Shown here: positions 1-64,000 of the stretch, piece after piece
How the letters are laid out: every line of letters begins with the position of its first letter
Position numbering within the stretch: position 1 is the first letter of the stretch
NCBI GenBank assembly: GCA_020048055.1
Contig: JAIFNA010000004.1
Coordinates: 62,001-126,000, forward strand
Reading direction: 5' to 3'
Length of the DNA: 64,000 nucleotides
Source of the DNA: Arcobacter sp.
Lineage (GTDB): Bacteria; Campylobacterota; Campylobacteria; Campylobacterales; Arcobacteraceae
Made by a program: the position numbers and the translations under genes
Notes under the pieces: model-generated
The model's database searches: none
Told to the model about the DNA's origin: nothing
Seen by the model: the letters and a program-made list of their open reading frames with translations, nothing else

Positions 1-83
1 TTTGGTACATCTGGCGCAGAACCACATCCAGCAAGAACTAATCCTAAACCAGCTGATAATGTTATCGTATATAATTTTTTCAT
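1..83 (-). CDS. lipoprotein precursor, N-terminal part only
   Basis: The first 27 residues are visible before the window edge. They form a lipoprotein signal peptide with a lipobox ending LVLAGC, so the mature protein would be lipid-anchored at Cys20. It starts 11 bases after the soxA stop on the same strand, so it is probably the next gene of the sox operon. SoxB often follows soxA in this phylum, but nothing seen here identifies this protein as SoxB; it may be a small accessory lipoprotein. Confidence 0.7.
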   Translation of the reverse strand, partial: MKKLYTITLSAGLGLVLAGCGSAPDVP

Positions 84-94
84 AGTTTATCCCC

Positions 95-1012
95 TTACTT
101 TCTTAAATCTGGACCGTCAATCTTCATTCCATTTGACATATATGCCATAAAATAAAGTAACTCTTTCATCTCTTTGCTCTCATCTTTTGGTGGTTTTTGA
201 CCTTGGTCAGTTATACAGCCACTCATTCTTTTCTCTAAAGTTCCCAAACCAGCCCATACAAGTCTATAAACAGGAAAATGTGTAGTTGAACCTAAAAGTG
301 GAGACATATATTCATTTCTAACTCTTTGTCCTGTACCTTGAACGTGACAAGAAGCACAAGAAACATTTATATAACCTCTTTGAGAATAATAATATTTTTT
401 GCCTCTTTCATAAGCTGCTTGAGCTTCTTTAGAATCAATTTTAATATCTATCTCTTTACCAGCTTCAGTTGTTTTTTGCGCAATAAATGCTTGCACTTTA
501 GCCATTTCACCATCTTTAGTTTTCCACTCTTTTTCACCATTTGCTCTTACGCAATCATTGATTAAACTTGTTAAAGAAATTACTTCTTTTTTTGTCTCAT
601 CAAATTTTGGATATAAATGTCCTATTACAGGATCCGGAATACAACTTGCAATAGATTTACCATTTGCAAACGGTTTTTTATAAAGCTTTTCTCCATCTTC
701 AATTTGATCTTCATAAGGTAAAATTCCATCTTTAAATACTTCATATTGTGCTCTTGATGCCTTATTAAATGCATAAGAACCTAGTGCGAATTTATGATGC
801 TTTACATCCTTATCGAATACATTTTTTGTTTCCACATCTGTAGAGTATGGGAAAAATTTATCTTTGTTTGCTTCTGGATTCTCAAATTTAGTTTCAAAAT
901 ACTTAATTAGAGCTATTCTATCTTTTTCTGCTTGTTCATTAAAAGCACTAGCACTAAGTGAACTAATTGCCAATCCTAAAATTACAGAAGATTTTGCGAT
1001 TTTCAATAACAT
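95..1012 (-). CDS. soxA: SoxA, L-cysteine S-thiosulfotransferase subunit, monoheme form
   Basis: SoxA with SoxX forms the periplasmic c-type cytochrome that attaches thiosulfate to the carrier SoxYZ. A Sec signal peptide covers about residues 1-23. One heme motif is present, CASCH at residues 219-223, and Cys266 in the SGC context fits the active-site cysteine heme ligand. The upstream half has only two single cysteines, Cys124 and Cys154, where diheme SoxA proteins carry a first CxxCH, so this is a one-heme SoxA; the two cysteines could form a disulfide. It is the fourth gene of soxXYZA, with spacings of 20-53 bases. Confidence 0.93.
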   Translation of the reverse strand: MLLKIAKSSVILGLAISSLSASAFNEQAEKDRIALIKYFETKFENPEANKDKFFPYSTDVETKNVFDKDVKHHKFALGSYAFNKASRAQYEVFKDGILPYEDQIEDGEKLYKKPFANGKSIASCIPDPVIGHLYPKFDETKKEVISLTSLINDCVRANGEKEWKTKDGEMAKVQAFIAQKTTEAGKEIDIKIDSKEAQAAYERGKKYYYSQRGYINVSCASCHVQGTGQRVRNEYMSPLLGSTTHFPVYRLVWAGLGTLEKRMSGCITDQGQKPPKDESKEMKELLYFMAYMSNGMKIDGPDLRK

Positions 1013-1050
1013 ATCATCTCCTTTTTTATTATCTTTGTTTAAGTAGTTAA

Positions 1051-1350
1051 TTATTTAACTGTTACTTTGTCTTCGTCTTTATTTCCAAGTAAATCTACAC
1101 TTTTAATCACTATAACATCACCAGATGCGCCATTGTAATTAAATTTAATAAATGGATCTTTTGATACAAATTGACTAACTGACATTTCAAATACTGTATC
1201 TGAACCAACTGTAGCTATAATGTGAGTTAAAAAGTTCGTAGGAACTTTTTTTCTCTCAGCTTCTTGATAACTTAACATTTCATGTTTTAACATACCTTTA
1301 ACTTCAACTACTCCATTAGCAACTTTTGCTTTTAACTTCATTTTACTCAT
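1051..1350 (-). CDS. soxZ: SoxZ, sulfur carrier scaffold subunit
   Basis: This 99-residue protein matches SoxZ in length and in its all-beta immunoglobulin-like pattern. SoxZ dimerises with SoxY in the periplasm and supports the swinging arm that carries sulfur intermediates. It has no signal peptide, as expected, since SoxZ is exported folded together with the Tat-targeted SoxY. It lies directly downstream of soxY and upstream of soxA. Confidence 0.93.
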   Translation of the reverse strand: MSKMKLKAKVANGVVEVKGMLKHEMLSYQEAERKKVPTNFLTHIIATVGSDTVFEMSVSQFVSKDPFIKFNYNGASGDVIVIKSVDLLGNKDEDKVTVK

Positions 1351-1403
1351 TATGATTCCTTTGATTTTAAATATTTATTTTATTAATTAACAAATGGGGT
1401 TTA

Positions 1404-1853
1404 TCAACCACCACATCCACCGATTGTTACTTTAACAACTTTACTTACAGAGTGTAATTTTCCATCAACATCAGCAATAACTGTAACAGTACCTGTTTTT
1501 TGCATTTTAATTCTAATTGCATAATCAGCTACACTTTTAGCACCCATAGTAAATACTGCAACTGTTGCCTCTGGATTTGCATCTTGGAATACGGCAATTG
1601 TTCTAGCTTTTAGTTTAGTATCAAAACTAATTGGTATAACAGCACCATTCTCAGCAATATCTGGAGCGCTTAAATTAATTCCACCAACAGTAGTAGCAGT
1701 CGTTCCAAACATCTCCTTTATTGCTTCATCAGCTTTTGTTGCTGTCCATACTTTTGGTTTGCTTGCTCTAAAATCTTCTGCACTTAAAGTTGAAGATATC
1801 ATAGATACCGCAGCAACACCAAAACCTAATCCTAAAAAATTTCTTCTATTCAT
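1404..1853 (-). CDS. soxY: SoxY, sulfur-carrying swinging-arm subunit
   Basis: SoxY covalently carries thiosulfate-derived sulfur on its C-terminal cysteine. The protein ends in GGCGG, the diagnostic carrier motif, with the cysteine third from the end. The N terminus (NRRNFLG followed by a hydrophobic stretch to about residue 25) is a Tat-type signal. Length 149 residues is normal. It is followed by soxZ and preceded by soxX. Confidence 0.96.
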   Translation of the reverse strand: MNRRNFLGLGFGVAAVSMISSTLSAEDFRASKPKVWTATKADEAIKEMFGTTATTVGGINLSAPDIAENGAVIPISFDTKLKARTIAVFQDANPEATVAVFTMGAKSVADYAIRIKMQKTGTVTVIADVDGKLHSVSKVVKVTIGGCGG

Positions 1854-1873
1854 TATTATCTCCTTAATTTGTT

Positions 1874-2224
1874 TTATTCAATAGTTTTCAAAAAAGCAAC
1901 TACTGCTTTTATGTCTTCATCACTTAACCAACCACTTTTTCCAAATGCTGGCATAGCAGTAATTTTACTTCTACTTTCACCTGGATCATAGATTGTGTCA
2001 TATATTAACTGATCTGGCCAGTGTTTTAATCCAGATAAAACTGGTCCAAAACTACCAGGACCATCCAATGTTTTACCATTAATAGCATGGCATGCTATAC
2101 AGTTACCTTGTGTATTAGTCTCAAATATTTTTTTGCCTTTGTCAGCTAGTGCATCAGCAGAAACATTTACAACTAATAAACCACTAACAGCTGTTGCTAT
2201 TAATAATTTGTTTGCTATGTTCAT
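1874..2224 (-). CDS. soxX: SoxX, c-type cytochrome subunit
   Basis: SoxX is the small monoheme partner of SoxA. It has a Sec signal peptide (about residues 1-23), one heme motif CIACH near residue 42, and a distal methionine candidate in TAMPAFG. Length 116 residues fits the short class of SoxX. It is the first gene of the soxXYZA unit and has a strong promoter about 50 bases upstream and an AGGAG ribosome binding site. Confidence 0.93.
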   Translation of the reverse strand: MNIANKLLIATAVSGLLVVNVSADALADKGKKIFETNTQGNCIACHAINGKTLDGPGSFGPVLSGLKHWPDQLIYDTIYDPGESRSKITAMPAFGKSGWLSDEDIKAVVAFLKTIE

Positions 2225-2242
2225 ATCAACTCCTTCATATAT

Positions 2243-2277
2243 TTAGTAAATCTCTTATACTAAGACGAGCAATTATA
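2243..2277 (-). promoter_or_regulatory. candidate operator in the soxX leader, shared with soxC
   Basis: The block at 2259-2277 (plus-strand pattern ACTAAGNCGNGNAATTATA) matches 16 of 19 bases of the block at 5115-5133 ahead of soxC. It includes the -10 box and the start of the leader. One end of each block is half of an inverted repeat TTAGT...ACTAA (here 2243-2247 and 2259-2263, spacer 11). A transcription factor site common to both sox units is the simplest reading. Confidence 0.55.
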
Positions 2278-2301
2278 ATCAAATTTATTCGCTAATGTCA
2301 A
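2272..2301 (-). promoter_or_regulatory. sigma70-type promoter of soxXYZA
   Basis: On the minus strand a perfect TTGACA (2296-2301) is separated by 18 bases from a perfect TATAAT (2272-2277). It lies about 48 bases ahead of the soxX start. A full -35 box is notable because vegetative promoters in this phylum often lack one. Confidence 0.85.
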
Positions 2302-2540
2302 GTAAAATTGAAAAAAAAATGATTTATTTTTGTACTATAAGTTAAGATTTTTTATATTATAAGTTGAGAATAATTAAAATGAACAAAAAGCCGTATTTGT
2401 GGGCTATTTAATTCATAATATAAGTTTAAATAATTGAACGAAATTATATATAAAAAACAATTTTAGATGAAAGTTTTATATAATAATAACTTATATAAAT
2501 AAAAATTTGATACTTCCGGTGTGGAAAGAATTTTATAAAT

Positions 2541-2569
2541 AAAAAAGCCCACTTATAAAAGTGGGCTTT
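2541..2569 (-). terminator. rho-independent terminator after soxD
   Basis: An 11-base-pair stem (2544-2554 with 2559-2569) closes a four-base loop. In minus-strand sense it is followed by a run of T. It lies 22 bases past the soxD stop and so separates the soxCD transcript from soxXYZA. Confidence 0.88.
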
Positions 2570-2591
2570 AAACATTTAAAAATATTGATAA

Positions 2592-3776
2592 CTATTTACT
2601 TGATTCAAGCATATAATCTACAATTTTATTAAAATCAGCATCACTCATATCATGTCCACCTTTTGGAGGCATTCCATTTATTCCGTTGATTCCATTTTTA
2701 TAAACAGCATCTATGCCTTTAGCAGTAACTTTCGCCCATGCATCTTTATCACCAACTACTGGAGCACCAATGGCTGCATTTCCATGACAAGCACTACATT
2801 TTTCTTCATAAACACCTTGCATTGGATGAGCAGATTTATTTTCTGGCACAAACCAATCTCTTTTTGTTGAAGGAGTTGGCTGGAAATCATTTAATTCATT
2901 AGCAATTTTTAATACTGGAATTTTACCTTTGATGCAGTCTTTCATACATTTTGTACCTGTACCATAATTTTTAGGATCAGACATGAATTTAGTCATGTTT
3001 TTCACACCTTGCTTAGGGTCTTTCTTTGTATCAACATCAGGATAAAAACCATTTGCATTTGGCATTTTAATTTTTAAGAATTTTTCTCTATCAAGAACAT
3101 AATCATCCGTTAACTCTTTTCCATCAATTTTAATTGTGTTAATTGACAATAAGTATGCAACTAAAGCGTAAGTTTCACTATTGCTTAAACTTTTTGGATT
3201 AGGAAAAGGCATTGCATCTTGAACATACCAAAACAATGTACTAGCATATGGCCAATACGAACCAATACTTCTTTGAGGTGGGTCCATATTTGGATTTTCA
3301 TCAGCAGGATTCATAAGTTGATTTTTTAAACTTCCAACTGTTCCTCCAGTAAGTGCTGGATAACCCTTACCCCCACTTCCAAAGTCACCATGACACATAC
3401 CGCATTTTGCATCATATAGTTCTGCACCTTGTTCAACCGAACCTTGAGCTTTTTTTGACTTACCATCATCACCCAAAACAACTTTACCATGTTTCATATC
3501 AAATTCAGGGACACCAGTCCCGTCAGGCATTACATCTACGTTCCATGCAGCTATTTCAGTTTTGGTAGGGATTCTACCATGGCTAAATTTTGCTTTTTGA
3601 TCATTTACATAATATGATGTATATTTACTATTTTTGACATCATATTTAACTCCACCATCTACTGCTCTATCTATTTTTTTATCAGCACCAAATGCTGAAG
3701 TTATCATCAAAGAAGCTGATAAACTTATACCGACAACTGTTGTTGCCTTAAGCTTTATGTTTTCTAATATGCACAT
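2592..3776 (-). CDS. soxD: SoxD, diheme c-type cytochrome of sulfane dehydrogenase
   Basis: SoxD accepts electrons from the molybdenum protein SoxC in the SoxCD complex, which oxidises protein-bound sulfane sulfur. Two heme motifs are visible: CGMCH in the N-terminal half and CSACH near the C terminus, with a downstream GMPPKGG that can supply the axial methionine. I start it at the ATG at 3776, because AGGAG lies at 3786-3790 at normal distance; a farther ATG at 3797 would put that ribosome binding site inside the gene. The signal peptide then ends near SAFGA. It overlaps soxC by 29 bases, consistent with translational coupling. Confidence 0.9.
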   Translation of the reverse strand: MCILENIKLKATTVVGISLSASLMITSAFGADKKIDRAVDGGVKYDVKNSKYTSYYVNDQKAKFSHGRIPTKTEIAAWNVDVMPDGTGVPEFDMKHGKVVLGDDGKSKKAQGSVEQGAELYDAKCGMCHGDFGSGGKGYPALTGGTVGSLKNQLMNPADENPNMDPPQRSIGSYWPYASTLFWYVQDAMPFPNPKSLSNSETYALVAYLLSINTIKIDGKELTDDYVLDREKFLKIKMPNANGFYPDVDTKKDPKQGVKNMTKFMSDPKNYGTGTKCMKDCIKGKIPVLKIANELNDFQPTPSTKRDWFVPENKSAHPMQGVYEEKCSACHGNAAIGAPVVGDKDAWAKVTAKGIDAVYKNGINGINGMPPKGGHDMSDADFNKIVDYMLESSK

Positions 3777-5082
3777 TACTACACTCTCCTTTTTCATTTA
3801 TTTGCCAAGTAACTATCCCGTTTCTATGATATACAGATTCAACACCAATTACAGAAGTTTCTTCATCAATTGTAGGCTGTACATTTCCAGAATCATCATA
3901 AGATCTACTTGCTAAAAGTATTGGTTTTCCTGTCCATTTAGTAATATAGCTAAATCTTGTCCAAGATTTTGGCAAAACTAAACCTTTTAGTTTTGCATCA
4001 ACCCAATTATTTCCACCATCAAAAGTAATATCTACACCTTTAATGGTTCCTTGTCCTGACCAAGCAAGACCTTCAATTTCAACCATATCTCCAACCTTAA
4101 GTTCAGTCCATGGTTTTTCAGGACATGGGCTAGTTACAACTGAATTTACTTCATTTACCCAGAAGTACTGAATAGCTTTACCTGATTTTTGAAGCATTGT
4201 GTATTTAGATGTTTCCTCTTTTGAATGCCATGGTTTATCAGAGAATTCTAATCGTTTTAACCATTTAGTATTAAGATTTCCTTCCCAACCTGGAACTAAA
4301 AGTCTAAGTGGATAACCTTGTTCAGCTCTTAAAGCCTCACCATTTTGCCCCCATACTAACATTGCATCATCAAGTGCTTTTTCAACTGGAATTGTTCTTG
4401 GATTTCCTGCATTATCGCTTCCCTCAGCAAGCATCCAAACTGCATCATCTTCTAAACCAATGTCATCAAGAATAGTTTTAAGCATAACACCAGTCCACAT
4501 AGCAGAACTCATCATACCTTTTAAAAATTGAAGATTATTAAATTGTGGTCCTCTCCAATCTGTTGATCCATTTGCTGGGCACTCGATAAAATAAATTCTA
4601 CTTTCACTTGGGTATTTTTTAAGCTCATCAAGCGTTAATACAACTTCTCTTTTTACTTTTCCATGAATCATAAGTCTAAATTCATGTGGATCAACATGTG
4701 CTGTTCCACCATGATTTCTTGTAAAAAATAATCCGTTTGGAGTTATTATCCCTTCTGATTCATGAAGTGGACTCATTGATACAGATGCATACATATCACC
4801 TGAAGATAATAAATCTGTTGTTCTTCTTACATTGTTGTGTTCAAATGGAGATGGTAATCCATAAGGATTTTTAGTAACCAAATCTCCAAGTTTTGTACCC
4901 CAAGGTGCTTCATGAATTATCGCATGATCATCAGCTCTTAGGTTGACTGGCGATAACACATTCGCTGCTGCCACTGCACCCACCGAATATACTGCTGTTT
5001 TTTTAAAAAAATCCCGTCTACTGTTTGTTGTCTCAGCAGAAACTTCAAGATCTTTTTTAAAGATTTCGCTTATTTTCTTCAT
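3748..5082 (-). CDS. soxC: SoxC, molybdenum sulfane dehydrogenase subunit
   Basis: SoxC is a periplasmic sulfite-oxidase-family protein with a molybdopterin cofactor. A Tat signal (SRRDFFKK, then a hydrophobic segment) covers about residues 20-50. The FIECPANG segment holds the conserved molybdenum-ligating cysteine, and the C-terminal third is the Mo-co dimerisation domain. It is followed by a diheme cytochrome, which favours SoxC over a stand-alone sulfite dehydrogenase SorA. The start is supported by AGGAGG at 5087-5092. Confidence 0.9.
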   Translation of the reverse strand: MKKISEIFKKDLEVSAETTNSRRDFFKKTAVYSVGAVAAANVLSPVNLRADDHAIIHEAPWGTKLGDLVTKNPYGLPSPFEHNNVRRTTDLLSSGDMYASVSMSPLHESEGIITPNGLFFTRNHGGTAHVDPHEFRLMIHGKVKREVVLTLDELKKYPSESRIYFIECPANGSTDWRGPQFNNLQFLKGMMSSAMWTGVMLKTILDDIGLEDDAVWMLAEGSDNAGNPRTIPVEKALDDAMLVWGQNGEALRAEQGYPLRLLVPGWEGNLNTKWLKRLEFSDKPWHSKEETSKYTMLQKSGKAIQYFWVNEVNSVVTSPCPEKPWTELKVGDMVEIEGLAWSGQGTIKGVDITFDGGNNWVDAKLKGLVLPKSWTRFSYITKWTGKPILLASRSYDDSGNVQPTIDEETSVIGVESVYHRNGIVTWQINEKGECSNVHIRKHKA

Positions 5083-5097
5083 TGTTCCTCCTAAATT

Positions 5098-5133
5098 TTA
5101 GTAATTCATACACCACTAAGTCGGGAAATTATA
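5098..5133 (-). promoter_or_regulatory. candidate operator in the soxC leader, shared with soxX
   Basis: The block at 5115-5133 matches 16 of 19 bases of the soxX block at 2259-2277 and occupies the same position relative to the -10 box. An inverted repeat TTAGT/ACTAA (5098-5102 and 5115-5119, spacer 12) recurs as in the soxX leader. Confidence 0.55.
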
Positions 5134-5157
5134 GTCAAAAAAACTTTTACTTGTCAA
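5128..5157 (-). promoter_or_regulatory. sigma70-type promoter of soxCD
   Basis: In minus-strand sense TTGACA (5152-5157), an 18-base spacer and TATAAT (5128-5133) stand about 46 bases before the soxC start. Its architecture is the same as that of the soxX promoter. Confidence 0.85.
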
Positions 5158-5390
5158 CAAATTTATTATAAAGAATAAAAATTATTAATTAAAAAAAATA
5201 TTTTCTAATAAATAACATAAGTTCAACTTTTCATTATTAAACCTTATTATTCTTGAATAAACACGCAACAGCTATAAATAGACATTTTGCAATAATATTT
5301 AATATAGTTTAAATATAAAATTTAATGCGATTTCAAACCTATATTTTGTAAAATTTAAAATAAATATTTACAAGCAAAAGGTATAAAGAT

Positions 5391-5819
5391 TTGAAAAATG
5401 GAAAAATATTAAAGTTATTTACTACAAACAAAGAGACTAGAGTTCAAAGTGAAATTGAAAAACTTAAACTTCAAATAGGAGGAATTCCAAATGATAAGTC
5501 TTTTAAAAAAACAGACAGAGAAATTCTTATAACATCATCACAAAGTTATTTGTTTATGGAAAATTTAGGAATTGATGTAGTGTTTGGTACTCTTGGTGAA
5601 AATATTCTAATTGACACTAAGCCTTACAAGTTAGAGATTGGGACAAAACTAAAATGTGGTAGTGCTATTCTAGAAATAAGTATGAAATGTCCAGTTTGTA
5701 GTCATTTGTCTGAATTAAAATCAACCCTTCCGAAATTGATCAAAAATGAAAGAGGGATATTTGCCAAAGTTATAAAAAATGGCGAGATAAAAATTGGAGA
5801 TGAAATGGTTGTGATTTGA
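5391..5819 (+). CDS. MOSC domain protein
   Basis: A 142-residue stand-alone MOSC protein. The segment GTLGENI at residues 66-72 is the typical MOSC signature. Cysteines at 89, 100 and 103 include the CPVC pair, one of which may be the sulfur-carrying cysteine of the family. MOSC proteins handle sulfur or molybdenum cofactor intermediates; a role in serving the SoxC cofactor is suggested only by position. The start is TTG; the nearby ATG is out of frame. Its stop is one base from the stop of the convergent gene. Confidence 0.82.
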   Translation: MKNGKILKLFTTNKETRVQSEIEKLKLQIGGIPNDKSFKKTDREILITSSQSYLFMENLGIDVVFGTLGENILIDTKPYKLEIGTKLKCGSAILEISMKCPVCSHLSELKSTLPKLIKNERGIFAKVIKNGEIKIGDEMVVI

Positions 5820-5820
5820 G

Positions 5821-7305
5821 CTAATCCAAATCACACATTTTATCAAACTCAATCCTACTGAATTCTACTATTTTAATATTTTGCTTACTTGTTTTATCAA
5901 TTTTAACTGATTCACTAATTATATTATTGAGCACAGTTTTTTGATAAAGTGGTCCAACATATACATTAATTCGTCCAAAGTTGTCTTTACAAATAGAAAC
6001 CTGAGTCGCCGATTGTTTCTCTTTATTAATGATAGACTTGTATTTTTTAAATTCTTTAGGATTAACCTTAATAAATGTAAGAATTTCATTATTTACAATA
6101 GTCTTATTATTAGCTTCTTCATTAACAGATTGATTTTCTTCATTTGTATCTGAAAATCTACTTTTAGATATTGTTTTATTTAAATCATTTGATTTATCAT
6201 CGATTGATTCTTCTTTATTACCTAATGCAAATTCTTCTAATTGCTCTACTTTTAGTTTATAAAGTCTCTCTTGTTCCTCTTTTTTATATTTCAACAAGAT
6301 ATCTTCATCAAGTATCTCATATTTTGTAAGCATTTGTAGCTTACCATTTAAATTGGTCTCATCAATCATTTCAAGTTTGAAATCTATTTGTTTATTTTTT
6401 ACTTCTACAACCATTAGTGATTCTTCTGGAACGTCTGTAACATTATGCTCAACTTTTTTATTTATAACTTCAGTAATCTCTTCTTTTTTATCAAACATTC
6501 CACTAAAAAGCAAAATAAGAAACGAAAAAATAATCAAAACTATAAATATAGCCAATCCTATAATAATTTTTTTTATTTTTTTATTTTTTAATTCTATATC
6601 AGATAAAGCATCATGCACCTCTTCAACAGATTCCTCTTCATCTGATATATTTTCATCCTCCTTAATATCTTCCAAAATCACTTCTGTACTATCATCAGTA
6701 TTTGAAATTTCATCATCAAAATCAGGTTTATCTTTAGAGTACTCAGTTTCATTTTCCTTAGTATTAATATCAATCAATTCGCTTTTATTTAATTCATCTA
6801 TAAAAGGTAAAAAATTATCCTCGAATTGAATCATAAAATCATAAAAATTCTCTCCTAGTGATAAATTAAATAAAAATACATCATCCGAAAAACTCATTTC
6901 CGATGAATTTGTATTTTGGATACCATTTATTGCGTAGTTTACTTTTCCTAAATCTTCATAAGCAAATCCATTAAAAGAAGTTTGCAATGCTCCACATATT
7001 TGTGTTACAGATTCCCTAACTGCATCGGCAACTTCATCATTTATAATATCGCATGGCTCACTTCCATCCATCAACATTTCACTAAAAATCATTGTTGCTG
7101 TTAGTGCTGGTAAAATAAATTTGATATTTGTTGTAAGTTTTGCAAAATTAAACGATGCATCTATTAATAAAATATTAAAACTGTCATTGAAAGTTTTTTC
7201 TACTTTATTAATGCCCACTATTTCAAATTTATCCCCAGTTGAAATGGAAGATGAAAGTGTATTTAAAATTGTTTCTTTAATAGAAACTGACAAATCAGAT
7301 ATCAT
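5821..7305 (-). CDS. membrane protein with possible CheC/CheX-like domain
   Basis: No named family is certain. Residues about 7-130 look like the CheC/CheX/FliY fold: an LPALTATMIFSEM helix followed by a DEVADAVRESVTQICGAL helix, as in the family's ExxN region. The asparagine of that motif appears replaced, so phosphatase activity is doubtful. Then come a very acidic stretch (about 175-237), one membrane helix (about 246-270), a charged region, and a C-terminal segment containing NVYVGPLYQ that resembles a SPOR-type fold. I prefer the ATG at 7305 over a TTG at 7314; it overlaps the upstream gene by 11 bases. Position beside flgG and cheY supports a chemotaxis or flagellar role. Confidence 0.6.
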   Translation of the reverse strand: MISDLSVSIKETILNTLSSSISTGDKFEIVGINKVEKTFNDSFNILLIDASFNFAKLTTNIKFILPALTATMIFSEMLMDGSEPCDIINDEVADAVRESVTQICGALQTSFNGFAYEDLGKVNYAINGIQNTNSSEMSFSDDVFLFNLSLGENFYDFMIQFEDNFLPFIDELNKSELIDINTKENETEYSKDKPDFDDEISNTDDSTEVILEDIKEDENISDEEESVEEVHDALSDIELKNKKIKKIIIGLAIFIVLIIFSFLILLFSGMFDKKEEITEVINKKVEHNVTDVPEESLMVVEVKNKQIDFKLEMIDETNLNGKLQMLTKYEILDEDILLKYKKEEQERLYKLKVEQLEEFALGNKEESIDDKSNDLNKTISKSRFSDTNEENQSVNEEANNKTIVNNEILTFIKVNPKEFKKYKSIINKEKQSATQVSICKDNFGRINVYVGPLYQKTVLNNIISESVKIDKTSKQNIKIVEFSRIEFDKMCDLD

Positions 7306-7750
7306 CAGATACAATCTCTTTCATATTTCTTCTATGATCTTTTTGTTTGTTTAAAATTTTAGTTTTATTTTTCTCGTAATAACTTTTTCTGTAATTTTTC
7401 AGATCTTCCTTCTTTTTAATTCTATAATCTTTATCGTATTGCAATCTTTTGTCTTTATTTTCCAAATAATAATCTTTCTTTTTATTTCTGTACTCTTCTA
7501 TTTTTGCAACAATAATCTCTTCTCTATCTTGAATATGACTTTTTTGTTTTTGCGCAATCTCTTTGATTTTTGCCGCAAATGATATGTTATCTCCACCAAA
7601 TAATTCTTGTTCGTAATCTATAAATTTGTGTTTTATTTCATTATTATGAGACGCTGAAGCTAGCTTTTTTTTTATATAATAAGCTTTTTTTTTCTCTTTA
7701 TGTAAGCGGATATTCTCTTCTCTTCTTTGTTTTAAATCATCTAAATTCAT
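7295..7750 (-). CDS. highly charged coiled-coil protein, unknown function
   Basis: This 151-residue protein is not recognised. It is extremely rich in Lys, Glu, Arg and Tyr and predicted to be largely helical, with no membrane segment or signal. Its gene overlaps the next gene by 11 bases and starts 13 bases after flgG ends, so it is cotranscribed with flagellar genes. The coding strand has two runs of nine A near the start of the gene. Confidence 0.6.
   Translation of the reverse strand: MNLDDLKQRREENIRLHKEKKKAYYIKKKLASASHNNEIKHKFIDYEQELFGGDNISFAAKIKEIAQKQKSHIQDREEIIVAKIEEYRNKKKDYYLENKDKRLQYDKDYRIKKKEDLKNYRKSYYEKNKTKILNKQKDHRRNMKEIVSDDI
7665..7693. repeat. paired nine-base homopolymer tracts
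   Basis: Two runs of nine T (7665-7673 and 7685-7693) lie 11 bases apart, each preceded by AGC, inside the N-terminal coding part of the charged coiled-coil gene. Tracts of this kind can slip during replication; here the frame is intact. Confidence 0.7.
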
Positions 7751-7762
7751 ACTAAAAGTTTA

Positions 7763-8551
7763 TTATCGTTTTAGCTGATTTACTTGCTGAAGCATTGCGT
7801 CTGTTGTTGTTAAAGATTTAGAATTTGCTTCATATGCTCTTTGTGCTGTAATTAAATCAACCATTGCATTAACTAGCTGTACATTTGAAGCTTCAACCAT
7901 ACCTTGCTGAAGACTACCAAAAGCATCGGCACCAGGATTTCCAATAATAGCATCGCCTGACGTATCAGTGATTGAATAAAGATTATTACCTCTTGGTGAC
8001 AATCCTGCTGGATTGATAAAATCAGCAATTGTAAGCTGTCCCAAAACATTAATTGTACCGTCTGTTGGATTCATGGCAGAGACAATTCCATCAGCCGAAA
8101 TTGAAATATCTTTTAAAGTACTTGGTATTACAATTTCTGGCTCAACCTTGTATCCCTGAGCTGTAACCAATGCACCTTCACTATCTGTTTTAAATGAACC
8201 ATTTCGAGTGTATTGAATATCACCATTTGGTGTAGTAACTTGAAAAAAACCTTTACCTTGAATTGCAACATCAAGATCATTTCCTGTCTCAATTAAGCTT
8301 CCTTGTATAAAACTTTTTTGAACTCCAGTAATTCTGACACCAAGTCCAACATCGATACCTGTCGGATTATTTGTATTTGCACTTGTCGCATTTGCTGTAT
8401 AGTTAAGAGATTGGTACATAAGATCTGCAAACTCTGTTCTATCTTTTTTAAAAGCGGTTGTATTAACATTGGCTATGTTATTCGATGTAACATCAATATT
8501 ATTTTGTTGTGCATTCATACCAGCTGCTGATGTATATAATCCTCTTACCAT
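7763..8551 (-). CDS. flgG: FlgG, flagellar distal rod protein
   Basis: FlgG builds the distal rod of the flagellum. The N-terminal flagellar rod signature (residues about 5-35, with NNIANVNTTAFK) and the C-terminal heptad region ending QRAYEANSKSL...QQVNQLKR are both present. I start it at the ATG at 8551 because GGAG precedes it at 8558-8561 and the product is then 262 residues, the usual length; in-frame ATGs farther upstream add an unlikely extension. It is divergent from cheY. Confidence 0.95.
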   Translation of the reverse strand: MVRGLYTSAAGMNAQQNNIDVTSNNIANVNTTAFKKDRTEFADLMYQSLNYTANATSANTNNPTGIDVGLGVRITGVQKSFIQGSLIETGNDLDVAIQGKGFFQVTTPNGDIQYTRNGSFKTDSEGALVTAQGYKVEPEIVIPSTLKDISISADGIVSAMNPTDGTINVLGQLTIADFINPAGLSPRGNNLYSITDTSGDAIIGNPGADAFGSLQQGMVEASNVQLVNAMVDLITAQRAYEANSKSLTTTDAMLQQVNQLKR

Positions 8552-8662
8552 GATACTCTCCATTTTTTTATTAATAAATTTTATCACAAATTATTTTAAT
8601 TTCATCTTTCCAATTACATTTTAACACCTACTGTTCCAATATTTTTTAAGTAATAATTTACT

Positions 8663-8682
8663 CTAAATTGATTATAATTTAG
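8663..8682 (+). promoter_or_regulatory. -10 box within a small dyad before cheY
   Basis: TATAAT at 8673-8678 lies inside a perfect seven-base inverted repeat CTAAATT/AATTTAG with a six-base spacer. No recognisable -35 box is present. It sits about 40 bases ahead of cheY, so it is a plausible promoter and possible operator; chance occurrence in AT-rich DNA is possible. Confidence 0.45.
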
Positions 8683-8719
8683 TCAAAATGTTATATAACT
8701 TTAAAAAGGAAGAGACAAA

Positions 8720-9094
8720 ATGAGAATTTTAATTGTAGACGATAGTTCAACTATGAGGAGAATTATTGGTAATGTTGTTCAGCAATTAGGGGTAGAAAAG
8801 GGTAATTTTGACGAAGCAGAAGATGGTGTTGTTGCTTGGAAAATGTTACAAGAAAAAACTTATGATGTAATACTTACCGATTGGAATATGCCAAATATGA
8901 ATGGGCTTGAGCTTGTTAAAAAGATAAGAAGCGAGGGAAGTTCTCACAAAACTACACCTACCGTTATGATTACAACAGAAGGTGGAAAAAGTGAAGTTAT
9001 AACCGCTCTTAAAGCTGGTGTAAATAACTATATTGTTAAGCCCTTTAATGCACAAACATTAAAAGAAAAACTTGATCCATTCTTCAAAAATTAA
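8720..9094 (+). CDS. cheY: CheY, chemotaxis response regulator
   Basis: A single receiver domain of 124 residues. The phosphorylation site is Asp54 (ILTDWNMP), with the N-terminal acidic pair VDD, the conserved Thr in MITTEGG and Lys in IVKPF. Phospho-CheY binds the flagellar switch to change rotation. A GGAAG ribosome binding site precedes it, and cheZ follows 10 bases later. Confidence 0.96.
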   Translation: MRILIVDDSSTMRRIIGNVVQQLGVEKGNFDEAEDGVVAWKMLQEKTYDVILTDWNMPNMNGLELVKKIRSEGSSHKTTPTVMITTEGGKSEVITALKAGVNNYIVKPFNAQTLKEKLDPFFKN

Positions 9095-9104
9095 AGGATA
9101 ATTA

Positions 9105-10010
9105 ATGAGTATGACACAAGAAGAAATTGAAGCACTAATGAATGATACTATCTCAGATACATCTAATAGTAGTGATGAACAAAGCATAGATGATTTGCTA
9201 GCAGAAATTGATGGCATTAATGAGCAAGTCAATGATGGTACTTCTAGTGACTATACCAAAAGTATAGATAATTTACTTCTTGATATGGATGGGATAGAGA
9301 TTTCTGACAAAGGAAATGCACTTGAAGATGATGATTTTGAAGCACTATTGGCTGGAATTGGTGGAATTGTAGACAATGAGCCAAAAGTTGAAACAAAAAA
9401 AAGTTCAGAATCAACATCAAAAAGTTCTCACAATTCACATAATGAAGAAGAAACTATTGGATCTAAAATAGACAAAGGAATATACCCTATGCCTGTTGAG
9501 AAAGAACACAAAGTTGTCAACCAATTAAATGAAGTAGCAGAAGATAGTGAAGAGAAAGCTTCTCAAATATTTGATGTTCTTAGCTTTATACTTGATGAAA
9601 ATGGTAATATTGAAAGAGAATCTAAAATAATATCATCTTATATCGATGATCAAATCAAACTTCTTGAAACTCTAAACAGTAAATTTCCAAATATTGATAT
9701 ATTTATTGAAAAACTGCAAAAATCAAAAGATGCAAAAAAATCAATTTTACTAGTTAGCAGTAGTGTGAATACAGAAAATGACAAAGTCTTTGAAGCAATG
9801 GAGTTAATGCAGTATCACGACATCAATAGACAAAAAATAGAAAGAGTTATGGCAGTTATACGAAAACTATCATTGTATCTAAGTGGGCTTTTTGAGGATG
9901 ATACAAACAAACCAGAAGTACAGATAGCAAAACATATTTCTGGGGATAGCAGTCTAACAGTATCAGATGATGACCTTGATAGCTTAATTGCTGAGTTCAA
10001 TAAAGCATAA
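9105..10010 (+). CDS. cheZ: CheZ-type CheY-P phosphatase with repeated CheY-binding-like peptides
   Basis: CheZ removes phosphate from CheY. The catalytic pair is visible as Asp239 and Gln243 in HDINRQKIERV, which matches the DxxxQ core of the family. The C-terminal DDDLDSLIAEF (288-298) fits the CheY-tethering tail. The N-terminal 90 residues are unusual: TQEEIEALM (4-12) resembles the CheY-binding N-peptide of FliM, and three further similar segments follow at about 27-38, 53-64 and 77-88. At 301 residues it is longer than the enterobacterial protein. It lies directly after cheY. Confidence 0.88.
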   Translation: MSMTQEEIEALMNDTISDTSNSSDEQSIDDLLAEIDGINEQVNDGTSSDYTKSIDNLLLDMDGIEISDKGNALEDDDFEALLAGIGGIVDNEPKVETKKSSESTSKSSHNSHNEEETIGSKIDKGIYPMPVEKEHKVVNQLNEVAEDSEEKASQIFDVLSFILDENGNIERESKIISSYIDDQIKLLETLNSKFPNIDIFIEKLQKSKDAKKSILLVSSSVNTENDKVFEAMELMQYHDINRQKIERVMAVIRKLSLYLSGLFEDDTNKPEVQIAKHISGDSSLTVSDDDLDSLIAEFNKA

Positions 10011-10039
10011 ATGAAATATTTACAAAATATATTCATTTA
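10008..10039. repeat. AT-rich inverted repeat between cheZ and flgF
   Basis: TAAATGAA (10008-10015) pairs with TTCATTTA (10032-10039), and an inner ATATTT pairs with AAATAT, giving a 14-pair stem with one bulge and a three-base loop. It starts on the cheZ stop codon. No T run follows, so it is not a clear terminator; it may be an intercistronic hairpin. Confidence 0.55.
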
Positions 10040-10056
10040 ATACTAGGATTATAATA

Positions 10057-10770
10057 ATGAACCAAGGCGTATATTCACTATCGGCAGCTATGATAAATCA
10101 ATTAAACCGCGTAGATGTAATATCGAATAACTTAGCTAATCTAAATACAAACGGATTTAAAGAAGACAATTTAACGGAAGGCTCTTTTAATAACTATTTA
10201 GAAAGGGCGTCAAAAAAAGATTTTCCAATAACCAAGCTTGATACCATTACAAATACTGTTCCCAAAATTGATGGCGACTATATAAAAAGTGAAGTTGGCT
10301 CAATTGTGGAAACCAATAACCAACTAGATTTTGCATTAAGAAGCAATGATACATTTTTTAAAGTGCTCGATAAAAATGGTGAAATCCTACTTACACGAGA
10401 TGGTTCATTCAAAAACCTAAATGGTTTACTCTCAACTTTTGATGGCAAAAAAGTTTTGAATAACAACAACCAACCAATAAATGTAGCAGAAGGTTTTGAG
10501 GCTCAAATTTCTGTTATTTCAACAACATTTAGTAACCTAGACAAAGTCGGAAATAATAACTTTAAAATCAATGACATCTCTAAAACAAAACCTGTTATAG
10601 ACAATGATCAACATATTCTTATGGGTGCAGTTGAAAAAAGTAATATAAATGCTGTTTCTACAATGGTAGCACTTATAGATAATCAGCGGAGATTAGAGCA
10701 AGCGCAAAAAGCAATTACCGGAATTGGTGAAATGAGTGAAAAACTTTTAACAAAAATTGAAGGCAGATAA
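10057..10770 (+). CDS. flgF: FlgF-like flagellar proximal rod protein
   Basis: This 237-residue flagellar rod/hook-family protein has the N-terminal signature with SNNLANLNTNGFK and a C-terminal helical segment (MVALIDNQRRLEQAQKAI). The central domain is shorter than in FlgG and FlgE, which fits FlgF, though an assignment as a second FlgG paralogue cannot be excluded. It is followed five bases later by flgB. Confidence 0.82.
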   Translation: MNQGVYSLSAAMINQLNRVDVISNNLANLNTNGFKEDNLTEGSFNNYLERASKKDFPITKLDTITNTVPKIDGDYIKSEVGSIVETNNQLDFALRSNDTFFKVLDKNGEILLTRDGSFKNLNGLLSTFDGKKVLNNNNQPINVAEGFEAQISVISTTFSNLDKVGNNNFKINDISKTKPVIDNDQHILMGAVEKSNINAVSTMVALIDNQRRLEQAQKAITGIGEMSEKLLTKIEGR

Positions 10771-10775
10771 TACTT

Positions 10776-11180
10776 ATGAAACCAAGTAATATTAGTGATC
10801 TCCTTTATCAAACACTTAATTACAATAGTGAAAGACAAAAAGTAATATCTAGCAATATAGCAAATATTAATACCCCAAACTACAAAACAAAAGATGTTAG
10901 TTTTGAAACACACATGAACAAGCTTTCAAAAGATGATTTAAAAATGACCACAACTAATAAAAACCATATAGGACAAGATTATGAAAATTCCCCTAGTTTA
11001 TCAATGCAAAAATATGAAGTAAAAAACTTGCAAGAACAAAATGATGGAAATAATGTAAGCTTAGATGATCAAATAAGTGAGATGTCAAAAAATGCTGTTA
11101 TGCAAGATGCAATTACAAACTCTATAAAACGGGACTCACGGTGGTTCAAACTTATGATTGATGCCGCTGGAAAAAATTAA
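10776..11180 (+). CDS. flgB: FlgB, flagellar proximal rod protein
   Basis: A 134-residue rod protein with the conserved N-terminal segment SSNIANINTPNYK and a C-terminal helix. FlgB sits at the base of the rod next to FliE. In many bacteria flgB is followed by flgC and fliE; here fliF follows directly, so those partners must be encoded elsewhere. Confidence 0.9.
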   Translation: MKPSNISDLLYQTLNYNSERQKVISSNIANINTPNYKTKDVSFETHMNKLSKDDLKMTTTNKNHIGQDYENSPSLSMQKYEVKNLQEQNDGNNVSLDDQISEMSKNAVMQDAITNSIKRDSRWFKLMIDAAGKN

Positions 11181-11209
11181 TCAAAATAGCTAGGATAAAA
11201 AAATAATAT

Positions 11210-12892
11210 ATGGAACAAATATTTAAATTTGTAAATAATCTCAATAGTGGTCAAAGAGCAGTAATAGTAGGTGGATTTTCTATATTGTTCGTTTTTTTAA
11301 TTGGATTATTAATTTACTCAAACATAAAATCAAATGATGAAAAACTTAATTTTACAATCGCTTCAAATTTAACAAAAAATCAAATCATGTTAGCTTCAAA
11401 TGAACTAGAAGCTGCCGGTATTCCATTTTCAATAATTGGTAGTGGGGATGATTTAACGCTAAAAACAAACAAGGAAAATGTAAATATTGCAAAAATAAAA
11501 CTTGTTACAAGTGAGGCAGTTACAAATAAACATTCAGGATGGGAATTGTTTGATAAAAGCTCACTTGGTTCAACAAATTTTGAAAACAATGTAAAATACC
11601 TAAGGGCAACAGAGGGTGAACTTAGTCGCTCATTAGAGTCACTATATGGTGTAGTTTCAGCATCTGTCAAAATTGCAATTCCAAAAGAATCAGTTTTTAC
11701 CGAAAAAAAAACAGATCCAACAGCATCAGCCGTATTAAATCTAAAACCTGGAATTACACTTACACCCAAACAAATTGAAGGGGTAAAAAGTTTTATTTCA
11801 TCAGCTGTGCCAAACCTAAAACTTGAAAACATTAAACTTATAGACCAAGATGGCTCGCTTTTAGAAAAAAGTGAAGATGATATGAATAATATGAAATATC
11901 AATCACACGAAAAATACAAAAATCAAATTGAAAAAGACTATGAAGCAAAAATAATTGCACTTCTTGAACCATTTATTGGTGCTGATAAAGTTATTGCAAG
12001 GGTCAGTGTAACACTTAATTTCAAAAATCAATTAGTCGAGCAAGAGATATTTGAACCAGAAGGGACAATCCGAAGTCAGCAAACAAGTGAAGCAACTTCA
12101 AGTAAAGAAGATAAAGATAAAGATAAAGCAGCCGTTCCAGGTGTTCAAAATAATATTCAAAATCCAAACGAAAATGCAAATGAAACAAAATCAAAAGCAG
12201 CAACAGAAGAAACTAAAAATGTTGTGAATTATGAAATATCAAAAAAAATAATAAAGGAGAAAGATGATGCATACGCTAAGGTTGATAAAATTCAAGCTGC
12301 TGTAACTTTTGATTCCACAATATTAGATAAAGCTAGCGATAAACCAGCATTTTTAGCACAACTTAAAGCAGTAGTTGAAGATGGAATTGGAGCAAATCCA
12401 ACAAGAGGCGATAAGGTTTCTGTTGAGGCATTTCAATTTATCAAAGACGATACAAATAGTACTGCAATCGAAGATTCATTGGGAAGCGCTGCTGCAAAAT
12501 CACTTATGCAAGATTATGGTGAATACATTCAATATTTAATAAGTGCTATTTTATTGTTTATTTTCTATAAAAAATTTATTGCTTCAAATGGAATTGATAG
12601 TTCATCTGTCAATAGTGGAGGAACTGGAAAAAAAGAAAAAATTGGAGTAGCAGATGAAGATTTTGATTACGAAACATTTAATCCTAATATTGAAAAAAAT
12701 AGACTAAAAAATAAAATACGAAACCAAATTTTAGGTAATATTGATGGACTAGATAAGGAAACAGCGGCACAGTACGAAGTACTAATTGAAGAACTTGATT
12801 CACAAATCAACAATAATCCAACAGATGTTGCAAACATGATAGAGCTACTCCTAACAGAAGGCGATAAAAAACTCAAAAAGCAAGGAAAATAA
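11210..12892 (+). CDS. fliF: FliF, flagellar MS-ring protein
   Basis: FliF forms the membrane-embedded MS ring. Two membrane segments bracket a large periplasmic region (about residues 20-42 and 435-455), with ring-building motifs in the first 250 residues. A Lys/Ala/Asp/Glu-rich, low-complexity stretch lies near 285-335. The short cytoplasmic tail binds FliG, whose gene starts two bases downstream. Length 560 is typical. Confidence 0.95.
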   Translation: MEQIFKFVNNLNSGQRAVIVGGFSILFVFLIGLLIYSNIKSNDEKLNFTIASNLTKNQIMLASNELEAAGIPFSIIGSGDDLTLKTNKENVNIAKIKLVTSEAVTNKHSGWELFDKSSLGSTNFENNVKYLRATEGELSRSLESLYGVVSASVKIAIPKESVFTEKKTDPTASAVLNLKPGITLTPKQIEGVKSFISSAVPNLKLENIKLIDQDGSLLEKSEDDMNNMKYQSHEKYKNQIEKDYEAKIIALLEPFIGADKVIARVSVTLNFKNQLVEQEIFEPEGTIRSQQTSEATSSKEDKDKDKAAVPGVQNNIQNPNENANETKSKAATEETKNVVNYEISKKIIKEKDDAYAKVDKIQAAVTFDSTILDKASDKPAFLAQLKAVVEDGIGANPTRGDKVSVEAFQFIKDDTNSTAIEDSLGSAAAKSLMQDYGEYIQYLISAILLFIFYKKFIASNGIDSSSVNSGGTGKKEKIGVADEDFDYETFNPNIEKNRLKNKIRNQILGNIDGLDKETAAQYEVLIEELDSQINNNPTDVANMIELLLTEGDKKLKKQGK

Positions 12893-12894
12893 TA

Positions 12895-13902
12895 ATGATA
12901 AAACCAATAAATCATGAGGCGCTAAATGGTATTTCAATGTTAGATAGAGTTGCTATGTTTTGTGTACTTATGGGTGAAGAGGCGACTGTAAAAATATTTC
13001 AAAATCTTCCACTTGCAATGGTCGAACAAATCTCAACAGCAATCACACAACTATCAGCAATAGATCAAAGCACATCACTTGCAATACTTGATGAGTTTTA
13101 TGTATTTACAAAATCAAATTCATTTATAACCTCTGGTGGATTTGAATATGCTAAAGATTTATTATATAAATCTTTAGGAAAAGCCGAAGCAGATTCTGTT
13201 CTTGCAAAACTTACACAATTAGCAGAATCAAAAGCATCATTTTCATACCTAGACAACATTAATCCAAAACAACTTGGTGACTTTATAAAAGATGAATCGC
13301 CCCAAACAATGGCGGTAATATTATCACACATGGATCCAAATCAAGCAGCCGAACTACTTGAAACCTTGCATCCAGATACAAAAGTAAAAGTAACTATGCA
13401 AATGGCTACAATTAAAGATGTTAGCCCTGAAGTTGTTAGAACAATGTCTATGGTGCTGGAGCGAAAACTTGAATCTTTACTTTCACATATTACACAAGTT
13501 GGAGGAGTTAAGGTTGTAGCAGATATGCTAAACAGAATGGGGCCAAAATCACAAGCAATACTCTCAAGCATAAATGGATTAGATTCAGAATTATCAAAAA
13601 ATATTAAAGATAATATGTTTGTATTTGAAGATATGCTCAAACTAGAAACAAATGATCTTATGAAAATTTTAAGTGAGATTGAAATTGGAGATCTTGCAGT
13701 TGCACTCAAAGGCTCACCTCAAGAAGATATAGGAAAAGTTGAATCTGCAATGAGTCAAAGGGCAAGAGAAAGATTTACAGAAGAATTCGGAATGCTAAAT
13801 AGAGTAAAACCAAAAGATGTAGAAGCAGCTCAAAGAAAAATGTTAGGTGTTGCACAAAAATTAATTGAAAGTGGCGTAATTGAAAGGGAAATAAGTGAAT
13901 AA
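12895..13902 (+). CDS. fliG: FliG, flagellar motor switch protein
   Basis: FliG couples stator to rotor at the base of the motor. The middle domain motif (ESPQTMAVILSHMDPNQAAELL, shown in part) and the charged C-terminal torque helix are present. Length 335 is standard. It overlaps fliH by eight bases, indicating cotranslation. Confidence 0.95.
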   Translation: MIKPINHEALNGISMLDRVAMFCVLMGEEATVKIFQNLPLAMVEQISTAITQLSAIDQSTSLAILDEFYVFTKSNSFITSGGFEYAKDLLYKSLGKAEADSVLAKLTQLAESKASFSYLDNINPKQLGDFIKDESPQTMAVILSHMDPNQAAELLETLHPDTKVKVTMQMATIKDVSPEVVRTMSMVLERKLESLLSHITQVGGVKVVADMLNRMGPKSQAILSSINGLDSELSKNIKDNMFVFEDMLKLETNDLMKILSEIEIGDLAVALKGSPQEDIGKVESAMSQRARERFTEEFGMLNRVKPKDVEAAQRKMLGVAQKLIESGVIEREISE

Positions 13903-14551
13903 TAATGTTAATTCTAATGCGAAAATAATTTCTGCACAAACAGCAGAAAGTTATAAACTAGGGACATTTTTAAATAATACTCCAAATCAAAATTCTCATT
14001 TACAAGGTATTGCTTCATTAAATGATAAATCTATCAATGGAAATATAGACCCAGTACTTTTAGAAATACAAAAACTAGCTCAACATATTTATCATATTGA
14101 ACAAAAAGTCACAAGTATAGAGAATAATGGTTTAAGTAGTAAAGATATCGATAAGCAACTGATTCAAGCACTGAAAGATCTAAAAAATTATTCTACTTTT
14201 TTTGAACAGGCCACTTTTCAAATGGAAACAAAAATTTTAAAAACCTCAATGTCAATTGCCAAAAAGATAATTGGCGTTGAAATTGGTGAGCAGTCATCAA
14301 ATATAGCAAAAATTACAATTGAAAACATTCTAAATAAAATAAAAACTGCTTCAAAGATCACAATTCATCTAAATCCAAAAGATTATATAGCGTTAAAAAA
14401 TGAATTAAATTTCGACAGCTATATACAACTTCAAGAGGACCAAAATGTAACAGCTGGCGGTGTAGTTGTTGCAAGTGATTTGGGAAATTTTGATGGAAAT
14501 ATAGAAGCAAAAGTTCAAACCATCCTAGAGTCCCTTGATACATTGCTATAA
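13895..14551 (+). CDS. fliH: FliH, negative regulator and partner of the FliI ATPase
   Basis: FliH binds the export ATPase FliI and links it to the switch. The C-terminal half (TAGGVVVASDLGNFDGNIEAK, near the end) is the characteristic FliH/YscL domain, preceded by coiled-coil helices. The start is GTG at 13895, inside the fliG end. FliI itself lies 13 kb away on the other strand. Confidence 0.88.
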   Translation: MNNNVNSNAKIISAQTAESYKLGTFLNNTPNQNSHLQGIASLNDKSINGNIDPVLLEIQKLAQHIYHIEQKVTSIENNGLSSKDIDKQLIQALKDLKNYSTFFEQATFQMETKILKTSMSIAKKIIGVEIGEQSSNIAKITIENILNKIKTASKITIHLNPKDYIALKNELNFDSYIQLQEDQNVTAGGVVVASDLGNFDGNIEAKVQTILESLDTLL

Positions 14552-14565
14552 AATTTAGTTAAAAA

Positions 14566-15738
14566 TTATTTTTTAATAGGAGAAAAAATTTGAATCTCAT
14601 CAAGTTTAAATGGTGTACCATTTTTAAGTAAAGAAATCTCTAATTCTTTTTTAATCGAGTTGGCATTTTTTAAATATTTTTGCAATGTAATCCCTGATAA
14701 AACTTTTTTTGTTGATTTTACAATTTTCATTGGATCCATTGCTCTTCCATTTTTATACATTCCAAAATGTAAATGTGGTCCACTACTAACGCCACTAGAA
14801 CCTACAAAACCAATTAAATCACCTTGCTTTACTGACATTCCTGCACGCAATTGTTTGTTATATCTTGAAAGATGCCCATAAAGTGATTTAAATCCGCCAT
14901 CATGATTTATAATGATTGTGTTACCATAGCCACCCTTAACACCAAAATGGGAAATTCTCCCATTACTTGTTGCAACTATCTTTGTGCCAACAGAAGCTGA
15001 CAAATCTGTTCCAAGATGAGCCCTATAATATTTTAATACTGGGTGAAATCTTTTATATGTAAAATCGCTAGAAATTCGTTTATAAGCAACAGGTACTCTA
15101 AACAAAACGCTGCTAAAACTTTTACCTTTTTCATCATAATAAAGACTATCATCTGGATTTTGATATACATACTTTTCATCTTGATGTTGTGGTCTAACAA
15201 ATGCACCAAGAACAACAGGACTTCCGTAATATCGTCCCATTCTAACTTTTTGCTCATATTTTAATGCCACAACATCACCCTCGTGAACTTTTTTAAAATT
15301 AATAGATTTATGAAAAGCTTTTATGAATTCACTTGCTAAATGTTTATTTTTTGTAAAATTTACAATATCTTGATATGGTGATGAAGTTAATTTGAAAGTC
15401 AAAAGTTCTGTTTTTGTTTCATAAATAACTGGGATAATATCCAATACATATTGACCTTTTTTATAATGAATATGTATTTGCATCTCTTCACTAATTGGAA
15501 TCAATGCATGTAAAACTGCCCCATTATCTGCTTTTATCAATCTATACTCAATTCCTGCTTCAATCTCTGTACAAAGTTCTTTGTCAGTTTTTGAAAGATT
15601 AAAATAGACATCTTTATTAATATTGTGGTTGATTAAAAATGTAATTAAAGTCTCACCCTTATTCCAAATCAAATCTTGATTTGTTGTAGAAAAAGCAAAA
15701 TTGAATAAGCAGCTAATAATTATTAAAATTCTTGACAT
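14566..15738 (-). CDS. csd3: M23 peptidoglycan endopeptidase of the Csd3/Pgp3 type
   Basis: A zinc metallopeptidase that trims peptidoglycan cross-links in the periplasm and helps set cell shape in Helicobacter and Campylobacter. After a short signal peptide, N-terminal domains are followed by the M23 domain with His241xxxAsp245 (HLGTD) and His322-Leu-His324 (HLH). Length 390 fits Csd3. It ends 14 bases from fliH and is divergent from the Csd6-like gene, so two shape genes share a 71-base promoter region. Confidence 0.85.
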   Translation of the reverse strand: MSRILIIISCLFNFAFSTTNQDLIWNKGETLITFLINHNINKDVYFNLSKTDKELCTEIEAGIEYRLIKADNGAVLHALIPISEEMQIHIHYKKGQYVLDIIPVIYETKTELLTFKLTSSPYQDIVNFTKNKHLASEFIKAFHKSINFKKVHEGDVVALKYEQKVRMGRYYGSPVVLGAFVRPQHQDEKYVYQNPDDSLYYDEKGKSFSSVLFRVPVAYKRISSDFTYKRFHPVLKYYRAHLGTDLSASVGTKIVATSNGRISHFGVKGGYGNTIIINHDGGFKSLYGHLSRYNKQLRAGMSVKQGDLIGFVGSSGVSSGPHLHFGMYKNGRAMDPMKIVKSTKKVLSGITLQKYLKNANSIKKELEISLLKNGTPFKLDEIQIFSPIKK

Positions 15739-15809
15739 TTATCTCTTTTTTGATGATTATTTTATATTCAATATTATACAATTGCACATCTTAAAGTTAT
15801 GGAAACCAA

Positions 15810-16778
15810 TTGCTACTTAAAAAAATTACAACAATCATTATATTATCTACAAGCCTTTTTGCATCGTTTGACTTGGCTCAACTATATCTTACAAACGGAA
15901 TTAAATCTGTCGAAAATGAACTTACAAAACAATTTCAAAATAGAATATTTTGGGATGAGTACCTTAAAAATAAAGATATATCAACTGGATATTATGAAAC
16001 AATAAAATACTCACTTACTTGCAAACCTGATCTTAAAAATATTGTTGTTCACAAACATGAAAAGCATGAAAAAACTAAAGTGTTTGAATCCGAAGTACTA
16101 ACAGGTAAAATAAATGGTGCAAAAAGTGTCGATGGAGATTTAAAAACTCCAATAGGAGCCTATCAATTGATTGATAAAATAACACCTCCTGATCAATTTT
16201 ATGGTCCTTTAGCATTAATAACAAACTACCCAAACAACCTAGATAAAATAAACAATAAAACAGGTGATGGTATCTGGATACACGGTCTTCCATTTACTGG
16301 AAATAGAGATCCATTTACCAAAGGGTGCATTGCTATAGAAAATGATAATTTAAAAAAACTAGATAAAACAATAAACTTTGAGGAGTCTGTTTTAATTATA
16401 GGCGATATAGATCAAACTAAAGTAAATAGACACTCAATTGCTAAGGTCTTAGCTGAACTTTACACATGGAAAAACACATGGCAAAACGGAGATTTTGATA
16501 GATATCTATCTTATTACTCTAAAAAATTTAAAAAATTAGATGGAAGTGATTTTGGAAAATTTGCATCTTACAAAAAAAGTATCTTTGCAAAAAACGAAGA
16601 AAAAAACATACAAATTAAAGATATCAATATCATTCCGTACCCAAATACTGAAAACAAAACTATGTTCAAAATAGAATTTTTTCAAGCATACACAACTAAA
16701 ACATACAGATCAGCAGCCAAAAAAGAGTTGTATGTAGAACTTAATGATGGAAAAATGGAGATACTTTTTGAGAGCTAA
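15810..16778 (+). CDS. csd6: Csd6/Pgp2-type L,D-carboxypeptidase (YkuD fold)
   Basis: The central YkuD domain has His158 (IWIHGLPF) and Cys173 (TKGCIAI), the catalytic pair of the L,D-transpeptidase family. In Helicobacter Csd6 and Campylobacter Pgp2 this fold trims tetrapeptides to tripeptides and supports helical shape. The C-terminal domain about 215-320 is the NTF2-like extension of that group. The start is TTG at 15810 with GGAAA upstream; a nearby ATG is out of frame. A signal peptide covers about residues 1-19. Confidence 0.83.
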   Translation: MLLKKITTIIILSTSLFASFDLAQLYLTNGIKSVENELTKQFQNRIFWDEYLKNKDISTGYYETIKYSLTCKPDLKNIVVHKHEKHEKTKVFESEVLTGKINGAKSVDGDLKTPIGAYQLIDKITPPDQFYGPLALITNYPNNLDKINNKTGDGIWIHGLPFTGNRDPFTKGCIAIENDNLKKLDKTINFEESVLIIGDIDQTKVNRHSIAKVLAELYTWKNTWQNGDFDRYLSYYSKKFKKLDGSDFGKFASYKKSIFAKNEEKNIQIKDINIIPYPNTENKTMFKIEFFQAYTTKTYRSAAKKELYVELNDGKMEILFES

Positions 16779-16785
16779 AATTCTC

Positions 16786-17256
16786 TTAAATATCTAAAGT
16801 TAGTGCTATTTCATCACAAATTGGAAAATGTTTGCACTTAATGCAATCAAGCCAAATTTTTGTATCAGGAATTGTTTCTTTTGCAATAACATTAAATCCA
16901 AAATTTTCAAACAATCTTTGTCTGTAAGTTAAAACCAAAATCCTTTTAAGTCCGTAATATTTCGCTTCATCAATAGAATGTTCAATTAATTTAGCCCCTA
17001 TACCCATATTTCTAAATTCACTATCAACAATCAAACTTCTAATCTCACAAAGCAAAGTTGTGTGAATATGTAAAGCAACAAAACCAACTATTTTATCTTG
17101 CATATAAGCAACAGTATATGAACGAATTGTAGTTGCCATCTCCGAAGCAGTTCTTTCAAGTATATTGCCATTTTGAACCTCAGCAACTACAAGATTTTGC
17201 ATATTTTCAATATCTTTAACGGTTGGTTTAATATACGCAATATCTTTATTGTGCAT
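16786..17256 (-). CDS. GNAT acetyltransferase, probably short-form N-acetylglutamate synthase
   Basis: A 156-residue GNAT protein with the acetyl-CoA loop in RNMGIGAKLIEH. The C-terminal part with WLDCIKC...FPICDEIA resembles short ArgA-type N-acetylglutamate synthases, which begin arginine synthesis. No other arginine gene is nearby, so the substrate is an inference. It follows engB by two bases. Confidence 0.65.
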   Translation of the reverse strand: MHNKDIAYIKPTVKDIENMQNLVVAEVQNGNILERTASEMATTIRSYTVAYMQDKIVGFVALHIHTTLLCEIRSLIVDSEFRNMGIGAKLIEHSIDEAKYYGLKRILVLTYRQRLFENFGFNVIAKETIPDTKIWLDCIKCKHFPICDEIALTLDI

Positions 17257-17258
17257 AA

Positions 17259-17864
17259 TTATTTTCCAAAAAGATACTTTGATATTGTGGCTTCTAATGT
17301 ATCAATCCCTTTATTTTTTAGATTAGAAATAAAAATCCCATCTGGGTATTTTTGTTTTAATTTTTGCAATTCTGCTTGATTTAGCTTATCTGTTTTAGTA
17401 AAAACATTTAAAATCAATTGATCGCCTTTCTTGATATATTTTAAAAAATCATCAACACTTTTATCAATTTCAAGTTCACTGTGTCTTGAATCTATCAAAT
17501 GTACAAATATTTGTAAACAAATTCGTCTTTCAAGAAATTCTGTTAAATTTTTATTCCAATCTCTTTTAAGTGATTTTGAAACTTTTGCATACCCAAAACC
17601 TGGTAAATCTACAAATCTTGCAAACCTATGTCCATCTTCAACATTTTCATCATCTTTAAACGTGATGTCAAAAAAATTAATAAGTTGAGTTTTTCCGGGT
17701 GTCGAAGATGATTTAGCTAAACTTTTCCTTTTTGTTAAAGAGTTAAGAAGTGAACTTTTGCCAACATTACTTCTCCCTATAAAAGCAATCTCTGCCATAT
17801 CTGGATTTGGACTTTCAGCTATACTATATGCTGACATCAAAAATTGTGCATCTATTATTCTCAT
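17259..17864 (-). CDS. engB: ribosome biogenesis GTPase EngB/YsxC
   Basis: A 201-residue GTPase that assists large-subunit ribosome assembly. G1 is GRSNVGKSS, G3 is DLPGFG, G4 is TKTDK. It overlaps the lptA stop by one base in an operon with LPS transport genes, an arrangement common in this phylum. Confidence 0.93.
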   Translation of the reverse strand: MRIIDAQFLMSAYSIAESPNPDMAEIAFIGRSNVGKSSLLNSLTKRKSLAKSSSTPGKTQLINFFDITFKDDENVEDGHRFARFVDLPGFGYAKVSKSLKRDWNKNLTEFLERRICLQIFVHLIDSRHSELEIDKSVDDFLKYIKKGDQLILNVFTKTDKLNQAELQKLKQKYPDGIFISNLKNKGIDTLEATISKYLFGK

Positions 17865-18340
17865 TAATTACTCTCTATTTTTAGTTTAAACTGAACAGGC
17901 TTATTTTTTCCACCATCAATTTTTGTAGTTCCCAATTTCTCATCAAGATAAATTCGTTCACCCTTAATTGTTTTCTCACCTGCTACATCTTCAAGATAAC
18001 CATTTCCAACAATAATATAAACCTGTTCATCTACATTATAAGTTACCTCATCACCTCTTCCTTTTAGTATTGTTGTTGGTCTTTTAATAACCATATCAAC
18101 TTTTCCAGCAGCTAGATATTGCTTAACTGCTGTTTTTCCTTTATTGTCAATTGACTTTGTATAAACTGTTAATTTATCACACCGGACTCTATCAGCACCC
18201 TTTGTCATTAGAACATTCCCTGTAAAAATAATAATATTTTTTGATTTATCGGCTGAAAAATTATCTGCTTTAATATCAACATCAACCTCAGCACTATTTA
18301 AATAACCAAACAGAAACAATATTGCTACAAAATATCTCAC
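17864..18340 (-). CDS. lptA: LptA-like periplasmic LPS transport protein
   Basis: A small OstA-fold protein with a signal peptide (about residues 1-16) and the pattern IKADNFSADKSKN...FTGNV typical of LptA. It bridges LPS from the inner-membrane LptBFGC complex to the outer-membrane LptD. It sits directly after lptC. Confidence 0.88.
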   Translation of the reverse strand: MRYFVAILFLFGYLNSAEVDVDIKADNFSADKSKNIIIFTGNVLMTKGADRVRCDKLTVYTKSIDNKGKTAVKQYLAAGKVDMVIKRPTTILKGRGDEVTYNVDEQVYIIVGNGYLEDVAGEKTIKGERIYLDEKLGTTKIDGGKNKPVQFKLKIESN

Positions 18341-18859
18341 CTACAAATCCTTCTCATTCAAAACAAAATGTGCTTTTTGTCCACTAATTGCGTAATCATT
18401 TTTATTGATATAAAGTGTATTTCCACTAAATAAACTTTTTTTATAATTAAACATAAAATCAACATTATTTGAAACTATACCCGTTGTGTCATTATAAGTT
18501 AATGATTGTGTTTTTAACTCCATATCATCACCTTTTTGAAAAATAACCCCACCTTTAAAACTAAAAATTTCACCATCTTTTTTCATATGCTTACCGCTTA
18601 TTGTATTTGTCTTACTATCACTTCCACGAAGCACAAGAATTGCACTATTTAACTCCTCTTTTTTCTCATAAATCAAAGTCTCTTTTGCTTTTACAATCTT
18701 ATCAACCTCGTATTGATTTAACTCATAAAGCGTAGAATTTAAAAAAAATATTTTTGGCAAGTCTTCATTATTCTCAACTTGTATCTCTTTTACGGCATCA
18801 TTTTTTGTTAAAAAAAATGATGCACAAATGATACAAATAAAAAGAAAATTTAAACCCAT
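18341..18859 (-). CDS. lptC: LptC-like LPS export protein
   Basis: A 172-residue protein with one N-terminal membrane anchor and a beta-jellyroll (SGKHMKKDGEIFSFKGGVIF) similar to LptA. LptC receives LPS from the LptB2FG transporter and passes it to LptA. It overlaps kdsC by 10 bases and abuts lptA. Confidence 0.82.
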   Translation of the reverse strand: MGLNFLFICIICASFFLTKNDAVKEIQVENNEDLPKIFFLNSTLYELNQYEVDKIVKAKETLIYEKKEELNSAILVLRGSDSKTNTISGKHMKKDGEIFSFKGGVIFQKGDDMELKTQSLTYNDTTGIVSNNVDFMFNYKKSLFSGNTLYINKNDYAISGQKAHFVLNEKDL

Positions 18860-19341
18860 AAGCTTTTTAGTTCTAAATCTTGCATTTTAAGTACATATTC
18901 AATCATCTCTCTTGCAGCACCATTTCCACCATTTTTTGAGGAAACAACATTTACAATAGTTTTCAGATCATCTGTTGCATCTTTTGGACAAAATGAAAGC
19001 TTTACTTGTTTTAACATTTTAATATCGTTTAAATCATCACCAATTGCCCCAACTTGCAATAAATTTAAACCCTCTTTTTCTAAAATCTCATTTAGAACTA
19101 TTGTTTTATCACTAACACCTTGGTAAACATAAGTTACGCCCAACTCTTTTGCTCTTTTTTCAACAATAACACTTGAACGACCCGTTATAAAAGCTGATTT
19201 AAAACCAAATTTTTTATTCCATGCTTCAATTGCTGCACCATCTTTTACATCAAAAGATTTAGTTTCAGTCCCATTTGCATCATAAGTTATCTTCCCATCT
19301 GTTAATGTTCCATCAACATCAAACACTAGTAGTTTAATCAT
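18850..19341 (-). CDS. kdsC: KdsC, KDO 8-phosphate phosphatase
   Basis: A 163-residue HAD phosphatase of the small tetrameric class. FDVDGTLTDG holds the nucleophile Asp and GDDLND the metal-binding acids. It releases KDO for LPS inner core synthesis, in keeping with the lptC and lptA genes next to it. It overlaps hisB by four bases. Confidence 0.9.
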   Translation of the reverse strand: MIKLLVFDVDGTLTDGKITYDANGTETKSFDVKDGAAIEAWNKKFGFKSAFITGRSSVIVEKRAKELGVTYVYQGVSDKTIVLNEILEKEGLNLLQVGAIGDDLNDIKMLKQVKLSFCPKDATDDLKTIVNVVSSKNGGNGAAREMIEYVLKMQDLELKSLWV

Positions 19342-19910
19342 AAAATTCCCTTTGTGCTAGGTATCCCCATTTTTTTATTTTCCGTCATCGCTCTTCTAAG
19401 CGCTACTGCAAAAGCTTTAAATGTAGCCTCTATGATATGATGCTTATTTGTTCCTCTATCAACAATCAAGTGGCATGTTAATCCACAATTTAAAACCAAT
19501 GCATGGAAAAATTCCTCAACAAGCTCAACATCAAATGTTCCAACTTTACCAAAAATATCTGATTTATAAACCAAATATGGACGATTTGACAAGTCTATTG
19601 CACAAGTAACACTAGCTTCATCCATAACAACTGTTGCATTACCGTATCTTTCAACTTCTTTGATAGGGAAAATCTCTTTTTTAAGCGCCTGTCCAATTAC
19701 AATACCACAATCTTCACATGTGTGGTGATCATCTATATGTGTGTCTCCATTGCATTTAAGATCAAGAAATACCCCACTATGTTTACTAAAAGCTTCAAGC
19801 ATATGATTTAAAAATCCAACACCAGTATCAATTACCCCAACATCATTTTTTGTAGTGTCAAGTTGACATCTTATAGATGTTTCTTTTGTTTCCCTTACTA
19901 TCTCTGTCAT
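19338..19910 (-). CDS. hisB: HisB, imidazoleglycerol-phosphate dehydratase
   Basis: A 190-residue monofunctional dehydratase for the histidine pathway. Metal-binding histidine patterns DTHIDDHHTCED and KHHIIEATFKA are visible. No histidinol phosphatase domain is fused, as usual outside enterobacteria. It is the only histidine gene here. Confidence 0.95.
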   Translation of the reverse strand: MTEIVRETKETSIRCQLDTTKNDVGVIDTGVGFLNHMLEAFSKHSGVFLDLKCNGDTHIDDHHTCEDCGIVIGQALKKEIFPIKEVERYGNATVVMDEASVTCAIDLSNRPYLVYKSDIFGKVGTFDVELVEEFFHALVLNCGLTCHLIVDRGTNKHHIIEATFKAFAVALRRAMTENKKMGIPSTKGIL

Positions 19911-19923
19911 ATTTTACCCCTAA

Positions 19924-20745
19924 TTATTCATTTGTTTGAGCAATTATCATAGCTCCATCTAAACCATTTGTTTTTCTAAAATCATTCGCTTCTGCTTCAC
20001 TTCTAAATCCACTTATCCAAACCCTATGAAAAGTTTTTCCATTTGATATGGTTTCCATAATTATAGCTTTATAGTTTACACTTAATATTGTGTTGTTATA
20101 TTTATCTTGTGTAATTTTTGCTCCAGCTTGATTTATAAATGCTCCAACTTGTAGATAAAATTTACCAACAACAATCTCCTCTTTTTTCTCCTCTTGAGTA
20201 ATAGCAACTTTTGAATGAAATCCTACAACCGTAATCTCAACATTTGCAACACCTCTACCAACCATATCAATCTCTTTTGCAGCGCTATTTGAAAGATCAA
20301 TAATTCTACCTTCAACAAAAGGACCCCTATCGTTAATCCTTACAATTGTTGATTTTCCATTATCTTTATTATAAACATTTACCATCGTGTTCATTGGAAG
20401 TGTTTTTGATGCTGCCGTCATTGCATACATATCGTAAGTTTCACCATTTGATGTTTTTTTCTCATGAAAATCTGGACCATACCAAGAAGCAATACCTTCA
20501 AATTTTTCACCAACTGTTGCAATTGTTGGATAATAAGTATTGCCTAAAACTTCATATGGTCTCATTGTTGCACTGTGCATTCGAGGAGAATCTTTAACTT
20601 CTCCATCACCAATTTTAATATTTTGCTTACCTGATTTATAACTCTTCGATAGGTTATTTTGCTGATTTAAATATCTTTTTTGACAACCAGAAAATGACAA
20701 AATAAGTAAGATAATAATTAAAAATTTACTGCTTTTGTATAACAA
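19924..20745 (-). CDS. rlpA: RlpA lipoprotein, septal lytic transglycosylase type
   Basis: The signal ends in a lipobox at Cys21 (SFSGC). A double-psi beta-barrel (about 85-175) contains IASWYGPDFHEKKTSNGE and the RINDRGPFV segment with the catalytic-type Asp. A SPOR domain (about 195-270) would bind denuded peptidoglycan at the septum. It overlaps the mltD-like gene by 20 bases. Confidence 0.9.
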   Translation of the reverse strand: MLYKSSKFLIIILLILSFSGCQKRYLNQQNNLSKSYKSGKQNIKIGDGEVKDSPRMHSATMRPYEVLGNTYYPTIATVGEKFEGIASWYGPDFHEKKTSNGETYDMYAMTAASKTLPMNTMVNVYNKDNGKSTIVRINDRGPFVEGRIIDLSNSAAKEIDMVGRGVANVEITVVGFHSKVAITQEEKKEEIVVGKFYLQVGAFINQAGAKITQDKYNNTILSVNYKAIIMETISNGKTFHRVWISGFRSEAEANDFRKTNGLDGAMIIAQTNE

Positions 20746-21946
20746 TGTTATCTCCTGGTTTTACTTTGTTTGTTTTTAAATTATTATCTTTCATCAGTTT
20801 TTCCATTGTCATTCCGTTTTCTTTAGCAATTTTATAAAGGTTATCACCTTTTTGTATTGTGTAAGTTTTAAGATAATCTGAATCTATATTTTCAGCATCA
20901 ATCTTAAATAATTTTGTTGCATCTATTGTTTTTACATCACGACTAGGCGTTGGTTGAGATTCATTTTTCAAATCATTTAATTGTGCTTCTGCTTCATTTC
21001 TTTGATTATCTACGGGCTTAATCCTCTCGCTTATTCCACTTAAATTTGCAATATTTTTTAAAAGTTTCCCATCGCTTGTTTCAACTTTTATTAAATTGTT
21101 ACCCTTTGCGCTATGTAAAAATTTTCCATTCATAGTACTTAATGAATTATTGTTATTCATCATTGCAAGTGAAATTATTTTTTTAATATAATTTTGACTC
21201 TCTTTTGGAACATAAGGCTTTTTGGAACCCTTTAAATCAACAAGTAGTTCATTGATTGTTGGTTTATATTTCCATGTTTTCACATCTTGATATACTTCAT
21301 TAACAGCCCTGTAATTACCTTTTCCGTTTTCGTAGTCCCTTAAAATTTTTTTGTATTGCAAAATCTTTTGATTTTTTGCACAATCATTCTCTTTGCAATA
21401 TAAATCAATAGTTGCCCTTGTAATCCCCTCAATGAGTCTTCCATCGCCACAATTATAAGAGAGTGCTGCTAAATACCACGAGCCAAAAATACCATGCAAT
21501 TTTGTAAGATATTTAACAGCAGCCTCAGTAGATTTGACAAAATCTAACCTCTCATCTATATACTTATTTCTTTTTAGCCCTAGTTCAGAAGCAGTTTCCG
21601 GCATAAATTGCCAAAGTCCGAGTGCTTTTTGTTTTGATTTTGCCTCAAGTACAAAATTTGATTCAGCCATTGCCATATACAAAAATACCGATGGGACATT
21701 ATTTTTTTTAAGAATTTGTGAAACCTCAGGGATTATATTCCTACCCTGATCTAAGCCATTTATATAGTGTTTTTCATTTTTTTGAGAAAAATTTTCATAA
21801 AATGACTGAAACTTATCATTTTTAATATACGATGCCTCAATATCAAGGTCTCGTAATACATCTAAATCATTTTTTACAAACTCATTACTTACTATTGTCG
21901 CTTGTAGTTGTAGATAGCATAAAATAATAACAATAAGTTTTTGCAA
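20726..21946 (-). CDS. mltD: MltD-like membrane-bound lytic transglycosylase with LysM
   Basis: The SLT domain has Glu95 in MAMAESNF followed by the GLWQFMP motif, the catalytic core of family 1 transglycosylases. A C-terminal LysM repeat (about 360-406, YTIQKGDNLYKIA) binds peptidoglycan. It has an N-terminal signal peptide. It overlaps rlpA, so two peptidoglycan-cleaving enzymes are coproduced. Confidence 0.9.
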   Translation of the reverse strand: MQKLIVIILCYLQLQATIVSNEFVKNDLDVLRDLDIEASYIKNDKFQSFYENFSQKNEKHYINGLDQGRNIIPEVSQILKKNNVPSVFLYMAMAESNFVLEAKSKQKALGLWQFMPETASELGLKRNKYIDERLDFVKSTEAAVKYLTKLHGIFGSWYLAALSYNCGDGRLIEGITRATIDLYCKENDCAKNQKILQYKKILRDYENGKGNYRAVNEVYQDVKTWKYKPTINELLVDLKGSKKPYVPKESQNYIKKIISLAMMNNNNSLSTMNGKFLHSAKGNNLIKVETSDGKLLKNIANLSGISERIKPVDNQRNEAEAQLNDLKNESQPTPSRDVKTIDATKLFKIDAENIDSDYLKTYTIQKGDNLYKIAKENGMTMEKLMKDNNLKTNKVKPGDNIVIQKQ

Positions 21947-21955
21947 AAATTTACC

Positions 21956-23200
21956 TTATAGATATTTCTTTAAAACTTCAGGTATCTTAATAGTTCCATC
22001 AATTTGTTGGTGATTTTCTAAAATAGCGACCAATGTTCTTCCGACAGCCAAACTTGAACCATTTAATGTATGACATAGGATATTTTTTTTATCATCTTTA
22101 TATCTAATTTTTGCTCTTCTTGCTTGAAAATCATTTGTATTACTAATTGAGCTTATCTCTCGATATTTTCCTTGTCCCGGTAGCCAAACTTCAAGATCAA
22201 TAGTAACAGCTGCTCCAAATCCTAAATCACCAGTACAAAGTTGCACTTTTTGATGCGGAAGCTCCAACGATGCTAATAAATCACTAGCGCAATCTACCAT
22301 TTTTTTAAAAATCTCATTTGATTGTTCGGGTGTTGTAATGGCTACAAGTTCAACTTTATCAAATTGATGTTGTCTTATCATCCCTCTAGTATCTCTACCA
22401 GCACTTCCAGCTTCTTTTCTAAAACACGGTGTATATGAAGTAAGTAGCATTGGTAACTCTGAAATTTGAAGTATCTCATCGTTAAAAAGATTTGTAAGTT
22501 GAACCTCAGAAGTTGGGATAAGATACAGATCTTCCCCTTCGATTTTAAATAAATCATCTTCAAATTTTGGCAATTGTCCAGTTCCTGTTAACATTGCACT
22601 GTTTGCCATAAAAGGGACATACCACTCCTCAAAACCACGCGCTCGATTGAAATCTAAAAAATAGTTAATCAAAGCTCTTTCAAGTCTAGCTCCAATTCCA
22701 CTTAAAGCACTAAATCTAGTTTTAGCTAATTTTACACCCCTTGCGAAATCTATAATACCAAGCTTTTCCCCTATTTCCCAATGTTCAAGTGGTGTAAAAT
22801 CAAAATCTCTTGGTGTACCAATTTTTTCTAAAATAATATTTTCATCTTCACTTGCTCCATAAGGAACATCATCATTTGGAATATTTGGAATTGTTAAAAG
22901 TATGGCTTCCAAACTCGATTCTTCAGATTGTACTTCATTTTCAAGCGCTTGTTTTTTAAGCTTAAGATTGTCAATCTCATCTTTTAAGGAGCTTGTATCT
23001 TGCCCCTCCTTTTTAAAAACACCAAATTGAGCTGATAGATTATTCTGAAGTGCTTGGATATTCTCCATCTCTTGTCTTTTTAATTTTGTATTTGAGATTG
23101 ATATTTTTAAATTTTCAAGTAGAGTTACATCTACTTTTTTCCTTTTTAGTCCTTCACTTACCTTATCAAAATCATTTTGTAAAAGCTTCAAATCAATCAT
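21956..23200 (-). CDS. serS: SerS, seryl-tRNA synthetase
   Basis: A 414-residue class II synthetase. The N-terminal tRNA-binding coiled coil covers about 30-100. Motif 2 is [15 protein letters not shown] and motif 3 is [15 protein letters not shown]. Its start overlaps the stop of the 67-residue gene upstream by one base. Confidence 0.97.
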
Positions 23201-23403
23201 TAATTAAGTTCCATCTTAATTACGATATTTTCACCCTCTTCAACTACTGTAAAATTGTGTTTTTGACAAAATGTATCATTCATATCTTCACACATTGCAA
23301 TAGCCTCTTGTAAAGCTTCATCTTTTGAAGCAAATTTTTGCTCAGCCACAAAGTCACTTTTTTTAAAACATCCACATTGTTTTTCAACTATTAAATTTAT
23401 CAT
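23200..23403 (-). CDS. small cysteine-containing protein, unknown function
   Basis: A 67-residue acidic protein with a CGC motif near residue 10 and two later cysteines. I do not recognise a named family. Its stop overlaps the serS start in the TAATG form and it is cotranscribed with its neighbours, which makes it a real gene. The cysteine pattern could bind metal, but this is unproven. Confidence 0.65.
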
Positions 23404-23414
23404 TTTTTATTTCC

Positions 23415-24020
23415 TTACATATTATTTTGCTTATTAGCTTCTTTTATTATAACAGATAACTCCTCTTTTTTAATAAAATCAGCCCCCATGCTCACTATAA
23501 ACTGACTAGCTTCAGATATTGTTAAGGTTGTTGGTTGAACTATTTTTTTATCCACCATAATCGCATAACCACTTGTTGGATTGGGACTTGTTGGTACAAA
23601 CAACACCCAAATATCATTGTGTTTATTGAGTACATACGCAGGTACCCAAAGACCACTTTTGGGGTACTCAACCAAAACAACCTCTCTCCTTTGGCTTTTT
23701 GCATTAGGTTTAAATAACTCTGTAATTTTTTTAACAATTCCATAAATTGTCCCAATTGCAGGTAGTTTTTCCAATATCTTATCGATAAAATTTACCAATA
23801 TAGATTTTCCAACTTTTTCAATTGATGAGCCTATAAAAGCCAAAAAGAGAACTATAAAAACAATAATACCAACACTTAAAAGTGTGTCATTTGTATATAT
23901 AAAAAGATAACTAAAAAGATTATTTGCAAGATTTTCCACCCATAAAATAATCTGAATTACAACAATAAGAGGTATTAGCGCTAATGCACCTACAAACATA
24001 TATCTAAAAAAATTTCCCAT
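23415..24020 (-). CDS. DUF502 family membrane protein
   Basis: Two N-terminal membrane helices (about residues 9-28 and 50-68) precede a soluble domain with LPAIGTIYGIVKKI and FVPTSPNPTSG, the signatures of DUF502. The molecular function of the family is unknown. It lies between flhA and the small cysteine protein. Confidence 0.85.
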   Translation of the reverse strand: MGNFFRYMFVGALALIPLIVVIQIILWVENLANNLFSYLFIYTNDTLLSVGIIVFIVLFLAFIGSSIEKVGKSILVNFIDKILEKLPAIGTIYGIVKKITELFKPNAKSQRREVVLVEYPKSGLWVPAYVLNKHNDIWVLFVPTSPNPTSGYAIMVDKKIVQPTTLTISEASQFIVSMGADFIKKEELSVIIKEANKQNNM

Positions 24021-24040
24021 CTATTACCTTAAAAATAAAA

Positions 24041-26164
24041 CTAGAATTCTACTGTGCCATCTATTGCAAAATCTGCTCTTGTATCAAGTTCAGCATGGCT
24101 TAATACTGGTAAATCAAAACCAAATTTTTCAAATATTTCAGATACTCTTTTTCTTAAAATAGGATCTACAACCATACATACACCAGTTGTTCCACCATCC
24201 TCTAAAGATTTTATAAGTTCTCTTGTTTTAATCACAAGATTATTTATTTCACTGATACTTAGCATCAAATGACTAACTCCATGTTGCTCTTGAAGTTTAT
24301 TAATAAATTCTTGCTCCAACTCTGGCTTTAAAGTGATAATATGTAAAACACCATCTTTCCCTTTAAATTTGCTAGTAATCAATCTAAAAAGTTTACTTCT
24401 TACATGCTCCAAAAGTATCTCTGGCGATTTAGTAACTTCCCCAATATCAGCTAATGCTTCTAAAATAGTCAGCATATCAACGATTGGTATTTTTTCATGC
24501 AATAGATCTTTTGAGATTCGTAAAATCGTACCGTAAGTTGTAATTCTCATCGCTTCATCAACCACCACTGGGAAACTATCTTTTAATCTATCTACAATAT
24601 TTACTATATCTTGTCGTGTAATGATATCTTCTGCGTGTTTTTTTATTATCTCTGAAATATGCGTAGAAATAATTGTTGGTGCATCAACAACAGTAAATCC
24701 TTTTGTTAATGCTTCCCCTTTTTGCTCATTTGTTATCCAAGTTGCATCTAATCCAAATACTGGCTCTTTTACTTTTTTACCAGAAATACTAGCTCCACCA
24801 ATTCCACCCATTGCTAGCAATCTATTTGCTTCAACGCTTCCTTTTGCAATAGGAATTCTTTTTAAATTAAGTCCATACTCATTCATCATCAATTCAGATG
24901 AATCTGAAATTCTAATTTGAGGAATTACAAATCCTAATTGTCCTGCAATATTGTTTCTAATCCCTCTTATTTTATCAAGAAGCTCACTATCACCTTGTAT
25001 AAGAGTTAACAAACTAGCTCCGAGTTTGAGTTCAAGCACTTCCATTTTCATTGTTTTGTCAAGTGTTTTCTCTTCACTTTCTTGATTTTCTTGCCTTTTC
25101 TTCTCTTTGATTTTTTCAATATCTTTTACAGGTAACTTTTGACTTTTAGTTTTTGGTGCGGGAGAGAAAAAATCAACGAATGCATTGCTTTGTTTCGATT
25201 CAATCATATAAACCAAATACCCAATGCCGCTAAGCAAAATTCCCATACCAAATAAAATTCCAGTAGGAAAACCAGGAACAAGCCCAAATAGTATTAGGGC
25301 AACTCCCGTTATGACAAGCGATTTACTATCTTTAACAAGTTGAGCAATTGTTCCACTTGCAAATTTCTCCTCATCTGTATTTGATCTTGTGATTATTATG
25401 GCTGTTGCTGTTGAGATTATAAGAGCAGGAATTTGAGCCACAAGCCCATCACCTATTGTTAAAATAGTATAAACTTCACCAGCTTCTGAAACAGACATAT
25501 CATGTTGAAACATCCCTATCAAAAGTCCACCAATAAGATTAACAAAAGTGATAATAATAGCAGCAACCGCGTCACCTTTTACAAATTTAGCAGAACCATC
25601 CATTGTTCCGTAGAAATTAACTTCACTCGCAAGTTCTTTTCGTCTTATTTGCGCTTGCTTATCATCAATAAATCCAGCATTCAAATCAGCATCGATTGCC
25701 ATCTGTTTCCCTGGTAATGAATCAAGTGAAAATCTTGCCTGAACTTCCGCAACCCTTCCAGCACCTTTTGTAATAACCATAAAATTTATAAGGACTAAAA
25801 TTATAAAAATAACTATCCCTATAACCATATTTCCACCAACTACAAATTCTCCAAAGGCTGCAACAATATCACTAACAGCTTCAGGTCCATTATGCCCTTC
25901 ACTCAAGATAGACCTTGTGGTGGCAATATTTAAAGATAGCCTAAACAAAACTAAAATAAGTAAAAGTGTTGGAAACGTTGATAATTCTGTTGGTTTGTGT
26001 ATAAAAAGTGAAATTAAAAGTATCAAAAGTGCTGATGTTAAAGAGATAATCAAGAAAAAATCAAGCATCCACTTTGGTAGCGGTATGATAATAATTGCAA
26101 GCATAGAAAAGATAAATGCAACAAGTACATACTCTTTTCTAAATAATACCTCTTTATAATTCAT
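24041..26164 (-). CDS. flhA: FlhA, flagellar export gate protein
   Basis: FlhA forms the nonameric export gate ring. About eight membrane segments occupy residues 15-330, including the conserved FHIPEP region (QARFSLDSLPGKQMAIDADLN, shown in part), followed by a large cytoplasmic domain that docks chaperone-substrate complexes. Length 707 is standard. It follows flgL by 16 bases. Confidence 0.97.
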   Translation of the reverse strand: MNYKEVLFRKEYVLVAFIFSMLAIIIIPLPKWMLDFFLIISLTSALLILLISLFIHKPTELSTFPTLLLILVLFRLSLNIATTRSILSEGHNGPEAVSDIVAAFGEFVVGGNMVIGIVIFIILVLINFMVITKGAGRVAEVQARFSLDSLPGKQMAIDADLNAGFIDDKQAQIRRKELASEVNFYGTMDGSAKFVKGDAVAAIIITFVNLIGGLLIGMFQHDMSVSEAGEVYTILTIGDGLVAQIPALIISTATAIIITRSNTDEEKFASGTIAQLVKDSKSLVITGVALILFGLVPGFPTGILFGMGILLSGIGYLVYMIESKQSNAFVDFFSPAPKTKSQKLPVKDIEKIKEKKRQENQESEEKTLDKTMKMEVLELKLGASLLTLIQGDSELLDKIRGIRNNIAGQLGFVIPQIRISDSSELMMNEYGLNLKRIPIAKGSVEANRLLAMGGIGGASISGKKVKEPVFGLDATWITNEQKGEALTKGFTVVDAPTIISTHISEIIKKHAEDIITRQDIVNIVDRLKDSFPVVVDEAMRITTYGTILRISKDLLHEKIPIVDMLTILEALADIGEVTKSPEILLEHVRSKLFRLITSKFKGKDGVLHIITLKPELEQEFINKLQEQHGVSHLMLSISEINNLVIKTRELIKSLEDGGTTGVCMVVDPILRKRVSEIFEKFGFDLPVLSHAELDTRADFAIDGTVEF

Positions 26165-26180
26165 AAATCTTTATTTTGAC

Positions 26181-27404
26181 TTATTTTAAGAAATTTACCA
26201 ATGACATTTGGCTCATTTTTGAAACTGTTGAAAATAAAGCACTATATGTCATCTCTAATGCTTTTGATTCCATGGCTAACTTTGCTAAATCAGCACCATT
26301 TGTATCTTGCATCAAAATATTATAATGGGTAATTTTTGCGGTAATGCTCTCAAGATATGTCTCAAAAACCTTATTTCTTCCACCAAGTTCCGCATGTCCA
26401 ATATTTGTAGCACTATATTGCTCGTCAACTTTTCCAAGATAATTTGATAAAATATCCCTCACCTCAACGTCGCCTATAACTCCACTTTGTTTTCCATTAT
26501 TAGCTGTATCATCAATTGTCGTACCATAACCTTTAAGGGCGTTTACAATTACATTAATATCATCGAAAATATTATGTCGGGCATCTAAAATAAGTCCAGA
26601 TTTTGTGTTATCTTTTATTGTATTTGACGCTGTAACATCAACTGTTGTATATTTTGTTTGTCCACTTGAAGAATCAGCTGAAGCAATCTCTAAATATTCA
26701 GCATTAACCCCTGAAGTTACAGTTCCATCTTCGTTGTATTTTTCAAGTTTAGTTTTAGCACTATTTAGTTTCCAAGTGTAACCATTTTGATCAATTACCA
26801 TCTCTTGTTCTGTAAATGTTACTTGGTTGTCAACTGCGGTTGTATCACTGCTGTACATAAATATATCAGATGCTGTAACACCTCTTTCTCTATAAACATT
26901 GCTATCAACTGCAATATCTCTCAGATGTGAATTACCATTAAAATTTATTTGTCCATTTACAACATAATTTGCATCTTGTGAATATGGTGCGATTGTTGTA
27001 TTTGACCCAGCAAAAATATATTCACCATCTATTTGTGTATTTGAGATACGAAGAAGATTCTCCTCCATCCCCTCAATATTAGTAGCAACAGCCAATCTAT
27101 CACTTCTTGTCATACCTGAATTTAAAGCTTTTAATAAATCCTGCTTCATACTATCAAGGGTAAGTTTTACTTCAGAAATAGCTTTATCTGAAACTTGATT
27201 TTGTGCAACAGTTTTATCTAATTGAATTTTTAGTCCTTCTGTATCTCTAAGTTTATTTTCTATGTTTACATATCGCCCATAAACAACCGAATCATCACTT
27301 CCATTTTGAATAATTTTACCTGTACTCATTTGGTAGCTTATTCTCTCATTTTGAACATCAAGATTGCCAATTCTATAAATCATTTGGTTTGATAAATCAA
27401 TCAC
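26181..27404 (-). CDS. flgL: FlgL, hook-filament junction protein
   Basis: The N-terminal flagellin-like helix (QNERISYQMSTGKII...) and C-terminal helix (MESKALEMTYSALFSTVSKM) frame a variable middle of about 250 residues. FlgL (HAP3) joins the hook to the filament. Length 407 is longer than the enteric protein because of the middle domain. It overlaps fliI by eight bases. Confidence 0.85.
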   Translation of the reverse strand: MIDLSNQMIYRIGNLDVQNERISYQMSTGKIIQNGSDDSVVYGRYVNIENKLRDTEGLKIQLDKTVAQNQVSDKAISEVKLTLDSMKQDLLKALNSGMTRSDRLAVATNIEGMEENLLRISNTQIDGEYIFAGSNTTIAPYSQDANYVVNGQINFNGNSHLRDIAVDSNVYRERGVTASDIFMYSSDTTAVDNQVTFTEQEMVIDQNGYTWKLNSAKTKLEKYNEDGTVTSGVNAEYLEIASADSSSGQTKYTTVDVTASNTIKDNTKSGLILDARHNIFDDINVIVNALKGYGTTIDDTANNGKQSGVIGDVEVRDILSNYLGKVDEQYSATNIGHAELGGRNKVFETYLESITAKITHYNILMQDTNGADLAKLAMESKALEMTYSALFSTVSKMSQMSLVNFLK

Positions 27405-28707
27405 GGGTCACCTCCAGGAATTTTTTTAATATCTCATCGTATGAGTGTTTTTCGCCAACATCTTGAGTTAAAAAAGCTCTAATTACTTCTTTTTTAGATA
27501 TAGCCCTATCAAGCTCACTATCCATACCCTTTTTGTAAGCACCTACTCTTATCAAAACTTCATTCTCTTTTATCAATGATAATATCCTTTTTAACTTTAA
27601 AAAGCCATTATATTGGTCTTTTGAGATAACTTTATCAATCACTCTCGAAGCACTTTGCAAAAGATCAATTGGTGGGTAAAATCCTTGTTCGGTTAGCTCC
27701 CTAGTTAATACAATATGTCCATCAAGGATACTTCTACTTTGATCTGCGATTGGATCATTCATATCATCTCCATCAACCAAAACAGTAAAAAATGCAGTAA
27801 TTGTCCCCTTTTGATTTGCTCCAGCCCTCTCCATAAGTTGAGGCAATAGTGCAAAAACAGAAGGTGGGTAACCACCACGTCCTGGTGGCTCACCTGTGCT
27901 AAGTCCTATCTCTCTTTGAGCCATAGCAAACCTTGTCACGCTATCCATCATTAAAAGAACATCATGTCCTTTATCCCTAAAAAATTCTGCTATTGCCATA
28001 GCCGTAAAAGCTCCATACTTACGCATCAAAGATGATTCATCACTTGTAGCTGCAATAATAATTGTATTTTCAAGATTGTTATCCAAATTGTAGTGGATAA
28101 ATTCTGGAATCTCCCTACCCCTTTCCCCTATCAAAGCTATAACTTTTATTTGTGCTTCACTACCTTTTACAATCATCCCCATTAAAGTAGATTTACCAAC
28201 ACCACTCCCTGCAAAAATACCAACTTTTTGCCCTTTTCCGCAAGTCAACATCGAATCGATTGCTTTTACACCTGTACTAAATTTTTGGTTTATAATCCCC
28301 CTTTGCAAAGGTGAAGTTGCCTCTTTGTTTAAAGATGAAGTCTCTTCAAGATTTTGAATTTTTCCAAGTTCATCAATTGGTTCTCCAAGTGCATTTATTA
28401 CCCTTCCAAGAAGTCCATATCCACACTTAACATTTAGTCCATCTTTTTGCAAATAAACTTTATCATTTATCCTAAATCCATCTACAAACGAAAATGGAAC
28501 TATTGTAAACTCGTCATTTATAATAGAAGCAACCATTCCCAAAACTGTGTACAAATGTTTTTCTGATTCAATCTTAACAACATCTCCAATAGCTACAATA
28601 AGTCCAGAAGCAACAACCGTTGTGCTACTAATATTATGAATTCGACCAAAAGGGACAATTAAATTATCCATCTCGATACCATTTAAAAGTTTTTCTATAT
28701 TTATCAT
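27397..28707 (-). CDS. fliI: FliI, flagellar export ATPase
   Basis: A 436-residue F1-like ATPase that energises flagellar protein export. Walker A is GSGVGKST and Walker B lies in VLLMMDSV; the RPPGRGGYPP-like loop STGEPPGRGGYPPS is characteristic. FliH is encoded far away, so the usual fliHI pair is split. Confidence 0.93.
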   Translation of the reverse strand: MINIEKLLNGIEMDNLIVPFGRIHNISSTTVVASGLIVAIGDVVKIESEKHLYTVLGMVASIINDEFTIVPFSFVDGFRINDKVYLQKDGLNVKCGYGLLGRVINALGEPIDELGKIQNLEETSSLNKEATSPLQRGIINQKFSTGVKAIDSMLTCGKGQKVGIFAGSGVGKSTLMGMIVKGSEAQIKVIALIGERGREIPEFIHYNLDNNLENTIIIAATSDESSLMRKYGAFTAMAIAEFFRDKGHDVLLMMDSVTRFAMAQREIGLSTGEPPGRGGYPPSVFALLPQLMERAGANQKGTITAFFTVLVDGDDMNDPIADQSRSILDGHIVLTRELTEQGFYPPIDLLQSASRVIDKVISKDQYNGFLKLKRILSLIKENEVLIRVGAYKKGMDSELDRAISKKEVIRAFLTQDVGEKHSYDEILKKFLEVTRD

Positions 28708-28791
28708 CTTTTGATTTTATCCAAAGTTTGATTACTTTTTAAGTTTATGATGTTGGGTTTTAATTATTTTATTTATGATTCTATTAATTTA

Positions 28792-29439
28792 TCACCAAAT
28801 AATCTTTTGTTTGCCTCGATTTGTTAAAAAAAGATTTGTTTTACTAAAATGTTTACAACCAAAAAAACCACGATAACTTGAAAGTGGGCTTGGATGCGGA
28901 GCTGTTAAGATATAGTGTTTGGTTTTATCGATTAATACACTTTTTTTAATGGCAGGTGTCCCCCAAAGCAAAAACACAATATCACTAAAGTTTTCAGAAA
29001 TATGGGTAATAATACTATTTGTAAAAATTTCCCATCCAATATTTTTATGAGAAGCAGGTGAGCCATCTTCAACAGTAAGTACACTATTTATAAGCAATAC
29101 ACCTTGTGTGGCCCAAGATGTCAAATCACCATCTTCACAAACTACACTTCCAATATCATCTTTTATCTCTTTTAAAATATTTAACATTGATGGTGGATTT
29201 TTAATATTTGATGGTGTAGAAAAAGCGAGTCCCTGAGCTTGTCCAAAGCTATGATATGGATCTTGACCAAGTATCACAACTTTTAAATTTTCATATTTGC
29301 AAAGTTTAAATGCGTTAAAGATTTTATCTTTTGATGGATATATTTTTGTAGTTTTACCCCTTCTATCCAAAAAAATCTCTAAGTTTAAAAAATACTCTTT
29401 TTCTTTTTCTGATTGTATGACATCGTCCCAATTTTGCAT
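28792..29439 (-). CDS. ung: uracil-DNA glycosylase
   Basis: A family 1 glycosylase of 215 residues that removes uracil from DNA. The catalytic motif GQDPYH and the second motif HPSPLSSYRGFFGCKHF are intact. It is divergent from glmS. Confidence 0.96.
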   Translation of the reverse strand: MQNWDDVIQSEKEKEYFLNLEIFLDRRGKTTKIYPSKDKIFNAFKLCKYENLKVVILGQDPYHSFGQAQGLAFSTPSNIKNPPSMLNILKEIKDDIGSVVCEDGDLTSWATQGVLLINSVLTVEDGSPASHKNIGWEIFTNSIITHISENFSDIVFLLWGTPAIKKSVLIDKTKHYILTAPHPSPLSSYRGFFGCKHFSKTNLFLTNRGKQKIIW

Positions 29440-29466
29440 ATCCCTATCCCTTTATCAACTTTAAAG

Positions 29467-29472
29467 TATAAT
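29467..29472 (+). promoter_or_regulatory. -10 box before glmS
   Basis: A perfect TATAAT stands 27 bases before the glmS start. No -35 consensus is seen, as is common for sigma70 promoters in this phylum. The assignment rests on position and sequence only. Confidence 0.4.
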
Positions 29473-29499
29473 AACTAAATTTTAATAAAGAGGTTTTAT

Positions 29500-31314
29500 A
29501 TGTGCGGAATTGTTGGTTACATTGGGAAAAAAAATACTAAACAAATATTAATAGATGGTTTAAAAGAATTAGAATATAGAGGCTATGATAGTGCGGGGAT
29601 AGCTCTGCTTGAGGGGGAAAAATTAGAAGTTTATAAAGCTGTTGGGAAAATTAAAAATCTCGAAGAGAAAGTTTTATGCAATCAAATTTGTCCCGCTAAA
29701 GATGGAACATTTTCCCTTGGAATTGGGCACACCAGATGGGCAACACATGGCAAACCAACAGAATTAAATGCTCATCCACATCTTGGCGTATACTCTTATG
29801 TGGTTCACAACGGAATAATTGAAAACTATAAAGAACTTAAAGAGGAACTGACAAATGCTGGTCATAACTTTGTTTCACAAACTGATACAGAAGTGATTGT
29901 CCATCTTTTTGAATATTATTTTAACCAATCAAATGATGCAAAATTATCTTTTCACCAAACGATAGAAAGATTAGAAGGTGCATATTCAATTTTACTGATC
30001 ACAAAATCTATGCCAGATTCAATCTTCTTTATGAAGCACGGCTCACCCCTAGCAATTGCTAAAGGAAATGATGATGGTGAGATATATTTTGCATCTTCAG
30101 ATGCTCCACTAATAGGTTTAGCACACGATGTTGTTTACCTTGAAGATGGGATTAGTGGGATTGCATCTATTGATAATTTAGAATTTTCAGATGAAGTAAA
30201 ATGGTCAATCTTACCTTCAAGTAAACTTTTTGCCCAAAAAGATGGATTTAGATTTTTTATGGAAAAAGAGATTTATGAGCAAAAAGATGTTGTTGTTGAT
30301 ACGATGATGGGTAGACTAAAAGATAATGCAATTGAATTTGATGAGCTACCGCCACATATACTTGATGGGATAAATGAAATTAAAATTTGTGCTTGTGGTA
30401 CAAGTTTTCATGCTGGGTTAACTGCATCATACCTTTTTGAAAGATTAACAAAAATAAGATGTAGTGTTGAGATTGCTAGTGAATTTAGATACAAAGAGCC
30501 TTTACTGAGTAAAGATACACTTTTTATAGTTATCTCTCAAAGTGGTGAAACAGCTGATACACTTGAAGCACTTAAAATGGCAAAAAATGGTGGATTAAAA
30601 AGCATAGCAGTTTGTAATGTTGACAATAGCTCAATGACAAGGGTAGCGGACGCTACAGTACTTTTACGAGCTGGCATTGAAAAAGGTGTTGCTAGTACAA
30701 AAGCATTTTCAACTCAAACAGTTGTCCTTTGGATGATGGCACTTTATTTTGGAAAAATTAAAGGTTCAATAGATAATAAAAAATTACAAGATGAATTAAA
30801 AACTCTAAAAGCTGTACCAAATAGTTTAAAAGTAGAAAATTCTTTACATGAAAAATGTAGAAGACTTAGTAAAAGATACCTTCACGGGCATGGTTTTTTC
30901 TTTATCGGAAGAGATGTTTTTTATCCGCTCGCTTTAGAGGGTGCATTGAAATTAAAAGAGATAAGTTATCTTCACGCTGAGGGTTATCCAGCAGGTGAAA
31001 TGAAACATGGTCCAATTGCTCTAGCTGACCCTGAACTTTTTACAATTGCCCTTATGCCTCAACATCTACACTATGATAAGATTAAATCAAATGTTGAAGA
31101 GCTAAGTGCAAGAGATAGTACAATTTGTGCGATTTCACCACTTCCATTTGAACTTAGTGATGATTTTATATTAACAAAAGAGACAAACCACTATATGCTT
31201 GAGTTTTTTGAGATGCTTGTAGTGTTGCAACTCTTTTCGATGGAGATAAGCGTAAGACTTGGAAATGATGTAGATATGCCAAGAAACTTAGCTAAATCTG
31301 TGACTGTTGAGTAA
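29500..31314 (+). CDS. glmS: GlmS, glucosamine-fructose-6-phosphate aminotransferase
   Basis: GlmS makes glucosamine 6-phosphate for peptidoglycan and LPS. Cys2 (MCGIVGYIG) is the glutaminase nucleophile; two SIS domains follow (CGTSFHAG, SQSGETADT) and the end is DMPRNLAKSVTVE. Length 604 is standard. AGAGG precedes the start. No riboswitch or ribozyme structure is seen in the short leader. Confidence 0.97.
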   Translation: MCGIVGYIGKKNTKQILIDGLKELEYRGYDSAGIALLEGEKLEVYKAVGKIKNLEEKVLCNQICPAKDGTFSLGIGHTRWATHGKPTELNAHPHLGVYSYVVHNGIIENYKELKEELTNAGHNFVSQTDTEVIVHLFEYYFNQSNDAKLSFHQTIERLEGAYSILLITKSMPDSIFFMKHGSPLAIAKGNDDGEIYFASSDAPLIGLAHDVVYLEDGISGIASIDNLEFSDEVKWSILPSSKLFAQKDGFRFFMEKEIYEQKDVVVDTMMGRLKDNAIEFDELPPHILDGINEIKICACGTSFHAGLTASYLFERLTKIRCSVEIASEFRYKEPLLSKDTLFIVISQSGETADTLEALKMAKNGGLKSIAVCNVDNSSMTRVADATVLLRAGIEKGVASTKAFSTQTVVLWMMALYFGKIKGSIDNKKLQDELKTLKAVPNSLKVENSLHEKCRRLSKRYLHGHGFFFIGRDVFYPLALEGALKLKEISYLHAEGYPAGEMKHGPIALADPELFTIALMPQHLHYDKIKSNVEELSARDSTICAISPLPFELSDDFILTKETNHYMLEFFEMLVVLQLFSMEISVRLGNDVDMPRNLAKSVTVE

Positions 31315-31386
31315 TATAATAACAATTAGTGGAAGATCTGATACGGTCTCCTCTACTTATTGATTTTCAACCTAGAACGCTAAGGT

Positions 31387-32265
31387 CTAATTTATGTGCA
31401 ACGAGGAAGTCTTTCCGCTTCTTATGATTTCATTCACAGCCTTCATTACTTCTTGCTCTTTTCCCATAAAACCATGCTGAGTCAATGCCTTGCAAGCCTT
31501 ACCAATAAATCCATTGCCGCCGTACACCGTAACTAATGGGATATTAAATCTTTCAGATATGCTATGTGCTCCGCTATAAGGTGTTAAGGAACATTGATCA
31601 CCGATATGATGTATAAAAAATTGAGGTACTTGTATCTTATTATAATTGAAATTACCAAGCTCACTATATGAATTCTTAGCATATGGATCTGTGATAGTGG
31701 AAGTGTGAATTACTCCCGCATATGCCTTATTATTATAAAGTGGCATAAATGATGAAGAAATCGTTCCCATGCTTGTTCCCACAAGCCAAACTTCTGTAAT
31801 TGAAGGTGTATGTTTTTTGATTTCTGAAATCAATTTTCCTACATCATCTTCTCTTTGCTTTGATGATTGGTAGTAACTTGAACAATAATCACCACTTTGA
31901 GATTGACAATCCACAATAAGAGTTGCTACAACATCATCCACCAAAAATCTTCTTGCTCTTATCAAAAAATTGTTTTCGAGCTTTGATTTTGTCATAATAT
32001 TATTTTCAACTACTGCTCCAACAACAGATGGTGATCCAGGAAGTAAAACTGCAAGTTTAGTTGGTTTATCAAAACCTATTTTTATTGAATAAACACCAAC
32101 TTGTTTGTTAGTATTTGACAAATTAATAGAAATAAGTTCCTCCCTAAGACCTACTGAATTATTTTTGATAGTATCATCAGCCGAAATAAGACCTACAACC
32201 AATAAACAACTAGATAAAAAGAAGAAAAATGATTTTAGTTGTGATTGTTTCATCAAATAATACAT
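31387..32265 (-). CDS. secreted alpha/beta hydrolase, substrate unknown
   Basis: An N-terminal signal peptide ends near ISADD. The nucleophile elbow GTSMG, an acid in HIGDQCS and a histidine in LTQHGF form a probable catalytic triad. Cysteines in DCQSQSGDYCSS suggest a disulfide, consistent with export. I do not recognise a specific enzyme. A second in-frame ATG four codons in (32253) is an equally likely start. It stands alone between glmS and the complex I terminator and shows no link to either. Confidence 0.7.
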   Translation of the reverse strand: MYYLMKQSQLKSFFFFLSSCLLVVGLISADDTIKNNSVGLREELISINLSNTNKQVGVYSIKIGFDKPTKLAVLLPGSPSVVGAVVENNIMTKSKLENNFLIRARRFLVDDVVATLIVDCQSQSGDYCSSYYQSSKQREDDVGKLISEIKKHTPSITEVWLVGTSMGTISSSFMPLYNNKAYAGVIHTSTITDPYAKNSYSELGNFNYNKIQVPQFFIHHIGDQCSLTPYSGAHSISERFNIPLVTVYGGNGFIGKACKALTQHGFMGKEQEVMKAVNEIIRSGKTSSLHIN

Positions 32266-32288
32266 TTTTAGTAAGTAACAAATAAATT

Positions 32289-32314
32289 ACAAAGGGCACA
32301 AGCCTACCCTTTGT
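32289..32314 (-). terminator. terminator of the complex I operon
   Basis: ACAAAGGG (32289-32296) pairs with CCCTTTGT (32307-32314) around a ten-base loop, just past the nuoN stop. In minus-strand sense it is followed by an AT-rich stretch with broken T runs, so termination strength may be moderate. Confidence 0.72.
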
Positions 32315-32326
32315 GAAAAATATTAT

Positions 32327-33823
32327 TTAGTATCCACTTACCTCAACAGCCATCCGAACAATTGAAACGATACTATCAAGCCAAAATACTGCAGTAATTG
32401 CAAAGACAACCGAAATCGTAATAATAACTTTTAAAATAAGATTATTTACTGCTTGATATTCGAGCACAACAGCTCCACTATCTCTTGTTTTTAAGAACAT
32501 ATAAATAATAAGTTTTAGATAATAAAACGCAGCAATTGCAGAATTAAGAGCCATTATAACAGCAAGTACAATTTCGCCACTATTAATAGTTGCACCCAAA
32601 AGATACATTTTTCCCCAAAATAATGAAAATGGTGGTACACCAGCAAGTGCTAACATCAAAATACCAAGCATAAATGCAGCAACTGGAGCTGTTTTTACAA
32701 GACCTGTAAATTTATCAAATTGATAATCTGTTGTAAATCCGTAAAATGATGGGTCCTCTTTTGTTCTATGTACCCAAAGCATAGCAAATGCCCCAAGAAT
32801 TACAAACACAAACATTATCCAATACAAAAATAAACTCTCGATACCTTGTGAGGTTCCTAGCATAATTGCAACTAAAACAAACCCTGCATGTGAGATTGAT
32901 GAGAATGCCAACATCCTTTTTACATCTGTTTGGACTAATGCAATTAAATTTGGAATAGTCATAGTTACAACCGCCATCATATACAAAATACTTTTAACCC
33001 AAACATCATCAGCTTGGATAAAAATACTAAAAAATCTTATTGCAACTACAAGTATAGCAATCTTTGGAACAATTGCAATATATCCAGCTAAAGATGCGCT
33101 TGAACCCTCATAAACATCAGGTGCCCATGTATGAAAAGGAACAAGAGATAATTTAAATCCAATTGCACCAATCATAAATACAACACCTAATAAAATTAAA
33201 GGATAGTTATCAAAATTTGTAATAGCAAAATGATTTGAAATTTGACCCAATTCAACACTTCCAGTTACATAATAAAGAATCATAGAGCCGAAGGCATAAA
33301 ATGCAGCAGCCAAAGCTCCCATTGTAAAATATTTAATCGAAGCTTCTGTTGACTTATCACGGTTATGCATAGCTATCATTGTATATAAACTAAGAGATGC
33401 TGTTTCAAGTCCAACAAAAATTAAAATTAAATTATCAGATGATGCCATAAACTGAAAACCAGCAGTCATAAATAAAAATAATGCATAATATTCAGGGTAT
33501 CTATACTCATGAAATCTTTGTTTCGTAAGACTCAAAAATATAAACAATCCAGATGATACAACAATAATTATCTGAGCCAATAGTGAAATTCCATCAACTA
33601 ACATCACATCAAAAAAACCTCTAACATCACCACTATATGAAACGATTGAAACTAAATCTATCAGTAAAAATAGAGCTGTCAAAACTACATAAAAATGTTT
33701 ATCATTGTGTTTTCTAAATAAATCTATACATAAAATCATTAAAGCACCAAAAATAGCTATACTCATAGGTACTATTGAAGGTAGATTTAAACTCATTACA
33801 TCTATTGAAATTGGAGTTATCAT
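32327..33823 (-). CDS. nuoN: complex I antiporter-like subunit NuoN
   Basis: A 498-residue, fourteen-helix proton-pumping subunit of the Mrp-antiporter family. The signatures VGLETASLSLYTM and PFHTWAPDVYEGS carry the key Glu and His. It is the last gene of the nuo operon. Confidence 0.95.
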   Translation of the reverse strand: MITPISIDVMSLNLPSIVPMSIAIFGALMILCIDLFRKHNDKHFYVVLTALFLLIDLVSIVSYSGDVRGFFDVMLVDGISLLAQIIIVVSSGLFIFLSLTKQRFHEYRYPEYYALFLFMTAGFQFMASSDNLILIFVGLETASLSLYTMIAMHNRDKSTEASIKYFTMGALAAAFYAFGSMILYYVTGSVELGQISNHFAITNFDNYPLILLGVVFMIGAIGFKLSLVPFHTWAPDVYEGSSASLAGYIAIVPKIAILVVAIRFFSIFIQADDVWVKSILYMMAVVTMTIPNLIALVQTDVKRMLAFSSISHAGFVLVAIMLGTSQGIESLFLYWIMFVFVILGAFAMLWVHRTKEDPSFYGFTTDYQFDKFTGLVKTAPVAAFMLGILMLALAGVPPFSLFWGKMYLLGATINSGEIVLAVIMALNSAIAAFYYLKLIIYMFLKTRDSGAVVLEYQAVNNLILKVIITISVVFAITAVFWLDSIVSIVRMAVEVSGY

Positions 33824-33825
33824 AA

Positions 33826-35349
33826 TTATCTCTCCCCTATTGAATTAACTTTGGCAATTGTCTCTTTTGCCTCTGGTGTTACTGCTTTAATATACATTAT
33901 TTGCACAATTTGTTTTACACTTTTATCTACTGGTTCTAATATGGGTTTTGGATATATTCCTAACGCTATTATTAACATCACAAGCGGAATTAAAGCGCTA
34001 TATTCTTTACCATTTAAATCTTTTAATTTAAGATTTGATTCATGAGTAATTGGTCCAAAAAATGTTCTTTTATAAAGTACAAGCATATAAACAGCACCTA
34101 AAATTATTGTAAGTCCTGCAATTGCAGTCATAATAGGTGATACTGCAAAAAATCCAAGTAAACTTAAAAATTCACCAACAAATCCTATTGTAAGTGGTAA
34201 TCCAACTGATGCCATTAGTACTATTCCAAAAATAGTTGCATACATTGGCATAACTTTTGCTAATCCACCAAATTCACTCATCATCTTTGTATGTTTTCTA
34301 TCATACAGCACTCCAACTAGCATAAACAGAGCGCCAGAAACAAGACCATGGGAGATCATTAAAAAAATACTTCCACCAATCCCCTCAACATTAAGCGCAA
34401 AAATACCTAATATTATAACCCCCATATGCGATACTGAACTATATGCTATAACTTGTTTTATATCTTCTTGAGCATAAGCAACCATAGCTGTATAAACAAT
34501 TGCAATTAAAGCTAAAATTGCCATTGGAATAATCATCTCAACCGATGCATCTGGAAATAGTGGCAACGAAAATCTTATAAAACCATAAGTTCCCATTTTA
34601 AGCAAAATTGCCGCAAGTATAACAGACCCAATAGTAGGTGCTTGTCCATGAGCATAAGGAAGCCAAGTATGAAATGGAACCATTGGAACTTTAATAGCAA
34701 ACCCAAGGAAAAATGCTACAAATAGCCACAACTGCATATTAACAGGTAGTTGTAACATATACCAATCAAGGAGATTAAAGCTCCAAACTCCAGTAGCTTC
34801 AGCGTAAATATACCCCAAATACAACATACCCAAAAGCATAATTAGTGAACCTGTAAATGTATAAATAAAGAATTTAACAGCCGCATAAATTCTAAGCGCT
34901 CCACCCCAAGCTCCTATTAGATATAGCATCGGCACAAGTGAAAATTCCCAAAATAGATAAAATAAGATTGCATCTAAAGATACAAAAACTCCAACCATAG
35001 CCATCTCTAAAACCAAAACAGACAATATCATATGTTTTAGATTTCTTGTTTCACTTAATCCAATCAATGAAATCATCGTTACAAATGTTGTCATAATTAC
35101 AAGGAATAATGAAATACCATCGAGTCCAAGATTGTATGAGATTCCAAATTGTTCAACAAGTGGAACAAACTCAGCAAACTGCATCACTCCTGTTGAAGAA
35201 TCATAGTTCGCCCACATAACACATGAGAGCATAAACTCAACCAAAGTAATTACGATACCGTAAGCCCTTATTGATTCTTTATCTACAAGTAGCCCAATTA
35301 GAGCTGCAAATAGTGGAAAGAATATTAATATTGATAAAATGTGATCCAT
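33826..35349 (-). CDS. nuoM: complex I antiporter-like subunit NuoM
   Basis: A 507-residue polytopic subunit with the signatures LFYLFWEFSLVPMYLI-like (visible as FWEFSLVPMLYLIG) and VPFHTWLPYAHGQAP. It forms one proton channel of the membrane arm. It lies two bases before nuoN. Confidence 0.95.
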   Translation of the reverse strand: MDHILSILIFFPLFAALIGLLVDKESIRAYGIVITLVEFMLSCVMWANYDSSTGVMQFAEFVPLVEQFGISYNLGLDGISLFLVIMTTFVTMISLIGLSETRNLKHMILSVLVLEMAMVGVFVSLDAILFYLFWEFSLVPMLYLIGAWGGALRIYAAVKFFIYTFTGSLIMLLGMLYLGYIYAEATGVWSFNLLDWYMLQLPVNMQLWLFVAFFLGFAIKVPMVPFHTWLPYAHGQAPTIGSVILAAILLKMGTYGFIRFSLPLFPDASVEMIIPMAILALIAIVYTAMVAYAQEDIKQVIAYSSVSHMGVIILGIFALNVEGIGGSIFLMISHGLVSGALFMLVGVLYDRKHTKMMSEFGGLAKVMPMYATIFGIVLMASVGLPLTIGFVGEFLSLLGFFAVSPIMTAIAGLTIILGAVYMLVLYKRTFFGPITHESNLKLKDLNGKEYSALIPLVMLIIALGIYPKPILEPVDKSVKQIVQIMYIKAVTPEAKETIAKVNSIGER

Positions 35350-35358
35350 CGATTCCCC

Positions 35359-37290
35359 TTACTTTGTTAAACCAAATAATAGTACAAGAGTTAATAAAAC
35401 AAAAACCCCCACAACCATTAATTTTAATGCTGTTGAAAGATTACCAGTTTGTATAGTTCTACCCTCTTCGCCACCAGTATAAATCATTTTTGCTACACCA
35501 TCAACAATAGCATCAATAACTTTCATATCTATCTTTTTCCAACTATAAACAGATAGTTTATAGTAAGGCTTTACAATAACCTTATCCCAAAAGTGTGGTA
35601 AATAATATTGATTTGCTAAAAGCTCGTAGCAAAATCTTTTAGACATTGCACCACTAAAATATGTTCCATTTTTTAGATATTTAAATACAGCAAATGCAAC
35701 GCCAAGAATAGCTATCGCACTTGTAACACCTATCAACATATAGTGTGTATTATGTTCAAGATGCCCCTCCCAAATAGGAAGTGAATGTGTTATAAAACTT
35801 ACAAACTCCCCTTGGAACCAACCAGCGACCACTGCTAATATTGCAAGTGGTGTCATAGCTGCTATCACGTAACCATAACTTTCATGAGGATGGTATCCCA
35901 AATGATGATAATTTTCTTTTCCATAAAAAACATACATAACAAGTCTAAAACTATAAAATGCAGTTAATCCAGCAGTTACCCAAAGAACAGTCCACAAAAT
36001 ATAAGCTTCATTTGCAAATGCTGATTCTAAAATCATATCTTTTGAGAAGAATCCAGCAAGTGGGAAAATACCAGCAAGTGCTAAAGAAGCAACAGTCATA
36101 ATTAATGCTGTTTTTGGCATATGCTTTCTAAGTCCACCCATATTTTTGATATTAATTTCATCATTCATCGCATGCATAACATTTCCAGCACCTAAGAAAA
36201 GAACCGATTTGAAAAACGCATGTGTTGCAAGATGGAACAGCGCTACCCAATAAGCACCAAGTCCAGCTGCTACAAACATATAACCTAGTTGAGAAAGTGT
36301 AGAGTATGCAATAATTTTTTTCATATTAGTAGCAACTAATGCCATAGTTGCCGCACCTATTGCAACAAACGCTCCAAGTCCAGCTATAAAATAGCCAACC
36401 TCAGGGACAATTGTAAAAATTTCATTTGCTCTTACAACTAAATAAACACCAGCAGTTACCATTGTTGCAGCATGAATTAGTGCTGAAACAGGAGTTGGAC
36501 CCTCCATTGCATTTGCAAGCCAAGTGTTGAATGGAAATTGAGCTGATTTCCCCATTGCTCCAATAAATAAAAATATAGCAATAGCAACAATTAATTCATG
36601 ACTTAACATACCTATATTTGCAAAAACTTCATCATATTGCAAAGTACCAAGATTCCAAAATATTAAGAAAATACCAATCAACATCCCAAGGTCCGCAACT
36701 CTATTCATTATAAATGCTTCATTTGCAGCCCATGAAGGTGAAACTGCTGAATATGGAGAAAGGGTTGAAAATGGTGATTTTGTGATATCTTTTGAATGTG
36801 GCATATCAGCTTTGTGATACCAAAATCCAATCAATCCCCAAGAACAAAGACCAACACCTTCCCAGCCTATAAATAGTCCAGCAAAGTTATCACTCATAAC
36901 AAGAACCATCATAGAAAATACGAACGCAGAAAGCCAAGCAAAAAATCTATTAAATGATTTATCATGATCCATATATCCGTTTGAGTGGATATGTACCATC
37001 GTTGATACAATCGTAACTACAACCATCATAGTAACACTTACATGATCTACAATAAATCCAAATGGAATAGAAACATGTCCTATAACAATCCAATCCATCA
37101 TATTTACATGAATTATCTCACCTGTTGAATAAACATGCGCACATAATACAATTGACGCAACCATAGATACTGCTAATAACAATGATGTCACAATACCTAC
37201 GAGTTGTGATTTTTTAGCATTACTAAAAAGTGTTGCAAATAATGATCCAATAATTGGAGCAAATAGTGCTAAATATAAATAATTTTCCAT
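35359..37290 (-). CDS. nuoL: complex I antiporter-like subunit NuoL
   Basis: The 643-residue distal pump subunit, with FIGWEGVGLCSWGLIGFW and PFNTWLANAMEGPTPVSALIHAATMVTAGVY (shown in part). The C-terminal extension that forms the lateral helix is present. It follows nuoK by two bases. Confidence 0.96.
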   Translation of the reverse strand: MENYLYLALFAPIIGSLFATLFSNAKKSQLVGIVTSLLLAVSMVASIVLCAHVYSTGEIIHVNMMDWIVIGHVSIPFGFIVDHVSVTMMVVVTIVSTMVHIHSNGYMDHDKSFNRFFAWLSAFVFSMMVLVMSDNFAGLFIGWEGVGLCSWGLIGFWYHKADMPHSKDITKSPFSTLSPYSAVSPSWAANEAFIMNRVADLGMLIGIFLIFWNLGTLQYDEVFANIGMLSHELIVAIAIFLFIGAMGKSAQFPFNTWLANAMEGPTPVSALIHAATMVTAGVYLVVRANEIFTIVPEVGYFIAGLGAFVAIGAATMALVATNMKKIIAYSTLSQLGYMFVAAGLGAYWVALFHLATHAFFKSVLFLGAGNVMHAMNDEINIKNMGGLRKHMPKTALIMTVASLALAGIFPLAGFFSKDMILESAFANEAYILWTVLWVTAGLTAFYSFRLVMYVFYGKENYHHLGYHPHESYGYVIAAMTPLAILAVVAGWFQGEFVSFITHSLPIWEGHLEHNTHYMLIGVTSAIAILGVAFAVFKYLKNGTYFSGAMSKRFCYELLANQYYLPHFWDKVIVKPYYKLSVYSWKKIDMKVIDAIVDGVAKMIYTGGEEGRTIQTGNLSTALKLMVVGVFVLLTLVLLFGLTK

Positions 37291-37292
37291 CC

Positions 37293-37598
37293 CTAACCTT
37301 TCATTTGTTGTAACGAATCTAAATCAATTGTATTTTTTCGTTTAAACCATAAAATAAGTAGCCCAAGTCCAACAGCAACTTCACTAGCTGCAATTGCAAT
37401 AATAAAAAATGCAAACATTTGCCCTGTTAAATCTTGATGAAATTTACTTATAGCCACAAAGCCAATATTCACAGCATTCAACATTATTTCGGTAGAAAAA
37501 AATAGCATCAACAAATTTTTTCTCCTCAAAACCCCAAACAATCCAATCATAAAAATTATAGTGCTGAGTATTAAATAATCATTTAGTGTAACCATCAT
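37293..37598 (-). CDS. nuoK: complex I subunit NuoK
   Basis: A 101-residue, three-helix subunit with the conserved STEIMLNAVNI segment holding the membrane glutamate. It overlaps nuoJ by four bases. Confidence 0.94.
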   Translation of the reverse strand: MMVTLNDYLILSTIIFMIGLFGVLRRKNLLMLFFSTEIMLNAVNIGFVAISKFHQDLTGQMFAFFIIAIAASEVAVGLGLLILWFKRKNTIDLDSLQQMKG

Positions 37599-38158
37599 TT
37601 AGTCTCCTTTGAATTCAAATCACTTTTAACATTTTCTTTTAAAATAACAGCATGACTATCCATTTTTTTACCAGCTAAAATAATTCCACCAATCATAGCT
37701 ACAAGTAACATTACAGCTGCAACTTCAAAAGGGATAAGATATTTTGTAAATAAAATAAGTCCAACATCAGCTGTATTGCTATATTCACTGTGAACTGGGT
37801 AAGCTGCGATAATATTCGTACTTACAATTGGTGCAACCAAAATAACAACAACTAATAAAGCAACTAATCCTGTTAATAAAAATGTAAATCTAGGATTTGC
37901 AACCTTCTCCTCAACATCACTAATTGAATCAAAAAACATCATACCAAATGCATAAAGCGCCATAACTGCACCAGTATAGACTACTATCTGAACAACTCCT
38001 AAAAAATCTGCATTTAATAAGAAGAAAAACGCTGATATAAAAATCATACCAGCAGCGAGTGAACTAAGTGCATAGAGTGCATTTTTAGTCACGACGGTAA
38101 TTGTAAACATTGCGATTGTTAAAAACGCAAAAGTATAAAAAGCTACTACTTCAAACAT
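37595..38158 (-). CDS. nuoJ: complex I subunit NuoJ
   Basis: A 187-residue, five-helix membrane subunit with VVQIVVYTGAVMALYAFGMMFF, the family signature for the flexible helix region. It lies nine bases after nuoI. Confidence 0.93.
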   Translation of the reverse strand: MFEVVAFYTFAFLTIAMFTITVVTKNALYALSSLAAGMIFISAFFFLLNADFLGVVQIVVYTGAVMALYAFGMMFFDSISDVEEKVANPRFTFLLTGLVALLVVVILVAPIVSTNIIAAYPVHSEYSNTADVGLILFTKYLIPFEVAAVMLLVAMIGGIILAGKKMDSHAVILKENVKSDLNSKETK

Positions 38159-38167
38159 ATTTTTTCC

Positions 38168-38803
38168 TTAATAAGCTAATGGTGTTTTTTTGATTTTTTG
38201 ATCAGCATCAGGACTAATTGCACCAAAACCATCATATTCTATCTGCTCTGCAATTTTTTCAAATGGTGTAAGAAGGTCATCTTTTAAAACGAAATGTGCT
38301 CTTTGCTCACTTGCATTTTCATATCTTCCACCATGCACAATTGCAAGTTCTGGACAAACCTCAGCACAATATCCACAAAAGATACATCTTCCTAAGTTTA
38401 TAGAATACTCAACAACCTCTTTTCGAGATTTTTCATCAATTTTTGTTTCCATTCTGATACAGTTTGAGATACAAATTTTTTCACAAAGTCCACACCCAAT
38501 ACATCTGTTATTTCCACTCTCCAATAAACCTAAAAGTTTATGTATTGATCTGTATCGTGGACTTATAGGAAGTTGCTCAATTGGATATTGGACTGTGTGC
38601 ATTTGATTTTTAAACAATGCTTGGTTCATTATTTTAAATGTAATCCCAAGACCTTTAAATAACTCAACACTTAGTGTTCTACTCATAACCTGCTTGAATG
38701 CTTCCCATCCTGTTTTTGGATACTCCTCAATTTCAACTTTTACATATCCATTTGTCCCTGTATCTCTTTCATTTGTATGTTTTTTTAAATCGTGATAACT
38801 CAT
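38168..38803 (-). CDS. nuoI: complex I iron-sulfur subunit NuoI
   Basis: Two 4Fe-4S motifs, CIGCGLCEKICISNC and CIFCGYCAEVCPE, hold clusters N6a and N6b leading to NuoB. Length 211 residues includes longer ends than the enteric protein. Confidence 0.95.
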   Translation of the reverse strand: MSYHDLKKHTNERDTGTNGYVKVEIEEYPKTGWEAFKQVMSRTLSVELFKGLGITFKIMNQALFKNQMHTVQYPIEQLPISPRYRSIHKLLGLLESGNNRCIGCGLCEKICISNCIRMETKIDEKSRKEVVEYSINLGRCIFCGYCAEVCPELAIVHGGRYENASEQRAHFVLKDDLLTPFEKIAEQIEYDGFGAISPDADQKIKKTPLAY

Positions 38804-38812
38804 ACTATTTCC

Positions 38813-39775
38813 TTATACCATCATCACTATGCCAGTGATTACAATGTTTAATAACCCAATAGGCATCAATACTTTCCAACAAAGCCACATTAATTGATCT
38901 GGTCTTACATGTGGCCAAGCAGCTCTTGTCCAAAGGAATATAAAAATCAAAAGCATAACTTTTAATAAAATTGCAATTGCACCTGGGATAAACCATAAAT
39001 CATTAAATCCACCTAAGAAAATTAATGAAACCAAAAATGAAATAGTAAATAAATTTGCATATTCCCCTATAAAAAACATACCCCATCTCATACCTGAATA
39101 CTCAGTTGCATATCCACTAACAACCTCTGCTTCATGCTCAAGAAGGTCAAATGGTGTTCGGTTTGTTTCAGCAAAACCTGCAATTAAAAATAGGAAAAAT
39201 GCAACAGGTTGAGTCCAAATAAGCCAATACTCAATACCACCAGATTGGTAGTTATTTATATCAATCAAACTAAGACTTCCTATCATCATAACTGGTGCTA
39301 AAATTGCTAATCCAGTTACAACTTCATAAGATAAAAGCTGAATTGCTGTTCTAGCTCCACCCAAAAGTCCCCATTTATTTGCTTGTGCCATACCTGCTAA
39401 AAGTGGTCCATAAAGTCCTGTTGCCATAACACCAAGTACAAAAAGAACACCAACACTTACATCAGAAATAATAACACCAGGGATAAAAGGAACTGCACTC
39501 ATAGCTATAAATGCAGTTGCAGCTGTTATTACTGGAGCAATCATAAAGATTATTTTATTTGCATTTTGAGGCACAAAATCCTCTTTTGTAAATAACTTAA
39601 TCCCATCTGCTGCGATTTGCAACAAACCAAAAGGACCAACATGCATAGGTCCAAGTCTTCTTTGCATAAAAGCTAATACTTTTCTTTCAATATATGTTGT
39701 AAACCCAGCAAGAGCTGAGAATACCAAAAGAACAACAACAACTTTTAGTAGAGTCATTAATATATCATTATCCAT
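38813..39775 (-). CDS. nuoH: complex I subunit NuoH
   Basis: A 320-residue, eight-helix subunit lining the quinone chamber. RRLGPMHVGPFGLLQ and AETNRTPFDLLEHEAEVVSGY (shown in part) are the diagnostic motifs. It separates nuoI from the second nuoG. Confidence 0.96.
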   Translation of the reverse strand: MDNDILMTLLKVVVVLLVFSALAGFTTYIERKVLAFMQRRLGPMHVGPFGLLQIAADGIKLFTKEDFVPQNANKIIFMIAPVITAATAFIAMSAVPFIPGVIISDVSVGVLFVLGVMATGLYGPLLAGMAQANKWGLLGGARTAIQLLSYEVVTGLAILAPVMMIGSLSLIDINNYQSGGIEYWLIWTQPVAFFLFLIAGFAETNRTPFDLLEHEAEVVSGYATEYSGMRWGMFFIGEYANLFTISFLVSLIFLGGFNDLWFIPGAIAILLKVMLLIFIFLWTRAAWPHVRPDQLMWLCWKVLMPIGLLNIVITGIVMMV

Positions 39776-39822
39776 TTTTCATCCTTAATTTTGTTTCACA
39801 AAATGAAGCAAACCCCATTTCA

Positions 39823-42288
39823 TTATTTTTTTCCTAAAGCACAATCTGAAGATCGTTTTAAATTTGCATTTATAAATCTATAGCCTGCAAATAGTTTTTT
39901 TGTTTGACTATTTTTTTCAAATGTTGGAACATAAGATATTTCACCTCTTAATTGCGAATCTACTTTAACTTGAAGACAAACGAAACCATTTAATGTTGAA
40001 ACCTCAACCATCTCCCCTTCACTCATCTCAAGTTTTCCCAAAAACTCACTTGAAACATAAAGTGACATTGTTTCATCTTGTAATTGCTTAGCTTTACTTG
40101 TAAATTCATTAAATTGGTTAAGTGGATTTGCTTTGTAGATTACCAAACCATCCATTTTTTCTCCACTAGCTTTTGTTACAATCTCACTCCAAGGTAAATT
40201 TTGTGAACTTAAAACATACCCTCTTCTCTCTTCCATACCATTTGTAAAATAATTTTCTAGGTTTTCAAATGGTACATTTTCAAATATTTGAGCAGTGTAA
40301 TCAATCACATTTTGTACATTTTTATCTAATAATCTATTTGCGATATCATTTAATTCATAACCATTGTATTTTATAGCAGCATTTGTAGGGACAACTCTTT
40401 TATCAATATTTACAAATGTCCCCTCTTGTTGATTTAGAGTAGGCATATCCAAATCCCCATCACCAAGTGCGCTTAATTGAACATCAGCTAACATATTGTA
40501 GCCGATTGTTTTACCGCTTCCTTTTTCATCAAGTTCACAAATTAAACTTACCCCTAGAGTATTTGTTGAGCTTGGGATAATGATCACTTCAAAATCTGTA
40601 TACTTCTCAATCATTCCACAAAGTTTTGCTAAATTTTCAGCTCGTGGGTGATTATACAAATCCTCCCCAACTATAAATGAAAAATTATCTTTTTTATCCA
40701 TCATTGAAGCTATTATTTCAAGTAACGCATCATTACTACCAATCATCTCTAAAAGTTGTGTTGTTTGGTAATTTTCCTCTTTTGATAATTTTTTTGAAAC
40801 CTCTTTGGTTATCTCTTTTTCCTCACCACTCTCTTCATCTTTAACCATTTCTACAACTTGTTCTTTTACAACTTCAGTTATCGTTTTTGTTTTTTCAATT
40901 TTTAAACTTTCTAAATAAGATACAATCTCACTTGGTAGGTTTTTTCCAAATAGATCCAAAACAAGATACAAAATTGCCTCTTCACACAAAGGTGAATGGA
41001 AAATAGTTTCGATTGTTTTCCCTTTTTTGCCAAAACCTTCAACTGTACTATCTTCCAATGGATGGAAATAAAGGGCTGAGCCTTTATTTAGAGATATTGA
41101 ATTGTTAAAACCATATCTAACACTTGGTGCATCTGATTTAAAATAACTTCCAACCGAAATCACGAAATTACTATTATGTAGCTTTTTTAAATCTCCGCTA
41201 TAAAGTGATGAACCAGTTATTGATGAGAAGTTATTTAAAAATCTTCTATAAGCAAATGCATCATCATTAACAAGTTTTAATCCCAATTTAGTTTTAAGTA
41301 GTTGTAAAACATATGCTTCTTCATTTGTGATAAAACTATTAAAAATGATTGTTTCACTATCTTTAAAAGCATTGATAACTTTTTCAAATGCAACTTTATC
41401 TTTTGAAGCTACCCCATTTGAATAATCAAAGCCAAATCTAGCAGCCCCACTTAAACTTGTATAGTGTGCATCATTTGTAACTCTATAAATTTTATTTGTT
41501 TCATCTTTGATACTTTTGTGTTTCACTTCATAATAAAGCAATGCACAATCAGAACTATATGGATTTGCTGCTGGAATTTTTGTAAGCTCCCATGCATTTG
41601 AGGTATATTTAAAATCTGTACTAACTAATGCTCCAACAGGACATACAGCAATACACTCACCACAATCAATACAACTCTCCTCCTCAAAACTAATTAAGTT
41701 TTTATTTAGCTTATTCCACATAGAGTATGCATCTTTTGGCATATTGTCTTTATAACTTTTATCAAGTGCTTCGCTACCTCTTGAAGTTGTACTTAGTGCG
41801 TCTGAGCCTATCATATCTTTACATACTGTCACACATTTTTCACAAACAATGCAAAGTCCAGGGTCATAGCTCATAACGCCCCAATTTTGCGTATCTCTTA
41901 AAACATCTTTTACAGCATAGTTTTGCTTATCTACGCCCATATAAAGTGAATAGTTTTGTAATTCACACTCTCCACTTTGATCACAAACTCCACATTGCAA
42001 TGGGTGATTTACATCATAAACTTCCATAATTGCTCGTCTTTCAACTTCAATATTTTCAGTTTTAGTATTAATCTCCATACCATCTTTTACTTTTGCATTA
42101 CATGCGTAAATTTGTTTTCCGCCAGATTCAACCAAACATAACCTACAAGCTAAAGTCGGCGAACATCTAGTAAGATAGCAAATAGCAGGGATAAATATAT
42201 CATTTGCTCTAGCTACATTTAAAATATACTCACCATCTTGGGCTTGGCAACTAATCCCATCAATTTTTACAGTAACTAATTCACTCAT
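39823..42288 (-). CDS. nuoG: second NuoG copy, lacking the N7-type cluster ligands
   Basis: The N-terminal part holds ligands for the 2Fe-2S cluster (CYLTRC, ACRLC), the His-Cys cluster (HPLQCGVCDQSGEC) and two 4Fe-4S sites (CIVCEKCVTVC, CIDCGECIAVC). In the following molybdopterin-like domain the CxxCxxxC and later Cys seen in the first copy are lost (SSDCALL and LSGAARFG). A Lys/Glu-rich insert lies near residues 490-530, and about 35 extra residues separate the two 4Fe-4S motifs. I start it at the ATG at 42288, which overlaps the first copy by eight bases. Confidence 0.9.
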   Translation of the reverse strand: MSELVTVKIDGISCQAQDGEYILNVARANDIFIPAICYLTRCSPTLACRLCLVESGGKQIYACNAKVKDGMEINTKTENIEVERRAIMEVYDVNHPLQCGVCDQSGECELQNYSLYMGVDKQNYAVKDVLRDTQNWGVMSYDPGLCIVCEKCVTVCKDMIGSDALSTTSRGSEALDKSYKDNMPKDAYSMWNKLNKNLISFEEESCIDCGECIAVCPVGALVSTDFKYTSNAWELTKIPAANPYSSDCALLYYEVKHKSIKDETNKIYRVTNDAHYTSLSGAARFGFDYSNGVASKDKVAFEKVINAFKDSETIIFNSFITNEEAYVLQLLKTKLGLKLVNDDAFAYRRFLNNFSSITGSSLYSGDLKKLHNSNFVISVGSYFKSDAPSVRYGFNNSISLNKGSALYFHPLEDSTVEGFGKKGKTIETIFHSPLCEEAILYLVLDLFGKNLPSEIVSYLESLKIEKTKTITEVVKEQVVEMVKDEESGEEKEITKEVSKKLSKEENYQTTQLLEMIGSNDALLEIIASMMDKKDNFSFIVGEDLYNHPRAENLAKLCGMIEKYTDFEVIIIPSSTNTLGVSLICELDEKGSGKTIGYNMLADVQLSALGDGDLDMPTLNQQEGTFVNIDKRVVPTNAAIKYNGYELNDIANRLLDKNVQNVIDYTAQIFENVPFENLENYFTNGMEERRGYVLSSQNLPWSEIVTKASGEKMDGLVIYKANPLNQFNEFTSKAKQLQDETMSLYVSSEFLGKLEMSEGEMVEVSTLNGFVCLQVKVDSQLRGEISYVPTFEKNSQTKKLFAGYRFINANLKRSSDCALGKK

Positions 42289-44542
42289 CTTCAACAACCT
42301 TTTCAATTTTTACTATTTTAAATCTATATCCAAAAGGTATCAAATCATCACTTAATCCATTATCGAAAGTTGGATAGAAAGCTATCGTCCCTTTGATACT
42401 TGAATCAACTTTAAATACTTTTGTTTTTACCTGATTTTTATAGATAATATTCACTTTATCTCCAGCTTTAATTTTTGCAGCAACTCCAAATGACGCACTA
42501 CCTCTTAGATGAGTATCAGTTTGCAAAAGGAGTGATTTTGCTGTTGCCTTGTTAAATTGATGCAATGGCTCACATCTATAAATAACACTTCCATTGAATG
42601 TCTCTAAAGGAGATATGGCAACTGGTGCTTGATCATTTGTTTCTATGTCACAAATATTTAAATCATAACCCCTTAAATCATCTCCGTACTTATTAAAACC
42701 ATTTTTTAAATTATCAAATTTAATAGCTTTAAACTCTTTTTTCAAAGACAACAAAGGTGTATAGTTGATTGTGCACTCCTCTTTCTTATCTAAAATCTCA
42801 TTTGCAAAATCATTCAGACAATATCCATTAAAAGGTACAGCAACATTTGTATTTACAACTTTTAAATCAACCGATACAAAAGTACCCTCTTGTTGATTTA
42901 AAGCAGGGATATCAAAGTCCCCATTTCCATCATTTGAAAATGTAAAATCACCAAATTCGTTATATCCTATAACTTTTCCAGTTGCAACTTCATCGAGATC
43001 ACATATTAAGCTAACGCCAAGAGTGTTTGTAAAAGTAGGCATTAAAAGGATTTTAAAATTACCATATTTTTCAAGTATTGCTACCATTTTTGCAATATTT
43101 ACCCTGTTAGGATGTCCGTAAATATCACTTCCAACAATAATAGATTTAGATTTTTTTCTTATAAATCTATTTTTAATAGCCTCAATCTCCTCTTCGCCGA
43201 CACTAGATTCACCACTTAAATATCCAATATCAAGCTCCTCAATAAAATCTGAGATTGATTTTGGGACATTAATTGCAAATGCTTTACAAAGCATTGCTAA
43301 TATTGCTTCTTCACTACCAACCTCATATTTAACAAATTGAGTATATCTATTTGCTAGTGCAATATCATCAATTGGATGCATATAAACAAATTCAGCTCTT
43401 TTTCTTTTTATTGCAGTATTGACACTATATTTGACAATTGGATTATCTCTGCTGATTCTTGTTCCAATAACAATCACTCCATCACTATTTTCTATTGTTT
43501 TTGTAGTTGCACTATACAAACTTTTTCCAACAACCAAAGAGTACGCTCTTAAAAATTCTTGATACCCATAGGCATCTTCATTAACAAGTTTAAGTCCCAA
43601 TTTCTCTTTTAATTTTTGCAAAATTAGTGCTTCTTCATTTGTAATATATGAATTAAATCGTATTGTTTGTGCTGTTTTTAAAACCTTAAGCGCATTTTCA
43701 AATTCCAAAGGAGTATTTCCAATGCTTTTATTTTCATACTCAAAACCAAATCTTCCAGCACCACAAAGTGTAGAAAATTCAAAATCATTTTTTACTCTAA
43801 CAATTTTTTCATTATTTTTAACATCATATATTAAAGGACAAGCGCTGCTACAATGTGTACAAGTAGCGGGTATTTGTGTACTTTCCCACGCATTTGATGT
43901 ATATTTATAAGGATTTGAAACCAGTGCGCCAACAGGACAAACAGAGATGCAATCTCCACATTGTTCACATCTACTCATCTTAATATCAATAGTAGATTTA
44001 TATCCACCTGGCTTAATATAAAGTGCTGTCGCACCAACTATTTCATTACAAGTATGGACACATTTTTCACACATTATACAAAGGCTAGGATCGTACCCCA
44101 AAACGCCCCATTTTTTTTGCTTACGATTTAATTCCCTAATCGCAAACTCTTGTGAACTAACACCGAACTCTAAAGTTTTATTTTGCAAATCACACTCTCC
44201 ACTTTTATCGCAAACTCCGCATTGTAGTGGGTGATTAACATCGTAAAGTTTCATAATATTTGTTCTGTGATGATTTAGCTCCTCACTGTTAGTTGTAACA
44301 ATTGCTCCATTAAGAGCTTTTTCTTGGCAACTCAAAATATTTCCATCAACTCCAAATACTTTAACAGAGCACATTCTACAACTTGCAATTGGTGAAACTT
44401 TTGGCAAATAACACATTGTTGGGATATAAATATCATTTCTTCTTGCTATCTCTAAGATTGTTTCACCATAAACTCCATTGCAAACTTTGCCATCAATCGT
44501 TAGAGTAATTGGTTTCCCTCTGTGTTCTATTTTTTCACTCAT
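42281..44542 (-). CDS. nuoG: first NuoG copy, with intact N7-type cluster ligands
   Basis: The same order of iron-sulfur motifs is present: CYLPKV with CRMC, HPLQCGVCDKSGEC, CIMCEKCVHTC and CEQCGDCISVC. Unlike the second copy it keeps CTHCSSAC and a later Cys in LCGAGRFG, the ligand set of cluster N7. The start at 44542 overlaps the upstream stop as ATGA, which supports it over an earlier ATG. About 753 residues, normal for NuoG. Confidence 0.92.
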   Translation of the reverse strand: MSEKIEHRGKPITLTIDGKVCNGVYGETILEIARRNDIYIPTMCYLPKVSPIASCRMCSVKVFGVDGNILSCQEKALNGAIVTTNSEELNHHRTNIMKLYDVNHPLQCGVCDKSGECDLQNKTLEFGVSSQEFAIRELNRKQKKWGVLGYDPSLCIMCEKCVHTCNEIVGATALYIKPGGYKSTIDIKMSRCEQCGDCISVCPVGALVSNPYKYTSNAWESTQIPATCTHCSSACPLIYDVKNNEKIVRVKNDFEFSTLCGAGRFGFEYENKSIGNTPLEFENALKVLKTAQTIRFNSYITNEEALILQKLKEKLGLKLVNEDAYGYQEFLRAYSLVVGKSLYSATTKTIENSDGVIVIGTRISRDNPIVKYSVNTAIKRKRAEFVYMHPIDDIALANRYTQFVKYEVGSEEAILAMLCKAFAINVPKSISDFIEELDIGYLSGESSVGEEEIEAIKNRFIRKKSKSIIVGSDIYGHPNRVNIAKMVAILEKYGNFKILLMPTFTNTLGVSLICDLDEVATGKVIGYNEFGDFTFSNDGNGDFDIPALNQQEGTFVSVDLKVVNTNVAVPFNGYCLNDFANEILDKKEECTINYTPLLSLKKEFKAIKFDNLKNGFNKYGDDLRGYDLNICDIETNDQAPVAISPLETFNGSVIYRCEPLHQFNKATAKSLLLQTDTHLRGSASFGVAAKIKAGDKVNIIYKNQVKTKVFKVDSSIKGTIAFYPTFDNGLSDDLIPFGYRFKIVKIEKVVEDE

Positions 44543-46554
44543 AAAGCCACCATCCCCAAATAATAACATCTCATACATCTTTCAGCTTCTGCTTGAGCTT
44601 CTTCTGCCGTAAAGCCAAAATTAACTTCCATGTTATTGTATTTTCTAATTTCAGTTGGTGCTTTTTCACTAACTTCTCTTGGGAGTCCAGCCATCCAACC
44701 TTTGATTTTTTCTTTTTTGTTATAAACTTTTAGTTTATACATATGATCTTCCATAATCTCTTCATCAGTCAAACTAACTTTTCCATCATAAATATATCGA
44801 CTTATAACAGAAGCAGCTCTTCTTGCTTGTCCAACAGCGTTAACAATAGTCATTGGTCCATATTCACAATCACCAGCAGCAAATAATCCAGCTCTACTTG
44901 TCATGAAATCCTTACCATTAGTTTGTAAAGTTCCCCAAGAAGTCATAGTTAATTCCCACTCTTTTGGTAATATTTGTAGATCTGAACTTTGTGAAACAGC
45001 AGGTATTAAATAATCACATTCCAATTCAAAATCGCCATCTTCTCGTTTAACAAGCTCAGCTCTTCCACCATTTGGATCTGGAACTAACTCATATTGGTTT
45101 ACAAGAAGTGATTTTATAACTCCATTTTCATCCCTAATAGTATCAATCGCACTATGGAAAATAAACTCAACACCCTCTTCAACTGCCTCTGTGTACTCTT
45201 CAAGTGTTGTATTTTTGATTATAGTTTTTTCATCTCTTCTATAAAGCATTACAACTTTTTTTGCACCCTCTCTGATACTACATCTAACAACATCCATAGA
45301 GGTAAATCCACCACCAACGCATACAACTGTTTTACCTTTTAGTTCATTTGAAGCGGGGCTACCAATTTTAAATTTATGCCAAAGATTTACTTTATCAAGC
45401 ATAGAAATTGCACCCCAGTAGCCTTGGTGTTTTGGATTTTCATTCTCACATCTTATCGCTTTACTTAATCTTGCACCAAAACCAAGAAGTGTTGCATCAA
45501 ACTCCCCTTCAATCTCTTTTAATCTTTCACTTGTAACTCTGTGATTTGCTACAACTTCTACTGTTTCGAGTTCAGTTATAAGTTTAATATCTTCATTATA
45601 TTTATCAAATGGCATACGATATTCAGGAACTCCAACAGTAACTTCTCCACCAAGAACTGGTAATTCTTCAAAAATAGTAACACTAATACCTTTTAGCCCA
45701 AGATAATATGCCGCAGTAAGCCCAGCTGGTCCGGCCCCTATAATAGCTACTTTTTTCCCATCATTTCTTGGTTTTTGTGGTTTTACCGGGTGAATCCAAT
45801 CTAATTTATGATCTGTTTCATAATCAGCACCAATTCTTTTAAGCTCCATAATAGAAATTGGCTCATCAAGATTTGCTCTTCTACAAGCTGTTTCACAAGG
45901 ATGAGGACAAACCCTTCCGCAAGTATGTGCTAAGGGCATATGATCTCTTGTCGAACTTAAAGTGTCACTAAAATTTAAATCCCTAACACCCTCAATATAA
46001 GCTGGAATATCAATATGAGCTGGACACATATCTGTACATGGTGCAGTAATATTTGCTATGTATCTATCGTCATTGATCTCATACCATGGGGAAGAAGTTT
46101 TTGTATCTATTAACTTTTTAAATTCCTTATTAAAATATTTAATCATTTGTAAAATTGGGACGGGAACTGTTTTGCCTATCTCACATTTACTAGTTGCCAT
46201 CATCGTATCACTAATCTCATTTAGATGCTCTAGGTCACTATATTCACCCTCACCTCTTGCAATCTTATCAAGCATATCATACAAAATCCGCCCACCCCAT
46301 CTTCCAGGCGCACATCTTCCACACATTTCACTGTACTCTTGATATTGTTTTGCATAGTTTACGGCCAATTTCACAACATCGACATCAGAGGTGAAAAGTG
46401 CAAAACCATCCCAACCAACAAATGCTTTTGTATGATTATCTTTGTCATATTCAACTGGCAATTTTGCTGATGATTCTTTCCAATCCTCTATTGATTGACA
46501 ATCTCGATTGTCAATCAATTCCCCTTGCCATGTAGAAAAGTATACTTTGCTCAC
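44539..46554 (-). CDS. GltD-like FAD oxidoreductase fused to a NuoF-type cluster domain
   Basis: It occupies the nuoF position but is not NuoF. Residues about 76-150 match the C-terminal N3-cluster domain of NuoF (CGRC at 78-81, Cys124 in SKCEIG), though the third cysteine of CxxCxxC is Gly. Then comes a Fer4-type domain (Cys173, 177, 212, 216, 220, 224), an FAD Rossmann motif GAGPAGL (273-279) and a second nucleotide motif VGGGFTSMDVVR (413-424) followed by YRRDE, as in GltD. The FMN/NADH-binding domain of NuoF is absent. It probably feeds electrons into complex I from NAD(P)H or a ferredoxin-like donor. Confidence 0.88.
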   Translation of the reverse strand: MSKVYFSTWQGELIDNRDCQSIEDWKESSAKLPVEYDKDNHTKAFVGWDGFALFTSDVDVVKLAVNYAKQYQEYSEMCGRCAPGRWGGRILYDMLDKIARGEGEYSDLEHLNEISDTMMATSKCEIGKTVPVPILQMIKYFNKEFKKLIDTKTSSPWYEINDDRYIANITAPCTDMCPAHIDIPAYIEGVRDLNFSDTLSSTRDHMPLAHTCGRVCPHPCETACRRANLDEPISIMELKRIGADYETDHKLDWIHPVKPQKPRNDGKKVAIIGAGPAGLTAAYYLGLKGISVTIFEELPVLGGEVTVGVPEYRMPFDKYNEDIKLITELETVEVVANHRVTSERLKEIEGEFDATLLGFGARLSKAIRCENENPKHQGYWGAISMLDKVNLWHKFKIGSPASNELKGKTVVCVGGGFTSMDVVRCSIREGAKKVVMLYRRDEKTIIKNTTLEEYTEAVEEGVEFIFHSAIDTIRDENGVIKSLLVNQYELVPDPNGGRAELVKREDGDFELECDYLIPAVSQSSDLQILPKEWELTMTSWGTLQTNGKDFMTSRAGLFAAGDCEYGPMTIVNAVGQARRAASVISRYIYDGKVSLTDEEIMEDHMYKLKVYNKKEKIKGWMAGLPREVSEKAPTEIRKYNNMEVNFGFTAEEAQAEAERCMRCYYLGMVAL

Positions 46555-46563
46555 AGTATCTTC

Positions 46564-46830
46564 CTACTCAGCTTCGTTTTGATCTAAAGCAATAGAATTG
46601 TCTTTTGTTTTTTTAATTACAACTGTCCAATCTACTTCATTAAATTTGATTGAATTCATAAGCGTCCAACTATTTTCTTTTATAGTGTCAGCAACTACTT
46701 GTATTGGTGAAAAATCACCAATTTCAAACAAAAATATCCCATTTTCATCTTCAGATATTTCGTTGCTCATTAGCTCTACTAATCTTGGTATAAAATTTTC
46801 ACCATAGTTTCTCAAATCATATCTTTTCAT
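46564..46830 (-). CDS. small protein in the nuoE position
   Basis: An 88-residue protein between nuoD and the flavoprotein. It lacks the four cysteines of the NuoE 2Fe-2S cluster. Campylobacter jejuni and Helicobacter pylori have comparable small non-canonical proteins at this spot in their nuo operons. It may help dock the electron input protein; this is inferred from position. Confidence 0.72.
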   Translation of the reverse strand: MKRYDLRNYGENFIPRLVELMSNEISEDENGIFLFEIGDFSPIQVVADTIKENSWTLMNSIKFNEVDWTVVIKKTKDNSIALDQNEAE

Positions 46831-46839
46831 TTTATACCT

Positions 46840-48066
46840 CTATCTATCAATTTCGCCAAAAACGATATTAAGGTTACCAATAATAGTAACAACATCGGCA
46901 AGCTGATGCCCTGGAAGTAAATCTTGTAATAATCCTGTATGCCAAAAACTAGGAGCTCTTAATTTCATTCTGTATGCGTACGGTGTCCCATCACTTACAA
47001 TATAGTATCCAAGCTCCCCTTTTGGAGATTCAGTAGCCACATAAACTTCACCAACTGGTGGTCTCATCCCTTGAGTAACAAGTACAAAATGTTGCATTAA
47101 TGAGTAGTTTTGAGTCATCATCTCCTCTTTTGTGCACGAAATATATTGAGGAGCATGAGCCATTAGGGAAGTATCACTTTCGTTGTACATAGGGATAAGT
47201 TGTTTCAAAATTCTCATAGATTGGTACATTTCAGCCATATGTAGTTTGTATCTTCCGTAGCTATCACAAGTATCAGAATAAGGAACATCAAACTCAAGTT
47301 CACTATAAAGTCCATAAGGGATCTCTTTTCGTAAATCCCATTTCACACCACTTCCTCTAAGGACTAGTCCTGTACAGCCCCATGATTTTGCCATCTCTTG
47401 TGAAATAACACCAACATTTTCCAATCTCATTCTCCAAATTCGATTTGTTGTTAAAAGTCCTTCATAGATTTTTATTTGCTCATTCAAAATATCCATAAAT
47501 TTCTCTAAATTTTCAATCCAACCTTTTGGTAAATCAAGTGGAACTCCTCCAATTCTTACACTACTATGAGTAAGTCTTGCTCCACAATAATCTTCCATTA
47601 AATCCATTGCAAATTCTCTCTCTCTAAAGGCATAAAGGAAAACAGACATAGCACCAACATCAAGTGCATGTGTTGCAAGCCAAAATAGGTGAGAGATAAT
47701 TCGATTAATTTCAAGCAACATTGTTCTTATAACTTCAGCTCTTCGTGGTGCTTCGATCCCCAACAGTTTCTCAACTGCTAAAGCATAACCATAATTATTT
47801 GATGTTGCAGCAATATAATCCATCCTGTCTGTTGTAGGTAAAAATTCATTATAAATCATATTTTCACCCATTTTTTCCATACCTCTATGAAGGTACCCAA
47901 TATCTGGGTAAGCCTTTACTACCTCTTCACCTTGAAGTTCAAGAACAAGTCTAAGTTGTCCGTGAGCAGATGGATGTTGTGGTCCAAAATTAACAACCAT
48001 AGTATTGTCAACTCTATCAAATGCTATGTTTTCAAAGAAAGGTTTTAATCTGTTTGTTTGTTGCAT
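46840..48066 (-). CDS. nuoD: complex I subunit NuoD
   Basis: The 49-kDa subunit, 408 residues, forms the quinone site with Nuo[20 protein letters not shown] (positions 26-44) with its His pair and the ending GEIDR are diagnostic. It follows nuoC by two bases and is not fused to it. Confidence 0.97.
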
Positions 48067-48068
48067 AT

Positions 48069-48890
48069 CTATTTTCTCTCTTTTAAATTTTTAGTTTTAA
48101 TCTCATCAAATGGTGTTACAAGTGGTATTCCAAAGATTTTGATACCACCCTCTTCTTGATATTGTACTGGTGTTTGTGGTTCATTATCTTCACCAATTTG
48201 TGCTCCAAATGGAACTTCATGACCAAGTCTTGAGAATCTTGTTGTGTCATATCTATCAATTGAAGCTGCATCTCTTTGCTCTTCTCCAATAGTTTCCCTT
48301 GCTTCTTTTCCAAAAATTTTATCAACCTCATACCATCTAGCAGCCTCATCACCATGAAGTGGATAAGTTTTTAAAAGTGGATGTCCTTGCCAATCATCTG
48401 GCATCAAAATTCTTTTCATATATGGATGATTATTTGAAACAATTCCAAACATATCAAACATCTCTCTCTCACTCCAATCAGCCATTCTAAAAAGTGGATT
48501 TACAGATTCAATAGCAACTCCCGATTTTACAAAAGTTTTGATTCGTACTCTTTTTCTTTTAGATGTTGATAACATTTCGTAAAATATTTCAAATCCACCT
48601 TTTGTTGCTACATAATCAATAGCACTAAGCTCAACAAGTAAATCGTAAGCTAAAATCTCTTTTGCATGCTTTATCGCTTTAATATTATCTTTTGAATCTA
48701 TCCATATTACTAAATGGTCAAGTTCCAAATAAACATCATTAACCGACACTTTTTTATTAAGACTTAAATAGTCATTACTAAAAATTGAATCATCATAGAC
48801 AGATTTTTTTGGTAATGTTGGAGTTACATAAAATCTATCATTGTAATATGATTTTTTTTGTACATTTTCTTTTGATTGATATGCTCTCAT
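48069..48890 (-). CDS. nuoC: complex I subunit NuoC
   Basis: The 30-kDa subunit. The signature [14 protein letters not shown] and the segment [19 protein letters not shown] are present. The ATG at 48890 overlaps the nuoB stop by one base and has AAAAAGG upstream, so I prefer it to a start 36 bases earlier. The result is 273 residues with an extended N-terminus. Confidence 0.93.
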
Positions 48891-49399
48891 TATATTAACC
48901 TTTTTGCTTTTTGTGCCAATCCACACGGTTGACTTCTAATTTTCTTTTGCAACATCATAAGTGCAAATTGTAAAGTTTCAGGACGAGGCGCACAACCAGG
49001 AAGATAGATATCAACAGGGATAACTCTATCAGCTCCTTGAACAGTTGCATAAGTATTAAACATGCCACCAGTATTTGCACAACTTCCCATACTAATAACC
49101 CACTTAGGATCAGGCATTTGGTCATATAATCTTCTTAAAAATTCTGCATGTTTTTTTGTCAAAGTTCCAGCAATTACTAAAACATCTGATTGTCTAGGAC
49201 TTGCTCTAAAAATAGTACCAAATCTATCAAAGTCAAACCTTGAAGCACCAGTTGCCATCATCTCAATAGCACAACAAGCCAACCCATAAGTCATTGGCCA
49301 TAAAGAGTTACTTCGTCCAAAATTTACTAATTTATCAACAGTAGTAAGTGCTATTGGTGCACCACCATTTGATAAATATTTTACTTCATGCTGTGCCAT
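48890..49399 (-). CDS. nuoB: complex I subunit NuoB
   Basis: Holds the N2 4Fe-4S cluster next to quinone. The adjacent cysteines in GLACCAIEM plus those in [10 protein letters not shown] and LPGCAPRPE are intact. AAGGAG precedes the ATG at 49399, giving 169 residues; it overlaps the end of nuoA by 19 bases. Confidence 0.96.
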
Positions 49400-49770
49400 T
49401 CTAATGCTCCTTTTTTCCATGCGTATACAAATCCTATTGTAAGTAATACAATAAATAAAATCATTTCAACAAAACCAAACCAACCAAGCACCATAAAATC
49501 AACAGCCCAAGGGAACATAAATATTATCTCTACATCAAAAAGTATAAACAATAACGCCATTAGATAAAACTGTACAGAAATAGTATTTGGTTGTTTTGTA
49601 ACCTCTGGACCACATTCATAAATCGTACATTTTAATTTTTCCGTATCTAGCCTTGCTAATTTTCGGCTTATAAACCTAGACGCCATAGTTGTTGCAGTAA
49701 ATGCGACAAATGTAACGACAAACATTACAAATGCCCCAAAATAAGGATGTGCAAAATCCATATGTTCCAT
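49381..49770 (-). CDS. nuoA: complex I subunit NuoA
   Basis: A 129-residue, three-helix subunit with [13 protein letters not shown] and the [12 protein letters not shown] signature. It is the first gene of the operon; a GGGAG ribosome binding site precedes it. Confidence 0.95.
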
Positions 49771-49879
49771 ATTTTCTCCCTTTTTGTAAAATCCTCTGTA
49801 TAACTTTAGATTTTTAAATAAATAAATTTGATATTAGCAAAATGTCTTTAAATCTTTTCTTACTTTAAAATTTTCGCTT

Positions 49880-49929
49880 ATTTTGCTAAAAATCTATGTA
49901 ACATAAAGTTACACGATTTTTAGCAAAAT
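49880..49929. repeat. long inverted repeat between nuoA and pabB
   Basis: Perfect 15-base arms ATTTTGCTAAAAATC (49880-49894) and its complement (49915-49929) enclose a second dyad TGTAAC/GTTACA (49897-49902 and 49908-49913) around a five-base loop. A further half copy TTAGCAAAAT occurs at 49834-49843. It lies between divergent genes, so it is more likely a regulatory site or cruciform than a terminator. Confidence 0.85.
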
Positions 49930-49957
49930 ATTAATTATATTTAAAAGAATTTCAATA

Positions 49958-49963
49958 TATAAT
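49958..49963 (+). promoter_or_regulatory. -10 box before pabB
   Basis: TATAAT lies 22 bases before the TTG start and 28 bases past the long inverted repeat. No -35 box is recognisable, so this is a candidate only. Confidence 0.35.
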
Positions 49964-49984
49964 CGGAAAAAATTAGGTTATATT

Positions 49985-50935
49985 TTGAATTTAAAATCAT
50001 CACTAAATCATTTCGGTAAAAATAAAATCCCATTTCTTTTTGTTATTAGTTATGATTTACAAAAATGGGAAATTATAGAACTTAACAAACTCCCAAATGA
50101 TCTAATCTTTTCTATCAATGAGATAAAATCAGCAAATATAACAAAACAAAAAATTCAAATAACTCCACAATTTACAACCATTAAAACATATAAAAAAAGA
50201 TATAAACAAGTTATTGAAGAGATTAAAAATGGTAACACATATCTTTTAAATCTTACAACGAAAACTAAAATTAATTCAACACAAAATCTTTATGAAATAT
50301 ATAAAAATTCTTCGGCAAAATATAAAATATTTTTTAAAAATAAATTTGTTTCATTTTCCCCTGAAACATTTATAAAAATAGAAAACAATAAAATCTTTAC
50401 CTATCCAATGAAAGGGACGATAAGCGCTGACATTGTTGACGCAAAAAATAAAATATTAAAAAACAAAAAAGAACTAGCCGAACACACAATGATAGTTGAT
50501 CTGCTTAGAAACGATCTTAATATTGTTTCAAAAAATGTTAAAGTTGATTTATTTAGATATGTAGAGGAGATTGAAGCTGGTGATAAAAACTTACTCCAAG
50601 TAAGTTCAAAAATATCTGGTAACTTAGAAAATAATTGGCAAGAAAGAATTGGTGACATTATTATTAAATTGTTGCCAGCAGGTAGTATAACTGGTACTCC
50701 AAAAAGAAGTACAATAAATATTATCGAAAATATAGAAAAATACAAAAGAGATTATTTTACCGGGATTTGGGGAGTATTTGATGGTGAAACTATTGATAGT
50801 TCGGTTCTAATTAGATTTATAGAAAGTACAAAAATAAAAGGGAAATACATATACAAAAGTGGAGGAGGAATAACACTTGATAGTAACTGTTTAAGTGAAT
50901 ATCAAGAGATGAAAGATAAGGTTTATATCCCATGA
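49985..50935 (+). CDS. pabB: PabB-type aminodeoxychorismate synthase component I
   Basis: A chorismate-binding protein of 316 residues. HTMIVDLLRNDL, the LPAGSITGTPK motif and the final SGGGITLDS are diagnostic of the chorismate-utilising fold; the short form lacks the N-terminal tryptophan-binding domain. It starts the pathway from chorismate to 4-aminobenzoate for folate. The start is TTG at 49985. It overlaps the next gene by four bases. Confidence 0.87.
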   Translation: MNLKSSLNHFGKNKIPFLFVISYDLQKWEIIELNKLPNDLIFSINEIKSANITKQKIQITPQFTTIKTYKKRYKQVIEEIKNGNTYLLNLTTKTKINSTQNLYEIYKNSSAKYKIFFKNKFVSFSPETFIKIENNKIFTYPMKGTISADIVDAKNKILKNKKELAEHTMIVDLLRNDLNIVSKNVKVDLFRYVEEIEAGDKNLLQVSSKISGNLENNWQERIGDIIIKLLPAGSITGTPKRSTINIIENIEKYKRDYFTGIWGVFDGETIDSSVLIRFIESTKIKGKYIYKSGGGITLDSNCLSEYQEMKDKVYIP

Positions 50936-51498
50936 ATAATATTTTTTTTGAAACAATTAAATGTGAAGACTATGAGTGTTTCCATCTTGAATATCATAAA
51001 AAAAGGATTGCAAGAACAATTGGAGTAAATATTAACCTTGAAGAATATATCTATCCACCAACAAGTGAACTACTTAAATGCAAAGTAATTTATGATCAAA
51101 ATGGTATATTAGATATTTGTTACAATAAATATAATAAAAGGAAAATAAATAGCTTTAAAATAATCCATTCAGATACAATAAATTATGAAAAAAAATATCT
51201 CCAAAGGGATTTATTAAATCAATTGTATAAAAAAAGAGATTTTTACGATGAAATTATAATCATTAAAAATGGTTTTATAACAGACACATCTTTTGCAAAT
51301 ATTGCTATTTTTTATGAAAATCAATGGATTACTCCAAAAATACCACTACTTCATGGGACTACATCTTCAAGATACATAGAAATGGGATTTCTCAGAGAGG
51401 AAAATATTACAATTAATATGTTACAAAAAGGAACAAAAATTGGATTATTAAATGCTATGATTGATTTTGATATAATTGAAAACTTTAAAATCAAGTAA
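50932..51498 (+). CDS. pabC: PabC-type class IV aminotransferase, 4-amino-4-deoxychorismate lyase
   Basis: The class IV fold is shown by KKYLQRD with the probable PLP lysine and by IIKNGFITDTSFANIAIF. At 188 residues it is a compact member. Its overlap with pabB makes aminodeoxychorismate lyase the natural role, completing 4-aminobenzoate synthesis. A branched-chain aminotransferase is less likely at this size. Confidence 0.8.
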   Translation: MNNIFFETIKCEDYECFHLEYHKKRIARTIGVNINLEEYIYPPTSELLKCKVIYDQNGILDICYNKYNKRKINSFKIIHSDTINYEKKYLQRDLLNQLYKKRDFYDEIIIIKNGFITDTSFANIAIFYENQWITPKIPLLHGTTSSRYIEMGFLREENITINMLQKGTKIGLLNAMIDFDIIENFKIK

Positions 51499-51544
51499 CA
51501 AATTCTCAATTAAAAAAATTTACAAAATCTGCAAAGGTAAGAAA

Positions 51545-51979
51545 ATGATACAAAATATTATTGGTGATAAAAATTACAAAGAATTAACTACTAAACAAAT
51601 GAAGGAAGTTTTAGAATTTCTACTCAAAAGTGGGGTAGAATTTGGTATAACAGCAAATATTGATGGTGTAGTTTTTACACCTGAAATTCCAACTACAATA
51701 AAAAAACACTTTACAAAGTTTACACTTTTTTCCCTTGCAAATTATACACTTCAAAGTTTAGAATATTTCGATGAATACCTAACTTTCGAGACTGGATTTG
51801 GTGCTGAAAACTTTGGATCAGTATGCAAAATACCATACTATGCAATATTGCAACTTAGTATAGATAATTCAATATTATTTTTAAATCCTACTGCAACTGT
51901 TGAAAAATATTTCATAAGTAAAGCGGAAGAGGATAAGCAAATCGAGAAATCTAGAAATGCGTTTAAGCTAAAAAGATAA
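51545..51979 (+). CDS. SspB-like protein, possible ClpXP adaptor
   Basis: I start it at the ATG at 51545 because AAAGGTAAG precedes it; an upstream in-frame ATG would overlap pabC. The 144-residue product has a short helix-rich start and a beta-rich core (GITANIDGVVFTP...LTFETGFGAENFGSV...PYYAILQL) reminiscent of the SspB fold, which delivers SsrA-tagged proteins to ClpXP. Similarity is by pattern only. The end is charged, as in the ClpX-binding tail of SspB. Converges on fabH with five bases between. Confidence 0.5.
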   Translation: MIQNIIGDKNYKELTTKQMKEVLEFLLKSGVEFGITANIDGVVFTPEIPTTIKKHFTKFTLFSLANYTLQSLEYFDEYLTFETGFGAENFGSVCKIPYYAILQLSIDNSILFLNPTATVEKYFISKAEEDKQIEKSRNAFKLKR

Positions 51980-51984
51980 TATAC

Positions 51985-52947
51985 CTATTTAGCCGCAAAT
52001 TTTACAATCGCAGAACCCCAAGTAAGTCCACCACCAAATGCATCAAGCAACATAGTGTCACCTAGTTTCAATCGCCCACTTTCGTAGCAATCATTAATTG
52101 CCATAGGAATTGAGGCCGAAGATGTATTTCCGTATTTATCTACTGTTAGAACTTTTTGCTCATCCCTAAACTCTAAAGCATCACCAACAGCCTTAATAAT
52201 TCTATAATTTGCTTGATGCGGTATAAATAAATCAATATCATCATTTGACATATTATTTTTCTCTAAGATTTTTATAACATCATTAGTTAACGTTCTAACA
52301 GCTATTTTAAAAGTTTCATTACCCTTCATTTGCATAAATTGTTTTTCACCAGATTCAACACCAGGAGTCATTAATAAATCTTTTTGACTTCCATCTGCAC
52401 TACATCGCACATCAATTATAGCTTCATTAATGTTATCAGTCGCACTAATAATAGCAGCACCTGCACCATCACCAAATAGCATACAAGTAGTTCTATCTGT
52501 ATAATCTACAATAGAGCTTAATTTTTCAGCCCCAATTATTAATACATTTTTTTTCATTCCAGATTCAACAAATGCTTTAGCAACACTAAGTGCATAGATA
52601 AATCCTGTACATGCTGCGCTAATATCAAAAGCCATTACATCTGAAATTCCAAGTTTATCTGCTATTAAACATGCAGTTGATGGCATACACATATAATCAG
52701 GACTAATTGTTGCACACAAAACTAAATCTATTTCATCACATTTGATTCCTGCTCGATCAATTGCAATTTTTGCAGCTTCGACACCTAGATCACTTGATAA
52801 TTGCTCTTTTGATGCGATTCGTCTTTGATTAATTCCAGTTCTTTTAGTGATCCATTCATCTGTTGTATCCATTCTATCAATAAACCATTGATTCGTTCTT
52901 ATCTCAGATGGTACATATGCACCAATTGATCTAAATGATGCATACAT
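51985..52947 (-). CDS. fabH: FabH, 3-oxoacyl-ACP synthase III
   Basis: Starts fatty acid synthesis by condensing acetyl-CoA with malonyl-ACP. The triad is visible as Cys in SAACTGF, His in PHQANYR and Asn in YGNTSSAS. Length 320 is typical. It follows plsX by two bases. Confidence 0.96.
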
Positions 52948-52949
52948 GT

Positions 52950-53939
52950 TTAATCCTTGTATTTGTTAAGATTTGATTCTATATTGATATTTAGATCAGA
53001 TTGTGCAGCAGCTACTGCTTGAAAAATAGCATTTTGCATAGCTTTAGCATTTGATTTTCCATGGGCTATAATAACTGGTGCTTTAACGCCAAGAAGTGGT
53101 GCTCCACCGTATTCAGCGTAATCAACTTTTAGCTTAAGACCTTTAAATACTTTTCTCATCAAAACCGCACCAAGTATTGAAACCAGTGATCTTCTTAAAT
53201 TTTGCTTGATTATTTTACCAATTGTATCTGCAACACCTTCGGCTGTTTTAAGCATAATATTACCAATAAATCCATCACATACAACCACATCAACAGAACC
53301 ATTAAATATGTCATTACCTTCAACATTTCCTATGAAATGAGGGATAGCTTCCAATAATTTAAAAGCCTCTTTTGTTACTTCATTTCCTTTTGATTCCTCT
53401 TCACCATTACTAAGTAGTCCTATTAGAGGCTTCTCAATACACAATACATCTTGGGCATAAACTTGACCCATAATTGCGAATTCTTTTAAATTTTTTGCAT
53501 CACAATCAACATTTGCACCAACATCAAGAACCAGTGTATTCTTATCAACTGTTGGCATTAATGTTGCAATTGCTGGACGACTAACACCTTTAATTCTTCC
53601 TATTCTAAGAGTAGCCAAACTCATACTAGCGCCACTATGACCAGCACTAACAAAAGCATCTGCTTTACCATCTTTTACTAATTCAATAGCAATATATGCG
53701 GAACTCTCTTTACGCTTTAATGCGTCTGTTGCAGAATCTGACATACTTATCACATCGGTACAGTGAAAAATCTCAATTCTGTCTTTATATTTATGAGGAA
53801 TTAAAGGTAATAGTAATTCTTGATTACCAACAGCAATAGCAGAAAAATTTTTATTATGTTTTAATGCTAATAATAAACCTTCTATTATTGGAGAAGGACC
53901 ATTGTCCCCACCCATAGCATCTAATGCGATTTTCAACAT
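52950..53939 (-). CDS. plsX: PlsX, acyl-ACP:phosphate acyltransferase
   Basis: A 329-residue phospholipid synthesis enzyme; [11 protein letters not shown] at the start and VSAGHSGA are diagnostic. Its start codon overlaps the rpmF stop in the TAATG form. The order rpmF-plsX-fabH is conserved widely. Confidence 0.96.
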
Positions 53940-54091
53940 TATGCTTTATATTCACCCGTTGTAGGATTAACATTATGAGGCATTTTCCATGTCCCATCTA
54001 CATCTTTGACTGGTCTTTTTAAAGTAACTTTATAATGTGTTCTTCTTTTTGCACTTCTTGAGTGACTCACTCTTCTCTTTGGTACTGCCAT
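53939..54091 (-). CDS. rpmF: ribosomal protein L32
   Basis: A 50-residue protein beginning [17 protein letters not shown], the classic L32 start. It has no cysteines, so it is the zinc-free form. It is followed directly by plsX and preceded 11 bases earlier by yceD, the standard arrangement. Confidence 0.96.
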
Positions 54092-54102
54092 TTCTTATCC
54101 TT

Positions 54103-54486
54103 TTAGTATTCTATATCTATTTCTTTGTTATTTAATTGACAACTATCACAAATATGGTAATCACTTTTTATAGATTCTAATTCACCTGATAACAACTCAT
54201 CAAAATCTACTATATGATTTTCAATCTCTATAATCATCTCACCTTCCCTCTCACTTAAAGAGGAAAATTCACCATCACTTAATATAAAGTCTTGATATTC
54301 ATCAACATTTATATAGTGTTCTTCACCGCACTTGCAACATTCAACAATTATTTTACCAATAATGGTTGAATTTAGCTTAATTAATTTGTTCGATATTCTA
54401 CAAAAAGTACCTGAAAACTCAACTGAATTTAACTTTATGCTAAATTCTTTCTCAATTGTTTGTACCTTTTTGAATTCAATTTTCAT
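54103..54486 (-). CDS. yceD: YceD/DUF177 protein
   Basis: A 127-residue DUF177 protein, with an internal CCKCGEEH and a terminal CDSCQL that may form a metal-binding site. The family is linked to large-subunit rRNA processing or accumulation in several bacteria and nearly always precedes rpmF, as it does here. Confidence 0.82.
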   Translation of the reverse strand: MKIEFKKVQTIEKEFSIKLNSVEFSGTFCRISNKLIKLNSTIIGKIIVECCKCGEEHYINVDEYQDFILSDGEFSSLSEREGEMIIEIENHIVDFDELLSGELESIKSDYHICDSCQLNNKEIDIEY

Positions 54487-54502
54487 ATACTTAAACTACT
54501 AA

Positions 54503-54916
54503 TTAACAAATTTCTCTTTGAGCAAAGAAAAAATTAATTTCATTTATTGCATTTTCTACACTATCACTTCCATGAACTGCATTAGCGTCGATACTGTCAG
54601 CAAAATCTGCTCTGATTGTTCCAGCTGCTGCTTCTTTAGGATTTGTAGCTCCCATTAATTCTCTGTTAATTGACATTGCATCTACACCTTCAAGAACAGT
54701 TACAACAACTGGTCCTGAAATCATAAACTCTACTAGGTCATTAAAAAAACCTCTTTCTTTGTGTACTGCATAAAAGTTTTCTGCATCAGCTCTACTTAAT
54801 TGCATTTTTTTTGTTGCTGCAATTCTAAGACCTGCTGTTTCAAATCTATCTAAGATTTTTCCTACAACATTTTTAGCAACCGCATCTGGCTTTATTATTG
54901 ATAAAGTTTGTTCCAT
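54503..54916 (-). CDS. ndk: nucleoside diphosphate kinase
   Basis: A 137-residue enzyme that balances nucleoside triphosphates. [10 protein letters not shown] and the active-site histidine in NAVHGSDS are intact. Confidence 0.97.
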
Positions 54917-55000
54917 TTTGTTTCTCCATTTTTAAAATTTTGCGATTGTATCGAAACAAAACTATAAATTTACTTATTCAATTAAAAATTTCAAAAATAA

Positions 55001-55028
55001 AAAAGGGTGGGAACTACCCCACCCTTTT
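55001..55028 (-). terminator. terminator after the ferredoxin gene
   Basis: GGGTGGG (55005-55011) pairs with CCCACCC (55018-55024), extended by four A-T pairs, with a six-base loop. In minus-strand sense a long T-rich run follows. It separates fdx from ndk. Confidence 0.9.
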
Positions 55029-55046
55029 AATAGTATTTCAATTATA

Positions 55047-55304
55047 TTAATCTTCAATACAAGGTTGATTATGAATTGCACCTTCTGTTTTAGGATTATC
55101 CCATACAATACAACCTTCAGTTGGACAAGCCTCAGCACAAGCTGGCTTATCATGATCGCCAACACATTCTGTGCATGTATCAGCATTTACATAATATATA
55201 TCTTCTCCCGTAGGATTTTCGTCGTTGTCAACAATTGATTCTGTTGGACACTCATCTAAACATGCATCACAACTAATACATGTATCTGTAATTCTAACTG
55301 CCAT
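55047..55304 (-). CDS. fdx: 2[4Fe-4S] ferredoxin
   Basis: Eighty-five residues with a first motif CISCDACLDECP and a second containing CTECVGDHDKPACAEACP, where the long insert between cysteines is of the Allochromatium type. Such ferredoxins have very low potential and serve oxidoreductases of central metabolism. It has its own terminator and is divergent from the cache protein. Confidence 0.93.
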   Translation of the reverse strand: MAVRITDTCISCDACLDECPTESIVDNDENPTGEDIYYVNADTCTECVGDHDKPACAEACPTEGCIVWDNPKTEGAIHNQPCIED

Positions 55305-55402
55305 TTTATTTTCTCCTTAATTTAAATTACACAAACTTTATCATAGGAAATATAAATATTGCTTTAAAATTAGATACAATAAAATTTCATAAATATTTAT
55401 AT

Positions 55403-55438
55403 TTGTCATCAAACTGTAAGGTTACTTACGATACAGTT
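55403..55438 (+). promoter_or_regulatory. promoter with nested dyads before the secretion-like cluster
   Basis: TTGTCA (55403-55408) and TACGAT (55427-55432) are 18 bases apart, about 38 bases before the first gene of the cluster. Two inverted repeats overlap them: AACTGTA/TACAGTT (55412-55418 and 55432-55438) and GTAAG/CTTAC (55416-55420 and 55425-55429). A repressor site over the -10 region is plausible. Confidence 0.5.
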
Positions 55439-55468
55439 GACACTATTAAAAAGTCATAAGGATTTTCG

Positions 55469-56422
55469 ATGTTCAGTTTAATTAAAAAATTACAAGAGCT
55501 TCTCGCAAGAGTTCAAAAAAATAAAGGACTATGGTTTACTATAATAACCGTTGTATCAGTGCTAGGGATTATAATTTTTATGTATTTTATACTCAATATG
55601 ACTAGCAGCGTTAAAGAGAAAGTTTATGTAAGTATTACTAGTAGTTATTTCAAATCGCTAGAGACTACTTTGCTAGCAAAAAAACAAAAATATATAGAAA
55701 TATCAGAGGCAATACTTACAAATGGAAGATTATTAGAAGCAATTCAACAAAATGATGCAGTATTTTTAGATAAATATACAACATCACTAAATGAAATATA
55801 TGCCAAAAATGATTTAAGAGCATTAACTATTAATTTTTTCCCTGTTGCTGATACAACATCAGTTCAAAGAGACACCATAACATCTACAATGAGATCCAAA
55901 TCGCAAGTTTCTGGAATAGAGGTTGAACAGAGTGGTGTTTACATCACGCTAATCCAACCTATAATGTCTGGTGAAAACTTTTTAGGTCTTATCGAAATTA
56001 AACAATCTATAAACTCACTCAAAGATGACTTTGAAGCAAATAATAATAATTTTGTATTTTTATTAGATAAAAAAATGTTAGTTAAGCTATCGCTTCAAGC
56101 AAAAAGTGGAAGATATAAAGATGTTGTTGCAGACTATACTGTTTATCAAAGTGCATACAATAGTAAATTTTATGGGAAAATAATAGAATCTGGTCCAGAA
56201 TTATTTGCATACGAAAGAAGAATTGGATATGGCGAGGATGACACTTACTTTAGAACATTCAAAAAAGCAACTGATATAAATGGTGCAGATATAGGACTTT
56301 ATGTTATCGGAGAAGGTGTGGAAAAAAATAATGGCTTTTTAAATATCGTAAAAGGCATGATAAATTCAATTGCGTCAGTTTCACTTGGACTTGTTGTTTC
56401 AATTTTACTGTTTATGTTTTAA
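55469..56422 (+). CDS. cache-type periplasmic sensor protein without output domain
   Basis: One helix at about 22-45 and another at about 295-317 bracket a 250-residue periplasmic domain with the double-cache look (LEIKQSINSLKDDF and a later FRTFKKATDINGADIGLYVIGE). Chemoreceptors of this form continue with HAMP and signalling domains, but this protein ends in the second helix. It is 15 bases from the channel gene, so it may sense a signal for that membrane complex. Ligand unknown. Confidence 0.68.
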   Translation: MFSLIKKLQELLARVQKNKGLWFTIITVVSVLGIIIFMYFILNMTSSVKEKVYVSITSSYFKSLETTLLAKKQKYIEISEAILTNGRLLEAIQQNDAVFLDKYTTSLNEIYAKNDLRALTINFFPVADTTSVQRDTITSTMRSKSQVSGIEVEQSGVYITLIQPIMSGENFLGLIEIKQSINSLKDDFEANNNNFVFLLDKKMLVKLSLQAKSGRYKDVVADYTVYQSAYNSKFYGKIIESGPELFAYERRIGYGEDDTYFRTFKKATDINGADIGLYVIGEGVEKNNGFLNIVKGMINSIASVSLGLVVSILLFMF

Positions 56423-56437
56423 GACTAAGGGGAAAAT

Positions 56438-57568
56438 ATGCGACGAGTAAAGGTTCTAAAATTATTTTTTATTTTTATGCTACTAATATCTTTTTTAGTA
56501 ATATCGAATTTAGATTCAATAATACTATATGGTAGCGCTACTATTATATTTAGCTCAGCAGTTGCTACTATTTTAGCAATTGGAATCATTGTTATAGTGC
56601 AATCAGCCATGAAGCTAACAATGCTAGCAGGTACATTTGGAATGCTTTCATACAAAAAAGGTGCCGAATTGGAGTTTTATCTTCACGGTATTGGAAAACT
56701 AATGCCAGCAACCATTGCAAATATGTTTGAAAAAAGAGCAAAAAAAGGTGTGCTTTATTTTACAAATGATGAAGCAAAAGATGTTACAGCATGGCTTGAG
56801 GCACAATTTCACAATACCAAAGGATATGTTGGATTTTTTGTTGGTACTTCACTTATGATAGGACTATTTGGAACATTTGTAGGACTTCTTGAAGCAATTG
56901 ACCATATGGGTGGAATTATTTTGTCTATGGGTGGCGATGTTAATATTTCTGAAATTATGGCTCAATTTGCTGGACCACTAGAAGGAATGGCAATTGGATT
57001 TGCTGCATCACTGTTTGGTGTATCGTCAGCAATCATACTTAATTTTTTACAATACATTCTGTCTCGTCAACAGGCTGCTTTTATTGAGGATGTTGAAGAT
57101 TGGTTAAAAGGAAAATTAATTGAGTCTCAATCAGCAGATATACTAGGCAAAATAAATACAACAAATGAAACCATAAAAGGACATGGAGCAGTTGATACAT
57201 CGCAATTAGGTATGGGTTCCAAAGCGTTTTTAGATGTTTTTGTTGATAAAATAAGTGAATTATCAAATAGCATAAACAAAGCAAATCAATCAAGTGAGCT
57301 GTTTTTCAAACAAGTTGCATTTGGATTAGAAGCATCATCAAATGCTACTAAACAACAAGTCGCACTATTTGAAGATATTTCAAAAAAACTTCAAGAATTA
57401 AACACAAGCCAATACTCAAGTACAGAATCAATGATAGAAGCAATCGATTCAGTTTCTGGTGCAATACTTAGTGAACATTCAACTTTGAAAAAAGTTTTAA
57501 CAACACAAGAACAAACAACAAATTCTCTTCTCTCTCTTATAGATATCTATAAGAGAGAGAAAAAGTAA
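56438..57568 (+). CDS. MotA/TolQ/ExbB-type proton channel protein
   Basis: Four membrane segments (about 8-24, 27-52, 131-155 and 180-210) and the conserved region GYVGFFVGTSLMIGLFGTFVGL place it in the MotA/TolQ/ExbB family. Two long amphipathic helical stretches make up the C terminus (about 250-376). Energy from the proton motive force would drive a partner with a periplasmic arm, here the next gene. It is not the ordinary MotA of the flagellum. Confidence 0.85.
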   Translation: MRRVKVLKLFFIFMLLISFLVISNLDSIILYGSATIIFSSAVATILAIGIIVIVQSAMKLTMLAGTFGMLSYKKGAELEFYLHGIGKLMPATIANMFEKRAKKGVLYFTNDEAKDVTAWLEAQFHNTKGYVGFFVGTSLMIGLFGTFVGLLEAIDHMGGIILSMGGDVNISEIMAQFAGPLEGMAIGFAASLFGVSSAIILNFLQYILSRQQAAFIEDVEDWLKGKLIESQSADILGKINTTNETIKGHGAVDTSQLGMGSKAFLDVFVDKISELSNSINKANQSSELFFKQVAFGLEASSNATKQQVALFEDISKKLQELNTSQYSSTESMIEAIDSVSGAILSEHSTLKKVLTTQEQTTNSLLSLIDIYKREKK

Positions 57569-57589
57569 AAATTTATGAAAAGGCTATAA

Positions 57590-58336
57590 ATGGAAGGCGA
57601 AGAATTTAACCCCTGGCCAGCCTTCGTTGATATCCTATCTTCTGTAATTCTGGTTTTATTACTTTTCTTATTAGTTACTTTGGTTAATATTGGATATTAT
57701 TCACAATTCAAATATACCGTTCAATATTCAGGTTCAGTTACAACAGAAGACATTATTTTGCAAGATACAGCAAAAAAAGTTGAACTTGATGAGAAAAAAA
57801 TTGTTGAAGATAAAGCCGAACAAATAGTTCCAAAAGAGTTAATGGAACAACAAATTCGTCAACAAATAATGAAACAAATGAAAGTTGAACTTCAAAATTT
57901 AAAAGAGAAAGTCGAGCACCAAGCAGCAACTGATATAGAATCAGCTGGTGAAGACTTAGCAGATAAGAAGAAAAGTGATGCAAAATCAAAACAAAACACA
58001 TCTCAAACAAGTAAGTTTTTTTACATTACATATAATGAAAATGAATTATTTATTGATCAAGGTGTAATTGAAAAATTAAAAACATTTTTAGCACAAGTAA
58101 AAGCAGCAAATGCTAATCACAATATTAATATATATGCAACCGATCCACTTGATCAAATAAGTTTAACAGTTACAAAACAAATAACTTTAGGAAGAACACT
58201 TAGTGTTAGAAATCTTCTGAGAAAATTAAAATATGAGAAAAATCAAGTAAAAATAAAACTTTCTGAAAAAATAGATGTACCTGTTGATGTAAAACTAGAT
58301 GCTGGAGTAATTATAATAGAGGCAACAAATGAATAA
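57590..58336 (+). CDS. MotB/ExbD-like partner with OmpA-like C terminus
   Basis: One membrane helix (about 12-32) holds Asp14 in PAFVDILSS, matching the proton-carrying Asp of MotB, TolR and ExbD. A Gln/Glu/Lys-rich coiled coil (about 65-140) follows, then a domain (about 150-245) that weakly resembles the OmpA/MotB peptidoglycan-binding fold, with ATD and an LGRTLSVRNLL helix. It overlaps the TolC-like gene by eight bases. Confidence 0.75.
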   Translation: MEGEEFNPWPAFVDILSSVILVLLLFLLVTLVNIGYYSQFKYTVQYSGSVTTEDIILQDTAKKVELDEKKIVEDKAEQIVPKELMEQQIRQQIMKQMKVELQNLKEKVEHQAATDIESAGEDLADKKKSDAKSKQNTSQTSKFFYITYNENELFIDQGVIEKLKTFLAQVKAANANHNINIYATDPLDQISLTVTKQITLGRTLSVRNLLRKLKYEKNQVKIKLSEKIDVPVDVKLDAGVIIIEATNE

Positions 58337-61300
58337 AATATTTTCTTCCATAATGTCGGTTTCGCTTGTGACGATCCCTTTAAATTTAAATAGTGCAGAA
58401 ATTGCAAAATCTGCACAAAAAGATAATCAACAAACACCAAAACCAAAAAATATAGATAAAGTATATGGCGGCGAGGAAGGGACATTAAATGAGTCTAAAT
58501 CTGCTCTTATTTCACCAGATTCTCTAGCTTTACAAAATTATTCATCTATAAAGGATAATTTTGACTTCTCAACATATGACAACGTTCCGCTTAAAAGTGT
58601 TATCTTAGAAACACTATCGCAAAGTAATGATTTAAAAAGTGCAAATGAAAAAGTTATACAAACGGACCTACAGTACAAAGATGCCTTTTCTGGATACCTC
58701 CCAACAGTTGACTTCCAATATAGCGCAAAAACAATACACAATAGCAGAAACGGTGATGATAATGTAGATAAGGATTCACATAGAAACTTCAATGAAGAGA
58801 GTTACAAATTTACACTAAAACAATCACTTTACACAGGTGGAGCAACTGAATCAAAAATCAAAAGTTTAAAATCAAAACTTGAAGAAGCAAAAAGAAAATA
58901 TACAATAGTCTTGGAGCAGGAGATACAAAAAGCAATAAAAGCATATTTTGATGTACTCTTTAGCAAGCAAAGTGTTGTGGTTAATGAAAGAAATATGGAA
59001 AAGCTAAATAAAATTTTAGAAATTACTCAAGTCAAATATGATAGCGGTGCCTTATCAATTGGTGACCTGAGTGCCGTTAAGGCAAATATTGCAAATGCTA
59101 GCGGAAAACTTATCAAAGTAAAATCAGATTTGGCTGATGCAATTGATTTTTATATTTATACAGTTGGTGAAGATTTTGCAAAAACGGCTCCTTATGAGGA
59201 AAACTTCAATCTTAACCTAACGACGCTAGAAGATTTATATGTAGATATTGTAGAAAATAATCTTGGGCTTATGAATTATAGATTAAACATCCAATCAACA
59301 AAAGATAAACTTTTAAACATGAAAGCTACATTTAAACCGAAAGTTGATTTTGAAATGAACTACAAAAATGTTTTAGATAAAGAGGATTTTAAAGCGAATG
59401 AGGAGACTTATGATGCAAAATTAACCCTAAACTACAATCTTTACAATGGTGGAAAAGATACTATTGCGACAATGGAGGTTTTTAGCTCTTTACAAGAATT
59501 AAACTTTAGATATCTAGAAGAAGTAAAAAAATTAAAATGGACCATGTCAAAACTATTTAATTCCATAAAATCACTTGAAGATACTATGGGAACAACGAAA
59601 CGAGAAGTTGCAGCATCTAAACAGATGGTTGAATCATATTGGGAAGGTTTTCAACTAGGTGAGCAAGATTTACAAGTTCTACTTCAAGGGCAAAGACAGC
59701 TAAATGGTGTAGAACTTGACTTAATAAGATACAAACAAGATCATCTTACAAATATATTCAAACTACTAAGCGAGAAAGGTGAACTTTCTAAATATTTTGA
59801 AATAGATAGTGACAATCCAGATTTTATAGATTTTACAAACACTGCAACTATTAAACCAAATATAAAACTTGATTTAACCTCTAAATCAGATGAAAATATT
59901 ACACTAAAAGATAACAATACAACTGATAACAACTCTTCGAAAGATTTAAACACAACAGTCAGTAATGAATTAAACGTAACCGTGGATAAATTCCTAGAGG
60001 TTGTAAACGAATCATCATTTAAAGATATTATTAACTTTAAGGATAGATTCCTAGAAGCCAGTGATGAAAATGTAACAATAATAATTGGTGATTTTACAAA
60101 TCATTATGATGCTTACAGTTATATGGATAAAAATCGAATTTTAGATAAAGCATTCAGCTATGAAGTTTTAAATAAAAATAATGGAGAGCAAAATGACTCA
60201 AAAACAAAAATTATTGATGTTAAGACAAATATCGCCTCAGGAATATACTCTACAAAAGAGGAAGCAGAAGTTGATTTAAAAAGTATTTTTGACAAAACAG
60301 GAAAAAATTTTAAAATTGTAACTATTAAAGATGTCAAAAATTTATATAATGATTATGTAGATGGGCTTGAAGCAAAGATTGAACCAATCATTATAGCTCC
60401 AGTAAAGCAAAAAGTGATTAAGACTTTTATGACTAATCAAGAGATGAAAACTAGATTTTTATCTGCTCCAAGCTCATCATTTAGTATCAATGTAGTATCA
60501 GTTTCTCAAATATCTAAAGCAGAAGCTCTCATAAAAGCAGAAAAAATAGAACCAGATTCATTTGTATTTAAATATGGGAGAAATGGAGAGTGGGTAAAGG
60601 TTATGCTGGGTGTATTTGACACTTACGAAGAGGCAACAAATGAACTAAACAAACACCCAGAACTAATCAAAAAATATTCACCTGTTGTCGAGAAAATAGG
60701 TCAAAAGCAAGATCTTTATAATAAATATAGCAATCTAAATCCTATTCCGCAATGGTTTTTAGATGAGCAAAAAGAGAAAAAAGAACTATTCAATGTAAAA
60801 GATAAAAAAGATAAGCAGGTAAAAAAAGATAAAAAAGAGAAACTAACCAAAATTGAACAAAAAATAGAACCTAAACAAAAACAAGCATCTGAGGTTATCG
60901 AGTTGCCTGACATAAAAAATGAAACTCAAGAAAAAGAACCAAATAGTCAACTAATTAATAAAGTTCAAAATGAGCCAATTTTTGAACAATTAGAAATTGC
61001 TGTTCAAGAAGTTACTGTTCAAAATGAATTACAAACAGACAATACTTTATCATTGGCTCAAAAACACAATGAATCGAATTCAAATGATCCTATTTTATTT
61101 GAAGAGGTTAAATCTGAAATAGAACAACCGACCACAACAAAATTAGAAAACGAATCAAAAAGTGAACAAAATAAGACAATTAATCAGAGTCCAAATAAAG
61201 AAATATCTAGTCAAATTGACACTAGCGTTACAGTTGAGTCATTAAAAAGTAGTTATAAAACATTTAAAGAAGCATATGATAATGCTCCAAAACATAAATA

Positions 61301-61520
61301 TACACTTGAATTACCTCCTGTGCTTTCAAAAGACAAAGATGCTTTTATTAAAAGATACCTACTAAGCGATAACTTTACAGAGATAACAAAAAAAGGATAC
61401 ACTAGAATATTTTTTGAACTTTTTGATGATGTAGAAAAGGCAAGAGCACAAAAATTCAATATGCATCCGCAACTTGTTGAAAAAATTAAAGTTATGAGAC
61501 TCGAGAGAATTACAAAATGA
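58329..61520 (+). CDS. TolC-family outer membrane channel fused to SPOR-like domains
   Basis: A signal peptide ends near NLNSA. Residues about 85-485 are a TolC-type outer membrane efflux domain, shown by paired repeats of long helices and YTGGATESKIKSLKSKLEEA and YNGGKDTIATMEV segments. Then come about 580 residues that TolC proteins normally lack: three SPOR-like segments (about 580-665, 716-790 and 987-1055) and a Lys/Glu/Gln-rich linker (about 810-970). SPOR domains bind denuded glycan, so this channel may be anchored in the cell wall. It overlaps the next gene by four bases. Confidence 0.85.
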   Translation: MNKIFSSIMSVSLVTIPLNLNSAEIAKSAQKDNQQTPKPKNIDKVYGGEEGTLNESKSALISPDSLALQNYSSIKDNFDFSTYDNVPLKSVILETLSQSNDLKSANEKVIQTDLQYKDAFSGYLPTVDFQYSAKTIHNSRNGDDNVDKDSHRNFNEESYKFTLKQSLYTGGATESKIKSLKSKLEEAKRKYTIVLEQEIQKAIKAYFDVLFSKQSVVVNERNMEKLNKILEITQVKYDSGALSIGDLSAVKANIANASGKLIKVKSDLADAIDFYIYTVGEDFAKTAPYEENFNLNLTTLEDLYVDIVENNLGLMNYRLNIQSTKDKLLNMKATFKPKVDFEMNYKNVLDKEDFKANEETYDAKLTLNYNLYNGGKDTIATMEVFSSLQELNFRYLEEVKKLKWTMSKLFNSIKSLEDTMGTTKREVAASKQMVESYWEGFQLGEQDLQVLLQGQRQLNGVELDLIRYKQDHLTNIFKLLSEKGELSKYFEIDSDNPDFIDFTNTATIKPNIKLDLTSKSDENITLKDNNTTDNNSSKDLNTTVSNELNVTVDKFLEVVNESSFKDIINFKDRFLEASDENVTIIIGDFTNHYDAYSYMDKNRILDKAFSYEVLNKNNGEQNDSKTKIIDVKTNIASGIYSTKEEAEVDLKSIFDKTGKNFKIVTIKDVKNLYNDYVDGLEAKIEPIIIAPVKQKVIKTFMTNQEMKTRFLSAPSSSFSINVVSVSQISKAEALIKAEKIEPDSFVFKYGRNGEWVKVMLGVFDTYEEATNELNKHPELIKKYSPVVEKIGQKQDLYNKYSNLNPIPQWFLDEQKEKKELFNVKDKKDKQVKKDKKEKLTKIEQKIEPKQKQASEVIELPDIKNETQEKEPNSQLINKVQNEPIFEQLEIAVQEVTVQNELQTDNTLSLAQKHNESNSNDPILFEEVKSEIEQPTTTKLENESKSEQNKTINQSPNKEISSQIDTSVTVESLKSSYKTFKEAYDNAPKHKYTLELPPVLSKDKDAFIKRYLLSDNFTEITKKGYTRIFFELFDDVEKARAQKFNMHPQLVEKIKVMRLERITK

Positions 61521-63688
61521 TTTATTTAAAATATATTGCTTTTATTATTACGCTTTATGTTAGTATTTTGGTTGCTATTATTGTTCCCTCATTTGAAAAG
61601 CTTAAAACAAATTTGGTAGAGAAACATAAAATTCAAAATAATTTACTTATTGATAACTTTATGACAAAGATAGAAATGGTATTACTCGATAATAAATATA
61701 CTCAAATCAAGCAATATATGGATAATTTTGTAGCAACTAATATAGTGGATAGTCTATCAATAAACTACACAAATTACTTTGTAACTGTAAATTATCTTTT
61801 ATCAAGTTCAAATAATATTAAAACCAAAGATTGGGTATTAAATGATGTAACTATGGATTACAAGTATGGAAAAATAGAGAAACTAACAGATACGATTTAT
61901 AAATTTGAGCCAAAAGCGGATTACGATTTTACAAAACCAATTGAGATAAAATTTCAAGCACTAAATGACACACAGATGGAAAATTCGATCTCGAAAATTA
62001 ATTTTAGTTTACCAAAAGTTACAATTCAAAAAATAAGAATTGAAAAAAGTTATCTTGAAACAAAATTTGAAGAATTACTTGAAATTCAAGATGGTATTGT
62101 TGAGAAAAAGTTTTATGCAGACAGTAAACATGACTACGCGACTTTAAAGTGTGTAACAAATAATACTCAACTTAAAAATGAGACCAAAAATGCTCTTCTT
62201 GAACTTTGGAAATTTTACACGCTATGTTTTGGATTAATTTTATTATTTGGAATTTTCTTCCATTTTTATATTCAAAAATTTATTTTTGTTAAAAAAATAA
62301 AAGATATTGATATCTACCTAAATGATGTTTTAAATAATAATTTTTATAAATTTAAAGGCTTAGAGAAAATAAAACAAAAAGAAATTTTAAGTCTTGTAAA
62401 AAATATACTAAAACTTACAAAAAATCTATCTGTACTAAATAATGAATTAACACATAATAGAAATCTAATTGAAGCTAAAATTTCATCAGATACTCTAACA
62501 AAATTACCAAATAAAAAAATATTTGAAATAGACATGAAAGGATTATTTGTAGATAGTAAAGATAGCTACATTACGAAAATAAAATTAGAAATTTTAAAAA
62601 CTTTTTCCAATGACAATTCGAGCGATTTAATAGATGATCTTGTAATGGATTTTGTTGATATGATAACCCAAGCACTAAAAATCAATAATCAAAAAAATTC
62701 AAAATTATATAGGCTTTATGGGTCAGAATTTATCCTAATAACAAAATATACAAACTACAAAAATATGAATGATTTACTAGAGCTATTGTTTGAAAATAGT
62801 AACTTAATTATTGAAAAATACAATCTAACTTCAAAACTTTCATTTGGCGTATCTGCTGCCTTTGATAAATATGGAACCATAGACCAAATACTAATCAATC
62901 TTGAAAATATTTATAATCATGCAATTTCAGATAACCAAATAAAGCAAAAATATTATTTTGTTGAAAATTCTCAACAACAAGATGAGCAGGCATTAAGACT
63001 TGAAAAAATTGTAAAAAGTATTATTGATAACGATGCATTTGCACTCTCTTATAAATTTAATGCTTATGAATTTAATAATCCAGAAAAACTAATAATGCAA
63101 GAAGTATCACCTAATCTATGTGATACCAATGGTGTCCCTATACCAGTTGCAACATTTATTTCAGTTGCTGAACACTTACATTTAGCGATAGATTTTGACA
63201 AACAACTCATAGTGAAAACCCTTAAATATATAAAGCAAAACGAAGTAAAACATGACTTAGCCATAAATATATCTATAAGCTCACTTAACGATAAATCGTT
63301 TAATACTTGGCTTGAGTCACAATTATTATTTTACGATTATGAAACCATCAGCAGAGTTGTATTTAGCGTTACAACATTTGCTGTTAAAAATAATTATGAA
63401 CAATTTGCTATGTTTATCAAAGATATTAAAAAATTCGATGGTAGAATTTTACTAAAACGATTTAGCTACAACGATTTAACTCTAGCGCAACTTGAAAATC
63501 TTGAGCTTGATTTTATGAGGGTTCACAAGGACTATACTACCAATATAGACACAGATAGAGGGGTATTGCTAAAAAATATAGCTAGTTTTTGCGAAATTCA
63601 TGATATTAAATTATTGGGCGATGCTGTTACTTTAGATAGTGACTATGAACTACTAAAAAAATTAAATTTTTATGCCACAAGCAGATAA
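61517..63688 (+). CDS. LapD-like membrane protein with degenerate GGDEF and EAL domains
   Basis: Two membrane helices (about 5-24 and 232-252) flank a periplasmic domain as in LapD. A HAMP-like linker leads to a GGDEF domain in which the signature is YGSEF, and an EAL domain in which EAL is EVS (MQEVSP) and later catalytic acids are missing; the end is truncated before the usual final loop. Both domains are therefore probably inactive and may sense c-di-GMP or only transmit a signal. Length 723. Confidence 0.78.
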   Translation: MIYLKYIAFIITLYVSILVAIIVPSFEKLKTNLVEKHKIQNNLLIDNFMTKIEMVLLDNKYTQIKQYMDNFVATNIVDSLSINYTNYFVTVNYLLSSSNNIKTKDWVLNDVTMDYKYGKIEKLTDTIYKFEPKADYDFTKPIEIKFQALNDTQMENSISKINFSLPKVTIQKIRIEKSYLETKFEELLEIQDGIVEKKFYADSKHDYATLKCVTNNTQLKNETKNALLELWKFYTLCFGLILLFGIFFHFYIQKFIFVKKIKDIDIYLNDVLNNNFYKFKGLEKIKQKEILSLVKNILKLTKNLSVLNNELTHNRNLIEAKISSDTLTKLPNKKIFEIDMKGLFVDSKDSYITKIKLEILKTFSNDNSSDLIDDLVMDFVDMITQALKINNQKNSKLYRLYGSEFILITKYTNYKNMNDLLELLFENSNLIIEKYNLTSKLSFGVSAAFDKYGTIDQILINLENIYNHAISDNQIKQKYYFVENSQQQDEQALRLEKIVKSIIDNDAFALSYKFNAYEFNNPEKLIMQEVSPNLCDTNGVPIPVATFISVAEHLHLAIDFDKQLIVKTLKYIKQNEVKHDLAINISISSLNDKSFNTWLESQLLFYDYETISRVVFSVTTFAVKNNYEQFAMFIKDIKKFDGRILLKRFSYNDLTLAQLENLELDFMRVHKDYTTNIDTDRGVLLKNIASFCEIHDIKLLGDAVTLDSDYELLKKLNFYATSR

Positions 63689-63696
63689 GGAATTCT

Positions 63697-64000
63697 ATGT
63701 TTAAATATATACTAACACTATGTTTTGTACCTTTTTTATTTTTGGGGTGTAATAAAAATTCTCCAGAATATTCAGTTCGAGAATATAAAGATATTAGCAA
63801 GGATGCGATTTTAAATGCTGCAAAAAGGGTGATAAAACTATCAGACAAAGATTTTACAATCTCTGCGAAAAAAGAATCTATAAATGCAATTAGAGCAATC
63901 CCTAAAAACAAAGGCTTTACTGTTGATATAAATATAAACGAATTAGAATTAACAACAGCGAGCAAAAATAACTACACAACAGCCAGACTTAAAATTACAC
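63697..64000 (+). CDS. lipoprotein, N-terminal part only
   Basis: The first 101 residues are visible before the edge. The signal ends in a lipobox FLFLGC (Cys18). The mature part is short-helical and charged, with no recognised domain. AAGGAATTCT precedes the ATG by normal distance, nine bases after the LapD-like stop, so it belongs to the same unit. Confidence 0.72.
   Translation, partial: MFKYILTLCFVPFLFLGCNKNSPEYSVREYKDISKDAILNAAKRVIKLSDKDFTISAKKESINAIRAIPKNKGFTVDININELELTTASKNNYTTARLKIT

Follow-up and report, generated by a model that had tools for sequence, protein, structure and literature searches.

A probable SiiAB-type proton channel and a LapD-derived module in type I secretion loci for giant RTX adhesins of Campylobacterota

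The stretch of DNA analysed here (the window) comprises 64,000 nucleotides of an Arcobacter sp. genome (G000:C8:62001-126000), and a cluster of six genes lies at its end. The ORF listing of the window has all six open reading frames intact, in the same (+) orientation and nearly touching, with intergenic gaps of 15, 21, -8, -4 and 8 nt in order. They encode a membrane-anchored dCache sensor (55469..56422, 317 aa), a MotA/ExbB/SiiB-type proton-channel subunit with a C-terminal cytoplasmic tail (56438..57568, 376 aa), a MotB/ExbD/SiiA-type subunit with a transmembrane (TM) Asp and an OmpA-like periplasmic domain (57590..58336, 248 aa), a TolC-family outer-membrane channel with a long C-terminal extension and a SPOR domain (58329..61520, 1063 aa), a LapD-like protein with degenerate GGDEF and EAL domains (61517..63688, 723 aa), and the start of a SPOR lipoprotein (63697..64000). 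The locus is truncated by the window end, and the cluster runs on beyond it; positions there are given in region L002, to which 53000 is added to obtain the window position. The original prediction for this DNA described six tightly packed genes, and the set is indeed conserved across the order, far above chance. In a scan for promoters, the sequence before the Cache gene scored no higher than chance.

The Cache protein matches dCache_3 (E 3.1e-6, above the Pfam cut-off) and has one TM helix at each end and no output domain, in agreement with its earlier description as a sensor lacking output. Homologues occur in 62 of 63 Campylobacterota loci (see below), directly upstream of MotA and on the same strand in 57 of them. 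The assignment of the next protein as a channel of the ExbB/MotA type holds, with its membership of the MotA superfamily resting on weak profile matches: the Pfam MotA_ExbB match is sub-threshold (0.002; 18.3 bits, with a cut-off of 22.9), and ZorA-type MotA models match at 3.5e-9. Its homologues in relatives have 41-76% identity. Its partner, which was expected to be of the ExbD/MotB type, is composed of a single TM helix, a disordered or helical linker and an OmpA-like periplasmic domain. This assignment is borne out by an invariant TM Asp and an OmpA/SiiA-like fold, although the protein has no MotB or ExbD match in Pfam. The Asp (residue 14, at the start of the TM helix) is present in all 16 aligned sequences and in all 63 loci, and an Arg at the OmpA-type helix position is likewise invariant in the alignment. 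The AlphaFold2 model is confident in both the TM helix and the periplasmic domain, and a fold search against the PDB gave as its top match the peptidoglycan-binding domain of SiiA (6qvp, E 6.6e-6). SiiA chains rank first in this search, with TM-scores on the target of 0.76-0.82, ahead of H. pylori MotB. The fold search alone found SiiA: a sequence-profile search of the PDB with the MotB and MotA profiles returned no SiiA or motor match. Going by the model, the MotB-like subunit has a SiiA-like domain that is predicted to bind peptidoglycan.

The TolC-family channel was originally described as carrying SPOR-like extensions in the plural. The TolC assignment (OEP, 2.2e-37) and one SPOR domain (4.6e-5, the single one above the Pfam cut-off) stand, while the other extensions are too weak for Pfam. 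Among 26 scanned TolC homologues, SPOR was found in 19 and OmpA in none. By TolC topology, the C-terminal extension is periplasmic, with at least one SPOR (peptidoglycan-binding) domain. The last gene of the six, cut by the window, is complete in L002 (L002:10697-12286, ending at C8:127286) and encodes a lipoprotein, as had been proposed, of 529 aa. Its C-terminal piece matches SPOR weakly (0.0017), and the protein aligns with the TolC extension over 94 aa at 31% identity. It is followed by a Sel1 protein with six repeats (L002:12307-13245).

The LapD-like protein has two TM helices flanking a periplasmic domain of about 205 aa, followed by the GGDEF (7.8e-6) and EAL (2.9e-21) domains identified by Pfam. 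Its best NCBIfam equivalog is LapD, at 88.5 of 1020 bits. Both signatures are degenerate (YGSEF and QEVSPN), which fits the earlier reading of a dead GGDEF-EAL protein.

The original prediction suggested looking downstream for an ABC transporter and an HlyD adaptor, and both are found here on the minus strand, 3-7 kb past the Sel1 gene. The HlyD adaptor (L002:16498-17772) scores 344 bits with TIGR01843 (cut-off 208.7), and the ABC transporter (L002:17773-19956), of the LssB type, 694.8 bits with TIGR03375 (cut-off 693.1). Both exceed the curated cut-offs, and the secretion genes sought are therefore present. We take the LssB type of ABC transporter to be the type of LapB. After the ABC gene in L002, also on the minus strand, comes a gene for a TPR/methyltransferase/glycosyltransferase-type protein.

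Between the two halves of the system (L002:13252-16482) there is a CHASE2-adenylate cyclase, on the opposite strand, facing two overlapping FecR-type ORFs. A frameshift was considered for the latter and rejected, because the identical two-ORF layout is found beside the locus in the same-genus genome G001; the CHASE2-cyclase/FecR set is thus a shared trait.

The MotA-like protein was found in 17 of the 60 relatives searched. In most relatives of the same family the genes are arranged on one strand in the order giant RTX ORF, TPR/glycosyltransferase, ABC, HlyD, Cache, MotA, MotB, TolC-SPOR, LapD-like protein, SPOR lipoprotein and Sel1. The large repeat adhesin that the original prediction proposed to look for is thus in the same cluster in relatives; the six genes are conserved together, with secretion genes adjoining. 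In the genus of the window itself the cluster is split, with the TPR-ABC-HlyD unit on a separate contig in G001 and G007 (88% identity for the ABC transporter). A locus scan that took one genome per species gave 63 strong loci, all from Campylobacterota by title or kinship, including Arcobacter, Malaciobacter, Halarcobacter, Sulfurimonas, Sulfurospirillum, Sulfuricurvum and others. MotB directly follows MotA in every one of the 63. Where the flanks are complete (24 loci), TolC is always present, and type I secretion system (T1SS) genes or a giant ORF are present in 23.

Three further loci deserve a mention. In genome G028, the ABC gene and a 12,331-aa adhesin (G028:C15:209277-257305; L086, L182) share a contig with the motor genes, at a distance of about 100-150 kb from them. 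A metagenome bin titled 'Helicobacter pylori PMSS1' (L093, CAMCYD010000025.1) has a MotA 75% identical to that of the window; the bin is placed in the window's genus, and its title looks wrong. On a Burkholderiales contig (L166:1686-4338), a MotA-like gene directly follows an HlyD gene, with a TolC gene near, which suggests that motor-equipped T1SS loci exist outside Campylobacterota too.

The loci fall into two types. Where LapD is present, MotA is short (358-393 aa) and TolC is long (743-1,403 aa) and in most cases carries SPOR. The second type, with about 30 loci, lacks LapD; its TolC is short (440-591 aa), and its MotA, of 386-855 aa, extends in most loci into a long helical cytoplasmic tail (L119-L155) that recalls ZorA. 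Such long tails are found only in loci without the LapD module. Eight Arcobacter-like loci cut by contig ends were counted in neither type. Since some 30 loci lack it, LapD stands outside the core machine, and the split into two types implies a core of Cache, MotA, MotB and TolC together with the T1SS. LapD, the SPOR lipoprotein, Sel1 and the SPOR-bearing TolC look like one added module, and the long MotA tail may be an alternative input in the loci without LapD.

The giant ORFs are candidates for the substrate of this machinery. In G009, a single frame of 13,089 codons precedes the cluster, with 124 RTX-type motifs and no cysteine, and begins with a conserved 450-residue region. The long adhesin frames span 3,690 to 13,090 aa (the 12,331 aa of G028 being the second longest) and have 46-139 RTX-type motifs each. 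A profile of the first 450 residues (profile A1, the N-terminal module) identified the adhesin of the Arcobacter genome studied here, on a contig other than that of the motor genes; its frame opens at C10:210824, contains 45 GGxGxD motifs and is cut by the end of the contig after 2,668 codons. The N-terminus was not found in the draft assemblies of the same-genus genomes G001, G002 and G007, an absence that is uninformative because repetitive giant genes break the contigs of draft assemblies. Among 249 genomes of the order, the motor was found at high score in 26 and the adhesin module in 27, with both in 25, the motor only in 1 and the adhesin only in 2. The module is therefore present in 25 of 26 genomes with the motor and in 2 of 223 without it (Fisher p 6e-31, to be taken as a guide only, as related genomes are not independent). 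Where both occur, motor and module share a contig in 21 genomes out of 25. In G020, which has no motor, a 3,735-aa protein (L174:4253-19999) matches the module weakly and is followed by apparent TolC, ABC and HlyD genes.

The N-terminal module belongs to no family in Pfam or NCBIfam. Its structural model has a β region, a low-confidence linker and a second β region, with low confidence overall, and a fold search with this model gave no significant match. Given this, a role of the module in retention rests on its position, its conservation and analogy.

The original prediction held a proton motor in an adhesin T1SS to be unusual. It is not without precedent: the SiiA and SiiB proteins of Salmonella SPI-4 form the proton channel of a T1SS and govern the retention of the adhesin SiiE on the cell surface (PMC6272769, PMC12607715). 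Loss of the proton-motive force (PMF) lowers SiiE retention, with a strong effect of CCCP (PMC6272769, PMC12607715). The SPI-4 genes siiA-F share with the present loci an ABC transporter, an adaptor, a TolC-family channel and MotA-like and MotB-like subunits clustered with a giant adhesin. They also share the SiiA fold noted above and an adhesin N-terminus of the β/linker/β kind, as described for SiiE. They differ in several respects. The substrate here is of the RTX type, whereas SiiE has non-RTX, calcium-binding BIg repeats, for which reason we call the system SiiAB-like and do not file it as SPI-4. The Cache, LapD-like, SPOR lipoprotein, Sel1 and TPR/glycosyltransferase genes are additional here, TolC bears SPOR, the phylum is different, and the MotB-like profile has no detectable sequence similarity to SiiA. 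A comparison can also be made with the Dvh system of Desulfovibrio vulgaris, in which control of a T1SS adhesin likewise involves dCache and a c-di-GMP receptor that is catalytically dead (PMC13090378). There, dCache and HD-GYP are combined in DvhD, which controls the protease DvhG (PMC13090378), whereas the loci described here have a motor, and their dCache is a separate protein with no output. A recent survey counts SiiAB, MotAB, ExbBD, TolQR and ZorAB among the PMF motors whose action reaches the outer membrane (PMC12204202). The last four have in common with the present proteins a two-subunit inner-membrane channel with a conserved TM Asp; the channel here is tied to a T1SS, and has no flagellar, TonB, Tol-Pal or Zorya partners. 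No description of a motor in Campylobacterota T1SS loci was found in the open-licence literature.

At the level of sequence, the gene set, its conservation and its linkage to an LssB-type ABC transporter, HlyD and a giant adhesin are established, as is the SiiA-like fold in the model of the MotB partner. We propose a T1SS that exports a giant RTX adhesin and has a SiiAB-type proton channel of its own, the present locus supplying its envelope and regulatory half, and give this reading, general role included, a probability of about 0.72; each regulatory step is held with less confidence. The most likely mechanism is that of a force-coupled, SiiAB-type T1SS in which the module derived from LapD works for the motor and not for a protease. 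MotA and MotB would form a PMF-driven 5:2 channel, the periplasmic domains of MotB gripping the peptidoglycan, and TolC would be tethered to the cell wall by its SPOR extension. The adhesin would be exported C-terminus first, and its N-terminal β/linker/β module would then hold it in the TolC channel. The PMF channel would act on this wall-anchored conduit, so that motor activity decides between hold and release, as proposed for SiiE. Input on a periplasmic ligand and on the cytoplasmic c-di-GMP state may reach this decision through the Cache protein and through the LapD-like receptor with its SPOR lipoprotein and Sel1 partners, and no protease would be needed.

It could be argued that this is an ordinary Lap system, in which the LapD-like protein holds a LapG encoded elsewhere, proteolysis frees the adhesin and the motor is incidental. 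The Lap system of Pseudomonas fluorescens (LapA, LapBCE, LapD and LapG) does share the LssB/LapB-type ABC transporter, HlyD, TolC, a large RTX adhesin and a membrane receptor with a dead GGDEF-EAL. In addition, the genome studied here has two PF06035 (LapG) proteases, both on contig C13 and outside the motor locus. One belongs to a second, canonical Lap locus (G000:C13:29757-41453; L051:9757-20000, L052), where it sits beside a LapD with a LapD_MoxY_N domain; this locus also has a response regulator, a TolC fused to OmpA, ABC and HlyD genes and an ankyrin protein, and the other LapG is about 9 kb away. This locus serves as an internal control. LapD_MoxY_N is present in all 14 canonical LapDs, which were taken from LapG neighbourhoods in the same family, and in none of 29 motor-locus LapD-like proteins. 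The two sets divide in the same way by a Gly-Trp located towards the end of their periplasmic domains in the canonical proteins (14/14 and 0/29). The docking point of LapG on LapD is a conserved Trp, numbered W125 in P. fluorescens (PMC5231407), and judging by position we infer that the canonical Gly-Trp is this anchor. The periplasmic domains of the two sets still match in a profile-profile comparison (98.9% probability at 11% identity), and the motor-locus protein thus looks like a LapD stripped of its protease interface. All 29 have degenerate GGDEF and EAL signatures (GGEF is kept in four), and the EAL motif ExLxR is without its Arg in every one, so that c-di-GMP binding is putative. A LapG-type protease was among the genes that the original prediction proposed to look for; the motor locus encodes none, and the cleavage site [TAP]AAG is absent from the first 700 aa of the adhesins checked. 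Moreover, G007 and G019 both have the motor and the LapD-like protein and have no PF06035 LapG anywhere in the genome. An ordinary Lap system is on these grounds quite improbable; the proton channel is a further difference from P. fluorescens.

A stronger rival to retention by a SiiAB-type channel is that the motor powers export, the PMF either helping a substrate of the 1 MDa class through or keeping the ABC-HlyD-TolC conduit assembled. With as many as 13,090 aa, the substrates rank with the largest proteins of bacteria. The motor is firmly associated with T1SS genes, and a giant secretion complex that persists for long might have to be tethered to the cell wall by a driven device. On the other side, the comparable giant RTX adhesins LapA and MpAFP work in systems for which, to our knowledge, no such motor has been described. 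MpAFP is a giant RTX adhesin of 1.5 MDa (PMC4083281). Deletion of siiA or siiB in Salmonella leaves SiiE secretion intact and alters cell invasion and virulence (PMC12607715), and we rank retention and release above export for this reason; a motor for export seems unlikely. A Tol/Ton-like or Zorya-like motor that has another role, such as defence or the stability of the envelope, and is no more than a neighbour of these conserved genes would account for membership of the MotA superfamily and for the weak matches to ZorA models. It is very improbable indeed, in view of the genome-wide co-occurrence with one adhesin module and the T1SS genes or giant ORFs that adjoin in 23 of 24 full loci; no TolA/TonB-like or ZorC/D/E-like gene was seen in the neighbourhood. 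Zorya defence as such was rejected, there being no ZorB match and the neighbours being T1SS genes.

The system is most likely a T1SS of the known SiiAB-equipped kind, widespread in Campylobacterota, in a form that has gained a LapD-derived module. SiiAB is known from Salmonella, and a like logic is now seen in dozens of species of another phylum, cultured, non-pathogenic ones such as Malaciobacter halophilus and Sulfurospirillum cavolei included, in which motor and adhesin module are linked almost one to one. The loci also give a second mechanistic clue: one type combines a LapD-like receptor with a TolC predicted to bind the cell wall, and the other has a long motor tail. As a tentative further proposal, a c-di-GMP receptor derived from LapD may have exchanged its periplasmic protease for a proton-driven stator as partner; a second messenger would then set the hold or release of a 1 MDa adhesin, in a protease-free, force-based counterpart of Lap; in the sister type, the long MotA tail would replace the receptor. 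Two known controls of giant adhesins, c-di-GMP through LapD and the PMF through SiiAB, meet in one operon, and the question of how SiiAB uses the PMF to hold SiiE (PMC12607715) therefore becomes testable by comparing the two types.
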